DNA from: Dictyophora rubrovolvata
Taxonomy: Eukaryota; Basidiomycota; Agaricomycetes; Phallales; Phallaceae
Direction: 5' to 3'
Assembly (NCBI GenBank): GCA_029959195.1
Contig: CP114123.1
Span: forward strand, 1,550,001-1,614,000
DNA length: 64,000 bases
Shown here: positions 1 through 64,000 of the stretch, one piece after another
Layout of the letters: each line of letters begins with the position of its first letter
How positions within the stretch are numbered: the first letter of the stretch is position 1
The notes under the pieces: model-generated
Databases searched by the model: none
Seen by the model: only the letters and a program-made list of their open reading frames with translations
What the model was told of the DNA's origin: nothing
Program-made: the position numbers and the translations under genes

Positions 1-430
1 TTCCTTTTGAAGACATATTCTGACCCATAGATAGTTGTTATCTGTTATGTTGTGTTCCGAGAACACACATACAAGAAATCAGTGTCAATGTTGTCAACAT
101 CTCCAGCAAGCTGTCATTTACTAAAGATTCACTTTGAACAAGCAAAACACTATAATAGTAATAGACCTGGACATGTCGCTCAGGTCGGTGGAAAGAGTCT
201 TGAAGGTTTGGAAGGACTTGGGGAGTGTTATCAAGAAACCCAGTCGTCTCGGTCGAGCCACACTCCTGCAGCCACTTCACCAATATATAAGTTCATTTGA
301 TCTATTGATTCTATGTGACTGAAATCACATAGTTTCTTCTCTCATTACTTGAGCACTCACTGCAACTCTATCTGGATGAACTGGCTGAAGAACTTTATGC
401 ATAGCATGGAGTCCAAGTAAGTGTGTCATC

Positions 431-846
431 AATATTGTCAGGGTACACTAGCGCCATCCCCTTATTTTCCTACATTTATCTTCAGTTCTGGTCTATTTTA
501 TTTATTTCCATATTTCTCGTATTCTATCCCATCTCTTGCGTTTCCCTTTCCTTCCGTATTCCCATTTTCCCTTCAACAGGCACTGAGCACCCATTCTCAT
601 CAGAGCTATGGCCTAGGTCCCAGCTAAAAGTCTGGGACCGGTGCGTATCTGCACCCAGTCCACGAACTGAAGGCCGCATGTGGCCTTCGCCATTTTTCAT
701 AGTATATAGTTAGTAGCCCTAGAGGAGGGATCCCTAAGTTTGTTCTCTTAGGATCCCCTCCCTCTAGGTGAGTTAGTATTATTCCTGGAATATATTTCTC
801 TTAGGATCCCCTCTCTCTAGTCTGAGTGAGTAGCCCTGACAAATAT
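431..846 (+). mobile_element. Solo LTR, family L1, with 5-bp target duplication
   Basis: A 406-bp unit (436-841) begins TGTCAGGG and ends CCCTGACA and is flanked on both sides by AATAT (431-435 and 842-846). TG...CA ends plus a 5-bp duplication are the hallmark of an LTR, and no internal region is present, so this is a solo LTR. It sits exactly inside the transposase reading frame. A long stem-loop built on CCTAGAGG...CCTCTAGG lies near its 3' end (717-768). The preserved duplication suggests a fairly young insertion relative to the transposase it interrupts. Confidence 0.85.
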
Positions 847-890
847 GGCAGACTATTCAGCGATTGGGATTGCGTTGGAAGAAGGTAAGT

Positions 891-1541
891 GCAAACTATC
901 TATATCATCATAACTCTAATGTTACTAGCTTTTGTCAAGATCCAGATCTGCCGATAAACCCGCTGACCAATATTACTCCGAATTACGACTCTGAAGATTA
1001 TGAAACTTATGTCACATCCATTATGATTATATTTTCTCTGAAGTAATCCATTAAACCCAAATTACCTGAATTAGAATACAATAACTGATTGTATTCCAAA
1101 TCTGCTCATTCCCGTTTTAGTCTTATTGTTTTATTGTAATCTGAATCGTGTTTTATTGTTAAACTGCTTTTATCAGTGCTGACAAACTAGTACATTCCCA
1201 TAGTATAAATAACCCCGAATCATATATCTAGTTCCTCAGTTCTGAAATCAAACTAGTCATCTGACTTGTGGCTATTCTTGTTTGATACTTTCGTCTCTAA
1301 AATCTGACTGCTAAATCTGAACTCACTCCGAACTCTGTCCCGAACCTCTGACTGATATATCTGCTATCCGTGGAGTGTTACGAAGCAAATCACTGAGCAC
1401 GTACAAGTAAGTGGCGCAACACATAAGTTGAAGCCTGCTCAGTGCACCAATCGTCTGTGACATCGGTCCCACGAGTCTGCCTGAGTTAACCGAAGTCTGG
1501 TATCTTCGGTACCTTCAGGAACTTAACAGCTTTCAAAGGCT
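891..1541 (+). repeat. Transposase intron enlarged by an LTR-like repeat
   Basis: The stretch starts with a good 5' splice site (GTAAGT after the LRWKK codons) and ends TTAACAG before the next coding block. The second transposase copy has an intron at the same place, so this is an intron. It is much longer here because it holds promoter-like repeat DNA (a TATAAATA box at about 1203), part of which recurs inverted at 17490-17760. The class is probably an LTR fragment, but I could not define its ends or a target duplication. Confidence 0.5.
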
Positions 1542-2454
1542 GCTGATAAAGGCTGCTGATGAACACTGTGAAGAATCATGGACAGCATTCCAATTCACAA
1601 TAGGGGCTGAGCCTCCGGAGAGGCTGGTTTTCACTGATGAAAGCGTGATTGATCTTCGAACAACCTACCATCTAATGGGATGGGCCTATCAAGGAGAACA
1701 GGCTCATATTAGAGCGAAGTTGGTGTGTGGGGATAGGCGTGTACTGTTGGGCCATGCGCATAACTGAACTCAAGGCTCTTTTAGGTACTCTATGCTACCA
1801 GCTCTTTCGCAAGATGGTACCATATACAGTGATATCTGTATTAGGTCATACAACAGTGAGACCTTCCTGGAATACATTGATGGATTGCTCAAGCACATGA
1901 ATCCATATCTGGGGCCACGAAGCATACTTGTATTAGACAACTGTCACATCCACCATGTACCTGGAGTTCATCAAAGATGTGAGACCTGGTAAGCTCCACA
2001 TTATTATTCTACTTTTATTTCTCATGTTTGCCAGTGGTGTAAAAATCATGTATCTACCAGCCTATTCACCGGACCTTAATCCTATTGAAGAAGCATTCTC
2101 ATGGGTGAAAGGATACATCTGTCAACATGGCAAACAATTTCTGGAAGCAGTCACAAGTAAGGAAGATGGTTTGCTGTTTATGTTTTTATATGAGGCTTTG
2201 GATTGTATTACTCCAGAACTTGTACAAAGCTGGATGCACCATTCTGGCTATATGTAACTATAGATCTATTTCAATAAAGTTCTTCACATTATTGTTATTC
2301 AACTGTGTGAATGTATTTTACCCTCTGTCACTTGGCTGCTCTCTCTCTGTCATGCAAAGCTCTGGTATCTTGAGCGCTCTTCTTTATATGGTGTGTAAAA
2401 ACCACACATCACCCCAATTCAGCACAAATTAGCTTCCCAGCATTTCTTGAGTGA

Positions 2455-4062
2455 TCTTTTCAAGTTCATGGACTCACTGAACCCTGTTTTTCTTGAATGT
2501 AGCCTTGAATTTGTCCAAGTTACAACTGTCAGCATCAGGGTGTCATATGAGCACAGTCAATAGTTCATCAATAGTCTGGAACAGATGCAGGACCATTATG
2601 TCAGAATTATCACTGGTTGGGTGCTGACTCATTTTGGGAGAACCTTTTCGCTCTGATAACCATTCTGACCCTGATGTCCTAACAGGATGAGAACCTGGTG
2701 GATAAGGAGCTGAAGGATAAGGAAGTGGAGGAGGCCACATGGGGTATGATTCAGGGATGCCAAGAAGATAGTGGTTAGGACCTAAACTACTCTTTGGGCA
2801 CTGGTGCAGTGTTCTTGACCGCTTCCTTCTGCAACTGAGTGTGAAAGTTGACAAATAACTCAGTTTTGGGGGGGTTTTTATAGGTAACACCATATTTCCC
2901 GGCAGCCTATAATAAATAAATGCCTGATAAGAAAAAAGATAGAATAGCTACTAATGCTTGAGCCCATATGCATAATTTACCCCAGGTAATTTCACAATGT
3001 TGGCCATTTTTGTCAATTTTGCAGTGGTTGTTATTACAGGATGCTGTTTCACAACCATGTAAGTAATTCTTGAGAGTCATTACCGCCTGTTTTTCCCACA
3101 AACCCATATCATTGACGCCTGCATCACTGTCTTCTTTGCCACTATCTGAACCATTCAGGTTGATATGGGGTGCACTGCCTTTCTTTTGGAATGTTCTGGT
3201 GCCAGGCTTCACTTTCATCCCTTTCTTCTTATTTAGAGTGTAACATAGGTTGTCACTGTACTATAATTTGATTTAGATAAAGTAGGATAAAGCAACAAAC
3301 ATGACTTACATCAGCTGGGAGATCAATATCAACTGATATGACAGTTATGTCCTTCTTTCCCTTTCCGATTATCAAAAGTTCCTCCAGAAGTCCTTCCCAG
3401 TCATTTTCTGATTGAAATTTCATTTTCTTCACCCCTTTGACTCCATTGAATTTGTATTTGAGGCTCGGTTTTTGCTGGATGTCCTGACAGCTAATAGCGT
3501 CATGTATTTTTCGAGTGTATCCTCGAAAGATTCCATGATGGAAACTCTGATCTGGATGTATGTATCTTTTTTGACACCATGCAGAACAATGAATTTCACC
3601 ACTATAATACTAATATTAGATATAGGAGTATGATTAGATAAACTGAGACTTACTTTCAATAATAGAGCCTTTTTTTATTATCGCTTTAGTTTGTTTGCTC
3701 TTTTTTTTTGGCTCAACAACTACAGAATCTTCAGAATCTGATGCCAATTTACAAGCTCCACCAATAGACAATGGCCAAGTCATTTCCTCCCATATTTCAT
3801 CTGGAATTCGGGATGGAAATTGAACACTTCTCACATCATCTCCAATATCTGAATCTATCTGCAACTCAGCGGCAATTATAGCATCCATGTTTGCTGAGTT
3901 TGGACATCTTCGACTTTGATTATGAGATGGAACTGCAATGGCCTCAACAGATGGGGCTTCTTCAGTGTTATCACCGTGGCTTGCATTATTGCTCTTATCT
4001 TTTCCACTTGCATCAGATATGATTGGTTCCTCTATAAATAAAGAAACTACCTTTTTCGACAT
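2455..4062 (-). pseudogene. Multicopy agaricomycete protein (Ubl-like / CysHis / SAM-like), copy 1, probably decayed
   Basis: Exons read leftward from an ATG at 4062. The N-terminal part is acidic (SDIGDDVRSVQFPSRIPDEI). A region follows that reads like a ubiquitin-fold: VKFIVLHGVKKDTYIQIRVS, then ENDWEGLLEELLIIGKGKK. Next is a basic linker and a Cys/His cluster (CETASCNNNHCKIDKNGQHC, about 2990-3055), then YGVTYKNPPKTELFVNFHT and a Pro-rich tail. The tail degenerates near 2550, where a SAM-like C-terminus would be expected. The same order recurs at 21793-23246. I recognise this arrangement from repeated agaricomycete hypothetical proteins; its function is unknown. Introns have GTAAGT-type donors (for example after DIDLPAD). 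Lying among transposons, it may be element-borne rather than a host gene. Confidence 0.55.
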
Positions 4063-4262
4063 CCCCTCTTTTGACTACTTCTGATTCCACCATGACATCA
4101 GGATCTTTCTTTTCAGCTAGCCTCAAACTGGTTCGCATTAACAAAATGTTTGCCACTTTCTTCTTCTTCTTCATATTGCATTTATCAGCCATGATGTTTG
4201 TTCAAGTGTTAGATCAAGCAGGAAAGAAAGTGACAAGGCCACTGAGTTACAATTGCTTATGA

Positions 4263-4560
4263 AATATTGGTTAGCAAGTACAGAACATGAAGAATAGAAT
4301 AAGAAAGCACTAGTTAACATAAATAATACTGAAGTTTGATGTTTATATGTGATCTTTTGATGTTATATTTTGCAGGAAGTTGATTATGCTATGAAAATGC
4401 TATTTATTAGATACGTAAATTTATGAATACTTTGATATACTAAGTGTAGATACTCATAAAATATATCTCCTCATAAAATTTCAGAGAGATCTGAGTACAG
4501 GTGAGTGAGAAACAACTGTTTTGCATATCATGAACTCACCTCATCTATGTGGTCAATTGG
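4263..4560. other. AT-rich spacer, nothing recognised
   Basis: No reading frame, repeat end or RNA gene that I can support; it separates the multicopy protein relic from a truncated LTR. Confidence 0.5.
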
Positions 4561-4564
4561 TGGC

Positions 4565-4764
4565 GCCTGCCTTACATAATGCAAAGTGCTGTAAGCGCCT
4601 GTCACACTTGTAGAGCGGTGTGACCCAGTAGTTGCAGTATCTTTTATTACCTACTACACTGCATGTTATATCCCTATTAGCTATATTTGGAAATAGACAG
4701 GAATTCTGTGCACTTGTGGGATTTAAGGATTTAATAGACCCTGGTCTATTATAAAACTGTTACA
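4565..4764 (-). mobile_element. LTR family L4, truncated, reverse
   Basis: The minus strand from 4764 begins TGTAACAGTTTTATAATAGA and stays alignable with the solo LTR at 11839-12125 (shared block around CACAAGTGCACAGAATTCC). The far end is missing at about 4565, so this is a fragment of a broken LTR. Confidence 0.65.
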
Positions 4765-4800
4765 TTGTTATACCATCATATTTATTAAAGATAAATGGCA

Positions 4801-4959
4801 TAAGGCTGTTCATGGGTATGGCTATACCTAGATACCTGTGACAGGTACCCATCACAAAACCCATGGGTTCAGGTACCCAAACCCATGGGTTTAATTTCAC
4901 TTAAAACCTGCAGGTGCAAACTTCAGTTTTTGGTCAATTTTTATAGAGAAACCCACAGT
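4801..4959 (-). mobile_element. MITE M3, outer third, cut by the paired-ORF element
   Basis: It starts TA-AGGCTGTTCATGGGTA and follows the reverse complement of the full MITE at 24861-25184, up to AGAGAAACCCACA, where the repeat element copy A begins. The missing continuation is found at 13793-13868. Rich in GGTACC motifs. Confidence 0.7.
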
Positions 4960-4964
4960 ATCGT

Positions 4965-6865
4965 ACACCAAAATCTATATTTGGTAAATATTGGGGTAAA
5001 TATCACAAAGAAACCCTAATCCCATGATATGTCTCTTGGAGCTTAAATTCACTTTGTGACTACCCAAATCACACCAAAAATATTTTTTCGTTGTCCCAAA
5101 AACAACTATACAAAAAGATATGTCTTCATTCCAAATTCATTCTGCTCATTCCCTGCCTTCTCATTGCATCCCTTCTCTCAATGACTCTCTCATTGTTTTT
5201 GTTTTGTCCTTCCTACTCCTGATGTCAATCTCTGTGATTTGGACACTCAGTACTACATCTACTTCACATCCTACATGCATCTCAACCTTGATCCCTCCAC
5301 CTTATTACTTTTATACCCAAACCCCATTATTATCAGTCAACATAAAGCTTCGGATCTGATCTTGTACTCAGATGCAGGAGATAAGGAGGTTTCTTTTGGA
5401 ACATGATTATGGTTAGAAGGATATGAAGAGTGGTTTGTTGTGGTGAATATGTACACAATTCACATAGGTCTCTTGGAAACAGTTACTGGGATATAGGCTA
5501 CAGTGGAACACAGACATGCATTCTGGCACATTGTTTTTGATGTCCCTTGTCCATGGATCCATCGTCAACATCAACACACACCAGAACCTGAATTTTTCCC
5601 CTTTTATTTTTCTTTCAGAGCTTTAATTATTTTCATTCCTCCTTATTCAACTCCTATGTCACTACCTTTTCCACTATCAACTCCAAGCTGACCCCATAGT
5701 CATATCCAGGCTGAAATTTGAGATTACATTGTTCCCAATAGGGAAGTCAAAATTGATGAAAACTCATTATTACCCATTTGAGAAGGATACATTTACACTA
5801 AACTCCCCAAAGGGCCATTCATATGACTTGGTTAGGCACATGCAAACACATTATGCTGGGAACTCACGTGGTGACTAGTTTTTCAGCATCCTATGCATTT
5901 TTGTAAACAACTTGTTCTCATCAATGCTCCCTTAGATGTCTCTGACTACTCTCCCCCTTATAGTAGTTTTGACATTGATCAATCTCTCCCTCTTCCTCCT
6001 TATCAAAAAACCAATCCCATTTCTTTCTCTCTAACACTTCTTGAACGATGTCCCCATCCTACCAAGTTTATACCAGATACACACCCAACTTGACGAAGAA
6101 GGATTAGATAAAGAAAGGGGAAAGAATGGAGGATAACATTGCAGCTGTGTAGCACTTATCGATGGCAATGTCCATTTTGGGATAATTAGTAAGGATGAAT
6201 GAATTCACCTCTTATTCTTGCTGTTCCTTCCTCATTTACTTCTTTTCTTTCTTTTGTACTTGTATTGATTCTAAATCCTTTCTATTGTGTTGCTCCTTTC
6301 TTTCTTTTTGTTTTGTCATCACTTTGAAATTCTTTTGTTCTCTCTTTGTAACAGTAAAGTCTCATTGACTCATATGCTCCCCTTTCATTACTCATCTTTT
6401 CTCTTCTTTTCATTACAAATCTGGCTCACAATTACTAATTGTATTGTCACACAAACCATATAAATACTGCATGTAAATACTTGTAACAGCAGCAATACCT
6501 ATGTTGGTTTTTGACTCAAGTTTAAGTTTGTTGTTTTTTGTTTAGTGTTTTTGGTTTTGTCTCTTGTCTACTTCTATGCTCATGTCTTCATCTTGGAAAA
6601 CTCTGAGACCATACATTTCAGAGTATAAACTTGCAATCTGAGTTATCACATTTGTCATTACTTTTGCCTTGCCAGCAAAATCTTGTTTGATAACAATAAC
6701 TTTCTTTTGGTTGTTGTTTGTTTGTTGTTCCTATCACCTCCACTTTCATTTCACACTAAGCAGCACCTGGACTTGCTCTGTGGAGATTGACTTGCTCACT
6801 ATATTCTTTTCTTGTGTATTTTTGTTAGGCACATTATTTTCCTTTTTGCGCATAGTAAAGCTTAC
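4965..6865 (+). mobile_element. Unrecognised paired-ORF repeat element, copy A (left arm of inverted repeat)
   Basis: This ~1.9 kb unit is matched in reverse by copy B at 13871-15770. Paired positions add up to a constant (about 20735) over nearly the whole length, with only a handful of mismatches seen. It starts at a degenerate TGTCACACACCAAAATC-type end and runs through short ORFs (5120-5359, 5503-5691, 5893-6093, 6669-6878) related to those of copy D. Near its 3' end is a TATAAATACTGCATG promoter-like block (about 6460) followed by repeats around CTCTGAGACC and GGAGATTGACTTGC. Class unresolved: the TG-start and the promoter-like 3' block would fit a long solo LTR. It looks broken, with several breaks. 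The B arm's close identity implies a recent duplication. Confidence 0.6.
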
Positions 6866-6867
6866 AA

Positions 6868-7090
6868 CAGTACACTAGCAATACTTAGCAGTATACTGTT
6901 CTCTCTTTCCATTTTTTCCATATTCACATTCCTTTCGCATTCATTCCATTTTTGCTGATTTTCTCCTTCACTTCATTTCCACTGAATTCTTGTTATCACT
7001 GCAGATCTCATGGGGATCAACCGAGTGCATGTACTCACATATATGTAGTCGTTTTCCCTAGAGGGGGATCCCTAAGCTTTTTCTCTTAGA
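6868..7090 (+). mobile_element. LTR family L2, truncated
   Basis: Begins with the L2-type GTACACTAGC block and contains GATCTCATGGGGATCAACCGAG and the first half of the CCTAGAGG hairpin region, then stops at about 7090 before its terminal CCCTAACA. It abuts copy A. Confidence 0.6.
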
Positions 7091-7263
7091 TTGTTATGTG
7101 GTGGAATGTGCATACAAAAGTCTGGCAATGTTAGTGCGAGAGATAAACAGTAGGCTTCAACTTGCTCTTGAGTTGTGCCCTCACGTTGTGTGGTTGTGAC
7201 ATCTGATGTGGGGAGTGTGTGGTCCAGATGATGCATTATGATGTCAGGAGACGTCATTGTGCG
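7091..7263. other. Spacer between L2 fragment and copy D
   Basis: No feature that I can support. A minus-strand open frame (7072-7257) has no recognisable content. Confidence 0.4.
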
Positions 7264-9560
7264 GTGTTGCGCACCAAAATCTTCCTAATACAGAAACATT
7301 CCGATTTTTGGTTCAAAGTGGAGTTTTAAAACTACCAAAAACTTAACCAACACACCACAGCCTCTAGAAAACAAAATTTTACAAAAAAAAAAGATGGCCG
7401 CATTTTTATTTCGCTATACATCATCAATCTCCTTGCCTGTTCCAGCATCCCCCTCCAAGTCATTACCCCCCTCTGATGATGAATCTATATCACCTTTCCA
7501 TTTTTTGCCTACCAGTCCAAGGACATACAATTTGGATCTGCATACAACTCTCTATATTTATAGTTCCCAGTATGCAAGTCTCAACATTGACGAAGAAATG
7601 TACCTCCCGAAGTTCCCTCCACCTCATATTATTCGTCAATGTAGAAGTTTGGATTTGGTTCACCCTGGTCTCATGTTTGGAGAAAAGGTCTATATCGAGG
7701 AACGACTAGATTGGTATATGATTATCAATGTTTATTCTACTCCTGAATCAGCCATACAAGACTCATATTGAATTTGGTTAGTGACACAAGATGGGTTCGA
7801 GTTTACATTTATGGTATTAGACATGCCAAGTTGTTGGGTTGTCATGAAAGGCATGAGAACACAAAAACTTAGCTCTTATAGACCAGCAAATCTCATTCCT
7901 GAAGAGCCACACTTTTCCCATTTTTCACCTCATTCGCCAGAACCGATTTCACTCCCCTCTTCCCCATCCAGACGATCCTTCTGGAAGATCCGTCACGTTT
8001 GTTCAAATCTTCTTGGACGAATTTAGGACAATAAACTTGTTTAGGATAAATGATTAGATTTATATTTCATCTCCTTCTTTCTTTCTGGACATTTCATTAG
8101 TGCTTGAAATTTTTGGTTAACTCATATCATCATGTCAGACAATAGCGATACTCCCACCTCCCCTATTCCCCTTTTTCAACTCCCTTTCTTCCCTTTTGAA
8201 TATCATTCTTCTCTCAGATTCAGGCCCAACCCTAATTTCCTCTCACGACTTCGCGTTTACAATACTCTCGTCTCCGAAATCAATGTCGATCCCTCCACAA
8301 TGCTTCCGATTACTCCACTGCCACTAATGGAGATTACTATTCCTTACAACAATCTGGAGATAGGATATCCACGAGCTTTGACCCTGTATGAATGAACTAA
8401 CATCAATGTCATGGATGAATCATACAAGTTTGTCGAGTTCCTTCCAACAAATCGTCAAGAAGAATCAATCTGGAGACTGGTTTTTCATCACCAATTTCGA
8501 AGTTATACTCAATTCCTATTCATAGATGCACCTCTATCTGCTATCCCGTCCCCTCCCGACTACACCATTGGAAATCAAATCCTCCCTTCCTATTCCGATC
8601 TCCAATCCAATCTTGTTCAAGATCTGATATTGTTAAGCGTCGCCATGGCTTTTATTGTTATGCCACAGCCACGAAGAAGAAGATCTCGTCAACAAGAACC
8701 AGATCAGTAAGAAGTTTGGGATGGTAAAGTTATAGTTTTGAGTAAGAGGCAGTGTGAGAAGTGCCAGATGGTGATTTTGGTAAAGCTATGCTGGGAGTCT
8801 GGTTTCATCATTTCCTTTTGATCTCTTTTTGTTTTTCCTTTTGTTCTCTTTTGTTTCTCTTTTCTTTCAACATATTTCTCCTATTCCCCTTAACTACATA
8901 TGCAATTCCCCTTTTCTGTAATTGTACTCCCTATCATCCTCTCACAATGCTCCTTTTCTTTTGTTTCTTTGTTTTCTTTTTGTTATCATGGTGAATTATG
9001 AGTGATCATTCTGCTTTCCTCTATGTTTCCAAATGGTATATATACTGCATGTAAATAATTGTAACAGCAGCAATCTACTGGAACGGTTGTCTCACAGTTT
9101 AGTCTAAGTCAAGTCAAGTTCAAGTCAAGTTTCGTCTCTAGTCTATTTCTACACTCACGTCTATTTCTTTGGATTACTCTGAGTGAGGCCTCGGAGTATA
9201 AACTCAACGATTTGTATTGTCGTTGAAGCCTTATTAACCTTAACAGATTTCTATCACTGTTTTATCGTCAGCATATTGTCATACCATTTTCATTGCTAAT
9301 CCACATTCATCGACCTCTTCACACACACAAGATCTTAGGATCGATTGTTTTTTTGTTGTTGTTGGTTTAATATCGACACTCACTCACTTGTTAAATCATA
9401 TGGTATACCCCCCACCACTTCCTCTTCATGAAATCAGCACCAGGACCCGCTCCACAGAGACTAGATGGCCTCAAACAAATATCATCGTAGTTTTTTCCGA
9501 TTGTATATATAGCTACAACATTTAGCTATTATCTTCGGATCATTACAGCGGGCAATGGGG
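7264..9560 (+). mobile_element. Unrecognised paired-ORF repeat element, copy D (most complete)
   Basis: Starts TGTTGCGCACCAAAATC, matching the 5' end of copies B and C. It carries the longest ORFs of the family: 7394-7771 (125 codons, with LYIYSSQYASLNIDEEMYLP), 7781-8026, 8132-8395 (with VYNTLVSEINVDPSTMLP) and 8411-8710 (with FLFIDAPLSAIPSPPDYT). The first and third share the pattern of aromatic residues, INVD/LNID and a downstream LP, suggesting an internal duplication. Downstream come a TATATACTGCATGTAAATAA promoter-like block (about 9040), repeated CAAGTCAAGT, and ACCAGGACCCGCTCCACAGAG. I do not recognise the proteins: no transposase, reverse transcriptase or capsid motif is visible. It looks broken, older than A/B and diverged from them. 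Right end uncertain. Confidence 0.5.
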
Positions 9561-9639
9561 GAACGTGTGGTACAACAATGTCGTATGATGAGTGCCAGTG
9601 TTCTGACAACATCATAGATGTCTTCTCAAATGTCAAGAT

Positions 9640-10896
9640 AGGGATTTAAGATTTGAGATGAAATGTTGGCAGCATCGGAGATGCTGCCTGTGGTGAAGCG
9701 AGAGATTAAGAAGATGAGAAGGTGTTTCAAAGAAGCTTGGTGTAACAAGTAATAAGGCGAAATGTCTATTGATATCAGAACAGAAAAGTAGATACATTAA
9801 ATCAATCCTTTTATAGAAATGAAACATGATGACAAATATGGAAAAGGATGACACAAACAACATAGGTATTGCTGCTATTACAAGTATTTACATGCAGTAT
9901 TTATACCATTCAGAACAAAAGAAATATTTTTGGAGTTTGGGTGGCAACACAATTAGTAATTGTTTGCCAGATTTGTAAAGGAAAGAAAGAAATGAAGAGA
10001 CAGATGAATAATAGGGGAACAGATGAGTCAGTGAAGCTATACAATTACATAGAGGAAAACAAAAGAACTTAAAAGTGATGACAAAAGAAAGAAAGGAGCA
10101 ACATAATAGAAGAGAATCAGGATCAATACAAGTACAAAAGAAAGAGAAAAAAAAAGAGCAAAAGAGGAAGGAATGACAAGGATAGGAGGTAAAATCATAC
10201 ATTCTTACTAATTATCCCAAAATAGACATTGCCATTGATAAGCTCCACACAACCTCATGATTGTTTTTATCTGCTTCCTCTAACCTTGGAAATGATGTGC
10301 ATTCACCACTGTCATATGTATATGCATATTTCTGTCAGGGTACGCTAGTGTCGTCCCCTTCTTTTCCTCCATTTATCTTCGGTTCCTGTCTATTTTATTC
10401 ATTTCTATATTTCTCATATTTTATCCCATCTCTGGCTTTCCCCTTTCCTTCCATATTCCCATCCTTCCCTTCAACGGGTGCTGAGCACCCATTCCCATCA
10501 GCACCATGACCTAGGCCCCAGCTAAAAGTCCAGGACCAGCGCGTATCCACATCCAGTCCATGAACCGAGGGTTGCATACAACCTTCGCCATTTTTCATAG
10601 TATATAGTTAGTAGCCCTAGAGGAGAGATCCCTAAGTTTGTTCTCTTAGGATCCCCTCCCTCTAGTCTGAGTGAGTAGCCCTGACAGAAACTGGCAAACC
10701 CAAACCAATTCATATGAATGAGCCAGTATATTGATATGGATTATATCGTTCATTTTTGGATTCTCTGGGAATTCCAGTTTCTCGTAGGGTACCTGGTATT
10801 CTTGGATGGGGACCAGAGAAGGTGGCCATAATGTACTTTCATCTACCTCGATGTTCATGCCAGAAATGCAATAGATCTGTATTGTTGATATGAAAT
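9640..10896 (-). mobile_element. Paired-ORF element, copy E (3' half), split by a solo LTR
   Basis: The reverse strand carries the family's 3' block (TACATGCAGTATTTATA on the + strand at about 9890) and the TGGACATTGCCATCGATAAG-type block at about 10220. On the other side of the L1 solo LTR (10333-10686) is a segment at 10690-10858 with NIEVDESTLWPPSLVPIQEY, the counterpart of INVDPSTMLP in copy D. It is probably the continuation of copy C (11156-11755), the two being separated by an L2 LTR. Broken relic. Confidence 0.5.
10333..10686 (+). mobile_element. Solo LTR, family L1, inside copy E
   Basis: A 354-bp unit with TGTCAGGG...CCCTGACA ends, a promoter-like ATAGTATATAGTTAG block and the CCTAGAGG hairpin (about 10614-10668). 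It interrupts the reverse-strand paired-ORF element. Flanks are ATTTC and GAAAC, so no direct target duplication is preserved. Confidence 0.75.
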
Positions 10897-10897
10897 T

Positions 10898-11155
10898 TGT
10901 TAGGGCAACTCAGGGCACACACCTAGAGGAGGGAAAACCTAAGAGAAAAAGCTTAGGGATCCTCCTCTAGGGAAAATGACTACATATATATGAGTACAGG
11001 CACTCGGTTGATCCCCATGGGATCTGTGGTGATAATGAATGAAACGAGAGAACGAGTTGAAAATGAGAAATAGTCAGAAATGAAGAGAATGAGAAAATGA
11101 GAAAAAAATGGAATAAACATAAAAAGAATGTGAATATGGGAAAACAGAAAGAGTA
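10898..11155 (-). mobile_element. LTR family L2, reverse, one end missing
   Basis: Starts TGTTAGGGCAACTCAGGGCA on the + strand (the reverse of the L2 3' end), followed by the hairpin (10921-10972) and TGATCCCCATGGGATC. The other terminus (TGTCATGG) is missing where it meets copy C. Confidence 0.7.
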
Positions 11156-11755
11156 GATGAGATATTGAAAACAATGTGCCAGAACACATGTCCGTGTTCT
11201 GCAGTAGCCCATATCCTAGTAACCGTTTCCAAGAGACCTATGTGAATCGTGTACATATTCACCACAATGAACCACTCTTCATATCCTTCTAACCATAATT
11301 GTGTTCCAAAAGAAACCTTTTTATCCCCTGCATCTGACTCAGGTATGAAATCAGATCTGAAGCTTTATGTTGACCGATAATAATGGGGTGCAGGTATAAA
11401 GGTAATAAGGTGGAAGGATCAAGGTTGAGATCCACATAGGATGTGAAGTAGATGTAGTACTGAGTGTCCAAATCACAGAGATTGACATCAGGAGTAGGAG
11501 GGACAAAACAAAAACAATGAGAGTCATTGATAGAAGGTGTGTGGAGAGAGTGCAGGGAACAAGAAGAATGAATTTAGAATGAAGACATATCTTTTTGTAT
11601 AGTCGTTTTCGGGATAACAAAAAAAACATTTTTGGGTGTGATTTGGGTAGTCGCAAAGTGAATTTAAGCTCCAAGAGACATATCATGGGATTAGGGTTTC
11701 TTTGTGATATTTACCCCAATATTTACCAAATATAGATTTTGGTGTGTGACAGCGG
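11156..11755 (-). mobile_element. Paired-ORF element, copy C (5' part)
   Basis: On the reverse strand it begins TGTCACACACCAAAATC at 11755 and parallels the first part of copies A and B (ORF 11351-11686; TTGACATCAG and CACATTGTTTTC blocks). It is clearly more diverged from A/B than they are from each other. Its 5' end cuts a MITE M3 at GACCCGC. Broken. Confidence 0.55.
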
Positions 11756-11756
11756 G

Positions 11757-11830
11757 TCTGGGTGTGTGTAACCACAGGTATCCGAAAACAGGTACCCAAA
11801 CCCATGGGTTCACACCTGTGAACAGCCTTA
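11757..11830 (-). mobile_element. MITE M3, terminal third
   Basis: Runs from GCGGGTCTGGGTGTGTGTAA to TGAACAGCCT-TA, matching the end of the reverse complement of the full MITE at 24861-25184. It is bounded on the left by copy C. Confidence 0.7.
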
Positions 11831-11833
11831 AGA

Positions 11834-12130
11834 CATTTTGTAACAGTTTTATAATAAACCTATAGGGTCTATGAAATCCTTAAGTCCCACAAGTGCACAG
11901 AATTCCTGTCTATTGCCAAATATAGCTAATAGTGAATAACATGCAGAGTAGTAGGTAGTAAAAGATACTGTAACTACTGCTCTACAAGTGTGATGGGCAC
12001 TTAAGCATCATGCTGTGATGCACACCAAGCTACTCTACTACAAATCCCTAGTAAACTAGGGATTAATGGAAGCTGCATGCTCCTGGGGCCTAGGGAACTA
12101 TAGGCCCCTATTCCCAACCATTACACATTT
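11834..12130 (+). mobile_element. Solo LTR, family L4, with 5-bp target duplication CATTT
   Basis: A 287-bp unit, 11839-12125, starts TGTAACAG and ends CCATTACA, flanked on both sides by CATTT (11834-11838 and 12126-12130). It lies inside a Helitron relic and next to an M3 fragment. Related copies: 4565-4764 (reverse, truncated) and 17172-17480. Confidence 0.85.
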
Positions 12131-12985
12131 ATAGTGAACATGACCTGTTTCTTCATCTAGCCATGTTTGAGGTGTAATTGGATGGGGAAAACCATATATA
12201 CATTTGCCATCTTGGTTGTATCAACTAGTAGGTCTGGTGAGATGATCTGAATGGTGTGTCATAAATTTTTGGATTTTTGATCACAAGTGAGGATCATTGG
12301 ATAATTCACATATAATAAGCTGATCCAAAAATTCAAAAGGAATTTCAGGTTCAACCTTATAAACATTGTAATAGTTAATATTATAGGGCTATATAAATCT
12401 TGGACCCAACACATACCCTTATGATTAGATGCATGGGGTAAACCTCTTCTTTGAAATTCAATAACCTTAATCATATATATGTATGTCCCAAATTTCTTTT
12501 GAAGAAGTTGTACGAATTGTTGCAGACACTGTTTGAAGACATGAGCAACAATAATTGGGATATCTGATGCATTTTGGCCAGGAGCTAATCAAGGAAAGTC
12601 TGAGCAAGTGCAAGTCCATCAGCTGTTTGTTCGGAGGCCCATTGTCTAGAATCAAGGAAGCTGGTAGGTAATTCTATATCAATATGGTCAGTATTGACAG
12701 ATGTTTGTGACTGAGCCAATTGTAAACAATTTGAACGAATATATTGAAGCTGTTCTTCTTCCACTCATGAATACATGTCACAGATGTATTCCAAAGTCAA
12801 ACGACTAAACAATCTAAACCAGTCATTGGTTAAAAGTCAATCTCTATACCACTCAATCTGTGTAAATTGGAGTGTTTGAGAAAAGTGACCTGTTTCTGTT
12901 TGAGTGAGGCCCCATCCCACTGTTCCATGTGGGAAGAGTAAGGGGTACTGTAAAGGCTTGTAGTGTTCCCCATGAATAGATCTTA
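12131..12985 (-). pseudogene. Helitron Rep/helicase (Helitron_like_N) remnant
   Basis: Reading leftward from about 12985, characteristic Helitron replication-initiator blocks appear in order: YPLLFPHGTVGW, LFSRLTLEYICDMYS, SRQWASEQTADGLALAQ, NASDIPIIVAHVFKQCLQQF, VIEFQRRGLPHA (the conserved EFQkRGLPH motif), EFLDQLIICELSNDPH and GKCIYGFPHPITPQTW. The second His expected after GLPHA is replaced by divergent sequence. The frame shifts and stops several times and the helicase half is absent, so it is dead. The left end is cut by the L4 solo LTR, the right end by an L2 fragment. Family known: Helitrons are rolling-circle transposons. Confidence 0.8.
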
Positions 12986-13027
12986 GGTTTTCCCTCCTCT
13001 AGGTATGTGCCTTGAGTTGCCCTAACA
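12980..13027 (+). mobile_element. LTR family L2, 3' terminal fragment
   Basis: TTTTCCCTCCTCTAGG followed by GAGTTGCCCTAACA, the exact L2 3' end, directly beside the Helitron relic. Confidence 0.6.
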
Positions 13028-13032
13028 GGAAC

Positions 13033-13293
13033 TGTAACAGTTCCACTGATACAGCAGATACATATGCCATGGACTTAGGCATAAGTCCATTAGACTATGA
13101 CACACAACTTAGCACATGTGCTATGTAGAATATTATGTAATAGTATGTAGGTGCTGTACACTATATAAATACCATAATGTGGTAAAGGCGCTGGCAGCCT
13201 TTTCTTACCATTTACCTGCAAATAAACAGATTTAAACTGTTAGCTTGTGAACCAGTGAGAGCTGGGCTATTTTATCTGTAATGAAATGTTACA
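13033..13293 (+). mobile_element. Solo LTR, family L5
   Basis: A 261-bp unit from TGTAACAGTTCC to AATGTTACA, holding CTATATAAATACC (TATA-like) and CAAATAAACAG (polyadenylation-like) in the order expected of an LTR. The flanks GGAAC and GTAAC match at four of five bases, consistent with an aged target duplication. Confidence 0.65.
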
Positions 13294-13430
13294 GTAACAA
13301 CTAGCTATTCACCTAGAGGAGGGAAAATCTATGTTACACCTGCTTAATGTGTATGTAACCTCGCTTAACTTCCTGAAACCCTGCTTGTTCCTTATTGGGC
13401 AACTCCCCAGAGTAGCTGTCTCCCAAGCTT

Positions 13431-13790
13431 GGTTTTTGACTCAAGTTTAAGTTTGTTGTTTTTGTTTAGTGTTTTTGGTTTTGTCTCTTGTCTATCTCTA
13501 CACTCATGTCTTCATCTTGGAAAACTCTGAGACCATACATTTCAGAGTATAAACTTGCGATCTGAGTTATCACAATTATCATTTTCTTTGCCTCACAGGC
13601 AACTTTGATTCGTTGGCAGTAACTGTCTTTTGATTGTTGTTGTTTGTTTATTGTTTCCCCATCATCCCCACCCTTATTTCACACTAAGCAGCACCTGGAC
13701 TTGCTCTGTGGAGATTGACTTGCTCACCACATTCTTTTCTTGTGTATTTTTGCTAGGTGCATTATTTTCCTTTTTGCATATAGTGAAGCT
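13431..13790 (+). mobile_element. Paired-ORF element, 3' end fragment in forward orientation
   Basis: TTGGTTTTTGACTCAAGTTT to GTGAAGCTTAACAC matches the last ~360 bp of copy A (6505-6865). It faces copy B across a ~75-bp M3 piece, so the two form a snap-back palindrome. The flanks suggest it is the 3' end of a copy-C-type insertion. Confidence 0.6.
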
Positions 13791-13792
13791 TA

Positions 13793-13868
13793 ACACTGCA
13801 CCCTTGCGGGTGTCTCCCATAGGTACCCATGGTTTTAAAAGCCATACCCATGTTTTTTGCAGGTACCC
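13793..13868 (+). mobile_element. MITE M3, middle third
   Basis: TGCACCCTTGCGGGTGTCTC through GGTTTTAAAAGCCATACCCA to GCAGGTACCCAC supplies the part of M3 missing between 4959 and 11757. It separates the two opposed 3' ends of the paired-ORF element. Confidence 0.65.
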
Positions 13869-13870
13869 AC

Positions 13871-15770
13871 TGTAAGCTTCACTATGTGCAAAAGGAAATA
13901 ATGTGCCTAACAAAAATACACAAGAAAAGAATATAGTGAGCAAGTCAATCTCCACAGAGCAAGTCCAGGTGCTGCTTAGTGTGAAATGAAAGTGGAGGTG
14001 ATAGGAACAACAAACAAACAACAACCAAAAGAAAGTTATTGTTATCAAACAAGATTTTGCTGGCAAGGCAAAAGTAATGACAAATGTGATAACTCAGATT
14101 GCAAGTTTATACTCTGAAATGTATGGTCTCAGAGTTTTCCAAGATGAAGACATGAGCATAGAAGTAGACAAGAGACAAAACCAAAAACACTAAACAAAAA
14201 ACAACAAACTTAAACTTGAGTCAAAAACCAACATAGGTATTGCTGCTGTTACAAGTATTTACATGCAGTATTTATATGGTTTGTGTGACAATACAATTAG
14301 TAATTGTGAGCCAGATTTGTAATGAAAAGAAGAGAAAAGATGAGTAATGAAAGGGGAGCATATGAGTCAATGAGACTTTACTGTTACAAAGAGAGAACAA
14401 AAGAATTTCAAAGTGATGACAAAACAAAAAGAAAGAAAGGAGCAACACAATAGAAAGGATTTAGAATCAATACAAGTACAAAAGAAAGAAAAGAAGTAAA
14501 TGAGGAAGGAACAGCAAGAATAAGAGGTGAATTCATTCATCCTTACTAATTATCCCAAAATGGACATTGCCATCGATAAGTGCTACACAGCTGCAATGTT
14601 ATCCTCCATTCTTTCCCCTTTCTTTATCTAATCCTTCTTCGTCAAGTTGGGTGTGTATCTGGTATAAACTTGGTAGGATGGGGACATCGTTCAAGAAGTG
14701 TTAGAGAGAAAGAAATGGGATTGGTTTTTTGATAAGGAGGAAGAGGGAGAGATTGATCAATGTCAAAACTACTATAAGGGGGAGAGTAGTCAGAGACATC
14801 TAAGGGAGCATTGATGAGAACAAGTTGTTTACAAAAATGCATAGGATGCTGAAAAACTAGTCACCACGTGAGTTCCCAGCATAATGTGTTTGCATGTGCC
14901 TAACCAAGTCATATGAATGGCCCTTTGGGGAGTTTAGTGTAAATGTATCCTTCTCAAATGGGTAATAATGAGTTTTCATCAATTTTGACTTCCCTATTGG
15001 GAACAATGTAATCTCAAATTTCAGCCTGGATATGACTATGGGGTCAGCTTGGAGTTGATAGTGGAAAAGGTAGTGACATAGGAGTTGAATAAGGAGGAAT
15101 GAAAATAATTAAAGCTCTGAAAGAAAAATAAAAGGGGAAAAATTCAGGTTCTGGTGTGTGTTGATGTTGACGATGGATCCATGGACAAGGGACATCAAAA
15201 ACAATGTGCCAGAATGCATGTCTGTGTTCCACTGTAGCCTATATCCCAGTAACTGTTTCCAAGAGACCTATGTGAATTGTGTACATATTCACCACAACAA
15301 ACCACTCTTCATATCCTTCTAACCATAATCATGTTCCAAAAGAAACCTCCTTATCTCCTGCATCTGAGTACAAGATCAGATCCGAAGCTTTATGTTGACT
15401 GATAATAATGGGGTTTGGGTATAAAAGTAATAAGGTGGAGGGATCAAGGTTGAGATGCATGTAGGATGTGAAGTAGATGTAGTACTGAGTGTCCAAATCA
15501 CAGAGATTGACATCAGGAGTAGGAAGGACAAAACAAAAACAATGAGAGAGTCATTGAGAGAAGGGGTGCAATGAGAAGGCAGGGAATGAGCAGAATGAAT
15601 TTGGAATGAAGACATATCTTTTTGTATAGTTGTTTTTGGGACAACGAAAAAATATTTTTGGTGTGATTTGGGTAGTCACAAAGTGAATTTAAGCCCCAAG
15701 AGACATATCATGGGATTAGGGTTTCTTTGTGATATTTACCCCAATATTTACTGAATATAGATTTTGGTGT
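13871..15770 (-). mobile_element. Paired-ORF element, copy B (right arm of inverted repeat)
   Basis: The reverse complement of copy A, carrying the same small ORFs (13674-14066, 14642-14842, 15044-15232, 15376-15615, all minus). Only two small homopolymer length differences were seen, near the inner end. On the minus strand it starts TGTCACACACCAAAATC right beside the Plavaka relic. Class unresolved; broken; recent by its identity to A. Confidence 0.6.
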
Positions 15771-15774
15771 GTGA

Positions 15775-16345
15775 CAATGTGGGTATGAGCATGGAGGTTG
15801 TATAAAACTAGCTCTGTGCAAATATGATAGAGGCAGTTCCGAAGGTAACCAGGATAGCATTGATATTGACCAGCACTTGTAAATACTGCATTGGCGAATT
15901 TGGCCTCAGGAAAAGTATGTGAGGCAGAGAAAAGCATGTTGATTTGGGGCAGAACAGACATGCTGACGGATGTGTGCATTGCTGATAATGAAAGGCTTTA
16001 TCTTCTTATCTCCCAAGAAGTTTGTCAGATGAGTGGAGTCAGATGCTAGGATATAGGGAATTCACATTGCCACTCGAATGATTCCATGCTTCACCTGACA
16101 CAACTTCACAGTAGACTCAGTCTGTGTGAGACTCATCCAAATATTCCTCATATGGAACATAGTCCTTCTCCTGAGAGTACTCCAGATTAGCCTCTAACCA
16201 GGCAAGGCACTTAACAGGGTTGCAATACAGGAGGAGTTGGGGGTCATCTGGAGCCTCAGGCAACGTTACCCACTGAAAATGCCATCATGGTGCTCCAGGC
16301 AAGCTTTCAATGCACTTTAGAAGATCTTTCATGTTGTGAAATGAA
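15775..16345 (-). pseudogene. Plavaka-type (CACTA-like) transposase fragment
   Basis: The reverse strand reads LPEAPDDPQLLLYCNPVKCL, then LEANLEYSQEKDYVPYEEY. After a stop and a frame change come YCEVVSGEAW, LASDSTHLTNFLGDKK (counterpart of the conserved ILASDkThLT..GDK block with its catalytic Asp) and IKPFIISNAHIRQHV. Agaricomycete Plavaka transposases have these blocks in this order. N- and C-terminal parts are gone: copy B abuts one end and an L1 LTR the other. A short in-frame stretch (15716-15979) follows with LYHICTELVLYN. Dead fragment. Confidence 0.7.
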
Positions 16346-16350
16346 GGAGC

Positions 16351-16704
16351 TGTCAGGGTATGCTAGCACTGTCCCCTTATTTTCTCTACATTTATCATCA
16401 GCTCTTGTTCATTTTATTTATCTCCATATTTCTCATATTTTATCCTATCTCTTGCTCTCCCCATTCCCTCCATATTCCCGCTTCTCCTATCAACAGGTGC
16501 TGAGCACCTGTTCCCATCAGCACCATGGCCTAGGCCCCAGCTAAAAGTCTGGGACTGGCACATATCTGCACCCAGTCTATGAACCGAGGGTCACATGCGA
16601 CCTTTGCCATTTTTCATAGTATATAGTTAGTAGCCCTAGAGGAAGGATCCCTAAGTTTGTTCTCTTAGGATCCCCTCCCTCTAGGTGAGTGAGTAGCCCT
16701 GACA
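16351..16704 (+). mobile_element. Solo LTR, family L1
   Basis: 354 bp with TGTCAGGG...CCCTGACA ends, the same length as the copy at 10333-10686. Contains the ATAGTATATAGTTAG block and the CCTAGAGG hairpin at about 16636-16685. Flanks GGAGC and GCACT show no clear duplication. Confidence 0.75.
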
Positions 16705-17171
16705 GCACTGATAAAAGCAGTTTAATGTTACATATGGTGGTTCGGGGCTATCCTGGATATCTCCAAGGAAGTCTGGACTGCTGGGGACAGACGGAACAGA
16801 AGTATGGAAGTATGGGATGAGGGACTTGGCTTCAGCTTATAAGCTGTGCCCACTTGCCCAGCTTTATATATCCCTCAATTTCGGAGTGTCAGGGACTTAG
16901 AGTAGAGTGTGAGATTAAACTGATATTCAGATTGGGGATCCACAGCTGGGAGCTGGGGGTTTAAATACAAGAGGGAACAGAACTACAGAAATGGGGATAA
17001 GGACAAATAAGGAAAGGTAGTATATGGTTGAACACAGCTTGGGATGATAATTATACAATCTTTGTCCCTTATTACTAAGAGTCTGGGGCTGATATCCCCA
17101 TAAGGAAGGTGACAGACATGAACCCTGGACAGAGTACTGACAAGTACAGAGTGGGATTGATACAGAGATAC
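16705..17171. other. Repeat-derived spacer, nothing recognised
   Basis: Begins with CACTGATAAAAGCAGTTTAA, the reverse of a motif in the LTR-like repeat at about 1150-1175. Otherwise I see no gene. Confidence 0.4.
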
Positions 17172-17480
17172 TGTAACAGTTTTAAAATAGACCAATAGGG
17201 CCTATTCAACTGTAATGACTTAAGATTCCACAAGTGCACAGAATTCCTTGTTATTACTCAATAGCTAATACAGGAAGTGTAGTGGATTAATATAAAGTGA
17301 GTAACTCTAACTACTCTGTCACACTGCTGTAGAGGTGTGATGGGCACTTAGTGCCATGATGCGACATGGCAGCAAACTACACTACAAATCCCCAGTAAAT
17401 GGGGATTCTGGGACTTCTACATAGCTCCAGGCCTAGGGACTCCCTAGCCCCTTATACCCCCCTATTCTCAACCTAGGAAG
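17172..17480 (+). mobile_element. LTR family L4
   Basis: TGTAACAGTTTTAAAATAGA onward aligns with 11839-12125, through CACAAGTGCACAGAATTCC and CTACAAATCCCCAGTAAATG. The final bases diverge after CCCCTATTCTCAACC, so the 3' terminus is uncertain. Confidence 0.65.
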
Positions 17481-17489
17481 GTGTGGCAT

Positions 17490-17760
17490 GCAGGGCGTGA
17501 CATTTAACAATGAACACAATTCAGGTTACAATAAAACAATAAGACTAAAGCAGAAATGAGCAGATAAGGAATACAATGAATTATTGTATTACAGATATGG
17601 AACATCAGAGTTTAGCAGAGGATTGGGTCAAAGTGTGAAAACATTGAAGTGTTGTAAGTTTCATATCATCAGATTCTGGGCATCAGAGTCATATCAGGGT
17701 ATTAGGACTTTGGTTATCAACCAAATCATAACACCCATTTCACTTAAAGACATCATATAG
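17490..17760 (-). repeat. LTR-like repeat, reverse, related to 891-1541
   Basis: The reverse strand shares blocks such as GTCTTATTGTTTTATTGTAA and TCTGCTCATT with about 1080-1140. Ends undefined. Confidence 0.5.
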
Positions 17761-17921
17761 TATCATCTAGTATCACGTAAGGTTATCTGCAGGTGATGTG
17801 CAGGTACCTGTGGATTACCTGTCAGACAGGTTGACCTGTGTATCTGGTGGGTTTTCGGTCAATCTGCAGGTTGTAGCCCAGGTCAGGTCAAGGATACCTG
17901 AAGTTTTGAATTAAGGCTGTT

Positions 17922-18166
17922 CAAGGGTATTGGATTTTCAGGTACCCAAAACAGGTACCCAAAACCCAAAGGGTGCAGGTATGGATTTTGGAAAAAAAAA
18001 AGTTGTTAAATACCCGAAAACAGGTTAATACCCGCAGGTATCTGAAAAAAAACCCAGGTACCCACAAATTTTCATGTTTTTAAGGGTGTGGGTATGGGTT
18101 GGTGTAACCAAGGGTACCTGTTTTTGGGTACCCAAACCCAAGGGTCATAACCCGTGAACAGCCTTA
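17922..18166. mobile_element. MITE M3, shorter copy with both ends
   Basis: TA-AGGCTGTTCAAGGGTA ... CCGTGAACAGCCT-TA: both inverted ends and the TA duplications are present. The body is full of GGTACC and CAGGTACC repeats and is internally deleted relative to 24861-25184. Confidence 0.75.
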
Positions 18167-18169
18167 AAT

Positions 18170-18326
18170 CCCCCTCTAGGGAAAGCAACTACATATATGC
18201 GAGTACAGGCACTCGGTTGATCCCCATGGGATCTGTGATGATAACAAGTGGAAACAAGTGAGAACAAGAATTTGGTCAAAGACTGAATTCAAGAGAATGA
18301 GTTGAAAATGAGAATTGAATGGAAAT
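18170..18326 (-). mobile_element. LTR family L2, reverse fragment
   Basis: CCCCTCTAGGGAAAGCAACT and GGTTGATCCCCATGGGATC belong to the L2 reverse strand. Truncated on the left by the M3 copy and joined on the right to a forward L2 copy. Confidence 0.6.
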
Positions 18327-18626
18327 TGTCAGAGTACACTAGTTTGTTCGTTCCATTTTTGATCACTTCCTCAAACTTCAAAGTCTCAAAGTTCATTGTT
18401 CCAAACCATTTCTCTTATTTCCATTCATTCTTTATTTCCTTTGTTTCAATCTTCAATCAAACTCTCGAATCACTTTGCAATCCTCGAACTTATCACTGCA
18501 GAGATCTCTCTATTGATTACAAGTGCCTGTCCTGTATTATATATAGTCTCTATCCCTAGAGGGAAAACCCTAAGCTTGTTCTCTTAGGTTTTCCTCCCTC
18601 TAGGTGTGCCCTGAGTCACCCTAACT
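18327..18626 (+). mobile_element. LTR family L2, forward variant
   Basis: TGTCAGAGTACACTAG ... GAGTCACCCTAACT with the hairpin at about 18556-18604. About 300 bp; its 5' part resembles the reverse copy at 19055-19427 (shared TTTTTGATCACTTCCTCAAA). No target duplication seen. Confidence 0.65.
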
Positions 18627-19054
18627 TGCAGACCCCCCAACCCACCATTCTCCACTTGACATAACCCCTCGCATTTGCCACCATAGCTTAACTATGGAGG
18701 AGCAGGAGGAAATACAGATATACTCTCAGGATGTGAATTATTGGGATAACAAGGGCTACACTTTATGAATTGAAGAGATGCTTATTTTCATCAAGTTTCT
18801 GAATTCCATCTGCAATTTGCACTGCCAGCACACATGGATTGGCATTTCTGGGGAGAATAAATTTGAGAGGTGGCAAATGTGTTGATATCTTCTTGGGATC
18901 ACCATCAATTAAAAAATGACATTAGAGCTGTTGTCATAAATCTGATGGACCAACTGTCTCAACTTGAGACTGGGAGCACAGAAACTCACTGCATAATCCT
19001 CAATGCCATTCATAATCTTCACTAACTATCTGCAGGCAGGGTATGTGTTGTCAT
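18627..19054 (-). pseudogene. Unrecognised coding remnant
   Basis: On the reverse strand a protein-like stretch (MNGIEDYAVSFCAPSLKLRQ, then DGDPKKISTHLPPLKFILPR) is broken by a stop. Sequence bias looks coding, but I do not recognise the family. Flanked by two L2 LTRs, it is probably an element fragment. Confidence 0.3.
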
Positions 19055-19427
19055 TGTTAGGGCGACTCAGGGCATACACCTAGAAGGAGGAAAACCTAAG
19101 AGATCTATTGAGCAGAACTAATAACTACGCACCTAGAGGGAGCAAAACCTAAGAGAACAAGCTTAGGGTTTTCCCTCTAGGGATAGAGACTATATATAAT
19201 ACAGGACAGGTGCTTGTAATCAATAGAAAGATCTCCACAGGATCCGTGGTGATAAGTTCAAGGATTGCAAAGCGATTCAAGAGTTCAATTGAAGATCAAA
19301 CAAAGGAAATAAAGAATGAATGGAAATAAGAGAAATGGTTCGGAACAATGAAATGATCTGAACTTCGAGACTTCGAAGTTTGAGGAAGTGATCAAAAATG
19401 GAATGGATGAACTAGCATACTCTGACA
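19055..19427 (-). mobile_element. Solo LTR, family L2, with near-perfect target duplication
   Basis: TGTTAGGGCGACTCAGGG...ACTCTGACA on the + strand is L2 in reverse. Flanks GTCAT and GTCAC match at four of five. The hairpin region is partly duplicated (two CACCTAGA...CCTAAGAG blocks), making this copy longer (373 bp) than others. Confidence 0.7.
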
Positions 19428-19660
19428 GTCACTAAATCAACCTTATTATTGTGTTCTCAGCTCTTTCTCAACTTTGGTGACAAGACTTTGACTTATTATT
19501 CAAGAATTCACCACTTAAGCCTTAGCTCTTGCAATGCAAATATTATTCAAATCATTTTATTTGACTATCTAACTGACAGACACCTTACATTAGAGGAGTA
19601 ATCCGTGAAGGCTGTCCCACTTGCATATATCCATGAACTAGTGAATTTTAGACCAGTTGA

Positions 19661-19990
19661 TTATAAAAGAATGAGTATTATGTACTTACAGCCATTTGGG
19701 TTTGAATTGGCAGATTCAGAGCCAGGCAATTGGGGTTCTAGAGCATTCCTAGAGCCTGGCAAGCTTGTTGTTTGAGTGTCGATGCTAGTGTACTCCGGAT
19801 CATGAAGTAACTCATCAATTAATCTTGGGATTTTGGTGTCAAATGCAGCATCTGCAAGCTGGCAAGTACAGACAGCTGAACCAGTTGGCTTCGCTGCTAC
19901 TCTTTGGATCTCAGTTTCTTGTTCTGCACAATGTATGCATCTGTCATTATGCACTATCACCTCATACTCAGTAAAAAGGAATTGAAAAAT
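19661..19990 (-). pseudogene. Cys-containing coding fragment, unrecognised
   Basis: The reverse frame reads YEVIVHNDRCIHCAEQETEI, then KPTGSAVCTCQLADAAFDTK and a Ser/Pro-rich segment, ending at a splice-donor-like GTAAGTAC (about 19685). CxxC and CxC pairs might bind metal. No neighbouring exons could be joined with confidence. Probably an element or decayed multicopy gene. Confidence 0.3.
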
Positions 19991-20639
19991 TTATCAGTGG
20001 AACTGAGAATTTGTCAGTGGAACTGGGAGTTTCTCAAATGAGCTGTATTTTTTATGCAGGTTTGACAGAGTTTTGAGTAATAATGTATTACAGCAGTTTT
20101 CATTGCCTAAGGCTGGCACTTGTCAACAATGTTGTTTTTTCTGCCAAACCTGTGAACACAATATCTCAAGATGCACAACAGGTATTGACCTAAATTTTTT
20201 TTGCAAATCATTTGTGAGTTATTGATCTAGTGCACTGTATACTAAAAAATACTAAAAATGCAATTCTCCATGTTTTAGTTTTTGTCATCCCTCATCCACA
20301 TCACGAACTCATTTTCTCACCATTGTTGCATCTTAGGACTGTTCTTGTGTCATATACAAGATGAATATGAATGTCTATAGTGCATGGTAAGCCCTGTTTT
20401 TACCCTGTCTCATCCCAGCATCTTGTAACTAATATTTTGTCACTTCGAGTAGCCCTACCTTGCAAATGCTTTTATTTTGTCCACCTTTGGTTTTACCTGC
20501 TGTAAATACTTGCAAAATGGAGTGTTGATGGTATACTAGGGTTCTGCCATGTACGTCTGTCATTATATCTACTCTTGTCCAACTTATAATGTGTTTTAAT
20601 TCAAGTGTTCACATGGTCTATACCAAAGCCAGTACTCAT
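19991..20639. other. Spacer with a short Cys-rich plus-strand stretch
   Basis: At about 20085-20180 the + strand reads AGTCQQCCFFCQTCEHNIS followed by a GT donor, which could be a lone exon. The rest shows nothing that I can support. Confidence 0.3.
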
Positions 20640-21597
20640 TCTACTTTGAAGGCTGGGGTATAATTGATAAATGAAAAGCATTCTTCAATGGGGTTGAAAT
20701 TGGGAGAATATGGTGGAAGATAAATGAGCTTGACACTGCTAGATTATAAGATAAGATCATGAATGACAAAGTAAAATAAAGCTTACACAGTGTCACACAT
20801 CTCTTGTACACCTTCAACATGATGAATTCTACAATTGTCCATCACAAGGACACTATTTGGTTCGGGTATGGATTCATGCAGCTGAGCAGACCCTTGAGAA
20901 AAATCTTGAAAGTGTTACCATTGAAAGAGCCATGAATGATTTGAGTGTAAAGGATGCCTTGTAAAGAGAGACCTGGGAGTATTGAGTATCTATGATAATT
21001 CTGTTCAAGAGTTACTGAAATATGATCAATTTAAGACACATACCAATCACCATGCTGGAAATATGTCTTAACTCTTCTTCCACGCTGAGCACGTCCCATA
21101 GATCTATATGTGGTCAAAACATTGATCGAGCTTTCATCAGTAAAGACCAGCCAGTCTGGGGTTTCTTTTGATATTTCATACAAAAATAAATCACATGATT
21201 CTTCACAGTATTCAGCAGCAGCTTGAGATAGCTAAGAATAGCTCAATGTGTCCAATTAAAAACTAAAGATATGAGAATGTTATATTGAATAGATACATAT
21301 ATGACATATCTCACAACAATCTGTGTCAAGAAGTCTTGCACAGCCCTGTTTCACATATGTATTGGAATCCTTTACTACATTGCCAGTCTCATTCCATAAT
21401 TGAATAATCTGATGCACAACACATGGTTTTATTGCTAGATTTTTTGCTATATCTGTTAAGCTATATCCTAAGATCTCCTGTTGATAAATGATGCAATCTT
21501 TGAGATCCTTCGAATAATGTTGGTGGATTTTTTGTGAATTATAAATGGATGTCATATTATAGAGAAGAGAAGTAGTTTTAGAAGAAAAAAATAGCAA
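20640..21597 (-). pseudogene. Tc1/mariner-type (DDE_3) transposase, copy 2
   Basis: Reverse strand: an HTH-like N-terminus in 21280-21597 (DIAKNLAIKPCVVHQIIQLW), an intron, then AAAEYCEESC, LVFTDESSINVLTTYRSMGR (first Asp), YSILPGLSLQGILYTQ, VLVMDNCRIHHVEGVQEM (second Asp) and LIYLPPYSPNFNPIEECF (catalytic Glu). Introns end in canonical AG. A one-base frame change lies just before the second-Asp block, and the C-terminus is missing. It has the same domain order and intron position as copy 1 but is clearly diverged from it. Confidence 0.8.
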
Positions 21598-21792
21598 TCA
21601 TAAGGGCTAGATGAAGGTTGATGATAGTAGGTTCTGGTAACAATTTGACTATCTGACTAAGCCACATGATCTCCAGAAGTTGCATCCATATTACTAGACT
21701 GTTGACAAAAGGTAAGAACTAAACTACCAGACACTCAATAAATCACTAACCATTTATGATTTTATTATTATGTTATCTGCATCTGAAACCTT
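21598..21792. other. Spacer, nothing recognised
   Basis: Low-complexity AT-rich DNA between the transposase and the multicopy protein relic. Confidence 0.4.
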
Positions 21793-23246
21793 CTAGTTCC
21801 TTCTGGTCCTTTTTTCAACCTTCCTTATTGTGCATTTCACTTTACTGACAATGAAAGATGCATTTCCCTTGCTCAAGAAAAATGGGTGTTCTGTAAAGTA
21901 TGCCTCTTCTTTACCTTTGAGATCATTGAGCTGATAGAAATTGTTCACTTGAAGATCCTCTTTGAAAGTATGAAGGTTCCAGTAAGGATGTTTATTTGCA
22001 AGATCTTCCATAAAAACCGCTAGCTCAGGATAGCTATATCCATATATCTTCTGAATCACTGTTATATGTCTCAGATGATTCAATGGCAGCCAGTTTTCTT
22101 TTCCGAGAGTTAGCACTGCTCTGAGGCTCCGCATTCTTGTCTAGCTCAGCAAACATTGTCTTCACCACAACCATTGCTGTTGCAAGCTGCTCAGGAACAA
22201 CTATTCGTTATGCTACCTGGTGGTGCAGACTGTATGTGGCATGTATTATCATGATCTGGTTGTTTGGTATGGAATTCCTAGAATAGTTTGCCCCTTGGAG
22301 GAGTGTCATAAGTCACTCCCCACAGTTTCATTGCCTGAAAGTGTATGATCATTTGAAAAAGGGTAAGTAAGCTATTCATATTCAAAAATAACCCTTTACC
22401 AATGCATTTGCCCACTCATTCAGTTGAGTAGACAAAAGAAGAACATATGTGCCGTGTTTGTTGACTTTGCAAACTCTGTGGCAGTAGTATGTACCAGACA
22501 TGTTCTGAGCATCTTCTTGAGCTGAAGATACTCTTCCAACTCCTTTTCTGACTGTTTTTCTTCATCAGGGACATCAGCACATTCTTCGTCATCTAGTGTG
22601 TCTAGATTCAAGAGCCAATCCTTCTCCTTCTTTGGTTTCACCTTCTTTCCCTTCAGCACATCTTTTTTTATATCAACACCATTTTGTGCTTACAATGAAT
22701 CCAAATACTACTTGCATTATAAGTTTATCTCTATAAATCAAAGTTCCTCATACCTTTGAATCTAGAATTATTTGAACTGAGATGACAGTACTCTTCTTCT
22801 TCAGAAGTTGGCATGCTGATATGATCAAGGTACTCCAATCCTCTTCACACAAAAGTTCGACTGTAGCATTCCCTGTTCCAGCATTTTGTAAGTGAGGTTT
22901 GGCTTCCATGTTATATCTTTGCATCCCATCTGCTCATGAATTTGTATAATAGCCTCAGTATAATCACACTTGAATGGCACCTATGCTTGTCGTGAAAAAT
23001 TGTTCAACCCAGATGGAATTGTAAATAGAAGGGCTTTTGAAAGGTAAGTAATAATCATCTGAATTGATATTTGAACTTACTGACAATGTCTTCCAGAGCC
23101 GGTTCAGATGCAGGTGCCAATTTGGTAGATCTGCCCTGCTTTGCCTTCACATCCCTTTTCATGACTAAATCTAGTTCAAACTCTTCTAGGGAACTTTCTT
23201 TATCACTGCTATTGACCAAATTCACACCATCAATATGGGCCGACAT
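21793..23246 (-). pseudogene. Multicopy agaricomycete protein (Ubl-like / CysHis / SAM-like), copy 2, decayed
   Basis: Read leftward from 23246: an acidic N-terminus (SSDKESSLEEFELDLVMKRD), a Ubl-like region ending LLCEEDWSTLIISACQLLKK, a basic linker (KGKKVKPKKEKDW), a Cys/His block (YYCHRVCKVNKHGTY), WGVTYDTPPRGKLF, and a C-terminal SAM-like unit in 21793-22134 (PELAVFMEDLANKHPYWNLH ... FFLSKGNASFIVSKVK). The linker and Cys/His block are in different frames and a stop interrupts KLF, so it is a pseudogene, though the 113-codon C-terminal unit is still open. The same order as copy 1 supports a true family. Function unknown. Confidence 0.6.
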
Positions 23247-23315
23247 GTTGCTTATCCTATTGAGTGTGCATCGTTCATGTTGTTTGTATCATTTGCACCA
23301 TCCAATCCTGTCCCT

Positions 23316-23610
23316 GTTAGGGCAACTCAGGGCACACACCTAGAGGAGGGAAAACCTAAGAGAAAAAGCTTAGGGATCCTCCTCTAGGGAAAACAACTAT
23401 ATATATGCGAGTACAGACACTTGATTGATCCCCATGGGATCCATGGTGATAACAAATGAAAATGAGAGAATGAGTTAAAAATGAGAAATAGTCAGAAATG
23501 AAGAGAATGAGAAAATGAGAAAAGATGGAATAAACATAGAGAGAATATGAATATGGGAAAATGGAAAGAGTAAATGATACATCACTAAGTGTCACTAGCA
23601 TACCATGACA
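23316..23610 (-). mobile_element. LTR family L2, reverse, both termini present
   Basis: TGTTAGGGCAACTCAGGG ... TAGCATACCATGACA with the hairpin (23339-23390). 295 bp. Flanks GTCCC and ATCTA do not match, so the copy may have been rearranged. Confidence 0.75.
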
Positions 23611-23745
23611 ATCTAAATGAGGGAATTTGAGTAAGTTGGTAGTTGGCTTTCTAGGAAGGATGGATTTGAATGTCCACTTTTGGGTAGTCAACCCAATCAC
23701 CAAATGGGGAAGGTTTTGGTTTGCAACACTGTAAACAGCCTTAGT

Positions 23746-23963
23746 GCAGATATGTGCTGGTCCTGGCCTTTAGCCAGGGCCTAGGCCATGGTACTGATGG
23801 GAATGAGTGCTCAGCACCTGTTAAAGGGAGAAGTGGGAATACCTTAGGGAATGAGGAACATGAGAGAGGAGATAAGATACAAGAAATATGGAAATAAATA
23901 AAATAAACAGGAACTGGTGATAAATGTAGAGAAATAAGGGGGCAGTACTAGCATACCCTGACA
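23746..23963 (-). mobile_element. LTR family L1, reverse, truncated at an M3 junction
   Basis: The minus strand from 23963 starts TGTCAGGGTATGCTAG and runs to GGACCAGCACATATCTGCAC, where it meets TAAGGCTGTTTACAG, the end of an M3 MITE. The same LTR-MITE junction occurs at 24845-24862. Confidence 0.65.
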
Positions 23964-24292
23964 ATAGTGAGGCAATTGCAAGTGAACATACCTTTTTGAG
24001 ACCAAAATATTTATTAATCACTTGGGTCACTTGATAAATAGGATGAGAAACCTTACCAATGTCATTCAAGACTTGATAGAGGTAAGTAATTCATATCACA
24101 GATTTAGTCAGGCAAACTTACCAGCAGTCAGACATTAAATTTTGCCAGTTAAATCAGAAGGAATAGAATACAGAGCCAGAATATAACAAAGATAGATAGA
24201 TAGATAAATAAAAATAAAAAGATCTAAAGATAGTCAGTTAGTCAGTAAGGATACTAGTTAGCTAGTGAAATGGGCACTTCTTTCCCAGCCTT
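23964..24292. other. Spacer with a GATA-type microsatellite and a short coding-like stretch
   Basis: The reverse strand has LYQVLNDIGKVSHPIYQVTQ (about 24000-24070), which looks coding but is not recognised. A GATAGATAGATAGATA run lies at about 24190. Confidence 0.3.
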
Positions 24293-24318
24293 TGTTAGGG
24301 TGACTTAGGGCACACATC
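24293..24318 (-). mobile_element. LTR family L2, terminal scrap
   Basis: TGTTAGGGTGACTTAGGGCA is the reverse L2 3' end, cut by the L1 copy that starts at 24319. Confidence 0.5.
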
Positions 24319-24521
24319 TGTCAGGGTATGCTAGTGCCATCTTCTCATTTCTCTACATTTATCATCGGTTTCTGTTTATTTTATTTATTTCCATATTTCT
24401 TGTATCTTATCTCCTTTCTCGTATTCCCCATTCCCTCTGTATTCCCACTTCTCCCTTCAACAGGTGCTGAGTGCCCATTCTCATCAGTACCATGGCCTAG
24501 GCCCTGGCTAAAGGCCAGGAC
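24319..24521 (+). mobile_element. LTR family L1, interrupted by an L2 solo LTR
   Basis: TGTCAGGGTATGCTAG to AAGGCCAGGAC. After the inserted L2 the L1 sequence resumes at 24840 (AGGACCAGTGCATATCTGCAC) and is cut again by MITE M3 at 24861. Confidence 0.7.
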
Positions 24522-24844
24522 TGTCATGGTATGCTAGCGACACTTTCCGTTTTCTGTTTTCCTGTTTTCCCATATTCACACACACTCTATGTCTATTCCA
24601 TCCTTTCTCACTTTCTTATATTTCTGTCTATTTCTCATTTTCAGCTTGTTCTCTCGAATTTGGTCAAAGACCGAATTCTCGTTCTCACTTGTCTTCATTT
24701 GTTATCACCACGGATCCCATGGGGATCAACTGAGCACCTGTACTCGTAGATATATAGTCATTTTCCCTAGAAGAGGATCTCTAAGCTTTTTCTCTTAGGT
24801 TTTCCCTCCTCTAGGTGTGTGCTCTGAGTTGCCCTAACAAGGAC
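24517..24844 (+). mobile_element. Solo LTR, family L2, with 5-bp target duplication AGGAC
   Basis: The LTR proper is 24522-24839 (318 bp, TGTCATGG...CCCTAACA). AGGAC precedes it at 24517-24521 and follows at 24840-24844. The hairpin lies at about 24768-24816. This is the best reference copy of the L2 family. Confidence 0.85.
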
Positions 24845-24860
24845 CAGTGCATATCTGCAC

Positions 24861-25184
24861 TAAGGCTGTTCATGGGTATGAACCTGTGGGTTTGGGTACC
24901 TGTTTTTGGGTACCTGTAGTTACACACACCCAGACCCGCACCCTTGTGAGTTTCTCCCATGGGTACCCATGGTTTTAAAAGCCATACCTACACCCACAAA
25001 AAACATGGGTTTTTGCAGGTACTTGTGGGTTTCTCTATAAAAATTGACTAAAAACTGAAGTTCGCACCTGCAGGTTTTGTGCAAAACCCAGACCCAGATT
25101 CACAGGTTTTAAGCAAAATTAAACCCATGGGTTTGGGTACCTGTGATGGGTATCCAGGTATAGCCATACCCTTGAACAGCCTTA
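24861..25184 (+). mobile_element. MITE M3, full-length reference copy
   Basis: 324 bp flanked by TA, with inverted ends AGGCTGTTCATGGGTA and its complement TACCCTTGAACAGCCT. Non-coding; dominated by GGGTACC/GGTACCTG words arranged in both orientations, so the single strand can fold extensively. TA duplication and inverted ends fit a Tc1/mariner-mobilised MITE, but other superfamilies are possible. Confidence 0.8.
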
Positions 25185-26165
25185 ATTGATACAGAGATGT
25201 GGGGTGAGTATGGAAATAACCAGAATAGGATCAGACTTCCAGATTAGGAAGGTGTGGCATGCGGAGTGTGACAATGGGACACTTATAAATTGCTTTTCCT
25301 TTTGTTCAAATAGAGTTTTCTCAGTACAAAGAAAAGGCTGAAACTTCTAAAGCTGTTAAATCTTGATTGTTGTAATGTCCATGTAACTGATATATATATG
25401 TATACAGCTAGAAAAATTGTTGCTTGTAGACTTCAACTTAAATTTGACTTTAAATTTGACTTCAGAATGACTCAAAAATGACTTAAAAATGACTTGAAAG
25501 TGATACCAGACGAGGTGATTAACATCAGATTATTGTCAGATCAATGTCAACAAATCTGTGAAAAAATTGGAAAAAGTCAAGTTTTTTGCATTTTTCAACT
25601 TACAACACTTTTCAAAAGCTAAGGCAGGTGACTGTTTTTGAAATATCAGATTTTTTAAGGCACTCAACACAATTGACTCCCAACAAATATGGGCAAGTGC
25701 TAGATAAAGGTTATACAATTCCATTGCAATCAAAAGTAAGCAATTATCTTACAAAGTGCTTGAGAAATCCTTGTTCTCAGGTGGGAAATTTCTTAGCCAA
25801 CCCACCTTAACTTTTGAAAAGCACTGTAAATACAACTAACATTTGACTTAGTCCGACTAGAGTTCAACTTAAGATCTTTACGGAGAGTATTAGTGAGGGG
25901 CATAATAAGTAACGAAACATTACACATGATGGCAGTTTGCACCATCATGGCTGAGACTCCAGGCGCCTCTAGTGTGTCCGACTGTACTGTGTATTTTGCT
26001 TTAACATCATGGAATGACACACGTCGTTGCAACAGACAATCCTGACTTGTATATAGTGCTCCGTCTCATTATAATCTAGCTGACAATTTCAACGAAATAA
26101 ACCAATGAATTTATAATGATTAAAATATCTCTGCTGCAATTTAGTCGGCAACTTGTCCGCTGAAG
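25185..26165. other. Boundary between the repeat nest and the host genes
   Basis: At 25235-25272 there is a last scrap shared with about 17466-17500 (GGAAGGTGTGGCATGC). Beyond it come tandem TGACTT words (25436-25500) and AT-rich DNA; I see no gene or recognisable element up to the porin stop codon. Confidence 0.5.
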
Positions 26166-27457
26166 CTAGGTATCGAAGCTTAAACTCATGCCCACCTGAA
26201 AAACCGATAGGCTGAAATCAGAAGACGATATGAACATGATTGAGCTTACGGTATGTGCGGCACCAGGGGCCATGTCATTCAGCTTCTGTGTATCTATACC
26301 AACACCCAAGCCAAGTTTTACACCGTGTCTAGAACATAGTTAAACTTGGTTGAACGATCTAGTTATTATTTCTATACCTTATTGTTTGATGATCTAGCGA
26401 AAAGTGAACAAAACCTTCCTGCCACAAGCTTAAAAACACTCACAGGAAAGGGATGTAAAGCCAGTAGAGTTGATCTGTACACAGGTACAATCAACGCGAT
26501 GGTTAAGAATTTATGTAAAAATACGGACCTTGCCTTTGATGAAGGCGGCAGAATCGAGGTAACTAAACCGGAATGTCAACAACCCTATGAAAACAAGAAT
26601 AATTATTTCTTACGCTTTTGTACCAACTTCTAAACTAACGACCGAAGGATTTTTGCTATCATATACAGCCCGCGCTGCAGCTTCGACATCCGGACTGACA
26701 CGGTGATAATAGTTTGCAGCATAGGACTTGCAATTGTTGAGCGCTAAAATGGTCGCAGAATACGTAGGAGCATTGAAACAAGTTCCAAAGCCGTAGCGGA
26801 CAATCTTCCCCTCCCCTACGTTATAAGATGCTTCAGCAGCCAGCGCGACACCATTGTACCCAAAAACAGTGTCGACAGTGCAAGTGGGTCCCTTGAAATT
26901 CAGCGTTAGACATGTAACGACGGCGTAAAAATACAACACTATACCTTCAAGGTGTCAATGCTAATTTGAGAGTTAACACCAGATTGCTTATATGTGGCAG
27001 AAACCACGGCTCCCTTGGACATCTTCTCTGGTTGCAATGATGTATTGACTTGGAGCTTGAGACCTTGGGTGATATAGTTATCTAATTCAAATGATGACTT
27101 GAGCTGGTTTGTGGTCGTCCAGTTTTGAGTCAACGTAAGGCCCTTCTTGACGTCTATGAATTTGGTTTCAATATCACCCGTGATATAATTTTTTACGTCT
27201 CGATCCCCAGTAACCTAACGGATTGATTAATTGTGTTCATGATATTACTAATGGTCACGACATACTTTGAAAGTCACTGGGCCGGGTGTCTTGATTTTGA
27301 CCTCAAGGCGCGCACCAGATGGATATTCCTTCGAAAGGAGATCATTGGAACTTTTACCCAAGTCCTACAACACGACGTCACGATGCTCCCATGGCAGAAG
27401 AAAGTCAACCAAAACTCTTACTTTCCATGATGGGGGCACAGGTTGTGGTAGTGACAT
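26166..27457 (-). CDS. POR1: Mitochondrial outer-membrane porin (VDAC)
   Basis: Voltage-dependent anion channel: a beta-barrel carrying metabolites and ATP/ADP across the mitochondrial outer membrane. Eight exons: 27457-27422, 27364-27266, 27214-26945, 26891-26614, 26562-26529, 26474-26440, 26328-26250, 26195-26166, giving about 286 residues, the usual length. Recognisable family blocks are MSLPQPVPPSWKDLGKSSND, YPSGARLEVKIKTPGPV, GLTLTQNWTTTNQLKSSFEL, DTVFGYNGVALAAEASYNV, FIKGKINSTGFTSLS and LGLGVGIDTQKLND, ending VGMSLSFDT. Keeping frame after SLS requires the donor GTGTTT at 26439 rather than the better-looking GTGAGT four bases upstream. The start is the only ATG fitting the conserved N-terminus. 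It shares a 168-bp divergent promoter region with PPWD1. Confidence 0.95.
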
Positions 27458-27625
27458 CGCGAGTATACACGGTGAAAGCTGACGACAAGAAGAGTGGTTT
27501 GCGGAGCGGAGAAGCTGAAAATTTTTTCTAGTCACACAGAACCGGAAGTTGCCGGGACGCACGTGCTTTCTCCAAACGCTCTAGCCTTAAACGCCTGCGA
27601 TAAATCTACATGCCATTCACGAGGA
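27458..27625. promoter_or_regulatory. Divergent promoter region, porin / PPWD1
   Basis: 168 bp between opposing start codons must hold both promoters and 5' leaders. No clear TATA box; inferred from gene layout only. Confidence 0.5.
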
Positions 27626-30176
27626 ATGTCAGAAAACAGCAATCCCGTTTTAGGTAAACATGGTCGAGGTGAAACTGAGCCGTATGATTTGAGTAACGAA
27701 GCAAACGAGCATTCTCATCAGTCTAGCGAAGATGAAGGAGATATCGGACCCATGCCACTTCCCGAAAACGGGGGGATAGGTGTCAGGAAGAAACGGAGAG
27801 GTAGTTTTTGAACAAAACTTGTCTTTGCTCGTCCTTTCAATGATGCTTGATTTTATTTAGTATTACCGCATGAAAAACTTTTTTTGGAGCATCTTCCTAG
27901 CGCGGACCGCTACTACAAAAGTTTTATGCACAGGGATGTTGTCAATTTCGCCGTAGTCACAAAGTCTGTTGTTCTTTTCTTTCCCTATGTAATATTTCCT
28001 GACAGTGTTACGGTGCAGGACCGACTTTATTATTACAACCTCCGTAGATGGCCATCTGAAATTATGGAAAAAGCAAGATAATGGGATTGAATTCGTCAAG
28101 CACTATCGAGCACATCTTGCCCCTATAACTGGCGTTGCCACGAGTGTAGATGGGACTCTTTTTGCTAGTGTCGCAGAAGATGGGTCGGTCAAGGTGTTTG
28201 ATGTAATAAACTTCGGTACGATTGATCCTATGTTTCCGTCTTCGCCAATATTCTGTTTACCTTTTAAAGACATGATTAATATGTTCGCCCTTGATTATCG
28301 CCCTTTGACTTGCTGTTGGGTGCATCGGAAGGGACAAGCACAAGCTATGTTAGCCATGTGAGGTTTTTCCGCGTCACAGACACTCTGTCAGAAGGCTAAC
28401 TTGAAACGCGCAGATCAGATGCTAATAGTAACGTGATTCGTATTTATGATGCTCGTGATAACGGCAAAGAGTTACATTCGATCGACAAGATACATAAAAA
28501 TCATGTGCATATAATATCGGTATGCCCATTTTTTTTCATATAGAGTATCCTTGCTAACTATTTGATGCAGTATTCAGATCGCTACGATGCAATTGTTTCA
28601 GTCGATGAAAGCGGTTTCGTCGAGTATTGGAGACCGAGGGAACCATGGGATGCACCTTCTGATATCCCTGGACTTTGGAAATTGAAAAGCGCCACTGATC
28701 TCTATGAGTTCAGAAAGGTATGAGTAATGGCTTTTTCTCCATAACTTAGTTAATATCATGTAGACGAAAAACGTACCAACAACGCTCAGCTTCTCACCCG
28801 ACTCGAGTCACTATGCCATATTCTCTATGAGTGATCGACAAATACGAATCTTCAATTTTTTGTCTGGCAAGATAACTCGCAAGTACGACGAATCACTTGC
28901 AGCAATTCAAGAAATGCAGCAAACGGGCAATGGCGTATATAGGTTGGATGATATGGAATTTGGTCGTCGTCTAGCTGTCGAACGCGATTTGGAGAAAGAA
29001 GGGGAAGGCAAAAAAGCAGCAAGCACAATGAACCTCATCTGGGATGAGAGTGGTAATTTCATTATGTATCCTACATTACTTGGGATTAAAGGTAGGACAA
29101 GGGAAGTTAATACGCTTTCATTAATAAAGCTCATCCATTGGACCTTAGTTGTCAACGTTCTAACTAATCGAGTTGTGAAATTATTAGGAAAGGATGAAAC
29201 CTGTCGTTGGCTGAATTTGAGCATATATCAAGGTGCACCGGCCCAGCGTGGGTTTAAGACTGCTGTATGGTTTCTTTAAGTCCTTCAGTTATCTGTTTTG
29301 ATCTTTAGTAGGCTATGGCAGCCTCAGCAAATCCTATTCTCGCTGAGAGGGAGACGCGAGATCCGACGTTATTTTGTACGGCATATAAACGTCAAAGATT
29401 TTATTTGTTCACACGTTCTGAACCAGAGTATTATTATTATTTTCCTCATTATTGTACGGCGTGTCACCTAATGCGGGTTTTTACATAGAGACAGCAAAGG
29501 GAGCGATCGAGACGTCTTCAATGAGAAACCTACACGCGAAGAACAGACACTGGCCCTCTCGGAGCCCGTCCAAAACACCGGCTTCTCACGTGTGGCCAAT
29601 TCTGCTATCTTACACACCAACGAAGGCGATATACACCTAAGACTTTTTCCAGATAAGGCTCCTAAAGCAGTAGAAAATTTTGTCGGTCATGCCAGGTCAG
29701 GATATTATGAAGGTGTTATATTCCACCGCGTTATTCCAAAATTTGTATGCCCCGATTTTTGTCATTTCTGTATCGTTCGATTTCAAATCATTCGCTATTC
29801 TAGATGATTCAAACAGGGGATCCATTAGGCGATGGCACAGGAGGAACTTCAATTTGGGGACGAGATTTCGAAGATGAGTTTAGTGACGATCTTAAGCATG
29901 ATCGGTATTGGTTTCTAGCATCCTATATTCAATGACTGCCGTCTTACCTATTGCTGCAGTCCTTACACCGTCAGCATGGCTAATGCCGGTCCCAACACGA
30001 ATGGTTCCCAGTTTTTCATCACCACCACTGCTACGCCATGGCTCGATCAAAAACATACAATTTTTGGACGTGTTGTACAAGGACTGGAAGTCGTTCATAA
30101 GATTGAAAATACGCGTACAAATAAGGCGGATAAACCGTATGAAGATATCAAAATCATTAACGTAAACGTGTCGTGA
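27626..30176 (+). CDS. PPWD1: PPWD1-type WD40 and cyclophilin peptidyl-prolyl isomerase
   Basis: A nuclear, spliceosome-associated cyclophilin. The start [14 protein letters not shown] precedes an acidic segment ([18 protein letters not shown]) and the signature [22 protein letters not shown]40 blocks follow: [69 protein letters not shown] and [20 protein letters not shown]. The C-terminal cyclophilin (from about 29600) has [72 protein letters not shown] and [12 protein letters not shown], so the catalytic Arg (FHR), Phe/Gln and the substrate-binding Trp (WLD) are present. More than ten short introns; total about 650 residues, as in homologues. It converges with alpha-actinin, only 62 bp separating the stop codons. 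Confidence 0.95.
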
Positions 30177-30238
30177 CAGTAGGAAGAATATTTATTCATT
30201 TGGCAATGACTACAAAAGGGTTTTTTATAAAAGGGGTT

Positions 30239-33054
30239 CTATATGAAAACATTGCTAAGCCAAGACTCAAAATCTAGCTGCTCCTCGTTCAGTCGAGGCA
30301 TTGCTTGAGTAAGGTATTCGATAGATCCAGTCGGAATAAGAGCTTGACGTAGATCAAGTTCTGTAACAAAGGGCTGTATGAAGCATGAATATAAAAAAGA
30401 TTGAAGCAAATCAAAATAAAGAATAACCAACTTTATCTTTTGCAATACTGCGAAACGCATCGCGAAGTTGATCCGGGGACGTTTGATCTTCCATGATATC
30501 TACCTAAATGGCTGTGAGGTGATAATAGAAGCTAAGATAAAGAGGGCGGATGTACCAATAAATTGATAAAAGCTTCATATGTAACAGCCCCATATTCCTC
30601 TATCAAATGAGCGTAAATAACGACAAGGTCATTATCCTGTTGGATGGAAATCAACAAAGGACAAAATATGACGCATGAAACTTGTCTTGCAGAGTAGACT
30701 ATGCCGAGACTGGCCAGTGCGGCAGCCATCTCATCTAAATCTAATGTGTTTGACTCGTCACGGTCAAAATACCTGAAGGTACTTTCGAACTGTTCCAGCT
30801 GAGCTGGAGTCAGATTAGACATATTTCTGGATATAATCTAGGAACGTCTCAAGGATCTGACTAAGAATGATAAAGTTCATGGTCTTGCGCTTACTTGATT
30901 TTCTAAAAAGGCAATCTTTTTGGCTACAACCTGCCGTACCAACTGCAATTCGAACTGCAAGTCCTGAACAGTGAAGATGGTATAATCGTTTTCTTCAATA
31001 TTGGCATCTTTACAATGGCTCTCCATTGCAATTAAATTTTTCAAGTCATCTTCGAAGGGAGTTAGCCTTTCCTGGATTTGTCTGATTTGTTCCTGCTGGG
31101 ACTAAAAGGTCATAAAGTCATAAGCCTGTATTTCTGAGTGAGACAGACATGTAAGTACTTCCAGAGGTCCACCTAAAGCAGATATATCAGATGAGAGCGC
31201 GCGTAGACGTCGCTCGAAGGCATTGGCCAAGTCAGCGAATTTCTGCCTTAATGATTCTTTGATACTAGAAAAAGACAAGTGGATACATAATTCCCTTCTT
31301 TTTAAAAAACAGCGCCATAACTTACTTTCTTATTTGTGCGTTGATCGCTCGAGATCGTCGTGCCTCTGCAGCAAGAAGGTCGTTCCATGCAGCTGCGAGA
31401 TCCTGCAGAGATACTGTTTTTTTAAAAGTTGAAATCCAGGAGAATTGAGAAACGAATCTAACGGATATACTCAAACCAGACTGCGGTGTCCATTCTCTCA
31501 GACCATAGGTCTTCAATTTGATTTGTATGTTACCAAAAAGTGTTGATAGATCCTGACGCTCCGTTACCCAATCACGTTTGACCGTTGACTTATAATCTTG
31601 AAATGAAGCCAGCTGTTCCTTCGCATCCATGTAAGTACCTTCAAAAGTCGCTTCAAGCCATTTCGATTGGGTAGTCGAAAGGGCAAACAGAAGCTTAAAA
31701 CGTAAATAAACTTGTAGTTTCTTATATTTCACTTTATACGCACTGCGCGTGCACGCCGCTCATAATCATTTTGACTAATCCAGATTGACTGCATTAGATC
31801 CGCAAATTTCGCAACACGACGAGATACTGTTTCGGCTTGATCTGTGAAGGCGGCGGTGAGATTGAAATTCCATCTTTCATAAGCATTATGGACCTTGAGA
31901 AGAAAACGCGTGAAAGAACGAGGCTATGTATGTCATAACGCTTTTTTCGTCCGGTTTCGCACTATCGCACAAGTCCCTCACTTCGAGTAATTGCTGATGG
32001 TGTAAGGACATGACCCAGGGCTTCAGACGGAATAACTTAAAAAACGTACGGGAATATTCAAATGTGTTTCTGCGATGGCGAATGCCATTTGTGTATTCTC
32101 ATATCTGTTTTCCTGACAAAAATGATCAGATACATTCGCCACAAAAAAAAAAAAAAACTTGTGGCACCTTATCAAGACCGTCATAGTCTATTAAGTCAGG
32201 TCGATGGGCATGAATAAGAGCGCAACTATGATATTCTTTAGCATATTCCGCAAGACGACCTATTTGAACACCTTACAGAGCCAGACCATCTCTCCAGCTG
32301 TATGAAAAGTCTTGCACGTCGACCTCGGAATATGGCGCAGTTTTACGTTGACACCACAAAAGAAGGCCTTCCTTTGCCGATTGACCCTCTTCACTGAATA
32401 AACTAAGTGTCCGAGGCGAATGTACGCATCATAATGCATGTATTCACCTGATATCAGCAATAGTGAACCTAAGGATCAGGGTCCAAATCATTCCTAATAT
32501 TAGTTTTAAATTCCCGTCCATAATGTCTGAAAATTATCCTTCAGTTTCAGGTAATAATCGCGCTGTCGCAACTGTCTCGCCTTCAGGTCCGATGTTAGTT
32601 AATTTAACCCCCCTGCTTGCTATAAAATCGAGGGCCTTGGTAACGTTTTCGGCTTTTTGGACGCGCATTCGTGGATTCTTATTATATCTGCCTAGAGAAA
32701 CATCCCCTACGTTGAAAAGGAATTTATGACCTCCAGGATAGTCGTCGACATGTCAAAGACGATTTACCCATGACTTCCTAACAGAAACCACTTAGTTTAT
32801 CTAACAACTATAGGCAAAGAGGAAGAAAGGCAAGATGAGGAGAGAATACCATTAATTGAATCAGGCGAATGCCGTCCGAAAGATCTTTAACGAGAGAGGT
32901 GATCGGTGGGTAACCGTGCATTTCCAATTTGGTATTGAGCCTTGAGTCCTTGATTAATAAAAGAAGAGAATTTAACTATTGAGAAATTTTGTCAAAACCA
33001 TTTGCAAAAGGTACGTTCTTGGACGTCTCTCGAAAGTGCCTCTAAAGATTCCAT
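30239..33054 (-). CDS. ain1: Alpha-actinin (actin crosslinker)
   Basis: Bundles actin at the cytokinetic ring and elsewhere. The start [20 protein letters not shown] opens the first calponin-homology domain ([20 protein letters not shown], then [35 protein letters not shown]). A central coiled, spectrin-like region follows (for example [20 protein letters not shown] and [14 protein letters not shown], a block shared with fungal alpha-actinins). The C-terminus has an EF-hand whose loop [12 protein letters not shown] (about 30740) has acidic residues at positions 1, 3, 9 and 12, so calcium binding is plausible, followed by a degenerate second pair ending [11 protein letters not shown]. Many short introns. 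Its ATG lies 81 bp from that of the next gene, on the opposite strand. Confidence 0.92.
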
Positions 33055-33135
33055 TGAGAGATGCAGAATGCATGATCACAGCGCGCGTCACCCCTAAACG
33101 GATTACATAACATAACGCCCACCCACCGAGTTCTC
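33055..33135. promoter_or_regulatory. Very short divergent promoter region
   Basis: Only 81 bp separate the alpha-actinin ATG from that of the mitochondrial-like protein. Both promoters must overlap here or start within the other gene. No box recognised. Confidence 0.45.
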
Positions 33136-33997
33136 ATGAATCTCAATATGTTGTGTTCGCTATGGTCAGCCAGAGGAGCTGCCTTACCGAGACGTTTACT
33201 GGGAAATAATACGTCTCTATTTGGTCTCCGAAGGAATATTACACGGAGAGGAATGGCGTCGAAATCCCATCAAGCTGCCAGCTCCGACACTCCTTGGATA
33301 GTAAATATTAAGTTTTTGATTTCCTCTGTCAATCGTTTGACTGTTTAAACTCTTTTCTTTTTTTTTGAGGTTGGTTCGACTCTTTTATTTGGGCCCGCTG
33401 TGAGTTATTTTTCTCTCAACTTATGTCACGAAATGGCCGGTGAAGAATTTTCCATGTCAAGCTTATCTACCTGCTTGGGCCGGGCTCTGCAAATGTTGTT
33501 ACAGGGCATGGTGATCCATCAAAAGATCCTCATCCTTCAGGCCATGGGGCTGCACCAGCTCCATTGATGAAGAAATCCACCCCCCAGCCCGGACCGCCCG
33601 AAGTGGAAGAGGAAGATAAGTCTACTCATGAGTCCGAAGCGTTGAGTGACAACGCTGAACAAGCAGATGAACAACATTCGGATACCCCTGATGTAAGCGA
33701 ACTATTTCTTTTGATTGTGTCTTGACTTTGTATACTAGCAGCTGCAGACTTCACAGAAGAAAAATGAAAACAGTGAAACGCCAGTGCCGGCAAATCCAAC
33801 ACAGTCCAACAAAACCTCTCAGGATGACAATATTGAGATATCTGAGGAACATCAAGAAGATAATCGGGCGTCCACGGAGATCCGTGAGGTAAGTTCAACC
33901 GACTGCTTGTATGGAGTTACAGGTTCAAAAAGCAAATGCTCGAATGTTTTAGACCGATAGTACAGACAAAGATAACAAGCAAAACAAGGCAGATTAG
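33136..33997 (+). CDS. Predicted mitochondrial single-pass membrane protein, fungal-specific
   Basis: The first ~40 residues are Arg/Leu/Ala-rich without acidic residues (SARGAALPRRLLGNN, LRRNITRRGMASKS), a typical mitochondrial presequence. Then comes DTPWIVGSTLLFGPALIYLL, one hydrophobic helix, followed by GPGSANVVTGHGDPSKDPHP and a long acidic, low-complexity tail (PPEVEEEDKSTHESEALSDN ... TDSTDKDNKQNKAD). Five exons with introns after PWI, FGPA, SDTPD and EIRE. I recognise the layout from basidiomycete hypothetical proteins but know no function. The tail would face the matrix or intermembrane space depending on topology. Confidence 0.7.
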
Positions 33998-34224
33998 ACG
34001 TTTGCTCTCGAGCCTTAAAAAATAGACACATTGTTCATTTTACTACCCCCTCAGACCAACAAAATAAAAATTTGAATTATGTGACGTACCGTTCCTCAAC
34101 CGATTACGCAAGTGCCCACGTGTGTACTGATTCAAACCACGGTGACACTAGTTTGAGCCTGGGATTCCATGCTCTTTCGAACCAGACATTACTTGGCCAT
34201 CTAGTCTGCTCATCATTTTTGACC

Positions 34225-34762
34225 ATGGCCGCACCAGACACACCGACGTTCGAAAAATCGTTACTACGGGCCCTATGACAAACTTTTAAATTACTGCTTT
34301 GGAGAGACCTTTACCTACTTACTATATGATGTCGCTCCCCAGAATCCTCCTACAGCGAATAGTCACGAGACCGTCGATTTCATTGTATTCCTGGTGGTGT
34401 TCGACAACAATGACAAGCCCGTCTTTCTAATCGGAGTTAAGGACGACAGTTGGGCCCGGAACCCTGAGCTCCGCTTTCGTGCTGACCAGCATATACGCGA
34501 TCGGTATGCATTGATGCTTAACGATTGCCCGCTCCCTCGTCTCTGGGGCCTCAGCGTCCTTGGCACCTCCATGCGCGTGTATTGTGGCGACACGCAGACA
34601 CTCGAAGTTGATCCACCACCCATTCCGCGCGCAGAGTGCGTCCTTTCACCTAGCTTTCTTAGCAGACGCATGGAATGTAGAGACATCTTGTCGCAGGATG
34701 GGTTCACGAAGATGAAGGAAATTGTCACCGATATTCTTGCCCATGCCAACAATCTTCAATAA
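34225..34762 (+). pseudogene. Agaricomycete KDDSW-family protein, probable pseudogene
   Basis: MAAPDTPTFEKSLLR and YDKLLNYCFGETFTYLLYDV ... DFIVFLVVFDNNDKPVFLIG, VKDDSWARNPELRFRADQHI, CPLPRLWGLSVLGTSMRVYC and DILSQDGFTKMKEIVTDIL match a repeated agaricomycete hypothetical family. The N-terminal block and the YGPYDK block are in different frames (one base short near 34271), so the copy is probably dead, unless an unrecognised start serves the longer frame. The D...hydrophobic strand...xVK layout resembles a PD-(D/E)XK nuclease core. Relatives as I recall them have EIK where this copy has GVK. That is inference. Confidence 0.5.
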
Positions 34763-35015
34763 ATACGTCGAGGATCGAGTTGGCAAAGCCTGAATAGTTT
34801 ACGCGATGAGTCAATGGCGGCATTTCCTTACAGTTATTTCAGGTACCAAAGGCCCAGTTGCACGGTCGGGTGATTTTGACCAAAAATGCTCATGTCTGGT
34901 GCCGCCTGAGGACAAGAGGCGTTGCATTAAAACCCGGAAAAGCGCCCTAAATTCAAATCCGCCGGCTCAGAGTAAGCCTTGAACACGGGGGAGAACCCAG
35001 GCTTACATAAACATC

Positions 35016-35687
35016 ATGGCAGAGTGCCCTTCAACCCCATGGGAGTATATAAGTCCTCAGGTACTGAGAGCTTAAGAGATTATCTCTTTACTCAGATCCT
35101 TACCTCATCTTGTTAGGAGCTTTATAGTCTGATCAAAAGTTCAAAAGTTTCAGGAAAAGATTATATTGTTATAGACGTTAGAGACGAAGACTTCATCGGC
35201 GGCAATATAAAAGGATGTCTGCATATCCCGTCGCGGAAATACGAGGAATTATTTGACGACTTGTGTATCAGAATTAAGGACATTCCTACTGTTGTTTTCC
35301 ATTGTGCATACTCCCAAGCTCGGTCAGTATAAATGCTATTCTTTGAGACGGTCGAATTTCTAATCACTAATCCAAATCCAAATAAAAGAGGCCCAAAGGC
35401 AGCCAGTGTACGTACGATTTCAAGCTTTGTATAGAAGGCAGCTTGATCAAGTTGTGCCATTGCATCAGAACTATACCCAGAAACGTGTTCTTGTGCCGGG
35501 TTGTGATAGCTGGAGCAAACAGCGAGTCCTTGTTCTTCAAGGCGGATTCGCCGTTATGCAAGCTACATACAAGGTATGATATCAATTCCTTTACATCCCC
35601 GTAACCAAGGGTTCATTTTTTTCCTAGGATGATAATGCGGTGATCGAGGGATGGGATAAGTCCTTGTGGGAATACGAATTCTTCTGA
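35016..35687 (+). CDS. ibp1: Cdc25-like rhodanese-fold phosphatase (Ibp1/Ych1/Acr2 type), possible frameshift
   Basis: A small Cdc25-type catalytic domain; relatives act as phosphatases or arsenate reductases. MAECPSTPWEYISPQ, an intron, then ELYSLIKSSKVSGKDYIVID, VRDEDFIGGNIKGCLHIPSR and the active-site loop HCAYSQAR (Cys-x5-Arg), with the intron inside the loop's Arg codon, followed by GPKAA. The remainder (VYVRFQALYRRQL ... VLVLQGGFAVMQATYKDDNA, EGWDKSLWEYEFF) is also family-like but lies one base out of frame with the loop exon (junction at about 35403-35410). This is a sequence error, an unusual splice, or a recently lost gene. It converges with the histone-fold gene. Confidence 0.75.
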
Positions 35688-35802
35688 AGTTTCATTATCA
35701 GTGCCAACAAGGGCTTCATGGAGTTAACAATTATCTCTGGACATAATTCAATTACTAATGCCTAGCATGAAATACATCTACATATACAAACACGTGAGTG
35801 CG

Positions 35803-37518
35803 TCATTGACCCGAACTAGGATAATTATCTGTTAGGGCACTATCCTCCGAATGAAGATTTTCGTCAGGAAGCTTTTCAATAGTTTGAGCCATGAGTTCCT
35901 GTTCAATTTTTTGGCGAGCTCTTGAGAATCGAAGTTGCTCCTCAGCTTCTACAGCCGCTTTACGTGCTTCCTCATCGGTTCGATCACTGTATATAGTACG
36001 GCCTGTGTTCCTGCATCCCAAGAAGTTTGTGGGCAAATATTGAATTGAAAATATATCTTAAGCCTACCGTGGAGGTTCTTGAGAATAGCCCCATGATCTA
36101 GGGTGAGTAGCATCCTGTTCATTATTGGAGTTTGCAGAAGATCGTCCTCCATTATATAAATTCCCAATTTTTCCATAAGCTCCCGGACCCAATCCTTTCA
36201 TCATTCCTCCCCTTCCTGCACCAACAGAGCGGTCGGAAGATTCCTTCCAATCTTTTCCATTGAGAGCAGGCTCGTCCCCAAGTGGAGTCGAAGAGGACGA
36301 GGGGGCGGGTGTAGGGTCTACGTCATACATTTTCGCATCATCCTCCTCGACATCCTTTTCATTGGCTGCCCAACTAGAACGTCCCTTTTGAGCTGCAGCT
36401 CTTTTAGGTCGAGGAGCTGGTAAACTAGCTGAGGGTAACGACGACCGGCCATTGGCTTGCCGCGCTGACGTGCGTGTTTTCCCCTTTGAGAGCGTTTGAT
36501 TTTTGGGAAGAGGAGGTTGTCGTTTTTTATGTGACGTAGACGTGGCCGAGCCAATACCAGCAACAGACGTGGATGGAACCAGTTCAGTAGCTATAAGAAT
36601 GCGCTCGTTTTCCTTGACGGCGCGCTTGGCAAGGGCAGCAGACAGCGGAATAGCACGGGGTATTGTCTCTGTGAAATGAACAAGTTTCAGCAGGCACGTG
36701 GAGATATATATGAAGGCGAGTTGGCTCCCACTAACCTTGCAAGAAGTTGAGACCGCTATGAGATTCAGTTAGGGAAGCTAGATCAGTTTTAAGAGTCAGA
36801 TGTACAGGATGAAAAAAAAAAATAGCTAAAATCACACACACCCAAATCTTTCTGTTTGATGGCATTGCGGTTGTGTGATTCAGCTTCTGTTGAGCTATAA
36901 GTCGCCAAACGGTGGATGAATTCTTGCTAGAAAAAAAAAAATGCCTGAACTTGAGCGAACAACAAAGCTCGAGCGGAAAATGCGAAAGTTACACACGGTG
37001 GCAAGCGAGACAAGGAAAACAGCATCTTTTGAAGGAGGGAGAATATCACCTGACGCGTTGTCTCAGTAAAAGCATAAAGTAAGGGAAAAGCGGGAAGAAG
37101 GGAGGAAAAGAAACCAACCGTATGCTTTCATGATTTTCTCCACACGCTGCTGGTCAATATACGTTTCGCCTGGCTTCCTAGGCTGCAAACGGGGAATTTG
37201 TTGCTCGGATTTTGGTTCTTGCTGTTTGGATGTGGAAGGCGCGTTAGAAGACTCAAGAGGGGGGACATGAACGGCTTTTGCCTTCCCCTTGCCATTGAGT
37301 TTGCGAGCAGGAGCAGTAACGGGCGGGGGAAGGTCGAGGAGCTCGTCGTCGATTATCTGGTCGACCTCTTCTTCGTCGGTGACGTAGTCGTCTTCGTAGT
37401 CAATCTCACTGGACGGGGCGGTCGCTTGGTTAATGGTAACGATTTGGGGAACGTCGATATCCATCGGAGAGGATGGCGGCGGCGGACGACGGGCAGGAAT
37501 GCGGAGAATATTGGACAT
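35803..37518 (-). CDS. Histone-fold protein of the CHRAC1/POLE4/Dpb3 type
   Basis: A nuclear histone-fold subunit, of the kind that pairs with a Dpb4-like partner in DNA polymerase epsilon or the CHRAC remodeller. The N-terminus MSNILRIPARRPPPPSSPMD is disordered and acidic. The fold is spread over four short exons: YIDQQRVEKIMKAYG, then DILPPSKDAVFLVSLATQEF, IHRLATYSSTEAESHNRNAI, KQKDLASLTESHSGLNFLQE, TIP. LATYS and the KQKDLA / FLxxxIP spacing follow CHRAC1. The long C-terminal tail is unusual for the family: basic (SATSTSHKKRQPPLPKNQTL), then Ser/Gly-rich, ending in a charged helix (DEEARKAAVEAEEQLRFSRA). Upstream ATG at 37545 is also in frame. It neighbours SGF29, another chromatin gene, in tandem. 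Confidence 0.8.
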
Positions 37519-37702
37519 GGCAGACGAGAAAAAAAGGGGGGACAACTCAGAACAGAGTCCGTCCGTGCCGAGCGAGGGTTGGGACTCACATACTATTCAC
37601 CAGCGCTTCTATACATGGTACAAACCGTAAATATGTATTACACAAAATTATAGATACAGCCACAACATATACTAAATAAAAGCAACAAAATAATTTCTAC
37701 GT

Positions 37703-39108
37703 TTATATTGGACCAGGCCACTCTACGACAAGATGGGCTGCAACAGCCCGAACCTGATCGTCATCGTCCTCAAACTTCAGTCGATATACAGGTGTTTTAG
37801 AGGATGCAGATGACGACTAGAAAAATATCAGAAAAATGGAAACAGAATCATTCATTGCATTCGATGCTTATCAAAACTTACTCGTGCACCAGGTGCTGCC
37901 ACAACTTCGGCTCGGTAGAAACAACTGGTGTCGGGATACAATCCCATGACAGTCGATCCCGCGGCATACTCCTCATAAGAGTTGGGATGAGTGACGCTGT
38001 TGACCGGAGCAGTAGGATCGGGAAGGGGTATCAAATTGCGCAGCGTCGTGTTCCAGGTTCTGTGCAGTGTTGAGGATGCGTTTTTACTATAAGAGCAACC
38101 TCACTTACTGTCCCGGCTGCCCATTATCCTGCTCCTCGATATCTTGCACCTCATATCTAGGAAATGGTCAACCCTCAGGTTTAAAACATACTACGAGCAC
38201 GCTTGCAAGAATTTTTTTTTAAAAAAAAAAAAAACTCACCGATTTTTATCTTGATTGATACATCTTTTGACCACGGCCAAAATCCAAGCTTCGCCATCGC
38301 CTTCCCCATTCTCGCCTTTCGACTGCGTCCCCCCATTCTTCGGAGGCGGTTGATGAAATGCCACTTTTCTTCCTGGCTGCAGTGGTAACTGTTTAGCCAA
38401 TGCCTCCCTTCGTGCCTTGGGGTCACGAGAAAACGGAATGGCTGGTTGTAAAGGAATGTTATTGCCTGGTCGGGACGCATTCGTTGACCCGACTGTAGGC
38501 GTTCCAAATCTATTTGGTGTAGAAGGTATCGAGGAAGGCGAGGACATACGTGGTCGTTTCACCCGTTTTTCTGTATAACCAAGGATTTCGGCATTGATAA
38601 ACTTTCTCTTTTGAAAAAAATTAACAACTTGCCCTGTAGTGCGACTTCTGGAGCTTGTCGCAATGCTAACAATATCCCTACTTGTTCGAGAGCCTCTTCG
38701 ATAGCCCTAAGTGGTAATTTCACATCTAGAAAGAAATAAAATATGAAAAAGAGCGGCACGAACTTGGTTTCTTTTTCCGCTGCATCTCTAATGTCACCGA
38801 TTCCGTTCAATAGCTTCTTGTAGCTAGGCTTTAATGAGTCGGAATTGTCCAACATCTCGTCGTTAGTGGGCAGACCGCTAATGATTTTGTTGACTCGGGA
38901 TATAGTTTCAGACGTGGTAGGATTGTCGGCCAAACTCCTTAGGTGACTCAAAGAAGCACAGATATTCTGCCAACATTGGACCTCTGTTGAGAACGAAATT
39001 ATAATAAATAGATAATGACAATTGATTATTATTGTTGATATTGAATATGAGACAGTCAGTACCTTCCGAGGGAGCTGTCCGTTTTTGCCCTGTTCTTCGG
39101 CGTTCCAT
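37703..39108 (-). CDS. sgf29: SAGA-associated factor Sgf29 (tandem Tudor)
   Basis: The SAGA subunit that reads H3K4me2/3. The N-terminus MERRRTGQKRTAPSEEVQCW leads into a helical region (ASLSHLRSLADNPTTSETIS, SYKKLLNGIGDIRDAAEKET, ALEQVGILLALRQAPEVAL). A linker rich in Pro/Ser follows. The C-terminal SGF29 double-Tudor domain has GRKVAFHQPPPKN, WILAVVKRCINQDKNRYEVQ, DIEEQDNGQPGQTWNTT, TVMGLYPDTSCFYRAEVVAA and TPVYRLKFEDDDDQ. The aromatic FYRAEVV and acidic FEDDD motifs that hold methyl-lysine and the H3 N-terminus are present. An in-frame ATG 42 bp upstream is an alternative start. Divergent from translin with 121 bp between ATGs. Confidence 0.92.
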
Positions 39109-39229
39109 GAACTTTAGGCAGCCTCTCTTGAAGTGGGGAAGACGGTTCAAGGAAAGGCGCCGTCACCAAAGCCGGCGCGTGCGCGTGAATGAGCGCGTCA
39201 CCGTGACTCGGACGCTGGTCAATGCGACA
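39109..39229. promoter_or_regulatory. Divergent promoter region, SGF29 / translin
   Basis: 121 bp between opposing ATGs; unusually GC-rich for this window (repeated GCGCG/CGCGT words near 39170-39200). Function inferred from layout. Confidence 0.45.
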
Positions 39230-40425
39230 ATGAACCGAGACGACTTGGAGTACATAACGAGCTTGCTCGAAAGGGACGTAGTATTGGGAGAAGTGATTTA
39301 ATTAAGCTTCCTCTCTTTACTCTTATTAACAAAGTGTCTATCATCAGAAACTCCGAGACCTCACCTCAGAATTGGATAAGAAAACGCGCATGGTCGTCAG
39401 CGTTCTGAACAAGATACATTCATTACCCGTGCAATCCAGTACAGTTCGCCCATTGTCTCGTCTTGTTTATTTAACATTAGATCACCACCAGTTCCGGATA
39501 TTGTCAATTCCGCGAAACCCTTGCTGATTGGATGTCGAAATAGTATCGCCGCGATTGCGGAGACCGTTCCAGAGCATGAATTCTGGAGGTAATATGGGAT
39601 CCACTTCTCAATGCGCTGATTAATTCAAAAATTGAGTAGATGGAATCATATTTGGCACAAACAGGGGCGTCGACGCAGATTTACCCAGTTGATGCATTGG
39701 CTCAATCCTTATCCTTTGTATCTCCAGATTCAAGCTGCTGTGTTTTGCGCGACCCTTGTTGAATATCTTTCCACCGGAAAGTTATTATCGATATCACAAA
39801 CCAACGATGTATTCGAAAGTGTGCATATAATGAGCGGTCATCTGTCCTTCCGAAACGATATGCTGACAAACTTCACTTCTTTGATCAGTCCGACCGGAAT
39901 GGCAAGATCGGTTTCATATTCAAGCAGATGACTATCTTATGGGTCTTATTTCTCTCGTGAACGAGCTGGTTCGTTTCAATCCCAACATTCACTCCTATAA
40001 TTAACGACGATTATGTTTAGTCTCGATACTCCGTTAATGCGGTTACGTCAGGCAATTTGGAAGAACCATATAAAGCATCCGCGTTTGTAAAGGTGAGTAA
40101 TGTCTGAACCAAAACACTTTTTTTAAGTGTTCCTCTATCTTTTTTCTAGAATATAATGTCTGGATTCTCAATGGTAAGCATAATTAAATCAGAGACGTCC
40201 ATCACTAACCTATCCCTATTATATTCATACCAGTTGAATCTTAAAAACGATAACTTGCGCAAACGATTCGATAGTTTAAAGTATGACATTAAGAAAATAG
40301 AAGAAGGTACGTCATTTGATGGGGATTAAAACATTAGGAGACTGACTATCCGTTATCTTTTAGTTGTGTATGATATTTCTTTACGGGGGTTGAATCCGTC
40401 GTGTGGTAGTAGTAGTAGTATGTAG
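39230..40425 (+). CDS. TSN: Translin
   Basis: A single-strand nucleic-acid-binding protein; with TRAX it forms C3PO, which removes passenger or tRNA fragments. Blocks in order: SELDKKTRMVVSVLNKIHSL, PDIVNSAKPLLIGCRNSIAA, VPEHEFWRWNHIWHKQ, IQAAVFCATLVEYLSTGKLL, RPEWQDRFHIQADDYLMGLI, SLVNELSRYSVNAVTSGNLE, KASAFVKNIMSGFSMLNLKN, DNLRKRFDSLKYDIKKIEEV, VYDISLRGLN and a Ser-rich end. These cover the whole translin family length. Between HKQ and IQAAV lies a 63-nt in-frame segment (39662-39724) with an intron-like 3' end but GGGC instead of a GT donor; it is either a retained insertion of 21 residues or a non-canonical intron. No TRAX gene is visible in the window. Confidence 0.92.
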
Positions 40426-40850
40426 TCCGGCTTTGGTAGGGAATGCTCGATATGTTAGAAACCGATCCCATGACGTGACCTTTTCAACTAAGTTAAACGG
40501 AAAATCAGATACACACATCTAATTTTAGCAAAGTTGGCCTTTGCGTTTAGCTTTGTATACGAGGTTTTATGTGTCTCACTCATTTGAGCTACCCGCCGAG
40601 CACTCCTGTCCAATCGCAATATCTGAATACGGGCCTCTGAATCAGTTTGAGACCGCTTCGACTCAGAATGTATAATGATGTGAAGTTCTTTAACGAACAT
40701 CCCAGTTATTAGTTCCTTACATAAATACATATGGGGAAAGTATCAAAGTTTTCTTTTGAGGGCCTGAAAATCCGTGTCAAAGCAAGCGCTAGTGCAACGA
40801 GTGCGGAAGCGATTGGCACCGATGAACCCAGGCCTTGGATATCTAAATGA
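40426..40850. other. Convergent 3' intergenic region
   Basis: 425 bp between translin and gamma-COP stop codons. A minus-strand 80-codon frame (40488-40730) lacks recognisable features and is probably the gamma-COP 3' leader region. Confidence 0.4.
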
Positions 40851-43800
40851 TCAACCACCGATGGCTGCCAAAACGAGCTTGGTCGCCTGTTCCTTTTCGG
40901 CGCGCACACCCAACTCTAGACTCACTCCTTGGCCAGCCTGACCAGAGGAGGTCATCCGACATCTAACAAGTACTTTGCCTCCGCCGCCTATAACCAACCC
41001 AGATAAATTTAACGTATGTAATGAGTTTGAAGTCGGATGTTCACTTCCTCCCAAGGCCTCCATGTTTAGTATTTCGATGATCGAATCGACGGCCGCTGTC
41101 GAAGAGGAAAATGGCATTAATTTCAGTCCTCCATAATACTTAAAGCAACCCACCCTTGATACTATCCATCGCAGATAATGCGAATGTTTCAGTCGCCGTC
41201 GACTCACCCCGCAATCGATCCCATTCGGAGGCGAAGTTAGTGAAGTTGGGCACGATATAGTCACCCCCTGCACCTAACTCGACCTCCTCTAATTGGTATT
41301 CGTCTTCGTAACCTTCTTCTTCCGGATCACCGCTGGTTGGATCGAGTTCTTTGCTGATGAATTTGAGTGTGCATTGGAATGTGCCAAGGGTGTACTCATT
41401 TGGCTCATCCCGAGTGAAACAAACGTAAACGACTCCAGGTGAATTCATTGACGTTAATTTTGGTATTGGAATGGTGAAATCCTCGCTTAATCCCGTTTCA
41501 CCAACAGGCTGCATAGCCACAGAAACGTTTTCAAGTAATGTTTCTGAAATCGTGTTTGATACGTTAAACTGATTTAAAGTGATAGCATAACTCAATTAAT
41601 ATCAAAAAAAAAATCAAAATCGACACAAGCATACCTGAAAGACGACGTGTTCTTTGAAGATATGTTTGACACAGCCGACTACATATTCCGTTTCGTTTTC
41701 GGTAAGTTGAATCGGTTTTGAACTGCTATTTACCACAGACCCAAACTCCATAAACTCGGGAATTTTAGAGAGCTCTTCTGCGAAGGAAGATTTGATTTGA
41801 GCGCTTGAGGACCCCACTGCCGCTTCTGGCCGTCTAGGCGAAGGGGCAGTAACGAGGTCGAGAGAGCTAGGACCTTAAGCGAGAAAGACGTTATAAAACT
41901 AAGCAACGCGAGCAATTACAGACTTACGGGCTACTTCTGTGGCCATCTGAACGCGGTTTATTTTGGGTATTGACGATGCGTCGAAGGGCCTCTCATTGGC
42001 GGTTGGATCATTAACATATGTTACTAAACTAGATTCTAAAGCCGAAAGAGAGAAGACAGATTCTAATGGAAGAAATGTCAGATCATTGTGAAGAGTTTAC
42101 GACAATCCATGTGATTGTTTACCTTCTATAACATACGCATCTGCTAGCAGCATATCGTTAATAACTCGGAGATACATAGCTACGCGGTCACGGACTTCAT
42201 CATCGACATCGTCTAAACACCTGAAAACCGAAATAAATATGAACTTTTCGAGAAAGAGAAAAAAAGAAGGTAACTTGCCTCGAGAGCAATACTTGAACGC
42301 TACGTTTAACGGATATATCAGCGACGTTAACTCCAAACTTGGCTAGACTTGATACAGCAGCTGCTCGAACTACTGCATTTTCTAATACGACACGATTATA
42401 GATATAACGAATAAATTTGGTCGGTTGCGGCGCTTTAGGTCCTTCGATACCGAGGAGATATAAGATTCTCACACTCAGTTTAGTGAACTCGCAATCTTCG
42501 ATGAATTCACAAAGATGCGATAATGCTGCTTCCTTTGAATCTTGAATGAACTTAACCATGTCGAATATGGCCTCAACAACAGCACGTTTGAAATCGTAAC
42601 CTCCTTCGTCACGTAGGATTCCAGATAAGAAATTAAGCATAAGTGCTTGCTTCGAAGGGAATTTGAGGCATAGAGATCGAATAGCATCCACAACGATAAC
42701 TTTGAATTCGTCGCTAATTTCGGACATGAAACCAGATATCTGTTTCATCAAACGATCGACAGAAGCCTCGTTACCCGTTTTGAGAAGAGTTGTAATAGCG
42801 TACGTGGCTGTACTGCGGTTGGGATCTGAAATGAGATTTTCCATGTCCAAGTTACACGTTGCAACGCTGTTGGGAAATGTGAGCGCCAATGCACTCAAGG
42901 TACGGACCGCAGCGAACTTCAAGGTAGATTTAGTAGAGGACAAAAGGAGCTGGAGCACTAGTTTGACAGTCAGAATTAAATCACTTGGGTATATATATCT
43001 TTGGTATACGTACATGCGATTGGTCGAGTCAATTGTTGAGGTGTGACGTTTCGCATTTCACAAATGGCTCGAGCGGCTTCGTAGTTGACCATGTCAGATT
43101 TGTGTCGTAGCCACCCTTCAAGCAAGTCATACAGAGGCTTTTGCATACTTGATAAGATATTTAGTTTTTTTTTTGTTCTTTTTCTTTAAATAAAAAGGAC
43201 ACCATACTTGGGATCTTCATCCATAATCTTCGCAGCATATCGAATCAGCATGCATAGAGCCATCGGGTTCTTTAAGCTACTTCCTGCCCCAGATTTTCCA
43301 CCACCAAGCTGTTGGATAGTTTTTGTTACGGCCATTCTATCTTGCTGTCGGATAAGATATAAAAGACCCAGGGCATGATATTGGGTGATGTAGCTTGTCG
43401 AGGGAACAGCTTGAAATGTAGGCGTAGAAGGTTGGGAGCTGCCAAAACCGAGATAGGACGACGCGGTACCTGTCACGTTGAAAAACGATGATGAAAACGA
43501 CTTGGCATTGACAGCTTCTTGAGTTTCGTTGGCCCAACGTCGAATAACGTCCTTTGCGACTGGAAACAGGTGATACGAAGAGACAACGGCCGCTGAAGAG
43601 ATAGATGAATTGCGATCAACAATAGCGGCTTTAAAAAATCGCTCGGTTGTTTGTATCATAGAAGGCTAACACAATCCTTGATCAGAGAGCGAAGAAAGAG
43701 CGCTTTTGAGCACATTTTAAACACTCACGTCAGTGATTCGACAAAGAGCACGAATTGCGTTCGGTCGGTAGATGACTTCCAAGTTTGGTTGCATATCTTT

Positions 43801-44178
43801 CATGATACTACTTGTGACTATAATAACATCTTCGGCAGAGCTTGATAATTCCTTAATCGTCAAGTAAACCATTTGTCGTAACGCGCTCTAGAATCGTAGC
43901 AAGTCTTACAACGTGAAGGAGATTTGCTGGTCATAGAAGAGGAAACTCACATCTTTATGTTGAAACAGCTTAGTTGTACCAAAAAAAAGTGTTGTCGCTT
44001 CATGAGTGCTAAATGCATCCCCGAGGTACAACAGATATACGATTCTGGTCAGTAGTGCTCGGCACCTTCGCGGGCTAATGGGGGACTCGTTGAACACTCT
44101 GGCTTCCTGCGTAATGGCAGATTTATCGCTGTAGTATGTCCCAAGTCCGCTATCATCGTCTCGCTTTGTAAACGCCAT
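40851..44178 (-). CDS. SEC21: Coatomer subunit gamma (gamma-COP)
   Basis: The COPI coat subunit that links Arf1 and cargo for Golgi-to-ER transport. The start [20 protein letters not shown] leads to [20 protein letters not shown] and [13 protein letters not shown], the conserved gamma-COP N-terminus. A HEAT/ARM trunk follows ([80 protein letters not shown]). The C-terminal appendage has [36 protein letters not shown] and [20 protein letters not shown], ending [11 protein letters not shown]. The coding region is cut by roughly a dozen short introns and has the expected size (~900 residues). A divergent, 467-bp region separates it from the RA-PH gene. Confidence 0.93.
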
Positions 44179-44645
44179 GGGATGCCTTAATTTTCGGCGT
44201 GGATGCAAACGACTTTAGCTGAAAGACAAAAAATAAGATACAAGGGACACGTCGTTGAAATGGCTTACATAAACTTGTAACTTACCCACGAATCCTAACC
44301 GAATTCAAGGCGTTCAAGGCCGTCAAAATGCCAAGAAGTCAATGCAAGATAGTGCCACAATTGATATATATATATATATATATATGTATACATAAAATAA
44401 TACATTATACTTGCTTTCAACCTCAACACATCCATTTTTCTGTTGTTAGTCTTGCTTTCCCTCAGCTTTTGTAAGCGTGTTCCAACGATGAGTCGGCGCC
44501 AGTGCATTTCACGGCACCATATGGCGGATCAAAATTCAGTGGCAGCGGGTGGTGCACAATCTGCACATCCGTCACATAACTTCTTGCACACAACTACATA
44601 TTCGAGCCGACACTGGTACGAGAGACCTTGGGAGAAGCTTCCACG
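44179..44645. promoter_or_regulatory. Divergent region gamma-COP / RA-PH gene, with TA repeat and upstream ORF
   Basis: Contains an alternating TA run (about 44362-44386). An ATG at 44488 opens a frame that ends at 44652, overlapping the RA-PH start codon (44646) out of frame. It could be a translation-attenuating upstream ORF if transcription begins before it. Confidence 0.4.
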
Positions 44646-46570
44646 ATGTTGAATACCTCTTCCCAGTCCAAGTTTTCTGACGACGATGAATATGATACAG
44701 CCACTGGTGAACTCGATCAGGCTTCAAACTCTTCCCAAGCTCACCTCCCTCCTAAGCTTGAGAGAACTGCGAGTAATAAGCACAAGGACAAGAGGGAGGA
44801 GGACGACGATATTCCCTTGGCACAGAGCATCCCTGGTGCACTCCGTGCTCAGAAATCAATTCGTGTCCGAGACAAGACCTATCTAGGCTCTAGAGCAAAA
44901 CCTCAAACTGAAGCAAAACAAGTGTGTACAACAACACTATATCGCCCGACGTGTTCCGCTACTAACTTGCATACTTCACTGGCAAAACAGTCTACCTCTA
45001 CAGAATTTACGGAAAAACTAGCTCGTAAATTAACCCAGTTGAAATACAACTCGCCCTCTACTACCCCTCAACCCGCTCCAGCGTCACCTTCTGTAATGCG
45101 CACAAATCAGATGCATTCATCATTCCCTGATGCACCACCCTCTCGTCCTTCACAATCAGTGTCGCCTAGCACTCGGAGCGCATTTTTACCTTCAGCGAGC
45201 CGTCCTCGCAATAAATCACTCAGTCAGCCGCAGTTTGCGCTCAACGTCGACCCGATTCGTCACAAAAATGAACAACCAGTGCTGTCCCGCTCGTCTACTC
45301 AATTTCCTTCCAGTAAAATGTCACAAGGCATCCAATTATCCACCGATTTGTCGGCTAGACCGGCGGCCCTACCTTTCGATAGAGCACAAACAATGCCTGT
45401 ACGTGCCAGATCGAAGTCTTTCAGCTCATTATCAAAATCACCCAGTCATCCTTCTCAATTTAATGACCAAGTCCATAAACCGCCGCCCCTTCCTAATCTT
45501 CGTTCAATTCCTGCGCCGCCAGATGGCAACATGTTACAGCAACGTGTTTTTATTGACTCAATGCAGCGATTTAACAATGTTCTGATTCGACCTCACACTT
45601 CCGCCTATGAGATTATCACAACAGTAGCGAGTCAAGGTGAACTAGGCAGCAACGGTAACAACACCATAAAGGACTGGATGTTATGGGAAATTGTTCATGA
45701 CTTTGGGTTAGGTAAGTCTCCTTGATACGAAATGTTATTTTCATCCCTTTCTTAAGAACCTTTTTGCATACAATGAAGAACGACCTATTCGATCCTATGA
45801 GCGCCCGAGTGAAATTTACGCTTCATGGAATACTGACATGAGACTGAACGCCTTCATGCTCAAAAAAACCCCTTTATCATCAATATTGGCACCGGACAAG
45901 ATACCCAACAGTTCTCCAACGTTTAACGGCTATGTTCAGTGGGAAGCTAAACGCGGCAAGTGGAACAAACGATGGATGGAACTAAGTGAACATAGTATAT
46001 GGTTATCGAAACGTAACACAGTATGTGTTTTTCGTTCAGTCTTTTTTTTTTAAGAACCCTTGTACATACCATTTTCACCTCATCCTAGGGCAAGGATCGG
46101 ACTTTTCTTTGTTCGATTTCCAATTTCGATTGTTATTTTATGTCGCGGCAATATAAAGCTCCTGGATCCTTCGTGTTTGCTCTCAAATCAACCGATAATC
46201 TGACCATGTTCGAAAATCCGGCTGATTATCTTCATGTTTTTTCTTGCGATCCAAAGGACGGTGTCCGCTGGACGCAGGCAATATTGCTTGCTAGGGTAAG
46301 ATTTAAATTACTTAAAAAGTTGCTTAAACAAGGTTTTTTACATTAAAGAAACAGTCCTACGTTCTTCACAAGGAACGAACCGTACTTTTTACCACCTCGG
46401 CCGTTTCATCCATGACACCGGTTAACACCAACTCGCACCCTGACCACCACGATCGTAAAAAATCCTTGAGCCTAAAGAAACCCTTACTTGAGCTTAAAAC
46501 ACGTCGGAACGAGACCAAGGACAATAACAAAGAGTTTTTTAAGTCCGGATCTTTACTGGCAAGATCGTAG
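44646..46570 (+). CDS. RA-PH domain signalling adaptor (MIG-10/Grb7-like)
   Basis: A Ser/Pro-rich disordered N-terminus of about 300 residues (for example PASPSVMRTNQMHSSFPDAP) precedes a Ras-association-like segment, QQRVFIDSMQRFNNVLIRPH ... IKDWMLWEIVHDFGLERPIR. Linker SEIYASWNTDMRLNAFMLKK leads to a PH domain, FNGYVQWEAKRGKWNKRWME, LSEHSIWLSKRN, FMSRQYKAPGSFVFALKS and CDPKDGVRWTQAILLAR (the conserved C-terminal Trp). The tail is basic (HHDRKKSLSLKKPLLELKTR). The RA-PH order fits adaptors that bind Ras-family GTPases and phosphoinositides at the plasma membrane. Start: the first ATG of the long open frame; introns after FGL, KRNT and LLAR. Confidence 0.82.
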
Positions 46571-46889
46571 ATATATGTACATATCCCCCCCCCCCCCCCC
46601 GTTCGCGCGCCAAGAGGGTGCTTGTATTTATATTCAAAGACGGAACTTGTCTACGATTTTGTTATAAAAGCTCTCGTTATAATATGAATGTTCCTTTACT
46701 TCAAGTCCATACGAGGTTTGTGCAATATAAATATCCTTCTTCCCGGGTTTCCTCAAGGGGGTATTTATGTATGTATGTCCGCATTTTGAACGCTTATAAG
46801 ATATACACACTACATATATATGTATGTATATGTATGACTGCATATAAACAAACACGTTGCATTCCCAAGACGAATTCACATTCCTAGGT
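46571..46889. other. Convergent 3' region with a 16-base C run
   Basis: A homopolymer of 16 C at 46585-46600 lies 15 bp after the RA-PH stop codon, followed by GTTCGCGCGC. TATATGTATGTATATG repeats lie near 46810. No gene. Confidence 0.5.
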
Positions 46890-48783
46890 CTAAAATAACT
46901 CCGCCAGATCTGCAAATGGATCTTTACTGTTTCGCTGTGTCTGATGCGGTGGACTCTGGGAAGAGTATGAAGTTCGGTATGTTGTAGATGATTGGAATAA
47001 CGGGGGCGTAGGTTGAGGTGTAGTAGGGAGGGCTATCCCACCTTGAGTGAGAGGTGAAAACAAGGAGCTTCCATTTCCATTATTGTTACTAGATGCTAGA
47101 AGTGGTATTGGTGGTGTTTGTGATGATGGAACGGCGTTGGGTATGTAATTAGGGGGAGGACTGCCCGAGCCACCACCACCAAAGATACTTGCTAAATCAT
47201 TCGTTGCGACGTGTGTTGGCATTTGTGCTGATGTTGATGGCTCATCGTCTAGAAGATTGATAAGATCTTCCGACTGTGACTGTAATTGAGCCCTTGATCT
47301 GTGCCAAATAATTCAAGTGAATTTGACACGTGCGCTTGGAGGGAAAAGAGACGTACGAGCCGATTAAATTTGCCGGAACAACATTGGCAACACCCTCATA
47401 ATCACCTTTTTTAAAAGCTTCGAACCGTGTGAGGGTATTGTTGATCTGATCGTTGATTTGCAAAAAGGTAGCTACGTGCAAAAGAAAAGAAAAGAAAAAA
47501 GTCAAAAGCCATACCAAGAGAGCGTGTTGATACGTATATACCTAAAGATTCGGGATCGTCCGACTCTGCATCAGAAATCCATTTTTGTATCTTTGGTCGA
47601 GCGGACAGCAGTGGAGCAGCGACTTGCTATAGTTCAAAAGCAGTGAGAGAGGAACCACAAGTGCCTTAATGTGGTACATACATCGTATACATCTCCAGCT
47701 GCCCATTTCTCTTTTTTCTCTTTATCAACGTTATCCAACATTTCATTTAATAAAATAACTTTCTGTTCAAGTTTTTCGAGATCTTTCAATGCCTGTGTCC
47801 GGTAGTTCGGCTTAGCATCTGGATCCTAAGCTTCCATTAACAAACGCAACAAAGTAAAACTCAGGAACCGCGTTACTCACGGCGCCTGCCATTATTTTCA
47901 TGAGCTCCTGCGCAGCCGCCAGGTCTCTTGGTGTTCCTCGACGAATCAATTCCTGAAGTTTCTAATAAAAGAATAAATATGAGAAAGAAGGTGTGAAACA
48001 AATTTATTCTACGTACGGCGGCCTGTGCCTCTCTATCCTCGGATTCCAATTCCTCGGCATTCTTGAGCTCTTGCTTAAAAATTATACGATACATATATTA
48101 GTTTTGCCACAATTTTTATAATCAAACAGGGTACTCGCGCACAGAGCCGCTAGCAAGAGCTGAATTAGTTCTCTGTAGATCACGAAATCTGTAGCCTAAG
48201 CCAGGAAAGACTGGTTGATACCCATTTTACAAAAGAAAGATAAATAAAATTTGGCAGCATACCCTTGAAACTCAAGAGCCGATGCATGTCTCTAATATTT
48301 CCAAGATCTTCCTTCCACCTGGATGTCACGCATATGCCTTCTTTCCAGCCGTTTATTGTGGACAAAATCCTAGACATGACGGGACCAGGAGAGAACGGGG
48401 GCCGTTCCGGAAAACGACGGACAAGCTCATTTAGAAATTCCTTTGTAGAGATTTGCAAATGAAAGGGATAACCACATGATTCGACTAGCATGTCAAGAAG
48501 CGACAGAGCGAGCAACGATACATGGGGATTACGATGATTTACCAGCCGAACGATACTCATGGCAGCTTCCCGGGGTCTTTAGAATAAAGCAACTGTTTTT
48601 TTAAAAAAGAAACGATAATTGGAAGGAAACGATGTTTACTCACGTATTAGCTTTCTTCTTGTTGATGTATTCCGCCAACTCGAGCTGAATGGCATAGTTT
48701 GGTTCATGAAGTGTCGGATCGCATGCGCGGTAAACCAAATTCGCAACAGGGGACATGCTCCCGAATGCGCCGAGATCTACCAT
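46890..48783 (-). CDS. GGA: GGA-type VHS-GAT clathrin adaptor without visible ear domain
   Basis: Arf-dependent sorting at the trans-Golgi. The start MVDLGAFGSMSPVANLVYRA begins the VHS domain, continuing CDPTLHEPNYAIQLELAEYI, NHRNPHVSLLALSLLDMLVE and GYPFHLQISTKEFLNELVRR. The GAT region follows: AQELMKIMAGADPDAKPNYR, LEQKVILLNEMLDNVDKE, LATFLQINDQINNTLTRFEA. A hinge has a clathrin-box-like EDLINLLDDE, then a Gly/Pro/Ser-rich segment and a terminal DPFADLAELF. The gamma-adaptin-ear (GAE) domain that normally closes GGA proteins is not in the reading frame, nor in the 319 bp after the stop. Seven or more short introns. Divergent from SURF6 with 132 bp between ATGs. Confidence 0.88.
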
Positions 48784-48915
48784 AGTCCCAGGATTGCAGT
48801 AGTAATAATGATAAGGACAGTTCGGTTGTGGAAAAGGAACGGGTTAAGTAATAATCGTGTGACACAACTCTTTAAGTCACATAACGGGAGGTTTACACAA
48901 GTCAGTCCGCTTCTT
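48784..48915. promoter_or_regulatory. Divergent promoter region, GGA / SURF6
   Basis: 132 bp between opposing ATGs. No core element recognised; inferred from layout. Confidence 0.45.
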
Positions 48916-50381
48916 ATGTCAGGTCCATCGACCTTGACGACGACTACGGCTCTTAGAGCTTCAATTGGGAAGCATAATGAAGTATTCGAATCGCTTCTTC
49001 GACTTATACCCGCGAAGCACTACTTGGCTCGCGACGCAGAGGAGGAGGAAGAGGTAAGTAAAGCTTTATCCTCAAAGGTCAAAATGCAAAACGACATGTT
49101 ATTCTTCTTTTTTTTTTTTTTTCATTCCTCTAGTTCGCTTCTAAATATCAGAAGAATTCCAAAAAGAAAAAGAACCCAAAGCAAGTTATAAAGGAGGCTT
49201 CTAAAAAGGCTAAGAAAGCCAAGGTATGTACTATGATATGATATGCGCAGCGATTGTGTCTAATGGCGGCTCGCAGCTCGATCCCAGCAATCATAAAACT
49301 GTCCTCGACATTCAAAGAGAAAAAGCTGAGGCAGAAGCTGAGGAGGAGGAGGAGGAGGAGGTAGAGGGAGGAAATGAAAAAGAACTCAACACCAACGGGG
49401 GTGGAGACCAAAGCCAAAGTGACATCGACGAAACGTCCAATTTGGTTCCTATGCCTGCACCTGTCGGGATAGAATCACTGCGGGAAAAATTGCATGCCAA
49501 GATGGCCTCATTACGACATTATGGTCACAAGGTACAACAAGGTGAAGGCGGAGGCGGAGGAGATGGAGATGGAGAAAGTAAAGATGCCCTGCTAGAAGAA
49601 CGGCGTCGTAAACGGGCCGAGCTTCGAGAGAATAGAAGAAAAGGGACGAGAGAGAGGATTAAAAACGAAAAGCGTCATTCAACTACGAAAGAGAAAGAAG
49701 GGAATAATAAATCTCGTAATGGCGGACCAACAAAAGTTCGTGACTGTTTCCGACCCAGGAATCAAAAACTAATGTCTCTCTCTCTCTCTCAGCTATTGGT
49801 ACCTACATCTTCGAACAATGCCCAAGGAGAGCCATCATCAACAAAGGCTGCAAAAGAATTAGATATCACGACCGTTAGTTTCAATAAGGTGGCTTCGACG
49901 TCTAATGGCACCAAAGTCTCGACGAAAATACACAGCAAACACAAGTTAGCATCGGATCCTAAAACAGCACTCGCGCAACTTGAAGCGCGAAAGGCCAAGC
50001 TAGGAAATCTTTCGGAAGAGACGCGAGAAAGCATGCAAGAGCGGGAAAAATGGGAGAAGGCTGAATTGAGGTTGGAAGGAACCAAAGTGCGTGATGACGT
50101 GACGAGACTGAAGAAGGCTGTTAAGAGGAAAGGAAAAGAGAAAGAGAAAAGCCGAAAGGACTGGTGAGCTTGATATACAGATTGTTTTTGACTGTGTCTT
50201 TACCTCGTATATATATTATAGGGACGAACGGAAGCAAAAGCTCAAAGCGAATATGGAAGCGCGACAGAAGAAACGGACAGACAATATCGCAATGCGCAAA
50301 GAAAGGCGAGACGAGAAGAAGAAGAAGGGAGGTAAAGCTAGACCAGGATTTGAAGGGAAACGGTTTGGAAAAAGTAAATGA
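48916..50381 (+). CDS. RRP14: SURF6/Rrp14 ribosome-biogenesis protein
   Basis: A nucleolar factor for 40S and 60S assembly. [20 protein letters not shown] and [20 protein letters not shown] form the N-terminal RRP14 motif; exons at 48916-49053 and 49134-49223 are followed by the Lys-rich [21 protein letters not shown] long charged middle follows, with [17 protein letters not shown] (conserved SURF6 entry motif) and [17 protein letters not shown]. The SURF6 core is [80 protein letters not shown] and GFEGKRFGK. The intron at about 49734-49790 (GTTCGT...CTCTCAG) is 57 nt with no stop in frame, so retention would add 19 residues. Low-complexity Glu and Gly runs are present. Confidence 0.93.
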
Positions 50382-50774
50382 TAAACCAGTTGTGTGCATC
50401 ATATAGGTATATATATATCATATATATTAAATTAAAACCCAATTAATTTCGGTGCAGTCTTAGAGAAGGAGTAGTAAAAGTTATTAGAAAGTGTGTTTTT
50501 TTTTTTTATAACGAATATCAAAAAAGTACACGCAAATGTTGATAATGCAAACCAGACATGTCACAAATATACTGTATGTTAATGAGATATTGCAGAGGAA
50601 AGACGAGAGATAGAAAGGAAGAAATAGTACACACAAAAAAAAAAAAAAGAAAGGGGACCGAAGGGTATAATAAGAAACAGAATATTTTAGTTTGACGAGG
50701 AAAGCTAGGTAGATATATAATAACATAACGATTGTTAGACAGGGATGATAGAAAGAGAATATATTATTTTTTAA
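50382..50774. other. Convergent 3' region, AT-rich
   Basis: AT- and A-run-rich DNA (TATATATCATATATAT near 50410; A runs near 50636) between SURF6 and the homeodomain gene. No gene seen. Confidence 0.5.
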
Positions 50775-52360
50775 CTATAAAGAATCGGTGTGGGAAGTGA
50801 AATAGCGGGGGGCTAAATCCCGTGGCGAGTTATGATATTGAGAATACGACGACTGGAAATCGGGGTACGGAGGGGGAGCAGAATTCGGAGGATATGACAG
50901 TCTGCGATCATGAGGATAAATAGGATGTGACTGAGCCTGATAGCGGGGGGCAGCAGAGGCAGAGTCAGGATAGTAAGGGGGATCATATAGGCGCAGGGTG
51001 TGGGTGTCTTGAGAGGGAGGGGGACGACGGAGAATGCCTGGGACGGTGTGGGGGGGCGCATACACGTGGGATGGGTACATGGACCCTATTTGTCGGGGAA
51101 GTGAGCGATACGGGTCTGAAGTGACAGAGGATGAGCTTTGTGGTTTGGTGGCAGGGGCAAGAATTCGTCGACGAGCCTGAAGGGGGGAGGAGACAGACAG
51201 AATTGAGAATTATGGTCTAGTATTCACTAAGGAGAAAAACGTACATTAATCATCCAGTTGGAGACTTGACTCATGCTGAGCTTTGTGCGATTACACAAAT
51301 CGCGCTTTTCATCCTCGCTTGGATATGGGTGATCGGAGTGAGCGTGTAGCCACTCTTTGAGGAGATCCGTGGTATGTTTTGGCAGCTTTCCGCGAGGACG
51401 GCGGACCGGCTGGGAGGAGTCTGGCTGGGACTGCTGTGATGACAGAGAGTGGGAGGTTGGGGATGTGGCAGGGGGGGTGGAACCGGTGGGAGTGAGTTGC
51501 TGCTGATGATGAGGGGAAGGAGGGGTCATGGCAGGAGAGCGACGACGCTTGGGGGAATGGTCGAGGGGTGGGGATGCAGAGGCAGATACCGAGTGAGCTG
51601 TCTGAGATGGTGACGGGTGGAGGTGGGGATGATGAGAGTGATGGGGATGATGATGGTGGTGGTGGTGGTGGTGAGAGTGCTGTTGCTGAATTTCGCTATT
51701 CCAGGGAATGGAGGAAAACTGAGGGGAGTCGGTTGGGGGTACACTGTAAGGGCTGTTACTGGTGGCTGGAGTGGTGGCACCACCACCGAGACCATTATTA
51801 GGAGAAGTACTGGGGGCGCCACCATGGCCACCACCTAAACTATCGAGGCCAATGGAGGGGAAGGAATAGGTAGACAGGGCGTGAGATGGTGTTGTTGTTG
51901 TTGTTGTTGTTGTTGTTGTCATCGATGATGCTGAGCGACGGTTTGACAGAGACAAGTCTGAAATCATGGAAGGGCGACGACCGAACAATGATGATGGGTC
52001 GACTGGCTCGAGGAGCTGGTCGAGACCTGGGAGAGATGGCTTTCTGACGGGGTCGAGAGCACTCAGATCTGGTTCGGTGGCGGGACTGTTAGAGTCTGAG
52101 GTGGTAGAGTCAGACATTCGGCGATCAGAGTAAATGTCCGTTGGAGTGGGATATAGCATTCTGGGAGGATATTAACATTAACACAGAGCGTTGTATTACT
52201 AGTACGCATGTACTCACGTCTTGTCAGAGGCAAACAGAGGATCAATGTCTTTTGACCTGGAAGCGAAACGCGTCAGAATGACAGGCCGAAGTGAGACGTG
52301 AATGCTCTTTTTTTTTTTTTTCTTTGCTCACCAGGCAGAATATACGAGCGTATCCGACAT
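50775..52360 (-). CDS. TALE-class homeodomain transcription factor
   Basis: A DNA-binding regulator. Four exons: MSDTLVYSAW, SKDIDPLFASDKT, the large exon starting MLYPTPTDIYSDRRMSDSTT, and a last exon from ARRRILAPATK. The homeodomain lies at PVRRPRGKLPKHTTDLLKEW, LHAHSDHPYPSEDEKRDLCN, RTKLSMSQVSNWMINARRR. The HPYPSEDEK segment carries the three-residue insertion between helices 1 and 2 that defines TALE proteins, and N51/R53 in NWMINARRR are intact; the usual WF is WM here. The domain is preceded by long low-complexity Ser/Thr/Pro, poly-Thr and a nine-His run, and followed by a Pro/Tyr-rich tail. Class members control development in fungi; this gene's targets are unknown. About 480 residues. 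Confidence 0.92.
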
Positions 52361-55300
52361 TGAGTCTGATTTTCGTGCTTTTTTTTTGAGGATGTAGTGA
52401 TCTGCGAGATATTGGAATGAGCGTACTTTATAGCAATCGAGATGATATACGAATGCAACATAATAATATAAAAAATTATAAAAAATTATAATAAATATAT
52501 ATTATATGTTGTATATTATTATTCTATTCCCCGGAGGCGAACAAGCGGCAGTGCAAAAATTCAATAGAGTCGCGTCCCGGCGTCTGTTTAATTGAGCGAG
52601 AGATCTCTCTGAACAGCTCTTCTTGTTCCCTTTTCCAGTCAAACCGGGGCAATGGCTTCGGCTGGCCCATACTCGGCACAGGTTTCCTCATTTGGTCATA
52701 TGAAATTGCCCTCGAAATCCAGCGGACCAAGATGCGATCGACCCTCGCTTAAAGCCATTAAGTAATATACATAACTCGCTCCCTCCACTCTACCTCCGTG
52801 CCTGGAAAGTCCAGAAAAAAAAAACCTCCGTGTTTCTGCTATCTCTGTTTTGGGCCATTGGTCCTTTTTCCCTCACCGCTTCTCTCTTTCTGTGTGTTCT
52901 CTCTGGTTCTCTCTGGTTCCCTCCTCCTCCGAGCACTTCGGGGCAACAGATTCCCTCTCCATCCCCGACCTCGACTTCTTCTTGGCACACTTTGTGTGCG
53001 TGTGTGGGTTTGTGTTCGTGGTGGGTGTTTCATAATCCCGCCGTCCAATCCCCATCCACCAACACTACCATCCCGCCTCTCTCCCTTCTGATCTCCCATT
53101 TCCCCGTTCTCACACCTCATCATCATCATCATCTTTCGTTTATCTACACGTGATCATAACTAGTTCTGCTAGTCCCTTGGTCTAGTAAATTGTAAATAGC
53201 AGTCAACAGTGCAATATAATATGTATAGTACTACCCCTCTCCTCCTCCTGATCGATATCAATTCTCCCCCAATACGCGCCTTTCAAGGGATCGCCACCTC
53301 AATTCGTCCATGGATCTGCTCGCTAAGATACAGAGATCTGATAGATAGATGGATGGATGGATGGATGATTATAACAGACAAATAGGTGAAATATGTGTGT
53401 GCATAGATAGCAAACACTCTACTAGTTGAACACACAGTCCTCCTTGTCCTCCCGAGCTCTCTTTGTTAGTCTATAATACAATAGACTCTCTTTTGGTTCC
53501 TCCACATCAAGTCGGGTCGAATCTTCTTCCCTTTCATTGTTTCTCCAACTCACTTAACTAGCCGAAGTAACCATCATTTCAAAATCTCCCGTTTATTTTC
53601 GCGTTCGCATTCGAGTTCGCGCTGATGATAGTGATGATAATTATGATGATGATGGATGGTGGTCGTGGATAATGAAAGAAAAAACACCAGTTGGGATCGA
53701 CACACTCCCACACCATATATGTACATATACAATAATAATAATAATGATGATATTATTATTAATATTTACTCGCTGGCTGGCAAGCCAGTGGCATGGCTCC
53801 GCGAAGGCATGAGAGAAAAAGAAAAAGCAATCCACAATCATGGATGATACTCTCGATGCCCCATCACCGCTTTTGTAAAATCACCGGAGAACATAGATAT
53901 AACATATAGTACTTGCGTATGCTCTGCGAACTCGAGTGCTACAATGAGGGGTAATATGCATACATGGAACACAGGCACCTACATGCACATACATGTACAT
54001 ACATACAACGTAATACAGCGCGCGCTGGGGCTGTGTTGACCGCAACCAGGCAAACACACTCAGTTTTTGGAAAATCATCCAAGTATCGATCAAGTACTAA
54101 TATCCGTTTCATTAGCCCAAAAAAAGTCATATTCAAACATACAAGACTACCAACTCAAGAAGTCCCCAGTACTACTAGTATAGCCCGACTCAGTTTCATT
54201 CATTACGGACTCTTGAGAGTTCATTATGCATGCATGCATCAGCGTATCATCACCCCATCAGAAATTATCGGAAAAAGAACTTGAATCTTCGCACTGTCTA
54301 TATATAGTTACATTACCCCATCCCAATAATCCTTCTAACAGCAATGATCATGAGTCAGTGCCAGCCACCCTCCTGAAAAGAAACACCGATACGCTATCAA
54401 ACACCAATAGTGCGAACCTCCTCCTGTTTATCAAAAATTACCGTGTATTCGATGGAACCAGCATCCGATGACTACTAAACTAGAACAGACTCGTATTATT
54501 ATACTACAGCTCATTGCGGCGCCGACTTAGTATCACTGTCCAGCAAAGACTGCTACGATATATGAAAAAGAAAAGAAGCATAAAAGCATAACTACTCGTA
54601 TTATATATATATATTATCATATCCGTATATATATGAATGAAAAACGCGCCAAGACTCGGTATAATAATATTATTAACCGCATGAATTTCAATCTTGTATT
54701 CCGACCACAATCCGCGATGCACACTCTCTTTGCATACAACTGAAAACTAACAAAATTATTTCACATACACATATATTATATGTTTTGAAATTCTACACGC
54801 ACACACACACACAGGTCATCCCGGAAATTGACAATCAATAGACTAATCATGATTCTGGCAACCTGAAGATCACTGTTTGAGGCTGAAACAACAGTTGATA
54901 GAAGAAGAAATCGAAAGTGCGACTACCCAGTTTTTTTTAAAAAAAAATTCCAACATCGTTATCCAACATCGAACTCGGGTAAATAGGGCGTTACGTGTAA
55001 ATCAACGAGATCCAATTTGACGGTCGACCGTCGAGAGCACAACAGTTTCCGAATGAGGCTGTTTATTACTACTACTCGCCGACTCTGTGAGCTTCAGTGC
55101 AAAAAATAAATAAATCAACAATTGGCGAGATTGGCACGATGGTATTCGTATTCGTATTTGGAATTTCCCACTTCGCTTCATCTTCGTATGTAACTCATCG
55201 CTTTATCGGTGGTATTTCACGCCCTTTGTGCTTTCAGGACAATTTGTTTGGCAACCAATAGCCAAAGTCCAATAATGGTGTGCAAACTTCTCTCCTCTCT

Positions 55301-58300
55301 TCTTTTGGCGCGGCGCGGAACTGTGAAATTTGCGAGTCACCAATTCGTAATCCCCCTTTGAATCCACCTCCAGAGTGGTTCCTTTCAGCCCCCAGTTCGA
55401 TTTATAAGGAAATTCCGGCATGGCACGTACATACCCTTGGATCAAATTGGGCATCCAAACTAAGTACTACATAGTAAACGCGGCATCGACATAATCTTTC
55501 AGTCCCGAGTTACTAGTAACGTTCTTTCCAATCAGTCTCGAACACGGGTCTTTTTTCCAGCTTAGGATCGTTAACCCTGCACAGGTTAACCCTATTATCG
55601 ACATGAACGGAGCGAACAAAAAAACACGGCACTTGAACCCCCCCGAGGTTCCATACAGCAGCTACTTACTTTAGTAAGTACTTTAGGTTAGCGGTGGCTC
55701 GACCTTCAACGGAGAACGAAGACATCTTTTTCGTAGTTTCCCTATCCCGGTGTATCTTCTCTTCTTACATCGCCCCGTGTACTAGGCTTGGTACGCCGGA
55801 GGAGCGTGTTATTATAGGTTACTATGTCTATACCGATTTCAGCTTTTTTTCACAGCAAGAACTTGAGTTCAGAACGCACTTGCTTGTTGTTTACAATCTG
55901 CGCCACCGTTTGGAAAAAAAAAAAAAAGGTGAAACTCGAGGGAGGTCCCTTACCCAGAGATCCATTCCGGATCTAATTTGATGGATGGAATACTCGATAA
56001 ATAATACCATTACTACTTCCCTTTCCTTCTTGTATCAGGAAACAAAATTCTTGGAACGGGTGCTTTTGACCACTTGTCCTCGTCACGTTGGTCCTCGAAG
56101 GGAAAGAAAAACCTTATTCCACTGAATTGCGCCGCTTTCGTTTTTCCCAGCGGAAGAAGCTAATAGTCGAGGTACGCATTGAAGTAATCACCATCATAGA
56201 ACCCCCGCGCCCAAGTATTAATAGGACTATATGTATGTATGTAGCCACAACTCACTAGTACTCACTTGGGTGTTCGACGCATACATATTATATTATATTC
56301 CTTTCCACTACTCCCCCGGCATAAAGGTTTAACCAAGCATGATTCCAACAATGATGCAGAATAAGTACCGAATTTTCAGAGATAACATACATACACATGC
56401 CTAACTGAATTAAAGAAGAAGCCCAAGTGTTCTTTCCTATTCCTAGTACCCACTCATGAATCCGTGGCGCAAATGCATGCATGCATGCTCTATAAAAAAA
56501 ACACCCAGTACGTTTTAAGTCTCCTTTCATCGGTTTCTTCTCTCGCCTCCTTCCTTCTCAGATTCACTTAATTAACCAAGAGATATTATTATAATTGATT
56601 TGCCCTGTGTGGATGATTGAAGCGCAGTGCGACTAACGAATTCGGTAAAGTAAGATTTGCTCTCGGGTTCTGGAGACGCGCAAGAAGCAATTTAGACGCC
56701 TCGGGTTCAATAGCGCGACGTTCTAAAAAAAACCAAACTTTATATTGTAAGTACGGAAGGAAGGAACGAGCAATCGTCCAAAGTACGCATCGCATCGCAT
56801 CTCATCTATGTTTGTATGTATCATACATGATGCATTGCTTAAAAAGTCGTTTCGAGTGTTGTTCTAGACCCAATCTCAGATCCGATTAATCAAATACCGA
56901 TTCCCTTCCCTTTCATGAAGAATGAAACGTCGGTATATATGTTCTTGTGTGAGTTGTGCGTGAGTGTGTGTGTATGGTATAGAGTATAATGTATCTCTCT
57001 CTCTCCTGCTACGCCTTTCATGATGTCAAATCTCAGAGCGCGTGACTAGTAGAGAGAAGAACTTCACTTCTAGGATGGGCATGATGCATCATAGTAATAA
57101 TATCCTATTGTGTCGGGTTTTACTCATCACTTTCCGCGTAGTAGTATTTCTGATAAATTATGGAATTCTAGTGCTATCTCTATTTTATTCGACCAACCGG
57201 CTATCTTATCGGATCCGAATATTGTTACCCTGCATGAAATAGTCATTAATCATTCACAAGCCTCCTTTTGAGATCTGTGTGTAATCCACCAAAGTTTGCA
57301 CAGCTACGAGGTACGTGGTTATTATGCCTGTAAGCGTCCTTGCCGTATTTCACCAGCTCCGAGTCTCTCAAAATTTATTCCATATTCCATTCTCACTGTA
57401 CTAGTAACGAACGACGCCAACTTCCTATGCATGTGAATTTATACTTACAAAAACGGCGCACCTCATCTTCGAAAACCAAGCCCTGAACAAACTTATATAA
57501 AAAAATTTTTTTTATACATATTCAAGCTGCGACCCTTCCTCTGCGCTGATGACAAGACTATTCTTTTTTATCCGAAACAAGTCTGCTTTTGTTTCAGCTT
57601 CAAATACGTAAAGCCAGGCTCTCAGCTCCGCTCATTCATTCAAAAAGACTAACTACTGCAGTTTACCGTCCAGTGAGTGGCGACTCGTAGTTCATCCTCA
57701 TTCGTTTAAGTTTCTGCGCCACCACTGGCAGTGGAAACTCCGAGAGAGTCGCTGGTAATAAGGCGATTCCAGAAAAAAACGAAGCCCAGAAAATTCAAGT
57801 TCAGAATCCGTGTGTATCGTATCGTAATCTTGAGTTTTTTACATTACCAACGGAGATTATCTAAATGCAAATGCCTTCTTTCTCCTTGACCAGCGACAAA
57901 ACAGCCTCAAAAAAAGATAGGAGATTCAATTGTTTTTCTCCATAACAACAATTGAATTATAGTATATATGATTAGACCTGCACTCATAACCAAGATGGCT
58001 CTATTTTTGTTGTACGTTATATGTACCAACCTATCGACTCACTGCACGAGTATGCGACTAAATCACTATCAATGAAATTCTCCCAAGTCCATTAAATATG
58101 TATATAACGGCTAGGACATGTGCGCCCAAACAATGACCTCGTGCCATGAATATATGTTTATCAATGAAAAAGAAATCGTAGAGTGGCTTGGAAAAATCAA
58201 GATCAGGAACAAACATCCCAGTACTGACTAGTAGCTTCAATTCATTCCTTTAGTATGAGACGCCAGCGTCAGTTATTCCTTAACCTCCCGAATCTGCGCG

Positions 58301-59386
58301 AGCTCCATTTCCGATGATATACGAGTTTCTTCCCGGAAAAGGAGCACATATACTTAGGTCCCGAATTGCGGCCTTTGCATGGTTTTCGAAGCGCTTCTTC
58401 AGTGCGCACTGAATGGGCAGCCATAAAAGGTACCCCTTGAATAGGTTTTATTGGTAATGATGAGCCCAAACTTATCTCAAAGCTAGTCAAAGAGAATGTC
58501 TCGAATCTGTTTTGACGATCAAAAATAATGTGCTAATCACCCGCTCAGACGCGTTTTCATTAACAGAATCCATTCAAGTTGAAATACGCCGAAATCATCA
58601 CTTTATCTTATCATCATCCATTCTTTTACACCGCTACGCCAGATGGGCGACATTTTTTCTTCCCTTTCGTCCCTCTGATTCGTCTTCCAGAGAACTGATT
58701 AAAACTATCACAGTAAACAAGTGTTCAATATCCAGGGCATATTACATACTAGTATACTCACCGCCGAATTTTATCATCGTGACCACCGACCCATCATCGC
58801 GTAGTAAAACAATCATTAGTACCAATAGATATTAATCACTACTGAACTGGATTCTCGTTTGCCGAGTTTACTCTTCAATTGAATGAGTACAGCACGAGAA
58901 TCCACCTTTTGAAATCCTTTTCTGGGTCTCCGATCCTCCAGGACTAGGTAATTATTTAAATTTTTTTTATCATCAAACTCGTGCTAAAATAGCTCAATTC
59001 AATTGAATCTGGCTTACGTGATGTTTGTGCTCCTTGCTTGATATCAGTAAATGGCATTCCGTAGTGCCTGAGTGCCGCTGTTGTGGCCTGAACAATGTTC
59101 GTTGTTTCCCCCTTGGCCTTTTGGAATTCAAAACCTCGAGCTTCTACGGGAGTTCTTTTACATAATTTACTTGCTTCCTAGCGTTCCAATCGGAATATCA
59201 ACATTTCAAAGCAAACAGATAGCGGTTCAGGCGATTACATAAGTAGTTCAGTTATGAAAGGGAAAAAACATCTTGAAACACAAAGTGGTTATGAGTAAAT
59301 GAAGTATCATAAATGCGCGAACAAAATTTCAAGTACGGTGTATGTAGCTAATTTAGTTGACCAAAAAGAAATCGATATTGATTCAG
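52361..59386. other. Seven-kilobase gene-free region between the homeodomain gene and cdc11
   Basis: No long open frame, no splice-linked exon series, no transposon end and no tRNA that I can support. Contents: a possible 68-codon ORF (52524-52730, minus); a strongly pyrimidine-rich + strand at 52,780-53,130; GATA/GATG microsatellite (53335-53368); GAT and AAT triplet runs (53630-53770); repeated TACATACATGTACATACATA-type words (53960-54005); a CACACACA run near 54805; TG and CT runs at 56950-57005. It begins 5' of the homeodomain gene, so long regulatory DNA or non-coding transcripts are the likeliest content. That is inference. Confidence 0.5.
52524..52730 (-). CDS. Possible small protein or upstream ORF, unrecognised
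   Basis: 68 codons: MVRWISRAISYDQMRKPVPS, then LPRFDWKREQEELFREISRS and an end FLHCRLFASGE. Composition is balanced and the FDWKREQEELFREI part would form an amphipathic helix, unlike the low-complexity noise around it. It lies 164 bp upstream of the homeodomain ATG on the same strand, so it could be an upstream ORF in that transcript's leader. No homologue recognised. Confidence 0.3.
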   Translation of the reverse strand: MVRWISRAISYDQMRKPVPSMGQPKPLPRFDWKREQEELFREISRSIKQTPGRDSIEFLHCRLFASGE

Positions 59387-62300
59387 CTAAACACCAGGCT
59401 TCCGTTTTGCAGCCAGTACGTCTCGCAGTAGTCGCTCCGCCTTTTCTCTCTCTCCTGCACTAATAAGGACACCGTCAAGCATCTTAATTTTGGGACATGC
59501 ACGCATAACCAAACCACGGTATGCCAACCGTCCAACATATGCTTCATCCGGTAAATCACCGCGGAATTTGGCATCCAACTCTTGCCACGATTGGGCGGGC
59601 GAACGGCCCAATAGGGGGGCAGCAACGTTTCCGTGTTTCTTATGGCTCGAGTTTCGTCTTTGCGAACCGGACCGGGGTCCGTCGCTAGTATCATCTCCCG
59701 AATAAGGTTGGTCTTCACTAGGTTGCAGAATACCCGGTATATCTTGTACGAGAATCGGAAGGTACCATCCTAGTGTACACGGATTCATTCTGTTGCTTGG
59801 ATTAAGCAAAGAGACACCTTGAAGTTGTTTAGAACAGACATCTCATACCTAAAATCCAGCATCTCAACGTCGGGCATTCGCCTTAGAATGCGAACTAGTG
59901 ATTTAGTTCCTTTAAGACGCGAACCAATCAATGTTAGTTTGCGAAGTCTCGTTAAGCCATCGAGTGCACGTGTATCGGTGAGAAAGTTGTAATTCAGATT
60001 CAGGACCCGAATGTTAGGGATCAACCGGCAGAGATTACAAGGCAAAGAAGTGAGTCGACAGCCTGCAAGCTCGAGATAAATCAAATTGTAGCATGGTTCT
60101 TGCAAGAACGAGGGCGGTAGGGAATTGCCTGCAGACCATTAGGTGGTATACATGCTGACCTGAAAACTGATGTCGTACCTGACAGGTATAATCGTTTTAC
60201 ATCTCGGATGTCCCTCATCGACAAGGTCCTGTTAGAGAAAGACAGAATCTGTCAACATCTAGATTGATCCTGATTAGCGCTCCATTACTCACAGTTGTCC
60301 TCCTTGGTTTCTCAGGCTGAGACTTTCTAACTTCCTCAACCTCTCCAATCCATGAACCTTAGCTAAACGATTATTATCCGCGTACAGTATTCGGATGTTG
60401 CAGAACCGTCCACTGTCCAATTGAGTGACATGATTATTGCTAATTCGGAGGGTATGCAGTCGTGGCATTGTCCGTTCGGGCTCAAGACATAGTAATTGAT
60501 TATGGTCTGTTAAAACGCTCAAGTCAACTAGCAGATATTTTCGGTCGGTGAGATCTTCACCTAAATTTAAGACAGACAACGACGACAGAGATGACAGGCC
60601 CGTAATACTTCGCAGTTCATTTCGGCTGATGTTCAGTAACTCCAATCTCGGCCTGTTAAGTATTTTAATTGATGCGGAAAGGATCTGTTAAGATAGAATG
60701 ATACACACCAGCGCACTTCTTCGAAGTTGACATGCGTGATTTTATTTCCTTTAAGGCTTAGTTTGACAAGCCCGTCAAGCTCTTCTAGACCTTCTAGACT
60801 TGTAATTGTATTTCCATCCGCACGTAATTCTCTTACATGCCTTAAAGAAGAAAGTTCTGTTGAACTGTTAGTCAGAACAATGTGTACCTTCATCAAACAA
60901 ACGTATAAACTCACGTTTCAAAGACTCGATTCCGTTATTACTAATGTCGAGACATTCCAAGTTCGTTAAGTGGTTGAACGATGTCAGCGAAGTTAGCCTA
61001 TGTTTCAAAATCTCAGACAATATTTAAATGACGAAATGTGTCCCTACAAGTTTGAAGAAATAGATAGCGTGCGCACTGAATTTGGTAACCCGGTTAGCCA
61101 CGATAGCCTGTTGTGGTCTCTTTGAAACATATAAGTAACAAAGCATGGAGTTTAATAATGACCGTACGTACAGGTGAACCTTGTCAAGGTACGGCAGTAG
61201 TTCTTTGAGACGTGCGACACTCTCTACACCTTTGCCTGTCAGATCAATCTCTTCCAACTTCTCCCAGTAAGGAACATAAGGATGTATATCAGTAATGATT
61301 TGGACCAGTTTATCATGTGAAACTCCAAACGAGCATTCCGTAAGATACGTGCGGTTCGATTGCCCGTTCATTGAAACTTCCACTCCTTTCATCTTGCTGG
61401 AAAGGGACTCCAGTATAGGTCTGCTTTCCGTCAATACACGAGTATTCGATACCTTCTGTGTGTTCGAGTGCTCCTCGTTCAAATTCAGATCGGCTAAATC
61501 ATCTAAAATGGCGGCAATTCTTTTCCCTCTTACACTGGGGGTGATTGAAGCTGAGCCCTCGGTAGGAAACATCGGATGCGGACTCGGTGCATCATCATCT
61601 TCAGGTTCATACCAGCCTAATCCTTGAATTTTCCCATCCTTCTTCCCGTCAGAGAAGCTTACGGAACGTCGATGCCCTGGGAGAAACGACATGTGAGGTG
61701 TTACGACTTGTGGTGTACTCTTATAAGATCCTGTTCCATTTTTTAAAACCGAACGTGGAGGAATGTTTGATCGGTGAGCAGGTGTAGGTGTATTGAATTG
61801 GGAAAGATTGGCGACGACCACAGCGGAAGATTCCATTTCCGAACAGCGATGAGAGCTTGCAAGAATGGTATCTTCTTCCTCTACCTCCAAGTTATGCTGA
61901 CCAGAATTTGAATGAAGGTCTTCGGCTTCGTAATCGGTAGCTTCAAAAGCAGTATCATGAGATTCCTCGCCAGTCATGATTTCTACCACGGCTTCGGGCC
62001 TGTAGTCAAAATCAAAGGAGTCGTCCGTATCGCTGTCAATGGACAAAATCTTAACGATGGTCGCAGCCACACTAACGTCATTTCCCTGGTAGTCGTCCGT
62101 GTCCACATCGGACTCCTCGACTTTCTGAAGAGGTTCAACGGTCTCGTCCAATTTTCCGCTATGAATGCTTTCAATATCTCTGAAGGGATCGTCGCTTTCT
62201 TCGCTGACAATTGTCAGCGCTCCTTCATCTATAACAGCTTTCTGCGCATGAGCTTTGACCCAACGCATTAGGGTACGATCGAAACGCATTCCTCCAATAA

Positions 62301-64000
62301 TCTCAGGCAAAGGAAGGTCGTCAGGTGTAATTCGTGTAATTTGTGCAGGACCAGGATGTTTCACAAAAGATGCGGCGGAGTCTGCTGAACCAGCACTAAC
62401 GGATCTGGCTGTAAAAAGGGAGGTACTGCTCGTTGCTGTCGTCGCTCGTGTTAAGACCGAATCGGCGGTCTCCACGCTGGTAGTCGTTCCACTTGAAACT
62501 TTACGGATCGGTTCATCTGGAATCATGTCGTTTGAAGGGGGGATTAAGAACTTTGAATTTGACGCGGTAGCATCACGACTTTCTGCAACCTGGTGTTGAT
62601 CAGAAGCATGAAGCCGAATGCTATCCGTGAACGAGGAGGGTGTAAAGTGAGAAATCCTGTCGTCTGTGGATGATGGTTGCGCCGAAAGTTCCACGACAAG
62701 CGATGTCTCTGAAGCCGATTTGTTCATGGCTATCTCCCGATCCACTTCATCTGCCGCACTTAATCTACGAAGTAGTTTACGAGGACTTGGTTTGATTGGT
62801 TTATGCTGTTTCTCGGACAAGGGAGCCAAATCACGGGAAGTCGATGATTGTTGTACGAGGATTGTGCTATCCGGACTTGCTGGAGTAATTGAGACCTGAA
62901 CCACAGACCCCGCATCGATAGTTTTAGAAGCGAGTGAAGCTTCATCACGTGTTCCCGAAGAAAATACTCTTTTTTCTTTCGTCACATCTCTTCGAATTTG
63001 GGCCATTAGATCAACGGCCTGCTGGCGATAATTAGAGGATCGGGGATGGGTGTCAAAGGCAGATGCACTGAGTGACAACGGCATTGAAGGTGTTATACAG
63101 GAAGCGGGGTGAATAGCATGCGAAGAGAACGTATTTTGAACAGTTGAAGGCTGCAAACAGGAAGAAGGCATAGCACTGTTGGATGATGACTTTGTACCCG
63201 ACGGGGTCGTCGCCGAAAATGAATCAGTAGACCAAAAGCTATATGCTGGTGAATTCAGAAAATGCGTCAAACCATACGAGCTTAATATATCACTCACGTT
63301 CGATATGGTCTTCCTTTTCCTTCCATTCGCAGTTTGTATTATCGAGCCTGTGTGGTGAATTTCTTAATTCGGCGAGAATTGTCATCATCGAAGGGCTACG
63401 AGCATCCTTAATTTTCTGCATTAAGCTTCTCGATTCGCCCACATAGTCTTTTCGGGATTTGGGATTCCCAAAAGGCTGATTTACAGAAACATCTCCCGGA
63501 GGTGTTAGTTTAAGGCGCTTTGGGGCTCGTAAATCTGAACATGAAGGCTCCTGACATTGAGGTGTTGACGAAGGAATTTGAGGAGAAACAGATTTGCTCG
63601 AATCAGAAGCATGGACGGCGATTGAATCGACCACAGCAGACAAATGCTCTCTAGTGAAGGTATCATATTGAAACTGAAACAGGCGCAGGCGAGGATCAGT
63701 CGCAGGAGCGGTTGCCTGAGAAATCGGAGGAGGGGTATTGACTTGAGCGGAACCGGACTGCACTGCTGAGAAAGTGAATTGATAATCGTTGCTTGGTTTT
63801 CGACCGTCAAATGCCACGAGATTGGGTATATCTGACGCTAAGATAACATCACGCTGCTCTTCATCATCCATTACAATGCTATCATTAGACATGTTGCCGG
63901 TAAACTCCATGTTTTCTTCTTCTGCACATGCAGTGCTCGTAGCGGAATGGCTAGACTCGAGAATCGTGCTGGGACATGTCTTTGGGTGCGATTGATGAGG
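59387..64000 (-). CDS. cdc11: Septation-initiation scaffold Cdc11/Nud1 (LRR), partial at the window edge
   Basis: A spindle-pole-body scaffold of the septation/mitotic-exit network. The frame is open to position 64000, so the N-terminus lies outside the window; the ATG at 63910 is in frame but not clearly the start. A long disordered region (about 61,700-63,900) contains many Ser/Asp segments. A splice (donor after HIE, about 63293; acceptor CACCAG) joins it to the main exon. The C-terminal LRRs start WEKLEEIDLTGKGVESVARL and include LRHVRELRADGNTITSLEGL, ELDGLVKLSLKGNKITHVNF, MPRLHTLRISNNHVTQLDSG, RILYADNNRLAKVHGLERLR, ESLSLRNQGGQL, LELAGCRLTSLPCNLCRLIP and NIRVLNLNYNFLTDTRALDG. The tail is NPCTLGWYLPILVQDIPGIL and DLPDEAYVGRLAYRGLVMRA, then CPKIKMLDGVLISAGEREKA. 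These LRRs and the DLPDEAYVGRLAYRG tail are diagnostic of Cdc11/Nud1. Confidence 0.92.

What the first reader, a model, noticed from the sequence alone, without database searches (positions are those of the whole stretch)
7264..9560. A repeat family with small ORFs that match no known transposon protein
Copies at 4965, 7264, 9640-10896, 11156 and 13871 share short ORFs (INVDPSTMLP-type and FLFIDAPL-type segments) plus a TATA-like block near the 3' end, yet no transposase, reverse transcriptase or capsid signature is visible. Copies related at protein level over diverged DNA suggest the ORFs were once under selection. The TG start and promoter-like 3' block leave open that each is a very long solo LTR.
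Basis: partly seen in the sequence, partly recalled or inferred. Interest (0 to 1): 0.7.

Follow-up and report, generated by a model that had tools for sequence, protein, structure and literature searches.

The report
Long solo LTRs carrying protein genes
The repeats are very long end-repeats of a retrotransposon in a compact eukaryotic, probably fungal, genome; unusually, each carries two small genes of unknown function that show the marks of natural selection, while no complete copy of the parent element could be shown.

Summary
The window unit is 7265-9547, TGT...ACA, with 4-bp duplication GCGG. End patterns find 111 A/D-type and 46 C-type 5' ends in the 28.2-Mb assembly. Fixed differences between A subfamilies are 46 synonymous to 26 nonsynonymous; changes private to one copy are 21 to 37, with 5 stops: the ORFs were selected as proteins. 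No known protein family matches. The unit behaves as an LTR: TG..CA ends, 4-bp duplications centred on CG, and two exchanges between families at one point about 23 nt after the TATA box, as strand transfer at the start of R would give. No full element was shown; one same-strand pair on C10 (93% over 384 bp) is unresolved, and a gag-pol family without detectable LTRs is a possible partner. Best reading: solo LTRs whose U3 encodes two accessory proteins, as in some retroviruses but without detected kinship to them.

The parts
7265..9547 (+). A-family unit (solo LTR), TGTTGCGCACC...GATCATTACA
   Evidence: ends shared with genome copies; exact ends in window
7261..7264 (.). 4-bp target-site duplication, left copy GCGG
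9548..9551 (.). 4-bp target-site duplication, right copy GCGG
7394..8023 (+). ORF1 of the A unit, 82% identical to the intact 210-aa ORF of L025; broken in the window by one TGA (7769-7771)
8132..8698 (+). ORF2 of the A unit, 89% identical to the intact 188-aa ORF of L025; broken in the window by one TGA (8393-8395)
9035..9047 (+). TATA-like block GGTATATATACTG
9060..9547 (+). inferred R-U5 part, from the exchange point TGTAACAGCAGCAAT to the 3' end; A (L025) and D (L054) share this part at 95-98% although their upstream parts are 47-53% alike
4959..6866 (+). C-family unit, degenerate; ACAG on both sides; ORF1 remnant 5161-5703, ORF2 remnant 5869-6021, exchange point 6482
13871..15776 (-). C-family unit, 99.3% identical to 4959-6866 in inverted orientation; its 4-bp flanks (ACAT, GTGG) do not match
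9855..11751 (-). C-family unit interrupted by other repeats (10897-11150; LTR of another element 10331-10687); ORF1 remnant 11588-11128, ORF2 remnant 10897-10688, exchange point 9882; 3' end not located
13429..13792 (+). 3' fragment of a C-family unit

Best explanation
Each copy is a solo LTR, U3-R-U5, about 2.2-2.35 kb long, of LTR-retrotransposon families A, C and D. U3 (about 1.72-1.97 kb) holds two tandem ORFs of about 175-220 codons; R starts about 23 nt after the TATA box and R-U5 is about 380-490 bp. Shown: the insertion unit and its ends, the 4-bp duplication with CG core, the signal of purifying selection on the ORFs, and two exchanges of the upstream and downstream parts at the same point. 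Inferred: the families moved through RNA in two-LTR elements that carried or borrowed gag-pol; the inner parts were lost by LTR-LTR recombination; the ORFs were translated from RNA running through the 3' LTR (as for genes in the U3 of some retroviruses) and the two proteins are accessory factors that help the element, most likely in regulation or against host defence. ORF1 and ORF2 are probably paralogues with one small beta-rich fold.
For: Ends and duplications: 35 of 40 A copies have both ends readable; 15 of 35 have identical 4-bp flanks and 33 of 35 match allowing transitions only (shuffled pairing 1.5 and 9.4); 32 of 35 have CG in the middle on at least one side. 14 of 35 (one a weak match) have an empty-site counterpart among the sequences held. 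Selection: fixed differences between 29 young and 5 old A copies, ORF1 32 syn/19 non, ORF2 14/7, third codon positions 48 of 72 (p 8e-9); private changes 21/37 with 5 stops, third positions 23 of 58 (p 0.19); Fisher p 0.0026 (crude dN/dS 0.18 and 0.16). The ORF pair is kept in families only 30-51% identical in protein. LTR anatomy: A and D 47-53% alike in the bins upstream of the exchange point, 98, 95 and 95% after it; F (L069) 70-83% like C upstream and 89% then 85% like A in the first 300 bp after it. U3 subfamilies over a common remainder, with template switching proposed, are reported for crapaud of Podospora (PMC10787394, passages read). Families known only from LTRs have precedent: 8 of 9 in S. 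pombe (PMC7175516, passages read).
Against: No full element was shown. From listed end positions 74 complete units and 9 same-strand neighbours of one end type within 20 kb were found. Among 148 of the 150 ORF2 matches, ten same-strand pairs of A-type matches lie 1.5-20 kb apart and none is alike in identity to the query (for example 98 and 86%); of four pairs of diverged matches one, on C10 (1376614 and 1387799, 93.2% alike over 384 bp, with a shared TGA that the related copy L069 lacks), could be an old LTR pair or two copies of one subfamily; no RT, RNase H or integrase match lies between them. Even two copies 99.96% identical (L022, L025) are solo. Other LTR elements here keep their inside (L059 with LTRs 88% alike, L056 with LTRs 99.6% alike). 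PBS and polypurine tract cannot be seen in a solo LTR. F is only 47% like A in the third downstream bin, where about 600 bp are inserted, and 87.6% after that. The exchange could be gene conversion. By transversions alone fixed differences are 9 syn/15 non (private 0/10), a weaker signal. ORF1-ORF2 kinship is weak by sequence (29.3 bits, 1 of 500 shuffles reaches it; C ORF1-ORF2 17.3 bits, 138 of 500); profile E 1e-4 and 8e-4 but probabilities only 57 and 25.
Confidence: 0.7

Rival explanations
1. The 2.2-2.35-kb unit is itself the transposon: a two-gene element with TGT...ACA ends that is inserted singly, as DNA or as an LTR-only retroelement, by an integrase or transposase supplied in trans (for example a Ginger-like or gypsy-type integrase).
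For: The analysed copies are single, the youngest included. Strict NCGN target. Two genes kept intact in 14 of 40 copies. A gag-pol family with long open frames, protease, RT, RNase H, integrase and chromodomain (L055, C3:34351; RT relatives with frames of 905-2350 codons at C4:2019439, C8:735483, C3:668372, C5:483658) shows no flanking direct repeat over 24 bp in 4.3 kb on the left and 5.3 kb on the right of the one copy examined, so a supplier without LTRs of its own is conceivable.
Against: No terminal inverted repeat of 14 bp or more, only TGT/ACA. The TATA block lies after the ORFs and points out of the unit. Exchange of everything after TATA+23 nt between families fits reverse transcription of an LTR better than DNA transposition. 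The L055 stretch has no similarity to A, C or D units.
Confidence: 0.15
2. The ORFs are incidental: old LTRs with open frames by composition only, no protein made.
For: No known protein family matches. By my criteria 26 of 40 copies lack at least one intact ORF. Weak transversion signal.
Against: Synonymous excess in fixed differences but not in private ones; cross-family similarity above all of 500 shuffles; frames kept at 30-35% identity.
Confidence: 0.06
3. The units are LTRs, but the ORFs are a captured host gene pair that confers something on the host or on the locus, for instance selfish transmission, rather than helping transposition.
For: wtf drivers of S. pombe sit beside Tf LTRs (PMC7175516, passages read). 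The genes survive in units that have lost everything else.
Against: No host homologue was noticed: the listed matches look like copies of the units, though they were not checked one by one. No functional data.
Confidence: 0.09

Closest known systems
crapaud LTR retrotransposon of Podospora (PMC10787394, passages read)
   Same: Several U3 versions over a common rest of the LTR; many solo copies; some subfamilies without full copies; template switching suggested.
   Different: Its divergent U3 is under 200 bp and no U3 gene is mentioned in the passages read; full copies with gag and pol ORFs exist.
sag gene in the U3 of mouse mammary tumour virus (recalled; only a search listing seen)
   Same: A protein gene inside the U3 part of an LTR.
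   Different: One gene; no sequence match to any Pfam family here; a retrovirus of animals with a known full genome.
Retrosat2 of rice (PMC3485330, passages read)
   Same: LTRs over 3.2 kb and an extra lineage-specific ORF of unknown role.
   Different: Its ORF0 lies upstream of the gag-pol ORF in the passages read, not in the LTR.
LTR-only families of S. pombe (PMC7175516, passages read)
   Same: Families known only as LTRs or LTR fragments.
   Different: No coding LTRs mentioned in the passages read.

Membership tests
LTR of an LTR retrotransposon | TG...CA ends | tested here: met
   TGT...TTACA in A, C and D copies; single decayed starts such as TAT in L052 and the window C copy
LTR of an LTR retrotransposon | target-site duplication of constant length | tested here: met
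   4 bp, 33 of 35 allowing transitions; empty sites for 14 of 35, one weak
LTR of an LTR retrotransposon | U3-R-U5 order with RNA start inside | tested here: inconclusive
   TATA box and two exchanges about 23 nt after it; no RNA data
LTR of an LTR retrotransposon | two like LTRs around gag-pol in a full copy | tested here: not met
   none shown in this assembly; the C10 pair is unresolved and has no RT, RNase H or integrase match between its members; full copies of other families present
LTR of an LTR retrotransposon | primer-binding site and polypurine tract | not testable with these tools
   lost with the internal region
U3-encoded retroviral gene such as MMTV sag | selected ORF inside U3 | tested here: met
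   (that the part is U3 is inferred)
U3-encoded retroviral gene such as MMTV sag | sequence homology to the known protein | tested here: not met
   no Pfam family above chance in 4 proteins and in two 10-member alignments
Ginger-type DNA transposon (definition recalled) | long terminal inverted repeats | tested here: not met
   only TGT/ACA; no terminal inverted repeat of 14 bp or more in two copies
Ginger-type DNA transposon (definition recalled) | integrase-like transposase in the element | tested here: not met
   not in the unit; a source in trans is not excluded

The most novel reading that the evidence does not exclude
The coding LTR is the true selfish unit: an LTR that spreads or persists without its own gag-pol because its two paralogous U3 proteins act in trans, for instance by capturing the particles or integrase of another element (the gag-pol family of L055, for which no LTRs could be seen, would be a candidate supplier), or as a linked pair that protects its own locus, so that families A, C and D kept evolving under purifying selection without a full parent.
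Probability: 0.12. Interest if true: 0.85.

Novelty: new variant of a known kind. Interest (0 to 1): 0.52.

Why it matters
Genes inside LTRs are known from a few animal retroviruses (recalled). A selected pair of probably paralogous proteins inside retrotransposon LTRs, kept in three diverged families and surviving as 'solo LTRs', would mean that sequence usually masked as non-coding LTR can encode proteins, and gives a tractable case for what such accessory proteins do. Four searches for LTR-encoded ORFs in retrotransposons (8, 6, 7 and 15 of 146 papers listed, seen as titles and starts of abstracts) showed no such case; the library misses most subscription papers.

Tried and rejected
Internal region in neighbouring RT elements: rejected where it could be followed. 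G1 (L059) has its own 408-bp LTRs; G1 and G2 (L073, L048+L074) have units inserted in them; G3 (L072), of which no second full copy was found by its gag region, looked promising because an ATG lies about 45 bp after a D end, but that D copy has CCGT on both sides and is an insertion. Two D ends 142 bp apart on C1 (L075) belong to copies only 75% alike over 188 bp, the second cut short by G1. The gag-pol family of L055 is kept as a lead, not as the parent: it shares nothing with the units, and its other copies could not be fetched.

Limits of counts: one search scored 40 of 209 candidates; searches scored 150 of 184 and 150 of 210; one search lists only the first of 162 places and 100 of 111. 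In one search I added two 5' ends by hand, one of them (C4:1014839) filed as A/D though it is C, and 11 A/D 5' ends were not listed, so 74 units is a lower bound. One search used 148 of the 150 ORF2 rows (two short fragments left out). Searches used 34 of 40 copies for the counts of changes (L011, L036a, L043-L046 left out). One search dropped 5 of 40 copies lacking a readable end. Only one copy of the L055 family was read.

Full report
What is there. The window lies at C7:1550001-1614000 of a 28.2-Mb, 11-contig assembly with eukaryotic host genes. Aligning 40 copies (38 regions fetched, one holding two copies, plus the window copy) gives the ends TGT[CT]GCGCACC...TTACA, with scattered substitutions; 35 have both ends readable. 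The flanking 4 bp are identical in 15 of 35 and match with transitions only in 33 of 35 (shuffled pairing 1.5 and 9.4); the fifth base matches in 5 of 35. The middle of the 4 bp is CG on at least one side in 32 of 35; the three exceptions read TG/CA twice and CA/CA once, which decay of CG would give (inference). For 14 of 35, one of them weak, the joined flanks match an unoccupied relative among the sequences held.

Families. Family C (2.35 kb, L049-L052) includes the window copies at 4959, 11751(-) and 15776(-); family D (2.2 kb, L053, L054) shares only its 3' part closely with A. End patterns find 111 A/D-type and 46 C-type 5' ends, 96 A/D-type and 34 C-type 3' ends, and no match of the reversed control patterns.

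The ORFs. Young A copies carry ORF1 (210 aa) and ORF2 (188 aa) on the same strand. Both are intact in 14 of 40 copies (ORF1 22, ORF2 20). The window copy has one TGA in each. C and D carry the same pair at 30-51% identity. Between 29 young and 5 older A copies fixed differences are 46 synonymous and 26 nonsynonymous, 48 of 72 at third positions; changes private to single young copies are 21 and 37, 5 of them stops, 23 of 58 at third positions; Fisher p 0.0026. With transversions only the contrast is weak (9/15 and 0/10). I read this as purifying selection in the lineage that spread, and decay after insertion. A-C similarity beats all of 500 shuffles for both ORFs. ORF1 and ORF2 are probably paralogues: profile comparison E 1e-4 and 8e-4, though with probabilities of only 57 and 25, and the same order of strands in two models; single-sequence comparison is barely better than chance for A and no better for C. 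No known family or fold was matched with confidence.

Why an LTR. A TATA box at A position 1750 is followed after about 23 nt by TGTAACAGCAGCAAT. Upstream of this point A and D are 47-53% alike in the compared bins, downstream 98, 95 and 95%. F (L069) is 70-83% like C upstream and 89% then 85% like A in the first 300 bp downstream, where C and A are 66% and 46% alike; its next bin is broken by an insertion of about 600 bp, after which it is again 87.6% like A. D keeps a diverged upstream part over an almost unchanged non-coding rest, so a rate difference is a poor explanation. Two families changed partner within the same 60 bp: what minus-strand strong-stop transfer between two packaged RNAs would give (established mechanism; proposed for crapaud in PMC10787394, passages read). 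Gene conversion is the alternative.

What is missing. Sorting the listed ends gave 74 complete units and 9 same-strand neighbours of one end type within 20 kb. Of 148 ORF2 matches, ten same-strand A-type pairs lie 1.5-20 kb apart, none with like identity to the query; of four pairs of diverged matches three join different families, by their listed 5' ends or ORF1 identities, and one, on C10, is 93.2% alike over 384 bp and shares a TGA. RT neighbours that I followed proved to be other elements hit by the unit. Yet other LTR elements here keep their inside, one with LTRs only 88% alike. So either LTRs of over 2 kb recombine out very fast (S. pombe's LTR-only families are a precedent: PMC7175516, passages read), or the unit moves singly. 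I put 0.7 on the first and 0.15 on the second.

A possible partner. One gag-pol family (L055, with RT relatives in long open frames at four more places) has protease, RT, RNase H, integrase, Tf2-1-like SH3 and chromodomain matches, but no flanking direct repeat over 24 bp in the one copy examined. It shares nothing with the units.

How it would work. The promoter in the LTR starts RNA near the exchange point; in a complete element RNA runs through the inner part into the 3' LTR, whose U3 contains ORF1 and ORF2; these are made from spliced or read-through RNA and help the element. Only the selection signal, the position of the ORFs upstream of the TATA box and the exchanges are shown; transcription, splicing and function are inferred. 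The integrase leaves 4 bp and favours NCGN.

Verdict. Not a new transposon class on this evidence, but an unusual coding LTR: a new variant of a known kind.

Noticed in passing
window 436-778, 10331-10687, 16350-16705 and similar: Copies of the roughly 408-bp LTR of another element (G1, L059), a frequent target of the A units.
   Followed up: partly
L055 (C3:30500-39500), with RT relatives at C4:2019439, C8:735483, C3:668372, C5:483658: Chromodomain gag-pol family with long open frames (905-2455 codons) and no LTRs seen around the one copy examined.
   Followed up: partly
C10:1376614 and 1387799 (L081, L082): Two same-strand C-like ORF2 copies 11.2 kb apart, 93.2% alike over 384 bp and sharing a TGA; possible old LTR pair.
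   Followed up: partly
L022 and L025 (C7:1931858-1934113 - and 1938431-1940689 +): Two units 99.96% identical, in opposite orientation 4.3 kb apart, with different target duplications. Other opposite-strand pairs with equal scores exist (C1:876399/898842, C10:1384737/1397870), and the window pair 4959/15776.
   Followed up: no
L058, about 3630-3920 (C3 near 43.1 kb): Array of TTTAGGG repeats running into a stretch of N inside the contig, about 5 kb from the L055 gag-pol frames.
   Followed up: no
L044, L036a, L043, L046: A subgroup of A with a different segment after position 1999 of the unit.
   Followed up: no
ORF2 C-termini in alignment A3 (L025, L067, L064, L066): PPxY-like motifs (PPDY, PPSY, PPPY) and basic ends by eye; in A a hydrophobic helix precedes the basic end.
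   Followed up: no
window 27993-63363: Host genes with WD40, adaptin N-terminal, VHS, KN homeobox and leucine-rich repeat matches.
   Followed up: partly
L080: A stretch resembling, by eye, the end of a Ty1/copia polyprotein interrupts the D copy beside G3.
   Followed up: no
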